This document shows positions 1 to 36,358 of a stretch of DNA of 36,358 nucleotides, one piece after another. The DNA is from Moorena sp. SS36440bin_2 (GTDB lineage Bacteria > Cyanobacteriota > Cyanobacteriia > Cyanobacteriales > Coleofasciculaceae), in assembly GCA_011524395.1 (NCBI GenBank), contig WTKN01000132.1:1-36358 (forward strand), given 5' to 3'. The first letter of the stretch is position 1. Every line of letters begins with the position of its first letter. Under the pieces are notes generated by a model that searched no databases, had not been told where the DNA came from, and saw only the letters and a program-made list of their open reading frames with translations. A program made the position numbers and the translations under genes.

Positions 1-176
1 GATTTGCGCGGTCTTGGGGGTTTCCCCCATGAGCGACTGCATCAAGACAAGGCTCAACTGTCTTACGGTAACTTCTAACCATGAGCAACTGCCGTGGTTT
101 CCACGGGGCTTACAAGGTGCGGAAACAAGTTCCGCACACAGCCCCTCCCCATGAGCGACTGCATCAAGACAAGGTG
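1..176. repeat. Interspersed repeat block with hairpins
   Basis: A 28-base sequence occurs exactly twice (25-52 and 147-174). Its core, ccatgagcRactgc, appears a third time in degenerate form at 79-92. Each copy lies beside a perfect hairpin: tggggg/ccccca at 15-29, ccgtgg/ccacgg at 92-106, and gtgcggaa/ttccgcac at 117-137. The block abuts the 3' end of the minus-strand gene at 177 and continues off the left edge. I recall similar modules scattered through Moorea genomes, but that is from memory. There is no coding signal and no regular CRISPR spacing. Confidence 0.7.
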
Positions 177-386
177 TTAACCCCAAATTGAAGACTTAGT
201 TGCAAAACTAATTACTTCCCCTGGAATGCCGGTCGGCTGCAAAGGGCTCCAGTCGGAAACCTTACTATACCCCAGTGCACAAAGACCGTAAATAGTATTA
301 ATTACTGCTTCAGGAGAGCCCTTAATGGACTTAATACGTTGTTTTTTTGGATTATTGTCTTGATTCGGAATAAAGTCTGTAGACAT
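177..386 (-). CDS. Small conserved-looking hypothetical protein (69 aa)
   Basis: A 69-residue protein with a basic N-terminus (NPKKQRIKSIKG) and a C-terminal half rich in G, W and P (LGYSKVSDWSPLQPTG, PGEVISF). It has no membrane segment, signal peptide or metal motif. The pattern 'EAVINTIY.L..LGY..V..WSP...T..PGEV' resembles short cyanobacterial proteins of unknown function that I have seen before, which makes translation likely, but I cannot name a family or role. The ATG start at 386 is followed upstream by very AT-rich DNA and has no clear ribosome binding site. The stop lies 3 bases from the repeat block on its left. It stands alone; no operon partner is visible. Confidence 0.55.
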   Translation of the reverse strand: MSTDFIPNQDNNPKKQRIKSIKGSPEAVINTIYGLCALGYSKVSDWSPLQPTGIPGEVISFATKSSIWG

Positions 387-844
387 GAGTCAAAAAAATC
401 TACTAGGTTTATACTAAAAATAGTAATGATTATAGTTTTAAATGTCAAGATTTTTTATATTTTTTTTGAGGTAATTGTATAATAAATTAAAAAAAATATT
501 TCCTTAGCGTATTAGCTTATTGCGCCGTATTACAAAGGTTATTTATGGAATTTTGTTTCATAATATGTAACTAATTATTCATTGTAATATCTGTCTTTTA
601 GCTCCCCAATATGTTTATTCTATTATTTTAATTATTGGAGAGTGACAAAAGAGAAATAGACTTGTTCTGTCAGTCCTAAATCTTGGTGGCAGGAACAAAC
701 TTAGTCCCGGAAGCGGTCAAACTAGTGCAGGGGGGCAGAAATAATACCAATTCTTGAAAGTAGGACTACAGATGCAGATGGCCAGATGTCAATTTGAACC
801 TAAAATCGCTAGTCTAACTGGTAGTAACCTTCTTTAGTTTCCTT
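387..844. other. AT-rich intergenic region
   Basis: 458 bases separate two divergently transcribed genes, so promoters for both are expected here. The stretch 410-520 is very rich in A and T, with T- and A-runs. I see no convincing ORF, RNA gene or repeat. An imperfect inverted match (tgttctgtca near 663 against tggcaggaaca near 687) is too weak to call. Confidence 0.5.
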
Positions 845-2074
845 ATGGCTACCTTGCGCTTACATCTTCTCGGACCCAAACTAAGCAAGTGGATAGTTAT
901 AGCATTATCCGCTGCTATACTCCCTTTATGTTTTGCTAGTGTGACCTTGTCCCAATCAAGTGATAATGATAATCCGAATCCATTGGAACTGACTGCTCCT
1001 GATCCCCTCCTTCCTTCCTTATCCCCAGACGAACCTCTCAACCCTTCCGAACGTTCTAGACTCAGGGAAGCGTTGGATGAACTCAATGCTGAAGCTGAAG
1101 CTGAATTCAAAGCTGGTAATCAATCGAAAGCCTTTGACATCTGGTATCGGGAAATCCGACTGCGGCGAGTGCTAGGGGATCCAGTGGCAGAAGTGCAAAC
1201 CTTGGGCAGAGTAGGAGGAGTTGCCTGGAATGAAAACAATAAGCAGTCAGTGCAACTAATTACGGCACGGTTGGAAGAGATTCAGCAGGAAAATGAAGCA
1301 GAAGACTCGATCAATCTGCCATTTTTAAAAGCTTTGGGTAAGGCTTATGAACAGATCCGAGTGCCAGGACAAGCCTTGACAGTCTATGAGCAAATTCTCG
1401 CTGATGCTCGCAACCAGGACGATATGGCAACGGTTGAGGCTACCTTGAAGACTATGGGTGAATTGCACATGGCTTGGTTTGATTATCCCAAAGCAGCAGA
1501 AACCTATGAGGAATTACTGGCTCAAGCTCAGAGCGGACGGATAAATCAAGAAGTGGCTTATTTACAACAGCTAGCTTATATCTACGACCAAGACCAACAA
1601 CCAGACCAAGCATTGCCCAAAAAGCAGCAATTAGTGGACATTTACCTCAATCAAGGTAATGATACCCAGATTCCAGCCCTGAAAATTGCGATCGCATCTG
1701 ACTACAACAGCCTCAATCAACCAGAAAAAGCTAGTCAAACCTATCAAGAAGCCTATTCCTTAGCCTGGTCTCTACAGCAGTTTGCCCATGCTAGCGAAGC
1801 ACTACAACCTCTAGCAGAACTTTACCTTACCTCTAAGCAGCCAGAGTTTGCCTTGCAAGTTTATGAGGTTTTGCTCCAAGTTGAACAACAGTCCTATAAT
1901 TACTATGGCTTGATGAATACTTACGACAAAATTGGTCAAGTTTATCTGGATATGAACAACTATCCTCAAGCCTTAGCAGCATTTCAAAAGGGGCTAAACT
2001 TGGCTGAATCATTGCAGCATCGAGAAGCTTATTTTGTCAATAAAATTCAGCTAGTGAATCGGCAAAATTTGTAG
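845..2074 (+). CDS. Secreted tetratricopeptide-repeat protein
   Basis: A 409-residue protein. Residues 1-38 form a signal peptide (basic start, hydrophobic stretch WIVIALSAAILPLCFASV), predicting export to the periplasm or membrane anchoring. Residues 40-70 are a proline/aspartate-rich linker. From about 85 to 400 there are roughly six or seven TPR-like helix pairs, for example ALGKAYEQIRVPGQALTVYE (164-182), LGELHMAWFDYP-type repeats near 205-225, and a final pair ending in FQKGLNLAESL. TPR arrays bind other proteins; no catalytic domain such as CHAT follows. The ATG at 845 has no obvious ribosome binding site. It is a monocistronic gene convergent with the small membrane protein at 2297-2452. 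Partner and function are unknown. Confidence 0.85.
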   Translation: MATLRLHLLGPKLSKWIVIALSAAILPLCFASVTLSQSSDNDNPNPLELTAPDPLLPSLSPDEPLNPSERSRLREALDELNAEAEAEFKAGNQSKAFDIWYREIRLRRVLGDPVAEVQTLGRVGGVAWNENNKQSVQLITARLEEIQQENEAEDSINLPFLKALGKAYEQIRVPGQALTVYEQILADARNQDDMATVEATLKTMGELHMAWFDYPKAAETYEELLAQAQSGRINQEVAYLQQLAYIYDQDQQPDQALPKKQQLVDIYLNQGNDTQIPALKIAIASDYNSLNQPEKASQTYQEAYSLAWSLQQFAHASEALQPLAELYLTSKQPEFALQVYEVLLQVEQQSYNYYGLMNTYDKIGQVYLDMNNYPQALAAFQKGLNLAESLQHREAYFVNKIQLVNRQNL

Positions 2075-2118
2075 TATGATTTTATTTCGATAGTTGTTAA
2101 ACAAACGACTATAGTACA

Positions 2119-2158
2119 GGGAATCGGGAATCGGGAATCGGGAATCGGGAATCGGGAA
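2119..2158. repeat. Heptanucleotide tandem repeat (gggaatc)5
   Basis: Five perfect gggaatc units (2119-2153) plus a partial sixth. It lies 45 bases after the TPR gene stop. Heptameric short tandem repeats (STRRs) are a known feature of filamentous cyanobacteria. On the other strand the unit reads gattccc, one base from the unit of the array at 32046. Confidence 0.9.
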
Positions 2159-2242
2159 CTTCCGATAAAGTATTCATTGATGAATTTGGTATCTTTATAC
2201 CAATGGTGGAAATTACGACTACAGATCAATTTCATTTCCGTA

Positions 2243-2282
2243 TCTCCCCATTTCCCTATCTCCCTATCTTCCCATCTCCGGA
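2243..2282. repeat. Octanucleotide tandem repeat (tctcccca-like)5
   Basis: Five consecutive 8-base units, tctcccca, tttcccta, tctcccta, tcttccca and tctccgga, lie in the convergent gap between the TPR gene and the 51-aa membrane protein. The last unit is degenerate. Confidence 0.7.
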
Positions 2283-2296
2283 GCTAGACAACCGCC

Positions 2297-2452
2297 TCAC
2301 TCCTCATCGTTATCTGAATCATCAGAGTCGATTAACAAATACAACAATGCACAAATAGCAGCAACAATACCTAACAATGGAGATTCAGTAGAGAGGGTTA
2401 GAACTAGTAACACAATTTCCAGAAGGGTTTGAAAGCTTTCGAGATTGTTCAT
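2297..2452 (-). CDS. Small single-pass membrane protein (51 aa)
   Basis: An ATG-started frame of 51 residues. It begins MNNLESFQTLLEIVLLVLTL, has a hydrophobic stretch from about 11 to 41 (including PLLGIVAAICALLYLL), and ends in a strongly acidic tail, DSDDSDNDEE. That layout (short amphipathic start, membrane hairpin or single pass, acidic C-terminus) and clean codon use argue that it is real, although it is shorter than common annotation cut-offs. No family recognised. Its stop faces the TPR gene, with the tandem repeats between them. It is divergent from the AAA protein at 2648, so the two share a 195-base promoter region. Confidence 0.55.
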   Translation of the reverse strand: MNNLESFQTLLEIVLLVLTLSTESPLLGIVAAICALLYLLIDSDDSDNDEE

Positions 2453-2568
2453 GAAAATTGTTTCAGGTGAACTACAATTTCATCAAACCCTGGGGCTAAA
2501 GCAGTTCAGACCTTGGAAGTTATTGAGATCAGGTGAGTTATAGCCAACTTATAATTGATTGCCCACTT

Positions 2569-2590
2569 GTACCTGAGTTGTACCTGAGTT
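2569..2590. promoter_or_regulatory. Direct repeat upstream of the AAA operon
   Basis: Two adjacent copies of tgtacctgagt (2569-2579, 2580-2590), followed by a partly matching tgggctgagtg, lie about 60-80 bases before the start of the HTH-AAA gene. Adjacent 11-base repeats one helical turn apart would suit a cooperative operator, possibly for the HTH protein itself. This is inference only. Confidence 0.35.
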
Positions 2591-2647
2591 GGGCTGAGTG
2601 ACTATAAAAGATAGTTATAGTTTGAGTAGTTTATCGAACCGACAACT

Positions 2648-3943
2648 ATGTCTCGCTCACTCAGAGTTCATCCAGAGTCTATTGACCAGGTTAAATTAGC
2701 TCTTAAGCGCAACGGTTATCCTCGCCAGAAAGACTTAGCTGAGGAATTGGAGATATCTCTATCAACCCTCAATAATTATCTCAATGGCCGACCTGTCGAT
2801 AACCTGAATTTTCAAGAAATTAGTGAAAAATTGGGGCAAGACTGGAAAGCGATCGCTTTTCTAGATCAAGAAAGCACACCCAGCAATAGCAACGTTAATC
2901 CAGATCCGTGGACACCGGATTTAGATCAGGACGAGTCTATCCCTGACGTTGACTATTATGTTGAACGTCCTCCTATTGAAAGCACTTGTTATCAAACACT
3001 TTTACGTCCAGGTGCCTTGGTGAGAATTAAAGCACCAAGTCTAATGGGGAAGACCTTACTGATAGCTAGAGTGCTGAAAAAGTTGGTTGCCCAGCAGGGC
3101 TATCAAACTGTTTATATTAACCTACACCTGGCTAACCATGCTGACCTTGGCAATCTTAATTCATTACTCAAGTGGTTTAGCTTCTGTGTCAGTGAAAGTT
3201 TAGGATTAGCTAATCGATTAGCTGATTACTGGTACGAAGGATTATCGACCAGTAAAATGGCTTGTACCAACTACTTTGAACGGTATTTGCTAAGGCAGGT
3301 TAACAGGCCAGTAGTCCTATGTTTGGATGAGGTTGACCGAGTTTTTCCTCATCGTGATGTGGCATCGGACTTTTTAGGAATGCTAAGGGCTTGGCATGAG
3401 AAAGCCAAGATGGGTAAACGTTTAGAACGGCTCCGATTAGTGGTAGTTCATTCCACAGAAGTTTATATTCCCCTTAACCTTAACGAATCCCCGTTTAATG
3501 TTGGTGTTCCGATTGAGTTACCGGAATTGACCCAAGAGCAAATTCTTGAATTAGCGCAACAATACCAACTTGATTGTACAGCATCTGAGGTTGAGCAATT
3601 GCAGGGGTTAGTAGGCGGACATCCCTATTTAATTGGCGAATGCTTTAACCATCTCAAATTTAATGGTACTGGTTCCCTAGAGAAGGTATTAAACAATGCT
3701 GCCACCGAAGCAGGGATTTATCGCAATCATCTTCGACACCTATGGCAGATGCTACAGCAACACCAAGCTTTGGCTGATGCTTTTAAAGATGTGATTGAGG
3801 CCAGTTGTCCGATTCCCTTAGAATCCCGATCGGCTTACAAACTACACAGTATGGGATTAGTGAATTTACAAGCACATCAGGTAACTCTCCGTTGTCAGTT
3901 GTATCGGGAGTATTTTCAAGCGCGATTCCAGGAGACCCCATGA
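2648..3943 (+). CDS. HTH-AAA-like ATPase (AAA_35 type)
   Basis: A 431-residue protein. Residues about 20-50 form an XRE-like helix-turn-helix ([20 protein letters not shown]). After an acidic linker comes an AAA-like ATPase domain with a degenerate Walker A (APSLMGKT, 129-136), a Walker B (VVLCLDEVD, 222-230) and a C-terminal helical or winged-helix region. The 'xMGKT' P-loop and overall order match the cyanobacterial AAA_35 (PF14516) family, related to STAND-type signalling ATPases. Its stop overlaps the start of the next gene (ATGA), which encodes a second ATPase of the same type, so the two are probably co-translated. Likely role: nucleotide-switch regulator or sensor; the target is unknown. 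HTH domains of this kind may bind DNA or act as adaptors. Confidence 0.85.
3930..3943 (+). promoter_or_regulatory. AGGAG ribosome binding site with ATGA stop/start overlap
   Basis: AGGAG at 3930-3934 lies 5 bases before ATG 3940, and that ATG overlaps the TGA stop (3941-3943) of the upstream gene. This decides the start of the second ATPase. The longer reading frame opening at 3805 would overlap the upstream gene by 139 bases. Confidence 0.8.
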
Positions 3944-6576
3944 TGGGAACCCAGACTATGCAAATCTATCAAGTAGGCGGCGCATTACCCCTTAATGCTA
4001 GCAGTTATGTCAAGCGTCAGGCCGATGAAGAGTTGTATCAATACCTAAAAGCAGGGGAATTTTGTTATGTCTTAAATTCCCGTCAGATGGGAAAGTCTTC
4101 CCTGAAAGTTCAAACCATAAAACGGTTGCAACAAGAAGACATTGTTTGTGCTTCTATTGATATTACCATGCTGGGGTCGCAACAGATTCCCCCACGGGAA
4201 TGGTATGGCGGTTTGATTAGTGGGTTGGTGTCTGAGTTAGAACTCTACGACAGGTTTGATGAATACCATTGGCTTCAACAGCACCAAAAGATTTCTCCGG
4301 TGCAGTGCTTTGGTAAGTTTATCAAAGAGGTATTGTTTGAATATATTGCTCAACCAATTGTTATTTTTATTGATGAAATCGATAGCGTTCTGCAATTAAG
4401 CTTCAAAGATGACTTCTTTGCCCTAGTTCGAGCCTGTTACAACAAACGGGCAGAAAATTCTGCTTATAATCGCCTTAGTTTTGTGCTTTTAGGGGTGGCT
4501 ACACCGGGGGATTTAATTGAAGATAAAGACCGAACCCCGTTTAATATCGGACGGGCGGTGGAGTTACATGGCTTTCAACCCCATGAAGTTGAGCCGTTAG
4601 TTAGGGGATTGGCGGGACAGGTCAGCAACCCCCAGGCTGTTATCGAGGAAATATTAGACTGGACAGGAGGACAGCCGTTTCTTACCCAAAAGCTGTGTCA
4701 GTTGGTGGTTAGTTCTGCCTCGGTTTTCGATCCCTTAAAACAAGGGGAGAAGGAATGGATTGAGAAATTGGTGCGATCGCATGTCATCTCGAACTGGGAA
4801 GCTACCGATGAGCCAGAGCATTTGAAGACCATACGCGATCGCATTCTTAGTAATGAGCAACGGTCTGCCTACTTGTTGGAATTGTATCAGCAAGTTTGGC
4901 AAGAGGGGGAAGTTGTTGCCAATAACAGTTTTGAGGAAGGTAAGTTACAGTTATCTGGATTAGTAGTCAAGCAGAGAGTTGGAGCTTTTCCAGTTCTTAA
5001 AGTCTATAACCGTATCTATCATCAAGTCTTTAATCAAGACTGGATTGAACAAGAATTAGCTGCATTACGTCCCTATTCGGAAGGGTTTAGGGCTTGGGTG
5101 GCGTCGGGATGTCAGGATGAGTCGCTGTTGTTGCGGGGGAAGGCTCTTAAGGATGCTCAGGCTTGGGCAAAAAGAAAGAATTTAAGTTATTTAGATCAAC
5201 AGTTTTTGGCGGCTAGTGAAAAGAAGGGGATTGAGGAGCAAATCGCTCAAGAAAAGCTGGAAGCAGAATTAGACAGAGAGAGGAAGGATCGGGAAGCGAC
5301 CCATAAGATAAATCAGGTACTAACTGAGGCGAATCGGAAGGCTCAACGGCGAATTCAGATTGGCGCTGTCGTGCTAAGTATAGCTGTGTTGGGAGCAATT
5401 GTTTCAGGAGTAGTGGCAGGAAAGGAAGTGATCAGAGTAGAGCAAGCTAAAGCTGCTCATAAAATAATCAAAGAAGATATCGAAACCATTCATAGGCTCT
5501 CTGAACTTGCTGCAGAACTCCAAAACAAGGGGCTGTCTTCTGAAGCACAAGAGGCATGGTTTCAAGTCAGTAAGTCTACACTAATCCGAGAAGACAAGCG
5601 CAATATCAAGCAAGCCATGCTGTTAGCTTCGATTTCTTTAGCAAATCAGCAACTTAGTCAGAAGTATCAAGAATTTGAACAGGATAGTAAAGCAACCGAA
5701 TGGCGGAATGAGGCTAGGCAAAGGATTAAACAGATAAAGGAAAAAAATCTATTACCCTCACAACCTAAACCAGATGTCCCCGAAGAATGGGCAATTCAGG
5801 TTCATGTCAAAAGAGTAGAAGGGAGCTTGTTGAGAACAGAAGGGAAGATAGAGGAAGCCTTAAAAGCTTACAAGGAAGCCTTTGATATACTTGATACTGC
5901 TTGGCAAAAGTTTCCGAACGTTGATATCGATACAGAAATTCCTATACCTAGCTTTATTCCTCAAGAACAGTTCATTTTATCAACAAATGCCGTAGAAAAT
6001 TTTCATCGAGAATACATTGAGTTACTATCTGAAAACGGTCGAGACTCTCAAATGATCAAAGACTCTCTGTTGAATCACTTCCTAGCTGAACTTCACTTCT
6101 TTATGAAGTCGGGAAACTGGAAAGATGCTGACCTAAAAAATGTTCGTATCATGCTTTACATCGCTGAGCGAGAAAAAAAAGGTTGGCTCGATATCGAACA
6201 TATTGAACAATACTCCTGCCAAAATCTAGGTACTCTTAATACCCTTTGGGTCAAACACTCAGATGGAAAGTTTGGCTTCAGTGTACAAAAGCAGATCTTG
6301 GACACAATTATTGCTGAGCGTGGCTTACCCAAGGGAGAGTATAATGATTTGCATAGGGATGTATGGATAGAGTGGTGGAAAAAAGTAGACTGGTGGATAG
6401 ATGGAAAAAGACTCAACCCGGCAATTTTCAACAAAAACAAAGCGGAGGAAGGACACTTACCCTTGGCACCATGGAACACCAAGGAAAATCGTACTGTGAC
6501 TTTCCGGACAGACCCCCCAGTGACGGATTGGCGCAAGTCTTTTCTTAGTAATCTATTCTCCCGTTGCGACTGGTAG
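3940..6576 (+). CDS. AAA-like ATPase with TM segment and C-terminal GUN4 domain
   Basis: An 878-residue protein from the coupled ATG. Domains in order: AAA_35-type ATPase (about 10-350) with Walker A SRQMGKSS (47-54) and Walker [10 protein letters not shown] (140-148); a charged coiled coil (about 425-470); one transmembrane helix ([21 protein letters not shown], about 473-493); a helical region with a TPR-like pair ([17 protein letters not shown]); and a GUN4-like domain (about 710-855) with [36 protein letters not shown] and [11 protein letters not shown]4 proteins bind tetrapyrroles and stimulate Mg-chelatase; here the domain is the output or sensor end of a membrane-anchored ATPase. It is paired with the HTH-AAA protein. 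The ligand and topology (which side GUN4 is on) are not known. Confidence 0.85.
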
Positions 6577-6607
6577 GCTTTAATATCCTGTAGCTAACCG
6601 CTCAAAC

Positions 6608-6640
6608 TATAACCTTAAAAATTATAATTTTAAGGTTATA
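6608..6640. terminator. Convergent stem-loop, possible bidirectional terminator
   Basis: A perfect 13-base-pair inverted repeat (tataaccttaaaa / ttttaaggttata) with a 7-base loop lies between the stops of the GUN4-ATPase gene and the minus-strand FHA gene. Flanking accgc (6597-6601) and gcggt (6644-6648) can extend it. There is no clear T-run on either side, so termination is inferred from position. Confidence 0.6.
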
Positions 6641-6658
6641 TTGGCGGTCATTTAATCT

Positions 6659-7099
6659 CTAATTATCCCATTCTTCCGGATCATCAACCATGCCGGGATT
6701 AATTAGGGTAATATCATACTCATCCATTTGATCTACTGGATCAGTTGGGGTATTCTCTCGCTTCAGTAGATAATATTTAGCACTGACCTTAGGGGCAAAA
6801 ATTACCTCATCTTCATCTTCGAGATCATGGGCTTGAAGCTTACGACCATTGATTAAAATGCCATTGGCACTAGTCTTACCTTTGAGGTTACCATCAAAAA
6901 TTCGGTAGTAGGGACTGCCATCAGACCGTTTACGCCTTACTAAGGTCGCATGTCGGCGAGACACAAACTTTGAAAACAGGCGGATATCAGACTCTGGATC
7001 TCTACCGATAGAATATACCTCCTCTTCCAAAGGAATCTGCTTGCTTCCTTTGTCATCCTCAATAATAAGTAAATGGTTGTGGTCAGATTGTGTAGCCAT
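6659..7099 (-). CDS. FHA-domain protein
   Basis: A 146-residue protein from ATG 7099; an in-frame TTG at 7138 would add 13 residues but has no better ribosome binding site. The central FHA fold is clear: YSIGRDPESDIRL, then SRRHATLV, and the NGILINGRKL turn near the end. The GR, SxxH and NG residues bind phosphothreonine peptides in this family. It is a cytosolic phospho-dependent adaptor, presumably for a Ser/Thr kinase encoded elsewhere, as none is in the window. The C-terminus is acidic (DPVDQMDEYDITLINPG) and includes a threonine that could itself be phosphorylated. It lies on the same strand as, and 281 bases downstream of, the copper ATPase, with no evidence of co-transcription. Confidence 0.85.
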   Translation of the reverse strand: MATQSDHNHLLIIEDDKGSKQIPLEEEVYSIGRDPESDIRLFSKFVSRRHATLVRRKRSDGSPYYRIFDGNLKGKTSANGILINGRKLQAHDLEDEDEVIFAPKVSAKYYLLKRENTPTDPVDQMDEYDITLINPGMVDDPEEWDN

Positions 7100-7380
7100 G
7101 AATCGCTCGTGATCAAAAGGGTAATTGGTTGAGAACAATACTCTTATTTACTTACATTGGCACAGGTCTCAACCAGCTTGCGACTGACTTAAGGACTGAT
7201 TTACCTATAAAACTCTCCTGAGTGCTCAGCATTACCTGATTATCCCTTGAATGAATAAAAGTAAACTACCAGACGCGAAGCTTACCCTAAGGTGGTTCTT
7301 TCCAACTACCAAAAGAAGTATAGGCTTCTTACACCTTGCTGCTGTGGATGGTTTACTATAGGTATTCAAGCGGACTTGAT

Positions 7381-9780
7381 CTAATTCCGTAAACGGGTTA
7401 GCAGCAGAGAGTTTGTGACAACACTGACTGAGCTGAAAGCCATTAAGGCACCAGCAGCAGCAGGAGAAAGTACCATCCCAAATCCTGGTAGTAGCCCACC
7501 AGCGGCAATGGGAATACCCAATACATTGTAACCGAATGCCCAATACAGATTCTGGCGGATTTTGTTGAAGGTGGCTCGTGATAGGTCTATGGACTTGACC
7601 ACATCGAGCAAGTTATTTCTGATCAGAATAATTCCTGCTGTTTCCCCTGCCACATCGGTTCCCCCATGCAAGGCAATCCCAACATCAGCTTGTGCTAGAG
7701 CTGGACTGTCATTGATGCCATCTCCCACCATCGCCACACAGTGTCCCTGGTCTTGGAGGTTTGCGATCGCATTAGCTTTGCCATCAGGAAGCACCCCAGC
7801 AATAACATCCTCTGGCTCTAGTGACAACGTTTTGGCCACAGCAGCCGCCACTTCCGGTCTGTCACCAGTTAGCATCATTACCCGCAATCCCAGGTCTTTG
7901 AGGTGTTCTACTGTTTCTTTAGCCTCCAATCTTGGAAGATCATTCACACCAATTAACCCAGCTAGTAGCCCATCAACGGCTACGTAAACTACTGTTTTAC
8001 CCCCATCTGCCAAAGCCTTGACTTCAGCTTGAGCAGTATCACTAATCGTAATACCCTGCTTATTTAACCAGTCTGCACTGCCAAGCACTACCCGTTGCTG
8101 TTCTACTAAAGCTGATACTCCCAATCCTGGTTCTGTGTAAAAATCTTTAGCCCCTAACATCGGTAACTGTTGCTGTTGAGCTTCAGTAACAATTGCGCTA
8201 CCTAAGGGATGGGATGTGCCACTTTCTGCTGCTGCTGCCAGTTGCAGCAATTGACTAGTAGAAGATAGAGCAATGGTTTTGGTACCAATCCCGCTCTGTT
8301 TGTCATGCTCTGTGTCAGGTTGAATCAGCAGGCAATCGGTAACCGTAGGTTGACCCTGAGTTAGGGTACCAGTTTTGTCAAAAACCACAGTATCCAGCCG
8401 ATGCACTTGTTCTAAAATGTCACCGCCTTTGATTAATAAGCCCCGCTTTGCCCCCAGGCTGGTACCGACTAGAATGGCGGTAGGTGTGGCTAGACCCAAG
8501 GCACAGGGACAAGCAATCACTAAAACTGCGATCGCTAACTTCAAACTCAACAGTAATGGAGAAGCCGCCATGGTTGACCAGACCTCCGGCCAGATTCTAG
8601 TCCCAGCAAAATACCAAAATAGGAAGGTTAAAAATGCGATCGCCATCACCCCGTAGGTAAAATACCCTGCTACCAAATCCGCTAACTGCTGTACTGGCGC
8701 TTTCCGAGTTTGCGCTTCCTCCACTAGTGCTACGATTTGAGCCAGAGTAGTTTCTTTACCAGTACGGGTTGCCTTTACCACCAGCACTCCCGATTTATTC
8801 AACGTACCACCAGTAACCATATCCCCTGGTTGCTTCAATACTGGTAGCGATTCCCCCGTCAGCATTGACTCATCAATCGATGAGACTCCCGTAATCACTT
8901 CCCCATCGACAGGAACTTTTTCCCCAGGTAATATCCTTAACCATTCTCCCACGCGGACTTGCTCCACAGGAATTTCGATACCCGCTTGATCACCTTCTTT
9001 ACCCTCTAATGTTCCAATCAACCGGGCTACCTGAGGCTGTAGGGATAACAGAGACTCAAAATCAGCAGTAGCTTGATATCGTGCTCCTTGTTCTAAAGTC
9101 CGACCTAAAAGAATAAAACCCAGCAACATCACTGGCTCATCAAAGAAACATTCCCATCCCAGGTTAGGGAATAGTAATGCCACACAGCTAGTAGTGTAAG
9201 CCGTCACCGCCCCCAGTCCGATCAAGGTATTCATATTGGGAGCACCGTGCCACAAACCACGCCCACCCTCGACTATAATTGAGCGTCCCGGAAGTAATAG
9301 CGCTAGAGTTGCCAGTCCCCAATGGAACCACAAAGTACTCAATACTGGCAGCATTGGTCCATGGAACCAATGACCGATATGTCCCACTGTAGAGAAGACA
9401 ATCAGCACAGCAGCAATCACTAGTTGCTGGCGGTATGCTCTAGCTTCTTGCTCATGTCTCTGGGCTGGTGTTAACCTATCCTGGCTCTTAGTTCCCTGTT
9501 CAGTGTCAGGTAAACGGGGTTGACTAGGAAACCCTTTTGATGTCAGCAGCTCAGCTAGGACAGTTGGTTCTACCTGACCAGCTTGATACTCAACCACAGC
9601 TACCCCAGTTACCAGATTGACACAGGCTTTCGATACCCCAGGGTTACTGCTCAGTTGCCGTTCCACTACACCAACACAACCAGCACATTTCATGCCAGTT
9701 ACATCTAATGTGATCGTTTCTACAGGCAAAGCTGGTTGAGTTAAGGTAGTCTTGGCGGAAGTTGGGATAGATTTTGGCAT
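7381..9780 (-). CDS. Copper-translocating P1B-type ATPase (CtaA-like)
   Basis: A 799-residue protein from ATG 9780; an in-frame TTG at 9813 is possible, but neither start has a good ribosome binding site. It has one N-terminal heavy-metal-associated domain with GMKCAGC (29-35), eight expected membrane helices, the TGES actuator loop, the CPC ion-binding motif ([13 protein letters not shown]), the phosphorylation site DKTGTLTQG, and the hinge [10 protein letters not shown]. The CPC motif and the single CxxC domain assign Cu(I) transport. In cyanobacteria two such pumps work in series: CtaA in the plasma membrane and PacS in thylakoids, feeding plastocyanin. The GMKCAGC start and length suggest the CtaA type, from memory. 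A TnpB gene lies 212 bases upstream on the same strand and may have separated it from its original promoter. Confidence 0.93.
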
Positions 9781-9871
9781 AGATTTGGTGAACAGCGTCA
9801 GGAATATTGGCAATGCCTAGAGGAATAAGAGTAAGACATGCCTCTAATTTCTAGCTTAGGGATACTCTTGA

Positions 9872-9900
9872 ACCAGGATTAATCGGGGTAAACCAGGATA
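9872..9900. repeat. Short direct repeat next to TnpB
   Basis: The sequence aaccaggat occurs twice, about 20 bases apart, in the 212-base gap between the TnpB stop and the copper ATPase start. It may be part of the transposon end or of the ATPase promoter; I cannot tell which. Confidence 0.35.
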
Positions 9901-9926
9901 AAACTGTCAAGGTGCATTCTATTGTT

Positions 9927-9987
9927 GCCCGAGTGAAAAGTGGTCCCACGGCAATTGGAGTCAAGCCTGCCACTCATCTATCTGGGC
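9927..9987 (-). ncRNA. Possible omega-RNA-like fold at TnpB 3' end
   Basis: Just after the TnpB stop, on the same strand, nested pairings can form: gggc (9984-9987) with gccc (9927-9930), cactc (9971-9975) with gagtg (9931-9935), and a small inner gtgg/ccac stem near 9940-9949. TnpB guide RNAs normally overlap the 3' end of the gene and the right end of the element, so position and structure fit. The boundary and guide start are not resolved. Inference from short helices only. Confidence 0.3.
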
Positions 9988-9992
9988 GATCC

Positions 9993-11450
9993 TTACATCC
10001 CGGTAAGGAGTTCCTTAAAAGCCCGAGTTCTGCTATGCTTAGAGTCAAGCCATCCCAGATCGACTGCATCAGCCAAACTCAGTCCCATACCTTTCAAGAA
10101 ACGCGCGGTACGGCGCAACAACACTGTCTGAACCTCAGTTTTATTCATGTACCGGGAAATTTCCTTGTCTGTACCCCGAGCAAGGATGTTTTTAGCAGCG
10201 TTGTGGTCAGCCTGCAACACGACCCCATCAAATCTGGTAAAGGTGTCCCCGCTCCTTTTCCCCAATAGGGTTCCAGTTACGGAGTCAACTTGCGACGTGT
10301 AACTTGGTTGAACTTCTGTCACAACCGAACCAGTCCAGTTAGCCCATTTTTGCAAGGAATCCCGCATTACTCCCTTCATCCAGCTATTAAGCTTGCGGGA
10401 CATGGCCTTAGACTGACGTTTATTCCTGATTGGCTGTGTTAAATCTTCAGCAAAAACTTTTAGTGATTCCCCATTGAAAAGGGATTGAGAGGCGGCTCCT
10501 ATAATAGCGGTGAGTTCTGATTGATTTTTTCTGTATCGGCGATTTTCTGTTTTTCTGGTTAGATTATTTTCTAGTATTCGAGCAGATTTAGCTGGGTCTA
10601 TTTTTTCCAACTTTCTGTGAAGCGCCCAAAGCTTTCCTTTATTGCGGTTCTTGGCACATATGCGGTCAGATTTCTTGGTTGCTACTTTACCTAAGTTTTT
10701 CCCGTGCGCCTGGCCATCTGAATCATAGAAAGCCTCAGTGTATCCTTTATCTACTCCGACAGTACGGCGGTTGGCAGGGATTTCTACGGTGCCGTGGTCT
10801 ACTGAAAAGTGAATCTCAAACCTTTGCAGTAATTGATTATATATTAGTCTAATCTGACCCTTTATTTTGCGATTAGACCTGACAAGTATCCTATTTCTTT
10901 TTCCTCTTTTGAGTCCAGCTAATTCTAGTTGATAAGTATTCCGGGAGAGTCGCTTACAGCTATATCCCCCTTGTTGGTAAACTATCTGATTTTTGACCCA
11001 AGAATGCCCTCTCTGAAACTCCTTTCTGACCAACCTGTGTAGGAGGGGATTGTCCAGGAAAGCTAAAGTCTTTAGTTGTTTGAAAAGTTCCTTTCTTGTC
11101 TTTTGGTTATCTTTCCCGGAAAACCTTTTATAGACCTTCTTTATAACTGCCTCAGTACAACCAGCCTGGCTCGCTGTAATGGCTTTAGCTACATCACTTA
11201 CCGTCCATTCCATTAGTTTGGAGGGCAGTCCTAAGGACTCAGGAGTCCTAAAGCTTCTGACCTCTGGGTAGGCTTTTTTCCAGTCAAGCTTCCAGTGATT
11301 GACACTACCTAGCTTGTTATAAGATTCAGAGCGGACGATGCCAAGTTTTTTCATGGTAGACAATAACTCAGCTTCAACCGACTCCGACATCCCTATCACA
11401 GGGATGACTTGAGTCGATATCTTCTTTGTTACGCCTACTTTCTTTGACAT
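9993..11450 (-). CDS. tnpB: TnpB-like RNA-guided nuclease (IS200/IS605-type), no zinc-finger cysteines
   Basis: A 485-residue protein with the RuvC-like triad of TnpB: D234 (VGVDKGYTEAF), E335 (KVFAEDLTQP) and D415 (LQADHNAAKNIL). TnpB proteins are RNA-guided DNA nucleases carried by IS200/IS605 and IS1341 elements. The insertion between E335 and D415 normally holds four zinc-binding cysteines; here residues 380-425 contain none (TSQVDSVTGTLLGKRSGDTF follows the usual scaffold). The protein has only three cysteines, at 98, 165 and 265. No TnpA is adjacent, so this is a solitary IS1341-like copy. The frame is intact and may be functional. It is on the same strand as the copper ATPase and upstream of it. 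Confidence 0.85.
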   Translation of the reverse strand: MSKKVGVTKKISTQVIPVIGMSESVEAELLSTMKKLGIVRSESYNKLGSVNHWKLDWKKAYPEVRSFRTPESLGLPSKLMEWTVSDVAKAITASQAGCTEAVIKKVYKRFSGKDNQKTRKELFKQLKTLAFLDNPLLHRLVRKEFQRGHSWVKNQIVYQQGGYSCKRLSRNTYQLELAGLKRGKRNRILVRSNRKIKGQIRLIYNQLLQRFEIHFSVDHGTVEIPANRRTVGVDKGYTEAFYDSDGQAHGKNLGKVATKKSDRICAKNRNKGKLWALHRKLEKIDPAKSARILENNLTRKTENRRYRKNQSELTAIIGAASQSLFNGESLKVFAEDLTQPIRNKRQSKAMSRKLNSWMKGVMRDSLQKWANWTGSVVTEVQPSYTSQVDSVTGTLLGKRSGDTFTRFDGVVLQADHNAAKNILARGTDKEISRYMNKTEVQTVLLRRTARFLKGMGLSLADAVDLGWLDSKHSRTRAFKELLTGM

Positions 11451-11464
11451 GGTTGATCGGCTAC

Positions 11465-11482
11465 ATCTTGTATCTACAAGAT
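11465..11482. repeat. Palindrome upstream of tnpB
   Basis: atcttgta-tc-tacaagat, an 8-base perfect inverted repeat with a 2-base centre, begins 15 bases before the TnpB start codon. It may be an operator or part of the left end of the element. Confidence 0.5.
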
Positions 11483-12100
11483 AGTATAGCGCTATTTAAT
11501 TTTCGATGTCTGAATTATGTCTTTTAATCCCGTTTTATCACGATTTTTGGTTATTTAATTGCGAGGCGCACATCTATGCACCCTAACTATTGTAATATTT
11601 GTTGGATATCATAAATCTGTAAGTTATTACTAAATAATATGCCAGTTTAATAACTGGCACAAGCAAAAAAATTTTTGTCCCCCGATTTTACTACACCTTT
11701 CCGAAGGATTGTTCAAGCAGACATAATATGAATTAAGGGTGAGATACTGATTGCATTAACAGGGATTAAGTATAGTGAAGCAGTCAGTAGCTCCTCACTG
11801 TCGAACCAAGCACCTACCTTGATATCCTCTTGACTCTAACCTTTACCAGAGGAGGATTCTGTCCAATTTTTCAACCATTTGCCCATAATCCCAGACTCTA
11901 GTATCGATTATAACTATATAGTGTAAGAGTCTTGAGTTTGGTAGGGCTAACAACAGCTACTTTGAAACGTCCTAATCACTCCTCTTAGGCAGGAGTTTAC
12001 TTTAAGTGACAAACACCAATTACCACTTACCAATTACCACTCACCAATCACGACTCACCACTCACGACTACTGCCACCATTTCATCCATGAGGGAAACTG
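11483..12100. other. Intergenic region between tnpB and the M15 peptidase gene
   Basis: Divergent promoters are expected here. It contains a stem-loop at 11640-11659 (tgccagtt/aactggca, loop taat) followed by a short A-run and T-run, and the heptad array at 12014-12069. No ORF or transposon end could be fixed with confidence. Confidence 0.5.
12014..12069. repeat. Heptanucleotide array, 8 degenerate units
   Basis: Eight consecutive 7-base units of the form YACSAMT (caccaat, taccact, taccaat, cacgact and similar) run without any phase slip, ending about 30 bases before the M15 peptidase start. They probably lie within its 5' untranslated region or promoter. Confidence 0.85.
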
Positions 12101-13207
12101 ATGGTCTTATCTTTGAAAATCGTACATGATACCTTCCTAAAACAGCAACCCCTACCCAGTCAGAAGATCGAAAATGAAGAGGATAAAGTTTGGGTCAAAA
12201 AAGGCAGGGAACTAGAGCTGCACAGCTGGGTAGACCTCAAAGAAGAGAAGTCTTACCTGCGGATTGCTTTGACCAAAGATCAATTTAATGGCAAGAATAC
12301 CTGGTACGTCTACGAACCCCATGTCGAGGTTTGGGATGATGACAAGCAGTTGTTCCCTAAGAAAATATCCATCAAAGTCAGGAATGTTACCTCCTGCTCC
12401 ACAGAAGTGGTTCGGGGGCTAGACAAGCAGATTATTGATGAAATGAACCGAATCATCCCGAATGTACTAATCAGCTTTGATGATTTAGATGTGGAACTAG
12501 GTCCTGCGGTCTGGGCTATGCTGCAACCCGCTGCCAAAAGAGCCCTCGAACGTGCTATTCAAGACCGTGGGGTTCCCATGGTAGTAAATTCAGCCTATCG
12601 CACCATTGCCCAGCAATTAATACTATATAACCACTACAGAAATCGCCGTTGCGGTATTCCCATTGCTGCCCGTCCGTCTCGCAGTAATCACCAAAGTGGT
12701 CTAGCCATTGATATTTCAGATTACCTTAGCTGGCGACCTTACCTCCAGAAGTATGGCTGGCGATGGCTCGGTTGGGGAGACCCAGTTCATTTCGACTACG
12801 TAGGTGGAGGTACCCGAGACATTCGCTCCTTAGCAGTACGGGCATTCCAGCGAGTTTGGAACCGCTTTAATATCAATGACCGGATTGCCGAAGATGGTTC
12901 CTACGGACCATCAACCGAGAGACGACTAAACAATAGTTTTTCAGAAGGGTTTTCGATCTCGGTACCCTCCAAAAAAGAATCTGAGAAGTTAATACAATTT
13001 CGGGTACTGCGCCTAAGCCGACCTTATATGAAAGGAGAAGACGTTCGTGCTATTCAACAAGCCTTGGCCAAAGCAGGCTATAGTCTGGATGTGGATGGTG
13101 TCTATGGACGAGGTAGCGAGGCAGTTGTAAAGCAGTTCCAACAAAAAAACGGTTTAGATGTAGATGGAATTGTCGGCCCAGCAACCCGTGCCAAGATGGG
13201 ACTTTAA
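12101..13207 (+). CDS. M15 (VanY-type) D,D-peptidase with peptidoglycan-binding domain
   Basis: A 368-residue protein. The N-terminal 80 residues resemble a small beta-rich (SH3-like) module. The M15 catalytic domain follows (about 135-240) with zinc ligands H197 and D204 in SNHQSGLAID and H230 in VHFDY, plus the SAYRT segment typical of VanY-like D-alanyl-D-alanine carboxypeptidases. Residues about 300-368 form a peptidoglycan-binding domain 1 (GEDVRAIQQALAKAGY, VDGVYGRGSEAVVKQFQ). It should trim stem peptides of peptidoglycan. No classical signal peptide is visible, so export may be non-canonical or phage-like. The start is supported by gaggg about 7 bases before ATG 12101. The second wall hydrolase follows 149 bases downstream on the same strand. 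Confidence 0.9.
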   Translation: MVLSLKIVHDTFLKQQPLPSQKIENEEDKVWVKKGRELELHSWVDLKEEKSYLRIALTKDQFNGKNTWYVYEPHVEVWDDDKQLFPKKISIKVRNVTSCSTEVVRGLDKQIIDEMNRIIPNVLISFDDLDVELGPAVWAMLQPAAKRALERAIQDRGVPMVVNSAYRTIAQQLILYNHYRNRRCGIPIAARPSRSNHQSGLAIDISDYLSWRPYLQKYGWRWLGWGDPVHFDYVGGGTRDIRSLAVRAFQRVWNRFNINDRIAEDGSYGPSTERRLNNSFSEGFSISVPSKKESEKLIQFRVLRLSRPYMKGEDVRAIQQALAKAGYSLDVDGVYGRGSEAVVKQFQQKNGLDVDGIVGPATRAKMGL

Positions 13208-13356
13208 TTGAGAACCATTGACCCTAACCTAATGGTAATGGTCAATGGCAAAACAATCTATGATTCATTAACAAGTTCCAGAGGTATTCATCATTCCTAA
13301 ATCATCATTGATGGTTTCATTGATTGTTTCTCCGTAACTGACAATTTAAATGCGAA

Positions 13357-14760
13357 ATGCGTAAGCTATTAGCACGACTTTTTAAAGCAATATACCGAAT
13401 TATTTTCCGACCCAAAAATGGTAAACTAAGGAGAAAAAACCAACCCATGGCACGTATTATCATTTCCGCTGGTCATGACCTCAAAGACCCGGGAGTAGTG
13501 GCTTTAGGCACAACAGAATCTCGGGAAATGATACTTACCCGTAACGAAATTGTTAAAGAGCTGGAATTACGGGGAGTAGATTGTATTGTTGTTCCTGACT
13601 CTCTCAGTCGTCGAGACACGATTCGATGGATCAATGGCAATGCTGTAGCTGGTGACGTAGCCTTGGAAATCCATGGCAATGCCTTTAACGGTTCCCTGCG
13701 AGGGGCTCAAGCCTTTTACATCTATGGTAACCATGAAAGGCAGCTGGATGCTCAGCTATTACTGAATGCTTTACTCGAAGAAATTCCTGAACTTCCCAGT
13801 CGTGGCGTTCAAGCGGATATCCACTCTCCAAATCGGCGCGGCTTATCCTTTTGTCGTCAGGTAGCCGTCTCTTCGGTACTCATGCAATTGTGTTTTATCG
13901 ACAATCCTCAAGACCTAGAGTTACTGCAAAATCAGCGGGGAAAATTTGCCAAAGGGATTGCTAAAGGGTTAATTCAATGGAGCGGTCAGACTCCAAAAAC
14001 TCCTGAGTTTCCTACTATCAATATCTTTATTAAACAACAGAAGTATGACGAAAAAGGGATTTTAATTAATAGCAATGCCTTTATTCCTGTTGATTTAGTA
14101 GAGATGCTCGGGATTAGCCTAACTGATCGAGAAAATATTCGCCAAATAAGTTATGGAAATGTTGTCTATGTCAAAGCGGTAGACTTACAGGAATTTAATA
14201 TAGCTGCATCCTGGGAAAATCAGACAAAAACTGTAATTTTAAATTCACTTCCCCGCACCTTACTGGAAGATGGTGACCAAATTATGGGGATGGGAAATGC
14301 CACTGAAAGCCAATTGAAAAGCTTTCTTGAGAAAAAAAATCAAGACGGTTTAAAACAATTTCCTGACTTACCCAGACTTTACATAGAAGAAGCGGAAAAT
14401 GAGGGAGTTAACCACGATGTTGCTTTCTGTCAGATGTGTCTGGAAACTGATTATTTACGCTTTGGAGGTAAGGTCAAACCTGAGCAGAATAACTTCTGTG
14501 GATTGGGTACCGTTGAGGCTAGTGCTGCTGGCGCTACGTTTCCTGACGCTAAAACAGGAGTTAAAGCTCACATTGAGCACCTAAAGGCATATGCCAGTAC
14601 TGATATGATTAACGAGCCCCCGATAGTAGACCCTCGTTTTGACTATGTGCCCAGAGGTGTTGCTCCTTCAGTTTATGACTTAGGCAGACGTTGGAATCCA
14701 GATTTGGAGTACGGGAATCAGATTATGGTAATTATTAAACAGCTTTATGGTGTTTTTTGA
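13357..14760 (+). CDS. N-acetylmuramoyl-L-alanine amidase with C-terminal glucosaminidase-like domain
   Basis: A 467-residue protein. Residues 1-30 are very basic. An amidase_3 fold covers about 31-205: SAGHD (H40), E55, and EIHGNA (H106) supply the zinc ligands. The catalytic glutamate usually in 'VE.GF..N' is replaced by Gln177 in VLMQLCFIDN, so activity is uncertain. A central region of about 100 residues resembles a copper-amine-oxidase-N or SPOR-like module without clear motifs. The end (about 325-467) looks like a glucosaminidase domain (YIEEAENEGVNHDVAFCQM, ETDYLRFGG, NNFCGLGT). An internal ATG at 13447, preceded by AAGGAG 13 bases upstream, would give 437 residues starting MARIIISAGHD and is a real alternative. 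It acts with the M15 enzyme upstream on peptidoglycan. Confidence 0.85.
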   Translation: MRKLLARLFKAIYRIIFRPKNGKLRRKNQPMARIIISAGHDLKDPGVVALGTTESREMILTRNEIVKELELRGVDCIVVPDSLSRRDTIRWINGNAVAGDVALEIHGNAFNGSLRGAQAFYIYGNHERQLDAQLLLNALLEEIPELPSRGVQADIHSPNRRGLSFCRQVAVSSVLMQLCFIDNPQDLELLQNQRGKFAKGIAKGLIQWSGQTPKTPEFPTINIFIKQQKYDEKGILINSNAFIPVDLVEMLGISLTDRENIRQISYGNVVYVKAVDLQEFNIAASWENQTKTVILNSLPRTLLEDGDQIMGMGNATESQLKSFLEKKNQDGLKQFPDLPRLYIEEAENEGVNHDVAFCQMCLETDYLRFGGKVKPEQNNFCGLGTVEASAAGATFPDAKTGVKAHIEHLKAYASTDMINEPPIVDPRFDYVPRGVAPSVYDLGRRWNPDLEYGNQIMVIIKQLYGVF

Positions 14761-14795
14761 AGGGTGAAGAGTGTCACAGGTCATACTTCACCCTT
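14760..14795. terminator. Stem-loop after the amidase gene
   Basis: A 10-base perfect inverted repeat (aagggtgaag / cttcaccctt, loop 16) starts on the last base of the amidase stop codon and lies in the convergent gap with the CPBP protease gene. There is no T-run. It overlaps the heptad array at 14783. Confidence 0.45.
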
Positions 14796-14817
14796 AATAC
14801 TTCACACTTGATACTTC
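14783..14817. repeat. Heptanucleotide array (atacttc alternating)
   Basis: Five 7-base units, with atacttc at positions 1, 3 and 5 and accctta and acacttg between them, lie in the convergent gap between the amidase and CPBP genes. Confidence 0.75.
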
Positions 14818-14835
14818 AAACGTTTAACTTAATTG

Positions 14836-16446
14836 TTAACTACTGCCTAAAACAAACAAACTCAGAAGCGTACCACTATTCCAGAGACTATGGAGCAGCA
14901 TGGGAGCTAGAAGATTACGCGATCGCGTGTAAACGAATCCCAAGACAATTCCCAATGTGGCTAGGGGTAGGACTTCTGAGAGACTCAAATGAGCGATCGC
15001 AAAAATCAGACTACTTAATGCGATCGCTCCCCAAACTGGTAGATAACGAGTCAAAGAGGGCAACAAGAACCCTCGAAATATTATCTCCTCAAACAATGGT
15101 GCTGCCACAGCTGCTGTCAGAAAAAATATCATCAAAGCTATGCTGTCCTGTCCCTCCAAAGCTAAGGGCAACAGTGGGTTACTACCGCCGTTTCCTTGCC
15201 ATAACTGTTGGTTAATCAGAGATACCACAATCACCAAGGGGAGTGCTATCAAATAGCCACCGACTCCCCATACAATCCAGTTGCTGCGCCACTTGAAGCT
15301 AAACCAATCCTCTGGCAGGGGCAAAAAGGGCTTAATGGAAAGATACATCACTAACAAGCCCCCAAATGCCATGATTAGGTAAGTTAGCAACACATAAAAA
15401 GCACTCATCTGTACCGTAAAATTAGCTGGGTTAATCCCAACAATTCCCAGTGACAGCCCAATTACAAGGGGTAACAGGAGTTGACCGATGGCGAAAAAAC
15501 CAAAAATCAACACTTGCCAAATAATTTCCCCATCCCAAGCTGTTTTCCATGGCACATTATGATTCGTTGCTATCAGGGATTGCTTACCTTGAAACAACAA
15601 CTGACCAACCAAACACACTAAGATTATCAAACCCAATAGGGTGTTAAATCCTGGGATGACAGCGATAACGAATAATTTGACAATTGCTTGTTCAGCCGTT
15701 TTTTGTTCTTGGGTTTGGAGTGACAATAGGTCATCTTGGCGCTGCTGCACTTGATACAGCTGACTCAACGCGCGATAGCGGAACCAATTATCTAAATTTT
15801 GTTCAATTTTTTGCTCAGCATCTGGTAGTACTAGAGGTGGCTCACTCCATAGACCCATTAATACCCGAGCAGTTTCTAATGAGCCATTAGAGTATGTCTG
15901 TTGATCCCAGGTTTTAATAGCAGCATCGGTTTTTCCTTGTTGAGCTTGGATAATGCCAATACGCAAATCCAGCCGAGCAATCAGCTGTTCGATGTCAGAC
16001 AATGACTCTTGCAATTGCTGCTGCTCGGAGGGATAGGAGTTTTGGGTCAGGGGAGTGGCTGGTGATTGTGATTGCGACCTATCGTTCGGTGTAGTTACCT
16101 TCCCTATGGAAAATTTTTGGAGTTTGGTCAAAACGTTTGACTGATTGGTCTGAGCCAATTGACGGGCTGTTTCATACTGTTTTTGAGCAGATTGAAACGG
16201 CTCAGCACCAATCAAAGCATTTCGAGCCACAGTCCAATCTACCTTAGACTCCTGATTCGGCTGCTCAGGTGCAGCAGAATCCGAGGTTGTGTTTTTCCAC
16301 TCCCAGCCATGGAGTACTAGATTGGTTTGGCGAAGTTCCAGACTAGTTTGAATCTGGGGCTGACCCCAGCTTTCTACCAGAGAAAGGCCAATTCTAGCGA
16401 TCGCAAAAATCGTCAGTACAATTAAAACCAACCGTTTTATAGTCAT
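14836..16446 (-). CDS. CPBP-family intramembrane glutamic protease
   Basis: A 536-residue protein from ATG 16446 with a G-rich ribosome binding site (gggggg) 4 bases upstream; a GTG at 16461 is also in frame. The N-terminal hydrophobic helix (VLIVLTIFAIARIGLSLV) is followed by a long soluble region (about 30-230) with TPR-like helices, then about eight membrane helices. The C-terminal CPBP (Rce1-like, ABI) motifs are intact: EExxxR at E453, E454 and R458 (PLFEEIIFRG), H486 (FAIAHLSL), and H519 with N523 (LLHSLWNS). These residues form the glutamic protease site of the family. Substrates in cyanobacteria are unknown. It is divergent from the histidine phosphatase gene. Confidence 0.9.
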   Translation of the reverse strand: MTIKRLVLIVLTIFAIARIGLSLVESWGQPQIQTSLELRQTNLVLHGWEWKNTTSDSAAPEQPNQESKVDWTVARNALIGAEPFQSAQKQYETARQLAQTNQSNVLTKLQKFSIGKVTTPNDRSQSQSPATPLTQNSYPSEQQQLQESLSDIEQLIARLDLRIGIIQAQQGKTDAAIKTWDQQTYSNGSLETARVLMGLWSEPPLVLPDAEQKIEQNLDNWFRYRALSQLYQVQQRQDDLLSLQTQEQKTAEQAIVKLFVIAVIPGFNTLLGLIILVCLVGQLLFQGKQSLIATNHNVPWKTAWDGEIIWQVLIFGFFAIGQLLLPLVIGLSLGIVGINPANFTVQMSAFYVLLTYLIMAFGGLLVMYLSIKPFLPLPEDWFSFKWRSNWIVWGVGGYLIALPLVIVVSLINQQLWQGNGGSNPLLPLALEGQDSIALMIFFLTAAVAAPLFEEIIFRGFLLPSLTRYLPVWGAIALSSLIFAIAHLSLSEVLPLATLGIVLGFVYTRSRNLLAPMLLHSLWNSGTLLSLFVLGSS

Positions 16447-16483
16447 CGAACCCCCCAACACACAAGCATTTTGCTCATTAGTT

Positions 16484-16529
16484 ACTAGTTATTTTTTGCT
16501 GCTCAATGGACTACTAACCAATAACTAGT
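16484..16529. repeat. Inverted repeat in divergent promoter region
   Basis: actagttatt (16484-16493) and aataactagt (16520-16529) form a 10-base perfect inverted repeat with a 26-base spacer, between the divergent CPBP and phosphatase genes. It may be a MITE remnant, since actagt-rich words recur at 30643. Confidence 0.45.
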
Positions 16530-16662
16530 CACCAACTTTACACTGCCAGTTTAGGGATGATCTAGCTAGGTTACAATGACCTTGATGATTCGGAATCATC
16601 TCAGTAGACCCAGTATACATTTGTCACCCTAGCTGACCCGGCTGAACCACATACCTGCTCAT

Positions 16663-16679
16663 GGAGGAATAAGAGATTG
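16663..16679 (+). promoter_or_regulatory. GGAGG ribosome binding site fixing a TTG start
   Basis: GGAGG at 16663-16667 stands 9 bases before TTG 16677. The only nearby ATG (16661) reads a three-codon frame, so TTG must start the phosphatase. Confidence 0.75.
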
Positions 16680-18026
16680 GCTACCCGCGTCGTTATTGTC
16701 CGTCACGGTCAAAGTACTTACAACATTCAGCAGATCATTCAAGGACGCAGTGATCAGTCAGTCTTGACCGACAAAGGTCGTGCTGATGCCCAAAAAGTTG
16801 GTACTGCTCTCAGTAGCCTCAGCTTTGATGCTATCTACTGCTCCCCTTTACAACGGGCAAAGCAAACTGCAGAGACTATCCTATCCTATTTGCCAAACGC
16901 TCCCCGGTTACAGCTATCAGATCAGCTGATGGAAATCGATTTACCCCTTTGGCAAAATCTGCAAAAGAACGAAGTTAAGGAAAAATTCCCAGAAGACTAC
17001 CAGCGCTGGAAAGAACGCCCCCATGAATTTTCCATGGTAATTCCCACAGCGGTCGGGTCAAAAGAACATTTTCCTGTCCTTGAACTATACAAACAAGCAG
17101 AGCAGTTTTGGCAAGAGGTTATCCCCCTCTATCAAGGAGGTACGATTTTAATCGTAGCCCATAATGGTATCAATCGCTGCTTAATTAGCAGTGCCATTGG
17201 GGTAAATCCTGCTCTTTACCATAGTATCAGGCAATCCAATTGTGCCATCAATGTGCTAAATTTCACTGGTGGTTGGGGAGAAACCGTACAATTAGAATCC
17301 CTCAATCAAACCTCCCACTTGGGAGAAACCTTGCCAAAAAGGGGAGATATTGACCAAGGGTTGCGTTTGTTGTTGGTGCGCCACGGTGAAACCGATTGGA
17401 ATCGTGAGTCTCGCTTTCAGGGACAGATTGATGTTCCTTTAAATGACAATGGTCGTAAACAAGGACAGCAGGCGGGTGAGTTTCTAAAAGATATCCCCAT
17501 TGATTTTGCAGTCAGTAGCCCCATGCTGCGTCCTAAGGAAACTGCTGAAATTATTCTTCAGTCTCACCCCAATGTCAATTTGCAAGTTGATGATGGACTC
17601 CGGGAAATCAGTCATGGCTTATGGGAGGGCAAATTAGAGTCAGAGATTACCCAAGAGTATGGTGAATTGCTCAATCAGTGGAAAGTTGCTCCAGAAACGG
17701 TACAAATGCCAGAAGGAGAGAACTTACAGGATGTTTTGGAAAGGGCAATGCCATCCTGGAATGGGATAGTTAAATCAGCTACAGCATCTGGTTTAGAATT
17801 TCAGACTGGCTTAGTGGTGGCTCATGATGCTATCAATAAAGTAGTACTTTGTGACATTCTTGGCTTGAGTCCAGCATTAATTTGGAATATCAAGCAGGGA
17901 AATGGGGCTGTTAGTGTAATTGATTATCCCCAAGGCTTAGACAAAGCCCCAGTATTGCAAGCGATGAATATCACCACACACCTATCTGGAGGTGTATTGG
18001 ATAAAACAGCCGCTGGTGCCCTGTAG
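16677..18026 (+). CDS. Tandem histidine phosphatase (two PGM-like domains)
   Basis: A 449-residue cytosolic protein made of two complete histidine-phosphatase domains. The first begins VVIVRHGQSTYN (R9-H10) and has its second histidine in IVAHNGINR (near 162). The second begins LLLVRHGETDWN (R235-H236) with VVAHDAINK near 382. Both phosphohistidine sites look intact. Two-domain members of this family in cyanobacteria have been linked to metal-independent phosphoserine phosphatase activity, which I recall for a Synechocystis homologue; other phosphomonoesters are possible. The TTG start is supported by GGAGG. The acylphosphatase gene follows 162 bases downstream, after a large imperfect palindrome, so co-transcription is uncertain. 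Confidence 0.9.
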   Translation: MATRVVIVRHGQSTYNIQQIIQGRSDQSVLTDKGRADAQKVGTALSSLSFDAIYCSPLQRAKQTAETILSYLPNAPRLQLSDQLMEIDLPLWQNLQKNEVKEKFPEDYQRWKERPHEFSMVIPTAVGSKEHFPVLELYKQAEQFWQEVIPLYQGGTILIVAHNGINRCLISSAIGVNPALYHSIRQSNCAINVLNFTGGWGETVQLESLNQTSHLGETLPKRGDIDQGLRLLLVRHGETDWNRESRFQGQIDVPLNDNGRKQGQQAGEFLKDIPIDFAVSSPMLRPKETAEIILQSHPNVNLQVDDGLREISHGLWEGKLESEITQEYGELLNQWKVAPETVQMPEGENLQDVLERAMPSWNGIVKSATASGLEFQTGLVVAHDAINKVVLCDILGLSPALIWNIKQGNGAVSVIDYPQGLDKAPVLQAMNITTHLSGGVLDKTAAGAL

Positions 18027-18064
18027 CTAAACAATACGATCAACTTCCATGCTTTGGGGTAAGT

Positions 18065-18158
18065 ATGTTGAAGGTTGGTTAAAAGTTGACCGTAAGCAAA
18101 GTGTGTTACAGTCAACCTCGCCGACATAAGGATGCTTACGGCGAACAACCTTCAACAT
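18065..18158. repeat. Large imperfect palindrome (MITE/REP-like)
   Basis: atgttgaaggttg (18065-18077) pairs perfectly with 18146-18158. Inside it gttgaccgtaagc (18085-18097) pairs with gcttacggcgaac (18134-18146, 11 of 13). The 94-base unit folds into a long interrupted hairpin between the phosphatase and acylphosphatase genes. Confidence 0.65.
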
Positions 18159-18188
18159 TAATTGGTGTAGTCAACAGCAAACTGCTCA

Positions 18189-18485
18189 ATGCAAAACTCA
18201 TCAACACCAGACAAGCAAATCCGCACCCATGTTTTTATTTCCGGAAGAGTTCAAGGAGTTGGTTATCGCTACGCCACAATGCTTCAAGCTAAGCATCTAG
18301 GAGTGAACGGCTGGGTCAGAAATCTTCTTGATAAGCGTGTGGAAGCAGTGTTTGAAGGGAACACCCCAGCAGTAGAAGCTATGGTGCGTTGGTGTCATAG
18401 CGGGCCGTTAAATGCTGTGGTTGACAATGTGGTGGTTAAGAATGAGACACCGGAGGGTTTGCAGGGATTTGAAATTACCCGCTAA
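18189..18485 (+). CDS. acyP: Acylphosphatase
   Basis: A 98-residue protein, the usual size for this family. It hydrolyses acyl phosphates such as acetyl or carbamoyl phosphate in the cytosol. The signature is complete: GRVQGVGYR with catalytic R27, and GWVRN with catalytic N45, followed by V-E-A-V-F-E-G, the second beta-alpha-beta unit, and the closing GFEI. ATG 18189 was chosen because the signature sits at the normal distance from it. It has no obvious operon partner. The palindrome at 18065-18158 lies just upstream and could form in its leader. Confidence 0.93.
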   Translation: MQNSSTPDKQIRTHVFISGRVQGVGYRYATMLQAKHLGVNGWVRNLLDKRVEAVFEGNTPAVEAMVRWCHSGPLNAVVDNVVVKNETPEGLQGFEITR

Positions 18486-18562
18486 TCGGTATAGTTGAGC
18501 TTGGTTGTAAATCCGTTTTCGTAGCGTGACCTTAGGTCAATCCCATTGACAACTAAAAATTA

Positions 18563-18622
18563 ACATCTATATAGTCTAGACTAGAAAATTCTAGACTAAT
18601 AAAATTCTAGACTAGTAGATGT
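18563..18622 (+). promoter_or_regulatory. Three-tier hairpin in the PII-like gene leader
   Basis: acatcta/tagatgt (18563-18569 with 18616-18622), tagtctaga/tctagacta (18572-18580 with 18606-18614) and an inner ctaga/tctag hairpin stack into one rod-like structure, built largely from repeated tctaga words. It ends 7 bases before ATG 18630. It could be a MITE remnant or a translation or transcription control element. Confidence 0.55.
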
Positions 18623-18629
18623 CAGGATT

Positions 18630-18986
18630 ATGGAATTTCCTATGTCTACAGAAGATGCTCCCATCAATAGTGCTGTCTTAGTCACCATCATTGGTGAATC
18701 AGTAATTAGAGAAAGCCTTGTGAAGCTCATCAAAAGCCACGGGGCTACTGGTTATACTGTTAGTGATGTAAGGGGAGAGGGGGGTCACGGCAGACGCCTA
18801 GGAGATATTCCTGGCTACAACACCAATGTTGAAATTAAGACGATCGTATCCCGGGAAGTGTCTGATGCAATTCTGCGTGCTATAGCCGAATACCGGAATC
18901 GTCACGCCTTAATTGCCTACCGACAGGATGTAGAAACCTTAAGCAATTACAGCAGCGATCAAGTGATCACAAGTGATTACCAGTAA
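18630..18986 (+). CDS. PII-like signalling protein (SbtB-related)
   Basis: A 118-residue protein; starting at the second Met (18642) gives 114. After a short variable start, the ferredoxin-like fold of the PII superfamily is visible: LVTIIGESVIRESLVKLIKS, then GATGYTVSDVRGEGGHG (the T-loop entry, also typical of SbtB), then a second beta-alpha-beta with VEIKTIVSREVSDAILRAI and a final strand LIAYRQDVETL. Classical GlnB motifs such as the uridylylated Tyr-51 region are absent, and it lacks the C-terminal Cys pair of SbtB. PII-like proteins sense adenine nucleotides and regulate transporters; no transporter gene (for example sbtA) is adjacent. It is convergent, with a 1-base gap, to the J-domain gene. 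Confidence 0.75.
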   Translation: MEFPMSTEDAPINSAVLVTIIGESVIRESLVKLIKSHGATGYTVSDVRGEGGHGRRLGDIPGYNTNVEIKTIVSREVSDAILRAIAEYRNRHALIAYRQDVETLSNYSSDQVITSDYQ

Positions 18987-18987
18987 G

Positions 18988-19398
18988 TTAATCTAACCAA
19001 TCATCAATTTTCTGGCTGCGATAGACACGCCTAGACTTTGGATTTTCCTGACTCTGACTCCCAGTTTTACTTTCACTAGCTTCGGTGGTTACAGGATTAA
19101 CTTCCCGTTTATATAAATCTGACTTACGATATTGATTATTTAATGGTGATTGCTTATAGGCTTTAGGCTTGGGGTGTCTATTTTTCCAACCGAGAGTTCT
19201 TTGTAAAGAGCGCAATTGGGCATGAGCTTCATTGATTTGTTGCAGCTTGCAGTGAGCTTTCTGTTGTAGCCGGGGATGACCAGGAAAACGGTCAGGATGC
19301 CATACCCAGGTCAAATCGAGGTAGCCCTGGTGAATCTCCTCCTGTGACGCTCCAGGCTCCAGCTCCAGGATTCTATAGTATTTCTCTACCTCTAACAT
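18988..19398 (-). CDS. J-domain (DnaJ-like) protein
   Basis: A 136-residue protein. Residues 1-65 are a J domain: YYRILELEPGASQEEIHQGY, the HPD tripeptide at 34-36 (WVWHPDRFPG) and the closing helix INEAHAQLRSL. HPD stimulates the ATPase of Hsp70/DnaK. No zinc-finger or C-terminal substrate-binding domains follow; the rest is a basic, low-complexity tail rich in K, S and Q. It is therefore a class III J-protein that probably directs DnaK to a specific partner. Its stop is one base from that of the PII-like gene. Confidence 0.85.
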   Translation of the reverse strand: MLEVEKYYRILELEPGASQEEIHQGYLDLTWVWHPDRFPGHPRLQQKAHCKLQQINEAHAQLRSLQRTLGWKNRHPKPKAYKQSPLNNQYRKSDLYKREVNPVTTEASESKTGSQSQENPKSRRVYRSQKIDDWLD

Positions 19399-20012
19399 TT
19401 ACAATATCCTCTTCCGACAGTGACAGGAAAATCAATTAGTAGACACAAAGAAGCCCAAACAAACTTGTTGGGGCAAATGTCAGCGAACAGCGATTAGCGC
19501 TACTTGAGGTGCGTGCGCGTTCAGCTACCAGCTATCAGCTAATAGCTGACACTTTTATAGCTACTTACTTAGTTCAGCGATATTGGCATCTTATTTTGAA
19601 ATACCTACTCGATCTAAGAGTAATATAATAAGTATTTTTGCTTATTATATTTGTTATCTTATCTGAGTAAGGCTTCTAACATTTAGATGCTTTTGTTCTG
19701 CTACTTAGTCAAATAAACAATAAATTTAAGTCTGAATTAATTGCCAGTCAATTGCAGGAAAAAAACACATCAATTTAAGAAATATATAGTTTCTAGTCTT
19801 TAGTTAACTTAAGTTAATAGTTTGACAGCAAACCGCGACAGCATTGATTAGCCCTGATTAGATGACAAAGGGAAAAGGCTTAAACATAAAATAAATATTA
19901 AAAAAATCTAAAAAAAGTCTAAAATTTAGTCAAAAATGCCTAGGCATTATGAGATAATAATAAGATTGTCAAGGCAATCGGATTAACAATTCCTCAGTTA
20001 TTATTTGTGAGA
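19399..20012. other. Long AT-rich upstream region of the aminotransferase gene
   Basis: 614 bases with no convincing ORF. It holds the heptad array at 19521-19548 and a 14-base perfect palindrome aatgcctaggcatt at 19935-19948, 64 bases before the aminotransferase start and a possible operator. The rest is A- and T-rich with no further structure that I can support. Confidence 0.5.
19521..19548. repeat. Heptanucleotide array (tcagcta)4
   Basis: Four 7-base units: tcagcta, ccagcta, tcagcta and atagctg. The unit is nearly the reverse complement of the gctgata unit at 36192. Confidence 0.7.
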
Positions 20013-21188
20013 ATGAAGCTGGCATCAAGAGTTGGTCAAGTTACCCCTTCCTTAACTTTAGCCATTGCTGCTAAAGCCAAAGCCATGAAGGCAGATGGGA
20101 TTGATGTTTGTAGTTTTAGCGCCGGAGAACCGGATTTTGACACTCCTGCTCATATTAAAGCAGCCAGTAAGCAAGCCCTGGATGAAGGAAAGACTAAGTA
20201 TGGTCCAGCCGCTGGGGAACCGAAGCTAAGAGCTGCGATCGCAAATAAACTGCGCCATGAGAATAACCTGGATTACGATACACAGAACGTTATTGTCACC
20301 AACGGCGGTAAGCAATCCCTATTTAACTTGATGCTGGCTCTGATTGAAGTGGGAGATGAGGTGATTATTCCTGCTCCCTACTGGCTTTCCTATCCAGAAA
20401 TGGTGAAGCTGGCTGGGGGCAAACCTGTGATTGTTCCTACAGATGCAACTCTTGGGTACAAAATTACACCGGCTCAGCTCCGTTCATCCATTACACCCGA
20501 AACTAAATTATTTATTCTCAACTCTCCGTCTAATCCCACCGGTATGGTTTATACTCCCGCTGAGCTAAAAGCCTTGGCTGAGGTGCTGGTAGAGCAAGAT
20601 ATTCTGGTGGTTTCTGACGAAATTTATGAGAAAATTCGCTACGATGGGGCTCAACACCTTAGTATTGGAGCCGTAGGCTCAGAAATATTCCAGCGCACTA
20701 TCATTAGTAATGGGTTTGCTAAAGCTTTTGCCATGACCGGCTGGCGTATCGGTTATATAGCCGGTCCAGTAGAGCTAATTAAAGCAATGACTACTATTCA
20801 AAGTCACAGCACCTCCAATGTGTGTACCTTTGCTCAGTATGGTGCGATCGCAGCTTTGGAAGGTTCCCTTGACTGTGTAGAAAAAATGCGCCAAGCCTTT
20901 GTCCAACGGCGACAGGTCATGTTAGAGCGCCTCACGGCCATGCCTGGACTGACTTGTCTGAAGCCAGATGCTGCTTTCTACTTATTCCCTAACATTAGTC
21001 AAACTGGTTTAAGCTCTTTGGAATTTTGCGATCGCTTACTCAGTTCCCAGCAAGTTGCTGCAATTCCTGGTATTGCCTTTGGTGCTGATGATTGTATCCG
21101 TCTGTCCTATGCTACGGATATGGCTTCTATTGAGAAGGGGATGGATCGATTGGAAAAATTTTTGCATCAAGTCAATGGCCACGGATAA
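20013..21188 (+). CDS. Aspartate / prephenate aminotransferase (class I, subgroup Ib)
   Basis: A 391-residue PLP enzyme from ATG 20013; a GTG two codons earlier is also in frame. It transfers amino groups between aspartate and 2-oxoglutarate; several bacterial Ib enzymes also transaminate prephenate to arogenate. The fold-type I features are present: [49 protein letters not shown], the PLP lysine K237 in [14 protein letters not shown], and the C-terminal R in CIRLSYA. Its product would feed aspartate-family amino acids or the aromatic pathway (compare aroB at 32107). It is monocistronic, with an unusually long AT-rich leader. Confidence 0.92.
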
Positions 21189-21213
21189 AATCCCGAGGCT
21201 TTCCATAGTTTTG

Positions 21214-21233
21214 TGATCACAGTTGTGTGATCA
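21214..21233 (+). terminator. Stem-loop after the aminotransferase gene
   Basis: tgatcaca-gttg-tgtgatca, an 8-base perfect stem, begins 26 bases after the stop. The following attgttg has only a weak T content. Confidence 0.5.
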
Positions 21234-21296
21234 ATTGTTGTCATCCTCGACAAACCTTGATATTTCTATTCTGCTGTGGATCTAGCAACTCAGGTT

Positions 21297-21749
21297 TCAA
21301 CCACGAGCAGAAGAACTACCACCAATAAAGTGAACGTCACTGAAGGTTTCAATCCACAGACGAGCGCCACAAGCCAGTGGATTGTCTGGCTGATATACAA
21401 TCCGACACGGACCGAGGATTTCTACCTGGTTGCCGTATACATTGTTGCCACTTCGTTTTACTGAAATCACTGGCTTGCGCTGTTGAGGACTTTTGTGGAT
21501 ATTCGAGCCAATGTGATTACGGTTGACATTAATCTTGGCTAGAGCCGGAGTACGACTCGTACGCCATTTTCCTTTTGGTCCTCTAGTACCTTTAATGATT
21601 TGGGGCAAATTGTTGAACAGGGGAATAATCCAGAATTTCCCACTTTTATAGGCACCCCGGACCCGACCCTTCTCAAGGAGTTGGCGCAATCGCCGAGAAG
21701 AAATACCTAAAAGAGATGCCGCTTCAGTAGTACATACACACTTGTTCAT
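21297..21749 (-). CDS. HTH (MerR/excisionase-like) DNA-binding protein
   Basis: A 150-residue protein. Residues about 5-40 form an excisionase-type winged helix (CTTEAASLLGISSRRLRQLL, then GRVRGAYKSGKFWIIP). The rest is basic (KGTRGPKGKWRTSRTP) with a more structured C-terminal half (ILGPCRIVYQPDNPLACGARLWIET). The N-terminal half matches family-17 HTH domains; the C-terminal half is not one I recognise outside cyanobacteria. No integrase or phage gene is adjacent, so it is more likely a small regulator than a true excisionase. It is convergent with the aminotransferase gene. Confidence 0.75.
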   Translation of the reverse strand: MNKCVCTTEAASLLGISSRRLRQLLEKGRVRGAYKSGKFWIIPLFNNLPQIIKGTRGPKGKWRTSRTPALAKINVNRNHIGSNIHKSPQQRKPVISVKRSGNNVYGNQVEILGPCRIVYQPDNPLACGARLWIETFSDVHFIGGSSSARG

Positions 21750-21800
21750 AGCTGTTTAGATAAACTATACCGATAACACTATTATAAATAAAAAGTAACC

Positions 21801-21926
21801 TTAGTGTCAAACTTCTAGTAAACTCAGCTATTAAATAGGGTTAATTATTAAGGAACTTTAACGGTAGAGTATTTCCTAAGTCCCTCAGAAAGCGTGATCT
21901 TAGTGGCAAATTTCAAGTAAACCCAG
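21801..21926. repeat. Imperfect 27-base direct repeat
   Basis: 21801-21827 and 21900-21926 match at 23 of 27 positions (both start ttagtg and share agtaaac near the end), 99 bases apart, in the region upstream of the HTH gene. Confidence 0.6.
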
Positions 21927-21927
21927 A

Positions 21928-21960
21928 AGCCCAATACTGACCCGTGGTCAGTATTGGGCT
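21928..21960 (-). terminator. Strong 15-bp stem-loop after the NfeD-like gene
   Basis: agcccaatactgacc pairs perfectly with 21946-21960 around a 3-base loop, 53 bases downstream of the minus-strand NfeD-like stop. It is the most stable hairpin in the window by inspection. There is no long T-run, but position supports transcription termination. Confidence 0.6.
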
Positions 21961-22013
21961 ATGGAAGTTAATTAGTTAATTAGTTTGGTAGACTGTGAAA
22001 ATACTGTAAACAC

Positions 22014-22334
22014 TCAAGCTAATCGTTGAGTCCAACTCAACAAGCGTGAGACAATCCCTGTGGCTAGGTTATGGCTCGACTCTTGGGAATCGTCGGGAAA
22101 AATATAACCCACTGGTACCACAATCAGGGTAATGCCCCGGCGACCAACAACTGTAACTGGGTCTTCAGGTTCAAGGGTGACTTGAAAATCGGAGCATACT
22201 TCTGCTGGCCAGTAAGTTGCTTTATACTTGACTCGTCCTGGCTTATGAGGAGTAATTGTCTTTTCTACCTTGCCACTGCCAGGCTCTGAAAATAGGTTCA
22301 TCTCTTCCATGGTAGGGTTTTTAGTTGATTCCAT
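22014..22334 (-). CDS. NfeD-like protein (soluble C-terminal domain only)
   Basis: A 106-residue protein. The middle (about 33-76) is the OB-fold domain of NfeD proteins: GRVKYKATYWPAEV, then EDPVTVVGRRGITLIVVP. In full-length NfeD this domain follows membrane helices and partners a stomatin or SPFH protein; here no membrane segment is present, so this is a stand-alone cytosolic form. A second Met at residue 9 is another possible start. No stomatin gene is adjacent. It lies upstream of the HTH gene on the same strand, but the strong hairpin between them suggests separate transcripts. Confidence 0.75.
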   Translation of the reverse strand: MESTKNPTMEEMNLFSEPGSGKVEKTITPHKPGRVKYKATYWPAEVCSDFQVTLEPEDPVTVVGRRGITLIVVPVGYIFPDDSQESSHNLATGIVSRLLSWTQRLA

Positions 22335-22753
22335 TTGCTGCCTGCTCCCTGAGCTTTACCTTACCTTTAAACTCTACTTTCCTTTTTTAAAGCTTGGTGA
22401 GGTACCCCATGCCACTATTTAAACCTGTACACAATTCCTTGGTAGTTAAGGTCTGAGTAAGATTCGGGTTTAATCCTAACTCTGTCTACTATTGAACCCT
22501 GCTATGCCTAAGGTGATAGGTGGTTCTTTCCATAGACAGTTGCTTAACTGGCAACTTTTCCACCTAAAGAATTAGGGCAAAAAGCTTCCAAGTATACAAA
22601 GTATCGATGAAGATGGAAAATTGACAAGTGATGCAGCGTTACTCCCTGGGAGTGCGCTTACAGTCGTCGAATTAAATTCGCCACGGGTCGCACCGCTTCC
22701 GACTCCCATTAACCCAAGACTAAAGTACCTCACCCCATTGAGAACTGCTATCA
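22335..22753. other. Intergenic region, divergent promoters with small palindromes
   Basis: 419 bases between the NfeD-like and sugar-porter genes. Two perfect 13-base palindromes lie close together: actccc-t-gggagt (22641-22653) and cgaatt-a-aattcg (22668-22680), possibly one small mobile repeat. A 60-codon minus-strand frame here (22572-22754) looks non-coding. Confidence 0.5.
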
Positions 22754-24148
22754 ATGATAAATGATAAACAAGAATACCATATATCTTTTGTAATTCTGAT
22801 TTCTGCAGTGGCTGCCATTGGTGGTTTTTTATTCGGTTTCGATAGTGCAGTTATCAATGGCACGATTACAGCACTGCAAAAAGCCTTTAACTCCACTAGC
22901 GTCGGGACGGGATTTTCAGTATCTTCGATGCTGCTAGGTTCTGCAGTTGGGGCGTTTTACGCTGGACAGATGGCGGATTGGTATGGCCGCAAAAAGGTGA
23001 TGCTGATCACTGCTGCTTTATTTACGATCAGTGCCATTGGCTCTGGTATAGCAATCGGTATCTGGGATTTTGTAGTCTATCGACTCGTGGGTGGTATTGC
23101 TGTGGGTGCCGCTAGTGTAATTAGTCCAGCTTACATCGCAGAGGTTTCTCCAGCTCACCTACGGGGAAGGTTAGGTTCTCTGCAGCAATTGGCCATTGTT
23201 ATTGGTATTTTTATTGCTTTTGTCAGCAACTACTTGATTAGTATGGTTACCGGTTCAGCAGAAGCACCACTTTGGTTTTCTATACCGGCTTGGCGCTGGA
23301 TGTTCTGGATGGAGCTTATTCCAGCAACTGTTTATTGGGTGGGGGCTTGGTTAATTCCTGAATCTCCCCGCTTTTTGGTCTCTATTGGCCGCTTGACAAA
23401 AGCTGCTGCTGTTTTCGCCAAGATTGAGAGTGGTGATGTCCAAGCCAAGGTCTTGGAAATTCAGCAAACAGTTCTCAAGGAGCGCAAGCCTAAACTCTCT
23501 GATCTCATTGGTAAAAATGGTATGCTGCTTCCCATTGTCTGGCTAGGCATGGGGCTATCTATATTTCAACAGTTTGTGGGAATTAATGTAGTATTCTACT
23601 ATGGTAATGTGTTATGGCAAGAGGTAGGGTTCTCAGAAGGGGATTCCCTGCTAATTAATGTTATTACTGGCGCTATTAATCTTCTTACTACCCTTTTAGC
23701 GATCGCATACATCGACAAATTTGGACGTAAACCCCTTCTGCTGATCGGGTCTATTGGGATGACTTTGACCTTGGGCATAATGGCATTTATTTTCACTTTC
23801 GCCCAGTTGGATAGTGCTGGTGAATTGATTCTGACTCACTCTCAAGGGATTGTTGCCCTCTTTGCCGCTAACCTCTATGTGTTCTGCTTCGGCTTTTCCT
23901 GGGGACCAGTGGTCTGGGTAATGCTAGGGGAAATGTTCAATAACCAGATTCGAGGCTCTGCACTGTCTGTTGGTGCTTCAACTCAATGGCTGGCCAATTT
24001 TTTCATTACCATCACTTTCCCCATTCTCCTGACTAGATTTGGTTTAGGTACTGCTTATGGTCTTTATACCATTGCTGCTGCTATCTCCTTTTTCCTAGTT
24101 GTTTTTGCAGTTCGGGAAACCAAAGGTAAAGAACTTGAAGCAATGTGA
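22754..24148 (+). CDS. MFS sugar porter (GlcP/GalP/XylE-type)
   Basis: A 464-residue, 12-helix inner-membrane sugar:H+ symporter. Family signatures: GFDSAVINGT in helix 1, RLVGGIAVGAASVISPAY in helix 4, RGRLGSLQQ, PESPRFL before the central loop, QQFVGINVVFYYG in helix 7, and DKFGRKPLLLIGS. The Q-Q-x-x-G-I-N motif is the hexose-binding site. Substrate is probably glucose, fructose or xylose; sequence alone does not settle it. Length is normal and both ends are complete. It is a single gene, convergent with the M48 protease and separated by a 17-base stem-loop. Confidence 0.92.
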   Translation: MINDKQEYHISFVILISAVAAIGGFLFGFDSAVINGTITALQKAFNSTSVGTGFSVSSMLLGSAVGAFYAGQMADWYGRKKVMLITAALFTISAIGSGIAIGIWDFVVYRLVGGIAVGAASVISPAYIAEVSPAHLRGRLGSLQQLAIVIGIFIAFVSNYLISMVTGSAEAPLWFSIPAWRWMFWMELIPATVYWVGAWLIPESPRFLVSIGRLTKAAAVFAKIESGDVQAKVLEIQQTVLKERKPKLSDLIGKNGMLLPIVWLGMGLSIFQQFVGINVVFYYGNVLWQEVGFSEGDSLLINVITGAINLLTTLLAIAYIDKFGRKPLLLIGSIGMTLTLGIMAFIFTFAQLDSAGELILTHSQGIVALFAANLYVFCFGFSWGPVVWVMLGEMFNNQIRGSALSVGASTQWLANFFITITFPILLTRFGLGTAYGLYTIAAAISFFLVVFAVRETKGKELEAM

Positions 24149-24150
24149 TG

Positions 24151-24201
24151 GTAAGTATTCAGCTAATATGCTACCTTGAGGCGGATTAGCTGAATGCTTA
24201 C
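24151..24201. terminator. 17-bp convergent stem-loop
   Basis: 24151-24167 pairs with 24185-24201 over 17 bases (one G-U wobble, loop 17), starting 2 bases after the sugar-porter stop and ending 4 bases before the M48 gene stop. It is placed to terminate both transcripts. Confidence 0.65.
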
Positions 24202-24205
24202 GATA

Positions 24206-26254
24206 TTACTCCTGCTGTTGTTGCTCCTGCTTATCTTCTTCTTTTATATCCTGTGTTTGCTCCTGCTCATTTTCTGGTTTTAGCTCCTGTTCTTTCTCCT
24301 GTGTTTGCTCCTGCTCATCTTCTTGTTTTCCGTCCTGTTTTACTTCCTGTTTTCCTTCCTCTTCTTCCTTCTGTTTTTCCTCATATTCTTTCAGGAGTTC
24401 AGCAACTCGCTTCTGAATCTCTAGGTGCTTTTCTACACCTTCATAGGTATAACGGTTGTAACCATTATTGTCGATTATAGCTTCTAAATTATTAATCCGT
24501 TCTTTAGTTTCTGGGTGGGTTGAAAGCCAAGGAAATAATGGTTTTGGTCCACCTTGATCATGCAGTGTAATCATCAAATTGCGCAATCCATCTGCTGCAT
24601 AGCCACTAGCCGCAAGAATTTTAGTTCCTAAATCATCAGCCTGACGTTCCATATTCCGGCTATAGTTAAGTACAATTAAATTAGCAGCAGTGCCACCATA
24701 GGGGATAAATTGGGCAATGTTAGCAGTCAAGTTACCTTGAGTGACTAACTGGAAACCGTGGGATAACACAGCATGGGATAGTTCATGAGCCAGTAAACCA
24801 GCTAATTCTGCTTCGGACTTGGTTTTTAGGATAGCCCCAGCGTTGATAAATATTTTACCTCCTGGTAGAGCAAAAGCATTGAGTTGGTCATCCATAACTA
24901 CATAAAACTCGTAGTTAAACTCATCGCGACCTGTTACCTTGGTAAGTTCATTTCCCATTTCCCGCACATACTCCAGCACTTCTTCGTCTTCTAGCATCGG
25001 TAATTGCTTTTGTGCTTGCTTAGCAATTCTTTTCCCAATGCCTGATTCTCCCTGAAGCATTAATACAGTTGACTCTATTGCCGACAGGGGACCAAAGAGA
25101 TTACCAGTAAAAACATAACCTAATGTTCCAGTGATCACATTCATTATTGTATTACCGGTAATTTCATTCCGGAGATGGGAAATGTGGCGGTCTAGATGCT
25201 GATCAGCGAGCTGAAGAAACTCTTCCGATTGAGGATGCTCAGTATTAAACAGGGCAAATTCACGAGCTACCAGAGATGCTTCAAACCAATTTTCTGAGTC
25301 TGCTAGCATTGCCATAGTTACCTTGATTAATTCCGGCTCATTGGGATATAGATTTTTAGCTTGCGTTAAAACTACTAAGGCTTCATCAAGCCGCTCATAA
25401 TCTTTTAGAGCTTGAGCGTAGCGTATATGACCGGGAATAAAGTCTGGTTGCTGCTCTACTAAAAACTTGAGGGGAATCAGAATTTTACTTTCTAAATTCT
25501 TTTCTAACCCTGACTCATAGTTACGCCAGTAAACTCCACCAGCGGGAGAGAGTTGAGTGGTTTCGTAAATTGGCTCCGGTAGTTTTTGAACTGGTTCTAG
25601 ATTATCAAAAGGATTCTTTGCTTCACGATATAGTTGTTCAGCACCAATTATATCTCCACTTAGATAAAGTCTATCGGCTTCAATAAGTTTTTGCAGTTTT
25701 GCCAGTTCTTCTGGGCTGAGTTCTTCAGCTTCTGCTTCCAGGTCTTTTTCTTCAGCGTCAACAGCCGTTGTGGTTTCTTCTTTCTCTACCTCTGTATCCG
25801 CAGTTTCTGTATCTGGAGTTTCTGTATCCGTAGTTTCTGTATCTTTGGTATCTGAGTCTATTGTAGGTACAGTTGTCCTAGAAGTTTCTGTTTCTGGAAG
25901 ATCCTTATCTACTAAGGTATCTTGCTGCTTAGTGTCTTCAGTGGAATTATCCGGTAATGGCACTTCTATATCTATAGGATTTCTAGGTATAGGTATACCA
26001 GTATCCGAAGTTTCGGTAGGGGCATCGGTAGTCGGTGATTCAGTCTCAGATATATCCCCTAACCTAGGAACTTCAGTATACTCTGACATGTCAGAAACCT
26101 CAGTAGCCCCTAAATGTGAGACAGTTAGAGCTTTACTACTGTGTTGGGTTGGTTCCCATTCCCCGATTTTGGGAGACTCAGCTAAGGCAGTTGAGGCTTC
26201 ACCCGCCATTAGGATTCCTGACAAAATTAACAGTAAATTTCCAAAACGTTTCAT
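24206..26254 (-). CDS. Secreted M48-family zinc metalloprotease with TPR and low-complexity regions
   Basis: A 682-residue protein from ATG 26254, chosen because it opens a clean signal peptide (KRFGNLLLILSGILMAG, cleavage after ALA near 25); the longer frame to 26371 adds unrelated residues. Residues about 60-200 are rich in T, E, D and P (TDTETPDTETADTEVEK), probably a flexible linker. TPR-like helices (LDEALVVLTQAKNLYPNEPE) follow. The M48 peptidase domain carries HELSHAVLSHG (H490, E491, H494) and downstream a glutamate in ERQADDLGTK. BepA-type enzymes of this family degrade or mature envelope proteins. The C-terminus is a Q/E/K-rich tail with repeated QEQTQE-type words. Confidence 0.88.
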   Translation of the reverse strand: MKRFGNLLLILSGILMAGEASTALAESPKIGEWEPTQHSSKALTVSHLGATEVSDMSEYTEVPRLGDISETESPTTDAPTETSDTGIPIPRNPIDIEVPLPDNSTEDTKQQDTLVDKDLPETETSRTTVPTIDSDTKDTETTDTETPDTETADTEVEKEETTTAVDAEEKDLEAEAEELSPEELAKLQKLIEADRLYLSGDIIGAEQLYREAKNPFDNLEPVQKLPEPIYETTQLSPAGGVYWRNYESGLEKNLESKILIPLKFLVEQQPDFIPGHIRYAQALKDYERLDEALVVLTQAKNLYPNEPELIKVTMAMLADSENWFEASLVAREFALFNTEHPQSEEFLQLADQHLDRHISHLRNEITGNTIMNVITGTLGYVFTGNLFGPLSAIESTVLMLQGESGIGKRIAKQAQKQLPMLEDEEVLEYVREMGNELTKVTGRDEFNYEFYVVMDDQLNAFALPGGKIFINAGAILKTKSEAELAGLLAHELSHAVLSHGFQLVTQGNLTANIAQFIPYGGTAANLIVLNYSRNMERQADDLGTKILAASGYAADGLRNLMITLHDQGGPKPLFPWLSTHPETKERINNLEAIIDNNGYNRYTYEGVEKHLEIQKRVAELLKEYEEKQKEEEEGKQEVKQDGKQEDEQEQTQEKEQELKPENEQEQTQDIKEEDKQEQQQQE

Positions 26255-26310
26255 AATTAAATTGCCGGTAATGACTAGAATCGGGATATTGAGAGAACTA
26301 GAAATTAGAC

Positions 26311-26530
26311 GGGTGCATCTCAATGCATGCTGTTTGACACCGTGGTGCGTTACGTGCAGCAACATAACCAAGGGCTAGAGGCAGAAAATGAGGCCCCCCC
26401 TAACACACCCTACTGGCGTGGCACACCCTACTGGTGTTGGGTTTCATTCTTCAACCCAACCTACGCTTATTGCACCATTTTAGATGTGTCGCTCCACTAC
26501 GCCACTTTTTTACAAAGATGAGATGCACCC
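26311..26530. mobile_element. Candidate 220-bp MITE with 12-bp terminal inverted repeats
   Basis: gggtgcatctca (26311-26322) and its exact reverse complement (26519-26530) bound a 220-base segment with no gene. Inside are two copies of cacaccctactgg (26404-26416, 26422-26434) and a hairpin gttgggtt/aacccaac (26436-26460). The flanks aaattagac and aaatagagac are similar but not a clean target duplication. No transposase; probably non-autonomous. Confidence 0.55.
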
Positions 26531-26546
26531 AAATAGAGACATATTT

Positions 26547-26596
26547 AGGTACGCTCTTACCATTAAGAAGTAAATTCGCCAAGTAAGAGCGCACCT
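26547..26596. repeat. 14-bp inverted repeat next to the MITE
   Basis: 26547-26560 and 26583-26596 pair at 13 of 14 positions (cgctcttac/gtaagagcg core), loop 22. It begins 16 bases beyond the MITE end. Confidence 0.5.
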
Positions 26597-26987
26597 CTTG
26601 TTCACAAATAAATTCCCATGGGTAGATATTATAAATATACGTTATTTTACCGATTACCGATACTCATAATTGGGCTATATTTATCAAATAAAATAAATTC
26701 CAATAGGGAGTTAAATAAATCCAGTTCAACACGGTGGATTTTTACTCGGCTACAAGAAGATACTTACTGTTACTAACCTTAGACTGGTCTCCTCAATCAG
26801 ATACTATGTACTTATTGGGATAGTGTTATCTGTAGTGTTATAGACCTACGCGCAACCCTAAAGCATGTATGTTAAAATTTACTATAAGAGCTTGTGAGGT
26901 TATATCAATGTCAAACACCTTAATGGGTAGTGCGATATCGGTAGTGTTTTTAGTCCAGTAGTTATCGCTCGATAGTAATTATAGTTA

Positions 26988-27008
26988 CCAATTCCCAATT
27001 CCCAATTA
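26988..27008. repeat. Heptanucleotide repeat (ccaattc)3
   Basis: Two perfect ccaattc units and a third, ccaatta, lie about 140 bases upstream of the histidine kinase gene. Confidence 0.65.
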
Positions 27009-27143
27009 TCCTAGCTTGACAATCCCCATCCTACCAAAGCAGATATTAGTTATCTGATTTTAACTAGTCTATCAGTAATTTCTCAGATTGTTCTGTAAAA
27101 CTGATAATTAGTAATATTAATATCAATAATCCTACAAAGACTG

Positions 27144-28619
27144 ATGAAGTTCCCCAGCCGTTTGCTGGATAAATTCTTGCATAACTCCTACCATTATCTT
27201 GATTTACGTTCCCTACGGGTAAGACTAACCTTAGGAATTGCCGCTGTTTCAGCCTTAGGTATGGGGAGTTTGGCAATTTGGACCAGCTGGAAAATGCAGG
27301 ATATTCTGGTTTCCACTCACAAACAGAGTATTAGTTATATTGCAGAGCGCTTCCCCCAGGATGTGGAAATATATAGCGATATGGTTACCCCGGAAACCGG
27401 GATGCAAAAAGCAATTGATAAACTCAGCAATAGTAACACCCTACTCTGGGTAAAGCATCCCAACAATGGTATTGTTGCTCAATCTGAAGCGCAAGAGGTG
27501 ATTGAAACGCTGACGTCTCCAAAGTTTTTGTCACAGATACCACCCATGCCGGAAGTCTTGGAAGTAAACGGAAGCTACTGGGTGGTTTGCGGCACTACTT
27601 TGGAAGTTAAACAATCCAATCTTGGTAAGTTTTACATTGCCCAAGACATTACTAGTGATCAAAAGATGTTTTTGCAGTTGATCCGGAGTCTGGGGATTGC
27701 TACAGCACTCGCTATTGGCGGGATGTGTATTGCGATCGCATTCTATATTAAGCGATCGCTCCAACCACTACAGTTGATGAGTCAGCTAACGGAGAGTATT
27801 TCTGCTGATGATTTGGGAGATGTGCAAATACAGCTCGATAATGCTCCCACTGAAGTTAGAGAATTGGCACAAACCTTTGACGAAATGCTTGTGCGTCTGA
27901 ATGATGCCTTAGAAAATCAACGGCAATTTGTTAGCAATGTATCCCATGAATTGCGTACTCCTTTAACCTTAGTCTCAGGCTATGTCCAAAGTACTTTACG
28001 TCGCGGTGCTAATTTGAGTCCACCTCAGCGCGAAGCCCTAGAAATTGCGTCTTCAGAAGCTGACCGCACCGTGCAAATGTTGCAGGATTTACTGGATTTA
28101 GCACGAGCAGATAGTGGTCATATACACTTCAATCTAGAATCATTTGTCTTAGATGACTTGGTCGAAGAGGTGGCTGAGATGGCAAGACAATATACTAAGC
28201 GAGTTATTAAAGTTGAGAGTAATAAACCTGGAATTTGGGTCAAAGCTGATATAAATCGCCTCAAACAAGTCCTACTGAATTTGATTGATAATGCCGTAAA
28301 ATACTCTAGTGTCGATAAACCAGTCACTGTGAAGTTAACTGAGGTTGATGGCCGTGGCAGAATTGAGGTCTGTGATCGTGGTATTGGTATTCCTTTAAAA
28401 CAACAAGCCCGTATTTTCGACCGCTTCTATCGGGTCGATGAAACTAGAACTCGTTCTACCGGTGGCGCGGGATTGGGTCTATCCATTGTCAGGACTTTGG
28501 TCGAGGGGATGGGAGGGAATGTCAAAGTGCGATCGCAGTTAAACCAAGGCAGTATATTTACGGTTTGTTTACCCTTACTGTGCTCGGAAATACAGCCGGG
28601 CATCAGGAATTTAGTATAG
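27144..28619 (+). CDS. Sensor histidine kinase (HAMP type), orphan
   Basis: A 491-residue membrane kinase. TM1 is at about 26-48 (LGIAAVSALGMGSLAIW), an extracytoplasmic sensor of about 130 residues follows, TM2 is near 180-205, then a HAMP linker, the dimerisation domain with phospho-acceptor H268 in VSNVSHELRTPLT, and a complete catalytic domain: N box NLIDNAVKYS (near 378), G1 CDRGIGIP, F box FDRFYR, and G2 GAGLGLSIV. All ATP-binding motifs are intact. No response regulator gene is adjacent, so its partner is encoded elsewhere; many cyanobacterial kinases are such orphans. The sensed signal is unknown. Confidence 0.93.
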   Translation: MKFPSRLLDKFLHNSYHYLDLRSLRVRLTLGIAAVSALGMGSLAIWTSWKMQDILVSTHKQSISYIAERFPQDVEIYSDMVTPETGMQKAIDKLSNSNTLLWVKHPNNGIVAQSEAQEVIETLTSPKFLSQIPPMPEVLEVNGSYWVVCGTTLEVKQSNLGKFYIAQDITSDQKMFLQLIRSLGIATALAIGGMCIAIAFYIKRSLQPLQLMSQLTESISADDLGDVQIQLDNAPTEVRELAQTFDEMLVRLNDALENQRQFVSNVSHELRTPLTLVSGYVQSTLRRGANLSPPQREALEIASSEADRTVQMLQDLLDLARADSGHIHFNLESFVLDDLVEEVAEMARQYTKRVIKVESNKPGIWVKADINRLKQVLLNLIDNAVKYSSVDKPVTVKLTEVDGRGRIEVCDRGIGIPLKQQARIFDRFYRVDETRTRSTGGAGLGLSIVRTLVEGMGGNVKVRSQLNQGSIFTVCLPLLCSEIQPGIRNLV

Positions 28620-28923
28620 CTATTTTATTATCGGTAGAGTTTGGCTGAAGATATTGCTATTTTAGGAATTTTTAGCTGTACCATAAGATATAGAAATACG
28701 CATTCAAGTTAGGATATTAATACAATATCAAAAGCTGTTTTAGTCAACTTTTGAACTAATGCGTATTGCCTATTGCCTTGCCCATAGCGCTATTACTATT
28801 CTGTCACTCTCCGATAACTAAAATGCTTCTTCAGTACCTAGTATTATAAACAAATCCCTTAAGTATTTAATACACTAAAAAACCTGTATAAACTTATAGC
28901 TATAAATGTAGCTTTAGTTGATG
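28620..28923. other. Intergenic region with an inverted repeat
   Basis: aatacgcatt (28695-28704) pairs with aatgcgtatt (28758-28767); the outer bases extend the match with a 2-base bulge. Two tattgcc heptads (28764-28777) follow directly. The rest is AT-rich, with nothing else recognised. Confidence 0.45.
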
Positions 28924-29154
28924 CTAACTTAAATCATTTTGGTTAAAATTATTACCGGAGGCTTGACGCATTTGTTCAATAACCTCTGGATAGTTTTCCA
29001 AATCTTATAAGGACTTTAAAGGGGGATAAACTACTCGATTTTTTGCCCGTACTTTATCTAAATAAGCATCAAAAGCATCTTAATCTTCAAGGGTGAGATA
29101 AGACCTAACGTTTCAAGTCTTTATCATGGTTTTAAAATTAGGTTTTTGATTCAT
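28924..29154 (-). pseudogene. Decayed DUF6887-like gene with three in-frame stops
   Basis: A 76-codon frame from ATG 29154 reads NQKPNFKTM, then RSYLTLED, DAFDAYLDKVRAKNRVVYPP, then DLENYPEVIEQMRQASG, and ends at TAG 28924. This is the pattern of short cyanobacterial proteins I recall as DUF6887 (KTM..ELR.YV..HR.D..AF.AY.D......VV.PP..S..DLENYPE). Stops at codons 14 (TGA), 25 (TAA) and 50 (TAA) break it, the last two where glutamate (GAA) would be expected. The frame is unshifted throughout codons 15-76. Its ATG overlaps the TGA of the upstream gene by ATGA, the normal coupled arrangement. Family name is from memory. Confidence 0.7.
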
Positions 29155-29342
29155 TTTATCCATTTCCCATTAGGTTTAATGTCAATCTCAATTTCTTCAC
29201 TAATTAGCAGGAATATATTGCCAGTGCGTTCATCAAATCTGATTAAATTAATTGGTAAATAACACCTTGTAGCCCAACAAGACAGAGTATAACATTGTAA
29301 TAGTTGTGCTTGTGTAGGAATAGTTTGCCCTCCCGAAACCAT
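29151..29342 (-). CDS. DUF6888-like small protein (63 aa)
   Basis: A 63-residue protein from ATG 29342; the frame is open to 29456 but the extra residues look non-coding. The conserved-looking core is YLPINLIRFDERTGNIFLL then EEIEIDIKPNGKW, which I recall as the DUF6888 family, usually encoded just before a DUF6887 gene in cyanobacteria. Function is not established; toxin-antitoxin-like behaviour of the pair is possible but unproven. Its usual partner, immediately downstream and coupled by ATGA, is a pseudogene here, so this gene is probably a survivor of a dying pair. Confidence 0.6.
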   Translation of the reverse strand: MVSGGQTIPTQAQLLQCYTLSCWATRCYLPINLIRFDERTGNIFLLISEEIEIDIKPNGKWIK

Positions 29343-29482
29343 ACCAATGACTACGATTATAACGCGATTTATAGCAACCGAAGTATAGTTGATAACAGAG
29401 TATTTTCCTTGAAAGAGAGTAGGTAGTACGGAGCTTCGGAGCTTAAATTTAAACAATATCCAATAGTTTTAGACAAAAAACC

Positions 29483-29866
29483 ATGACTGCAAATAATCTA
29501 CAGCAAGATGAACGCCCTCCTATTTGGATTGGGCATGTTAGCATAAACGTTTCAGACTTCAAAAAATCTCTCGACTTCTTCGAGTTTGTGGGGATGCGAA
29601 AAGTTGCTGAATTTCAAGACTTAGCAGTACTTGAGTTAAGAGGGGGAACCCATCTGGTGCTTAGAAATAAACCATTAGCAGCACCAGGACAAGCAAGTTT
29701 TGATCTGATGGTGGATGATTTAAAAGCTCAACAGGTCGCCCTGCAAGAGGCTGGCTATGCACCGAGCGAAATTCGCGAAGGCCGAATACACAGTGTGTTT
29801 GATGTCTCTGAACCTTCAGGAAACATAATTAGCTTTTATGATAGTCATGTGGTGGGGCCAGTCTAG
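29483..29866 (+). CDS. VOC-family (glyoxalase/bleomycin resistance-like) protein
   Basis: A 127-residue single-module VOC protein. Two beta-alpha-beta-beta-beta halves are visible: IGHVSINVSDFKKSLDFFE with L-E-L-R-G-G-T-H, then FDLMVDDLKAQQVALQEAGY with HSVFDVSEPSGNIISFYD. Candidate metal ligands are H18, E51 and H103; the usual last glutamate (DPDGNxIE) is not obvious because the strand reads NIISFYD. Members range from dioxygenases to antibiotic-binding proteins, so the reaction cannot be named. It is convergent with the Uma2 gene, with a 17-base gap. Confidence 0.85.
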   Translation: MTANNLQQDERPPIWIGHVSINVSDFKKSLDFFEFVGMRKVAEFQDLAVLELRGGTHLVLRNKPLAAPGQASFDLMVDDLKAQQVALQEAGYAPSEIREGRIHSVFDVSEPSGNIISFYDSHVVGPV

Positions 29867-29883
29867 AGGTGAGAATGCAAACA

Positions 29884-30462
29884 CTAAATCTGCCGACGAA
29901 ATGCTCTAATCGCTTCTCCCGCATCGGTTTCCGCCATCAAAACACAGTGTCTGAACCAATCAAGATCTAGTTCACTCAGTCCGGGTAGCAAGCTACGCTC
30001 AATTGGGAAATAACTACCATCAGAAAGATGATAAAGCTTCAGTAATCCATCTTCCCAAAACCAAACCTCTGGAACACCTAAAGCTTGATAGCGTTCTAAC
30101 TTGCTGATGCCACCACTACTAAAAACCACTTCAATGGACAAATCTGGAATTGGCTTAACACTACCGATGCAGTAAGACTCGTCAGCTTGGGCAGAGGCGA
30201 CGCCTTCTTTTTCCTGAGTCATGGAGCGAGTTGGCTGAAAGAAAATACCCTTTTCCGTCAGAAAGGTTGTTATTAAGTAACCGATGATACTGGCAAAAAT
30301 TTCGTGTTCGCGTCCTGGCATCAGAATCTCGATTATCCCATCAAAGTAAAACAGCCGTACTCCAGGAGAACCATCAAATCCCTTCTGGATGAACTTAAAC
30401 TGTTCCCAGGTGCCATCATGGACAATGCGTTGATCCGTGCTTTGGTCGAGTAGTTGGGGCAT
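29884..30462 (-). CDS. Uma2-family (DUF820) putative restriction-like nuclease
   Basis: A 192-residue protein of the Uma2 family, very abundant in cyanobacteria and with a PD-(D/E)XK nuclease fold. The motifs are present: FDGIIEILMPGREHE, the long helix, ADESYCIG, PDLSIEVVFSSGG with the catalytic D and E, K(L)ERYQALGVPEVWFWEDG, and a final helical region. Despite the nuclease fold, a biological role has not been shown for most members. It is complete and monocistronic. Confidence 0.88.
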   Translation of the reverse strand: MPQLLDQSTDQRIVHDGTWEQFKFIQKGFDGSPGVRLFYFDGIIEILMPGREHEIFASIIGYLITTFLTEKGIFFQPTRSMTQEKEGVASAQADESYCIGSVKPIPDLSIEVVFSSGGISKLERYQALGVPEVWFWEDGLLKLYHLSDGSYFPIERSLLPGLSELDLDWFRHCVLMAETDAGEAIRAFRRQI

Positions 30463-30527
30463 CGCTCTGACAACCGGCTATTCTTACCAACAATTGTGAC
30501 ACAGGGTTGGTAAGCCAGCCTTTGTCA

Positions 30528-30594
30528 GTAGGGTGGGCTGCATGTCGATGATAACTGTAGAAATGGTGAAACTATCTAGATTTGCCCACCCTAC
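30528..30594. repeat. 11-bp inverted repeat, MITE-like
   Basis: gtagggtgggc (30528-30538) and gcccaccctac (30584-30594), spacer 45, lie upstream of the Uma2 gene. I recall the same words recurring as dispersed repeats in many cyanobacterial genomes, from memory. Confidence 0.5.
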
Positions 30595-30642
30595 ACCAGT
30601 GCGCTATGGGCGAATGTGCTAGAAAAAATAATACATAGACTA

Positions 30643-30670
30643 AAACTAGTCACCAGAAACTAGTCACCAT
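30643..30670. repeat. 14-base tandem repeat directly before a start codon
   Basis: Two consecutive 14-base units both starting aaactagtcacca run from 30643 to 30670, ending one base before ATG 30672. The period (2x7) matches the other arrays in the window. Confidence 0.7.
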
Positions 30671-30671
30671 A

Positions 30672-30950
30672 ATGAACTATTCCCATATCAGAATTCTTGG
30701 CTTACTTCTGACATCTCTGATAGTTGCTATTTGGATTGGCGCGATCGCTATTTTTTCGATCCAAAATATCACGGAAGTATCCCTGAAGTTTTTAGTCTTC
30801 GAGTCGATTGATCTACCAATCGGTGTTGTCTTGGCTGTTAGCGTTGGTATTGGTCTTCTTGGCGGAGCGATCGCACCTCTAGTGTGGCAGTTTTTGGGAC
30901 AATCCTTAAAATTCCTAGATTCTGAGGAAGACCTATACTACGATGATTAG
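30672..30950 (+). CDS. LapA-domain (DUF1049) membrane protein
   Basis: A 92-residue protein with two transmembrane helices (about 9-31 and 49-75) separated by the short loop QNITEVSLKFLVFES, whose 'QN..EV.L.F' motif is typical of the LapA/DUF1049 family. The acidic C-terminus is DSEEDLYYDD. E. coli LapA (YciS) acts with LapB in lipopolysaccharide assembly; whether the cyanobacterial form does so is unknown. It is convergent with the next gene, with a 10-base gap. Confidence 0.8.
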   Translation: MNYSHIRILGLLLTSLIVAIWIGAIAIFSIQNITEVSLKFLVFESIDLPIGVVLAVSVGIGLLGGAIAPLVWQFLGQSLKFLDSEEDLYYDD

Positions 30951-30960
30951 ACTGGAGAAT

Positions 30961-31617
30961 TTAATCGTAGTCCATCCGGTCATAAAGTCTATCATCATAT
31001 TGATGAGACATAAACTCAGAGCGCCGTCTAGCTGGTAGGGAAGGAGGAACACCAGAGTAGGGGTGTTGCACCACGTAAGTTGTACGAGGAGGACGCTGTG
31101 GTCGTGAGAGCAAGGCTAACCCTCCAATCACAACGGCACCACCACCAATGGTTACGGCCATACCGCCAAGTCCCCAAAGTATCCCTGACATCAGGGTATT
31201 TGCCGTCTCATTATTAGTTTTACGATTAGGGATTAGTTGCTCAGGAGCCCTGATCACACTGGCATCAACCTGAGCAGTTAGATTGTCTAGCAGTAACTGC
31301 TGATTGTGAAGTTGGGCTTTGAGCTGTTCAGTTTCAGCTCGTTGTTGCTCAACCATAGTTTTGAGCTGCTCAGTGTCCCGCCGCTGCTGTTCAACATTGA
31401 GCATATTATTTAAATTATTATTTAAGTTCGGCGAAGCTAGAGCCTGGTTTGGCGCTTGATCTGCGTAAGGAGAATTATAAGGATTGTTAGGGGAAATTTG
31501 GAAGGGTTGGGAAGAGGGAAGGTTATTCGCCACCATATTGCCTCCTCCTTTGAGGAGAAACAATGCTGCCATACCGGCAAAGGCAGCCCCCGTCAGGAAT
31601 GCCATACCATCACTCAT
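30961..31617 (-). CDS. Coiled-coil membrane protein, function unknown
   Basis: A 218-residue protein. A short N-terminal hydrophobic helix (MAFLTGAAFAGMAALFLLKGG) is followed by an N/P/Q-rich low-complexity stretch (30-70), a coiled coil (about 73-115, with EQLKTMVEQQRAETEQLKAQ), a second membrane helix (about 143-168, GILWGLGGMAVTIGGGAVVI) and an R/P- and Y-rich tail. I do not recognise a family. The two hydrophobic segments flanking a coiled coil suggest a membrane scaffold or organiser. It lies convergent to the LapA-like gene. Confidence 0.6.
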   Translation of the reverse strand: MSDGMAFLTGAAFAGMAALFLLKGGGNMVANNLPSSQPFQISPNNPYNSPYADQAPNQALASPNLNNNLNNMLNVEQQRRDTEQLKTMVEQQRAETEQLKAQLHNQQLLLDNLTAQVDASVIRAPEQLIPNRKTNNETANTLMSGILWGLGGMAVTIGGGAVVIGGLALLSRPQRPPRTTYVVQHPYSGVPPSLPARRRSEFMSHQYDDRLYDRMDYD

Positions 31618-32106
<489 letters not shown>

Positions 32107-33231
32107 CTATTGCTGTATTTGCCTAAGCACTTCCCTAATCACATCAGTTGGCACCTGATCTGTCAAGGTTACTTCACCAATCTTGGTAGGCAAAACAAAT
32201 CTTACCTTACCGTCTTTTACCTTCTTATCCGTTTGCAGGGTATCAATAATGGCATCAAGATCTAGCCCATTCGGTAACTGAGTAGGTAGTCCAGCTTTCT
32301 TGATTAAAGCATCCTGGCGTTCGGCATCTTCTGGCTGCCACATCTGGAGAGCCACAGCAATCTGGCCTGCGGCTACCATACCAATCCCTACGGCTTCTCC
32401 ATGATTGACTAACTTGTAGCCAGTTAAGCTTTCTACGGCATGACCAATGGTGTGACCATAGTTCAAAATTGCTCTGATTCCAGCTTCTTTCTCATCCTGA
32501 CTAACCACATCTGCTTTAGCTTGACAAGACCGAGACAGAATTGTTTCTAATAAATCCTTCTTCAGGTAACGCAATTGGTCAAGTCGCTTCGATTCCTCTA
32601 GTTTCACAAATAGCTGTTCATCCCAGATAATCCCATACTTAATCACTTCTGCCATCCCTGCTCGCAATTCTCGGGCTGGCAATGTTTTTAATACCGAGGG
32701 GTCAATTAAGACAAATCGTGGTTGATGGAAGGCACCGATCAAGTTTTTGCCCTTGGGATGATTGACCCCAGTCTTGCCACCAACTGAAGCATCAACCATG
32801 GCCAAGAGAGATGTGGGTACCTGGACGAAATTAATTCCCCTTAGCCAAGTAGCAGCTGCAAATCCTGTCATATCCCCAATTACCCCACCGCCCAATGCCA
32901 CTAGAGTCGAGGAGCGTTCTAGGCGGTGTTCTAGGGCAACATCATAGATCTTTTGGATAGATTTGACAGTTTTGTATCGTTCACCAGCAGGGAGGGTAAG
33001 GCTAGATACCTGATATCCCACTAACTCCAAGGCTGCGATCGCTCTTTTCCCATATCTTCGGAAAATCGCTGGATTCGATACCACTAAAACTTTTTTTCCC
33101 AACTGTAGACGGCTCATCCAAACCCCAAGATCATCTAAGCCACCTGTGGTCATGTTGCCATCAGGAAGGTGTTGTGCGATCGCAATATCATAGGAATGTT
33201 CTGGTAGAGCAACGGGAATAACTAACTTCAT
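32107..33231 (-). CDS. aroB: 3-Dehydroquinate synthase
   Basis: A 374-residue enzyme that converts DAHP to 3-dehydroquinate, the second step of the shikimate pathway, with NAD and a divalent metal. Start ATG 33231 is chosen because homologues begin near this point and AAGG lies about 10 bases upstream. Signatures: [40 protein letters not shown] (NAD binding), [29 protein letters not shown] with the zinc-binding Glu, and the two metal histidines in [11 protein letters not shown] and [12 protein letters not shown]. It is complete. It lies downstream of clpC on the same strand, with a 158-base gap containing a hairpin. Confidence 0.96.
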
Positions 33232-33267
33232 GGGGGGGAGCCTTTTTCCTTGTGAACTATGGCGCTG

Positions 33268-33306
33268 TATATATCTACTCAAAAAGATATGTAGATGTAG
33301 ATATAT
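33268..33306 (-). terminator. Hairpin between clpC and aroB
   Basis: atatatctac (33269-33278) pairs with gtagatatat (33297-33306), loop 18. On the minus strand it follows clpC, 84 bases after its stop, and precedes aroB. Termination or attenuation between the genes is possible; there is no T-run. Confidence 0.4.
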
Positions 33307-33389
33307 CTTAGAGGGGTTAAAGGCTACCCCTCTACAGATCCAGGCTTTAAAGTCCAAGCTTTAACGGAATTTGGCATCACTCCTTAGCA

Positions 33390-35777
33390 CTAGCAAACAC
33401 CAACCGGTTGCAGCAGCCGCTTTTGGGCGTTAGCAGATAATACCTTGACCTGACCGTGCTCATCCACATCAACAATTGCTGTATCACCCTCTTGAATCTG
33501 ACCAGATAGCATGGCTTCGGCTAAGCTATCTTCTAACAGGCTCATAATTGCCCGTCGTAGAGGTCTAGCACCATAGCTGGGTTCGTAGCCTGCTGTGACT
33601 AAGTGGTCTTTGAATCGCTCTGTGACTTCCAGGATAATTCCTTTCTCTTGTATAGAGCTAGAGATTTCCTGAAGCATAATTTCAGCAATTTCCTTAACTT
33701 CATTCTTCTTGAGCTGACGGAAGACAATTATATCGTCAAGGCGGTTGAGGAACTCAGGACGGAAATAGTCTTTAAGATTGTCATTTACCTGAGTGCGGAT
33801 CTGGTTATACCTAGATTCATCATAGGTTTTTGACGACTCAAAGCCAAAAGCACTACCTCCTTTTTCAATCACTTTAGAACCGATATTGGAGGTCATAATT
33901 AATATTGTGTTCTTGAAATCTACAGTACGACCTTTAGCATCGCTTAAACGACCATCATCTAACAGTTGCAAGAGTACATTGAAAACGTCAGGGTGAGCTT
34001 TCTCTATTTCATCAAATAGTACCACCGAGTAGGGCTGGCGTCGGACAGCTTCAGTCAGTTGACCACCTTCGTCGTAACCTACAAACCCTGGGGGAGAACC
34101 AATCAGCTTGGAAACAGTGTGGCGTTCCATATATTCTGACATGTCAAGGCGAATCATCTTGTCTTCTGACCCGAACAGGTAGGAAGCCAAAGATTTAGCC
34201 AGTTCTGTCTTACCAACTCCAGTCGGACCAGAGAAGATAAAGCTAGCAATCGGTCGATTGGGATCCTTTAATCCAACTCTTGCCCGACGAATTGCCCGAG
34301 ACACAGCAGTAACAGCTTCGTCTTGACCAATGAGCCGCTCGTGCAAGGTTTCTTCCAAGTGCAGCAGCAGAGCTGATTCAGATTCCGTCAGTTTATTGAC
34401 CGGTATCCCAGTCCAAGACCCTACGATTTGAGCAATGTGTTCTTGATCCACAATCGGAATAGTTGGAGATTGGGGTAAGTTATCTTCAATTCCCTCACTC
34501 TGCCACTGTGATTCTGCTCTAGCCCTTGAGGAAGGTTTTGAGTGCATCAAGTGAACCCGACTCCCAGCTTCGTCAATCAGGTCAATGGCTTTGTCGGGTA
34601 AATAGCGGTCCGAGATATAGCGGTCTGACAATTGAGCTGCAGCCAGTAACGCTTGGTCGGAAATCTGGACTTTGTGATACTCCTCGTAGGTTGAGCGCAA
34701 ACCATGGAGTATGTCAATGGTATCCTCTACAGAGGGTTCCGAGACCATAACTGGCTGGAAACGACGTTCTAGTGCTGCGTCTTTCTCGATATACTTGCGG
34801 TATTCATCCAGAGTAGTAGCTCCCAAGCACTGGAGTTCCCCTCTAGCTAGAGCAGGCTTAAGGAGATTAGCCGCATCCATACCCCCTTCTAAGGATCCAG
34901 CACCGACTAAGGTGTGAATTTCGTCAATTACTAGGATAATATTCCCGGATTGCTGGACTTCAGAGACAATCTGCTTGAGCCGTTCTTCAAAGTCTCCCCG
35001 GAAGCGAGTACCAGAAACCAATAAAGCCATATCTAGGCTAATCACTTGTTTGTCTGCCAACAGGTCTGGAACATCTTGAGATACAATCCGTTGGGCTAGA
35101 CCTTCTGCGATCGCAGTTTTGCCAACTCCGGGTTCCCCCAGTAATATCGGGTTATTCTTGCTACGACGACCTAAAATCTGCACCACCCGCTCGATTTCCT
35201 GCTGACGACCAACCACCGGATCCAGTTTGCCCTCTGCAGCTAACTTGCTCAGATTAGTCCCAAATTCTTCTAAGGTAGCTTTCTGGTTTTGAGTATTCCC
35301 CATAAACGAGGAACCTTTTCCCTTAGCAGTCGTTGCTGCTGTTAATTCTGCTATCGTACTAATGACATGGGTGCGTAATTCTGTTAAGTCTACACCCAGG
35401 TTGACCAGTACTTGACTCGCAACGCTGTTCCTGTCGTGAATAATAGCTAGCAACAAATGTTCAGTATCGATGTAGTTGTGTCCTAGTTGCTTAGCTTCCT
35501 GGAAAGATTGCTGAAAAATTTGTTTAGCTTTGGGGGTGAAAGGAAGTTCTGAGCTAACCATTCTCGAACCCCTACCCACAATGTTTTCTACCGAGTAGCG
35601 AGCATCTTCGAGGGTAACACCAAAATCCCTGAGTACTCTGGCTGCCACAGCTGTTCCTTGTGCAATCAAACCCAACAAAAGTTGCTCAGTTCCTACGAGG
35701 CTTTGTCCCAAGCGACGGGTTTCCTCCTGAGCCAGCATGATGGATTTGATCGCTTTATCTGTAAAATGTTCAAACAT
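33390..35777 (-). CDS. clpC: ClpC-type Hsp100 ATPase with shortened M-domain
   Basis: A 795-residue AAA+ unfoldase that feeds ClpP-type proteases. The N-domain repeats (1-145), the first ATPase domain (Walker A GEPGVGKT 214-221, VIDE 283-286) and the second (GPTGVGKT 517-524) are intact, as is a ClpP-docking loop GGSAFGF (near 650). The region between SRVHLMHS (413) and [10 protein letters not shown] (443) is only about 28 residues and lacks the UVR-containing coiled coil (M-domain) normally about 80 residues long here; ClpC proteins are usually about 820. The M-domain restrains activity and binds adaptors, so this form may be less regulated. Start ATG 35777 gives the standard N-terminus [13 protein letters not shown]. 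Confidence 0.9.
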
Positions 35778-35939
35778 CCCCGGTTCACCTTACGGAATTT
35801 AAGCAGTGGGTGAAATATCACCCTGGTGTAAAGTTTTATGTACTTTACTTCCATCAATGTACCCATCTGTGATTAAAATCAGCAGTCGGTAGAACCGTAA
35901 TCTTGAGGAGTGGTTGCCGCCAATCGCAGCAACCAACAC

Positions 35940-36005
35940 CAAAGCGCGTTCGCGAAGCGTCGGCTTTGCCGAATCGCGAAGCGGAGGCCGAAGGCCACAT
36001 CGCTT
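35940..36005. repeat. GC-rich palindromic repeat cluster
   Basis: A run of short palindromic words in otherwise AT-rich DNA: gttcgcgaagcg, cggctttgccg, tcgcgaagcg and ggccgaaggcc. A related set (ttcgcgtagcg, tgcgcgagcgca) lies at 36165-36190. I recall such clusters as dispersed palindromes in filamentous cyanobacteria. Confidence 0.65.
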
Positions 36006-36035
36006 AGGTAGGGAAACATGTAAGCATTCAAAACT

Positions 36036-36063
36036 CAGCATTCAGCCGTCAGCATTCAGCCGT
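36036..36063. repeat. 14-base tandem repeat (cagcattcagccgt)2
   Basis: Two perfect copies; each 14-base unit is itself two 7-base halves (cagcatt, cagccgt), so it belongs with the heptad arrays. Confidence 0.85.
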
Positions 36064-36191
36064 CAGCTTACTTAAAATAAACCTTGAACCGGAGAATTTA
36101 ATAGTTCAAGATTAATGAGAATTGAAAGTGTGGGGATTTGCCCTTAGCGCATAAGCTGATAGCTCTTCGCGTAGCGTGCGCGAGCGCATAC

Positions 36192-36303
36192 GCTGATAAC
36201 TGATAGCTGATAGCTGATAGCTGATAGCTAATAACTGATAGCTGATAGCTGTTAGCTAATAACTGATAGCTAATAACTGATAGCTGATAGCTGTTAGCTG
36301 ATA
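36192..36303. repeat. Heptanucleotide array, 16 units
   Basis: Sixteen 7-base units in unbroken phase, drawn from only four variants: gctgata, actgata, gctaata and gctgtta. It is the longest array in the window, upstream of clpC, and has no coding potential. Confidence 0.92.
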
Positions 36304-36358
36304 GCTAGCGCATTTTGGTCAAGCTTTCAGTCTTATCCAAAAACATCTCGGTGAAAAT

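Follow-up and report, generated by a model that had tools for sequence, protein, structure and literature searches.

A coupled pair of AAA_35 ATPase genes with a C-terminal GUN4 domain and an upstream 11-bp repeat array in Moorena: a possible split STAND-like switch

The window, i.e., the whole stretch of DNA analysed, comprises 36,358 nucleotides of Moorena sp. SS36440bin_2 (GCA_011524395.1, contig WTKN01000132.1, positions 1 to 36,358). Two genes, here called A and B, occupy 2648-6576 and are preceded by direct repeats (Table 1). The ATG of B overlaps the TGA of A (3941-3943) in a shared ATGA. A longer frame of B in the ORF list starts with TTG at 3805 and would extend the overlap with A to 139 bases; translation more likely begins with the ATG at 3940 (or 3943). 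A preliminary description based on the DNA letters had proposed that the two genes are coupled; A and B were found side by side in related genomes as well.

Table 1. Features of the A-B locus (positions in the window).
Feature	Position	Strand	Remarks
Outer degenerate pair of 11-bp direct repeats	2535-2556	+	1-mismatch match to GASTTRTRNCYGASTTRTRNYT
Three 11-bp direct repeats, candidate operator of the HTH protein	2564-2596	+	consensus GA[CG]TT[GA]T[AG]NCT; end 51 bases ahead of the ATG
Gene A	2648-3943	+	431 aa; HTH and AAA_35 (PF14516) STAND-like ATPase, without tail; AlphaFold2 model m9744a0325ffa
HTH part of A	2648-2872	+	75 residues; about 50% identity to the N-terminus of an HTH-NB-ARC protein (four Moorena genomes)
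Gene B	3940-6576	+	878 aa; ATG 3940, TAG 6574-6576
AAA_35 ATPase of B	3979-5016	+	residues 14-359; Pfam E 9.2e-33
Post-ATPase conserved segment and charged coil of B	5065-5346	+	residues 376-469; common to B proteins with other tail types
Single predicted transmembrane helix of B	5347-5433	+	residues 470-498; hydrophobic stretch
Helical, possibly TPR-like region of B	5434-6054	+	residues 499-705; TPR_11 at E 0.052 only; helices in low-confidence model
GUN4 domain of B	6085-6468	+	residues 716-843; PF05419 E 7.2e-25; without NxLR ligand motif

The domain content of both proteins was confirmed by Pfam. In A, HTH_3 covers residues 23-63 (E 3.6e-5, 24.1 bits versus a cut-off of 23), as expected for a DNA-binding-type partner, and AAA_35 covers residues 100-424 (E 4.6e-128). 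B likewise contains AAA_35, and the GUN4 match falls within the C-terminal part where it had been anticipated (residues 710-855). The ATPase type is common to both, each with an MGK[TS] P-loop and a DE Walker B motif. In an alignment of pairs, the P-loop GK[TS] was present in 37/39 A proteins (the other two rows are gapped there) and 39/39 B proteins, and the Walker B Glu in 39/39 B and 25/39 A proteins (otherwise N in 10, D in 3 and K in 1). The Pro after the NTPase core was found in all of them, as GG[HN]P in 39/39 A and GGQP in 39/39 B proteins, which we take to be the STAND GxP-type motif. The AlphaFold2 model of A (mean pLDDT 74) shows an NTPase-helical-winged-helix fold that is STAND-like. 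Over about residues 100-431, its best structural match was 2qen (Z 15.8, rmsd 5.0, 299 residues), and other STAND structures followed (CED-4, Z 13.8; RPP1, 13.5; Roq1, 13.2). Since ORC/Cdc6 chains scored similarly (Z up to 14.8), A was left unplaced within the ORC/STAND group. A sequence search of the PDB with A returned nothing at E 0.01, and a search of NCBIfam gave chance-level matches only. The model of B was weaker (mean pLDDT 57; GUN4 part below 50), with ORC chains (Z about 14), 2qen (12.8) and Avs3 (11.3) as top structural matches; the GUN4 fold was not taken from it.

The membrane anchor proposed earlier corresponds to one predicted hydrophobic helix in B, preceded by a helix at residues 417-471 in the low-confidence model. 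A hydrophobic helix past the ATPase was found in 44/56 B frames; two frames were too short to score and ten lacked it, several of these being cut by contig ends or containing masked letters. The N-terminal flank of the helix was richer in K+R in 37 B frames, equal in 7 and poorer in none. Hydropathy and flank charge, the latter uncontrolled for the charged coil, thus predict a cytoplasmic ATPase and a tail across the membrane. GUN4, CHAT or WD40 domains beyond the cytoplasm would be unusual, which counts against a receptor topology.

Cyanobacteria have a family of coupled AAA_35 ATPases whose outer ends are exchangeable, and the A-B pair is one of its members. The N-terminus of A is HTH, CHAT, TIR or kinase, and the tail of B is GUN4, WD40, CHAT or GAF-PAS; since the loci were chosen for their resemblance to the window in tail or linker, this mix is no census. 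AAA_35 is common in the class (173/242 genomes). Eight A-B pairs were found in the genome of the window, among them HTH with GUN4, LuxR-HTH with GAF-PAS, kinase with WD40, and HTH with CHAT (A broken). All candidates of this genome were scored, while copy numbers elsewhere, taken from the best 5 or best 8 per genome, mean at least that many. At one locus, the pair is kept in three other Moorena records, with TPR and FHA neighbours retained in two of them (L092, L093). An A gene lies immediately upstream of 14 of the 18 judgeable GUN4-tailed B genes (20 in total, two cut by contig ends), with HTH in six, CHAT in four, TIR in two, a sigma-like domain in one and an unassigned N-terminus in one. 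The remaining four lack a directly upstream A, although in one case an A lies 1.8 kb upstream, and 4/12 judgeable A genes of the window's genome are solitary; both counts speak against a two-half reading. The CHAT and TIR N-termini of sister A proteins make this a conflict-style family, and to that extent the suggestion of a conflict module stood.

A and B co-diverge. Their distances correlated over 39 pairs (r 0.89) and over the 8 pairs of the same genome (r 0.92), and in neither set did any of 10,000 permutations reach the observed r; linked genes inherited jointly can give the same signal. In the B tree (calculated without L106, which is too short), the window and two GUN4 orthologues are sister to a Symploca CHAT pair (SH-aLRT 99), and window B shares 72% identity with that CHAT-tailed protein over residues 7-581. 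GUN4 and CHAT tails thus alternate on closely related scaffolds. His and Cys, presumably the CHAT dyad, were kept in 5/5 aligned A-CHATs spanning both sites and in 3/5 aligned B-CHATs, His being lost in the other two. The occurrence of CHAT, an effector-type domain, among the B tails blurs an equation of tail with sensor.

The repeat array upstream of A is conserved in Moorena and Symploca. At up to one mismatch, the pattern occurs in the same genome only at two HTH-AAA_35 promoters, that of the window (including 2535-2556) and that on C352; with up to three mismatches and a stricter pattern, 3 sites were found versus 2 for the reversed control. Across 20 genomes, 37 matches were obtained versus 2 for the reversed control. 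Fifteen of the 37 lie at arrays known before the pattern was written (four arrays counted twice) and 22 are new, loci being available for 30 of the 37. Among the 18 new sites with a locus, seven immediately precede either an HTH-NB-ARC gene or an AAA_35 A gene (HTH-AAA_35 in five cases, caspase-AAA_35 in one). Of the other eleven, one is some 1 kb ahead of an HTH-AAA_35 gene, another is separated from such a gene by an OrfB gene, a third is close to a NACHT-type frame, and at eight the locus contains no neighbour of these kinds. With 7/18 at the expected genes, the pattern occurs elsewhere in the relatives, too.

Strong 11-bp periodicity preceded 12/13 strong-HTH genes, known independently of the pattern and including orthologues, as compared to 3/33 A genes without HTH (p 1.4e-7); both the cut (15) and the period (11) were selected with the window already seen. 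When periods of 7 to 16 were compared, another period beat 11 in 4/13 genes and tied in one more. In the lone exception (L194 = L121, G065), the gene is separated from a good array by an IS605-type OrfB gene. The 12/13 count excludes seven genes found by the pattern only (two at L182, and L183-L187; 3/7 reach 15) and weaker HTH types scoring below 60 (L203-L207, L209, L213; 1/7 reaches 15). For all 27 HTH genes versus the 33 controls, a rank test gave p 5e-5. Genes with less than 150 bases upstream (200 for controls) and duplicate N-termini were left out of the periodicity set. A related 11-bp array also precedes the gene of the single-chain HTH-NB-ARC protein with the same HTH type. The HTH of A presumably binds the 11-bp repeats of its own promoter. 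Neither the array nor the place of GUN4 among several exchangeable tails was part of the preliminary description, and a literature search, mostly of open-access papers, found no description of the AAA_35 pair or the repeat array.

We give roughly equal weight for and against the reading that A and B each form one half of a STAND (NLR-like) switch that is split, anchored in the membrane and self-regulated. B would be the receptor half, in which a cytoplasmic AAA_35 ATPase is followed by one transmembrane helix and an exchangeable tail, here helical-GUN4, that would project into the periplasm or the lumen of the thylakoid. On contact of the tail with a ligand, which is probably no tetrapyrrole in the canonical binding mode, the B ATPase would change its state and assemble with the cognate A ATPase. 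The N-terminus of A would provide the output, with HTH where sister pairs have CHAT, TIR or kinase. As the HTH would bind the repeats in the promoter of the operon itself, one output would be autoregulation of the operon. What the switch seems to act on is its own promoter, not chlorophyll synthesis, and it may serve in stress or conflict.

It had also been suggested that the module is tetrapyrrole- or light-linked; in such a reading, the GUN4 tail would bind porphyrin or bilin and report the photosynthetic state to the HTH partner. The domain itself is identified as GUN4 both by Pfam and by its sequence similarity to GUN4 chains of known structure, and its FG[FY]xxQ core is present in 20/20 B tails, including tails merely 30-47% identical to that of the window. 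GUN4 fusions in general have been predicted to be tetrapyrrole-type sensors (PMC7159879, in the passages covered). The window tail keeps GHLPL immediately ahead of the position of the NxLR motif and, aligned pairwise with 1y6i, the equivalent of Trp192; the W192A exchange changes porphyrin binding of GUN4 according to passages of PMC8967248. However, the equivalent of Phe196 is Val, and the NxLR motif itself (LxNxLR; Asn211 and Arg214 of Synechocystis), given as the GUN4 ligand motif in passages of PMC10156173 and PMC8967248, is absent from 20/20 GUN4-tailed B proteins (window and 19 others aligned). GUN4 paralogues without the Asn required to bind bilin are described in the passages of PMC10156173 covered. 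With canonical GUN4, the Mg-chelatase cofactor (1y6i, 1z3x), the tail has PF05419 in common, but it sits on a membrane ATPase and B gave no Pfam match to GUN4_N (PF16416); the genome already has a separate canonical GUN4 (C112) with both GUN4_N and the motif. Constraint on the tail was weaker, with dN/dS of 0.66 versus 0.16 for the canonical GUN4 domain in Moorena (0.31 at full length), as calculated by simple Nei-Gojobori from 4 sequences per set with few substitutions, the control stemming from partly different Moorena genomes; the short C-terminus of B (851-878) gave 2.42 on almost zero synonymous change. Due to the missing motif, the predicted location outside the cytoplasm, across the membrane from the ATPase, and the weaker constraint, the tetrapyrrole or light part of the earlier suggestion is not supported, and we regard it as very unlikely. 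A PADLOC match to PD-T4-6 covers only 312-433 of the 450 model positions, in the GUN4-like C-terminal part. It was rejected as defence evidence because this region is also matched by canonical GUN4 and by four further GUN4 proteins of the genome; neither 'PD-T4-6' nor 'GUN4' occurs in the main text of PMC9519451, reportedly the PD-T4-6 source.

Three further explanations depart from the split switch in other ways. A could be an ATP-dependent autoregulator and the tail of B an effector that is produced or switched on once derepression occurs, in the manner of toxin-like or cell-death modules. CHAT at the position of GUN4 in near relatives, with His and Cys kept in some B-CHATs, and an array that looks autoregulatory fit this proposal, but the dyad is incomplete in others, further clades place CHAT or TIR on A with GUN4 still on B, and the effector would be extracytoplasmic. 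We also know of no catalytic activity of GUN4, and overall this explanation appears unlikely. An ordinary transcription switch for envelope or nutrient sensing, unconnected with conflict, would account for the HTH output, the membrane half, the persistence of the locus with its neighbours and the wide occurrence of AAA_35. We consider it quite unlikely, given the lack of a further array site in the genome at up to one mismatch, the TIR and CHAT domains at the output position of sister pairs and the weakly constrained tail. That same weak constraint could mark the tail as a decaying remnant on a functional ATPase pair. Two loci omitted from the count of GUN4-tailed B genes, as they are not B genes, point in this direction: in G065 (L094), both ATPase parts are lost, an IS605-type OrfB gene is in place and the leftover tail is frameshifted, and in G042 (L098), a helical-GUN4 frame stands free without ATPase. 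The FG[FY]xxQ core is retained in even the distant tails, and we regard decay as extremely unlikely.

The split switch resembles the nSTAND2 system (Kaur et al. 2021, PMC8195603, passages covered), likewise a two-gene operon of two STAND NTPases in which one partner has variable modules; the STAND class of B is inferred from its sequence family. In nSTAND2, one NTPase is eroded and bears GT4 or HEPN effectors, whereas A and B of the window both keep P-loop and Walker B, the tail-bearing B has the better conserved motifs, both ends vary, most B proteins have a transmembrane helix and the tails are GUN4, WD40, CHAT or GAF-PAS. At E up to 1, Pfam gave no match to GT4 or HEPN in either protein of the window pair. 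The A-B family may be the very MNS-clade STAND 'Npun2340/2341' family. Leipe et al. 2004 is reportedly associated with that family. The family is named in the passages of PMC8195603 covered and was compared by name only, the adjacent numbers suggesting two neighbouring STAND genes in Nostoc. The sigma-factor-like AAA_35 proteins of PMC11119718 also combine a DNA-binding-type domain with AAA_35, given there as an accessory domain, and the passages covered mention no partner gene, tail or array. The HTH-NB-ARC protein of Moorena (C417/L201 in the same genome; L188/L198-L200) shares with A the HTH type, the array and the output-switch order, but is one polypeptide of about 1,190-1,209 residues with NB-ARC where A has AAA_35; a WD40 tail was seen in the G065 copy only. 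A wider proposal, which we hold to be doubtful, is a two-polypeptide transmembrane NLR-like receptor with an exchangeable outside sensor on one STAND ATPase that would signal through the membrane to the other, which bears an exchangeable output, and in which HTH output and 11-bp operator travel as a self-controlled cassette across the AAA_35, NB-ARC and perhaps NACHT STAND families.

STAND/NLR receptors usually carry sensor, switch and effector in a single chain. If the split reading is true, sensor and output, naturally divided between a membrane half and an output half, could evolve separately. Eight pairs in one genome would be a ready system for studying how two STAND ATPases recognise their own partner only, and the repeat array would offer a direct handle on self-regulation of cyanobacterial HTH-STAND genes. 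'GUN4' in a fusion protein should not be equated with 'tetrapyrrole sensor'.

The preliminary description had read the locus as an HTH-AAA protein followed by a membrane-anchored ATPase with a GUN4 end, and its coordinates and domain assignments proved correct for both genes. In gene B, the AAA_35 module, which is more diverged than that of gene A, is followed by a charged coil, one hydrophobic helix (residues 470-498), a helical region and the GUN4 domain (residues 716-843). The window was placed in or near Moorena by three Moorena records matching at 92-95% identity (best segment), and three genomes of this genus were among the relatives found by similarity search. In L092 and L093, from two other genomes of the genus, the pair is likewise flanked by the TPR and the FHA protein. 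A TnpB-like frame lies a few kb from the pair.

Features of the gene pair and its surroundings in the window
Feature	Position	Strand	Description
TPR protein	845-2074		5' of the pair
Degenerate repeat pair	2535-2556		part of the array upstream of gene A
11-bp direct repeats	2564-2596		upstream of gene A
Gene A	2648-3943	+	431 residues; HTH (Pfam HTH_3) and full-length AAA_35 module (PF14516)
Gene B	3940-6576	+	878 residues; ATGA overlap with gene A
FHA protein	6659-7138		3' of the pair
TnpB-like frame	9993-11450	-	Cas12f1-like TNB domain

A profile search of the contigs of the same assembly yielded 28 AAA_35 matches, with 13 of A type (398-503 bits; one, on contig C364, with an internal stop), 11 of B type (82-121 bits) and two weak remnants; one further A gene is present as two pieces on contig C352. 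For eight B genes, the gene immediately upstream on that strand is an A gene, in one case the broken A gene on C352. Taking only genes whose contig extends far enough on the side in question, as judged by hand, 8/12 A and 8/9 B genes are paired. AAA_35 was present in 173 of the 242 genomes and 94 of the 121 genera of the class, and the 14 control genomes searched gave no match (0/14). A possible relative is the Npun2340/2341 family (Leipe et al. 2004).

The distances among A and among B proteins were correlated for 39 pairs (r 0.89) and for the eight pairs of the own genome (r 0.92), a set free of species effects; in both cases, 0/10,000 permutations were as high. Since joint inheritance of linked genes could also yield such a correlation, it shows a lasting partnership of A and B and not contact.

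For the predicted model of A (pLDDT 74, pTM 0.44), alignment with 2qen (Z 15.8), CED-4 (13.8), RPP1 (13.5) and Roq1 (13.2) extended over the NTPase, helical and winged-helix parts; ORC/Cdc6 chains aligned just as well. On this model, A is a predicted STAND-like switch. The Walker B glutamate is found in 39/39 B and 25/39 A proteins, including both of the window.

The outer ends of both proteins are exchangeable. Among the 39 pairs, a survey of the own genome and relatives rather than a census, A begins with an HTH, a LuxR-type or sigma-like HTH, CHAT, TIR, a Ser/Thr kinase or a part without assignment, and B ends in GUN4, WD40, CHAT, GAF-PAS or a part without assignment. Where A lies directly upstream of a GUN4-tailed B (n = 14), it starts with HTH (6), CHAT (4), TIR (2), a sigma-like piece (1) or without assignment (1). 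A caspase-type A also stands 1.8 kb upstream of a GUN4-tailed B (L109), and a second caspase-type A is first in a cluster of A and B frames (L164/L187). The row of genes in L187 (G236:C81:28000-37500), with the 11-bp repeat array at its head, comprises a caspase-AAA_35 gene and an HTH-AAA_35 gene together with several frames of B type. His and Cys are kept in all five aligned A-CHAT domains covering both sites, and one TIR example matched the PADLOC ThsB model (E 8.9e-59).

In a quick tree of the B ATPase, the window protein and two orthologues, all with GUN4, formed the sister group (SH-aLRT 99) of a CHAT-tailed B from Symploca, and GUN4 and CHAT tails were again intermixed in the next clade. 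Window B shares 72% identity with the Symploca protein (residues 7-581) and 62% with a CHAT paralogue of the own genome (10-662); identity drops from around residue 500 onwards, and the proteins end in different domains. Read from these comparisons, a tail swap is visible among the closest relatives of the window pair.

For porphyrin or bilin binding, two papers (PMC10156173, PMC8967248) name the LxNxLR motif as well as three residues of Synechocystis GUN4 (Phe196, Asn211, Arg214), and they report that the Asn is missing from GUN4 paralogues. The canonical GUN4 of the own genome retains LSNQLR; the window protein has a different 10-residue stretch there, and NxLR was kept in 0/20 aligned GUN4-tailed B proteins, the window protein included. 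By pairwise match, the window tail retains the Trp192 equivalent and has Val for Phe196. From the window and three Moorena orthologues, dN/dS increased along the pair, from 0.09 (HTH) and 0.06 (ATPase) in A to 0.12 (ATPase), 0.16 (coil), 0.35 (TM-helical) and 0.66 (GUN4) in B; canonical GUN4 gave 0.16 for the domain and 0.31 for the whole protein, all from small counts. Judged by its sequence, the GUN4 tail of B is not the Mg-chelatase cofactor. Seven other GUN4 genes occur in the own genome (C112, C85, C216, C276, C288, C337, C206; L055-L061): the canonical gene, two of caspase-GUN4 type, one each of kinase-WD40-GUN4 and EAD1-GUN4 type, and two in which GUN4 is the only Pfam domain. A helical-GUN4 frame stands alone, without ATPase, in another genome (G042; L098, 4635-5690).

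A strongly hydrophobic helix follows the ATPase in 44/56 B frames; in these 44, Lys+Arg were more numerous on the N-side flank in 37, equal in 7 and fewer in none. As the Lys/Arg-rich flank of a membrane helix lies on the inner side (positive-inside rule), this composition would place the B ATPase inside and the tail outside; the charged coil that precedes the helix could distort this assignment.

No other conserved stretch upstream of A was as long as the array when this region was aligned with the Symploca locus. A 22-base pattern (at most one mismatch) matched the own genome only at the window and before the other HTH-AAA_35 gene, on C352. Across 20 genomes of the family, it gave 37 matches versus 2 for a reversed control, 22 of the 37 at places not used in writing it; five HTH-AAA_35 loci new to the set were found (L152, L154, L165, L167, L177), and only 7/18 new sites with a locus stood immediately ahead of an HTH-NB-ARC gene or an A gene of the AAA_35 family. 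Strong 11-bp periodicity preceded 12/13 strong-HTH genes, known independently of the pattern and including orthologues, versus 3/33 HTH-less A genes (Fisher p 1.4e-7), with cut-off and period chosen after the window was seen and other periods scoring higher in 4/13 genes. In 10/12, 44-56 bases separate the end of the periodic stretch from the start codon. In Moorena genomes, the HTH-NB-ARC gene is preceded by an array of slightly different units. We infer that the A HTH binds the array, a putative operator. A NACHT-type frame (311 residues; L157/L189, G014:C11) has an array match with one mismatch upstream, which hints at a third STAND family. In G065, of the same genus, an IS605-type OrfB gene occupies the place of A after its start (codon 40 onwards) and of residues 1-484 of B (C9; L094, 2950-5609), leaving the array, the HTH start and a frameshifted tail; another lies between the array and the HTH-AAA_35 gene of a CHAT pair (C6:57050-58663; L170/L121).

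Two-gene STAND systems are already known, among them nSTAND2 (PMC8195603); the literature searched, available in part, gave no description of paired AAA_35 genes, of their membrane half, of exchangeable ends on both partners or of the array. The split pair and the single-chain HTH-NB-ARC protein, whose G065 copy carries WD40 repeats, seem to be two versions of the same output-switch-sensor logic. Of the pair, B would be the membrane-anchored sensor half and A a separate protein, the output half. The most serious rival takes the tail of B, where sister pairs have CHAT, for a payload. With B as sensor and A as output, the HTH version probably regulates its own promoter at the least; in sister pairs, a protease, TIR or kinase takes the place of the HTH. 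This company, and Kaur et al. (PMC7159879, PMC8195603), suggest a possible role of the A-B pair in a stress, death or counter-invader response.
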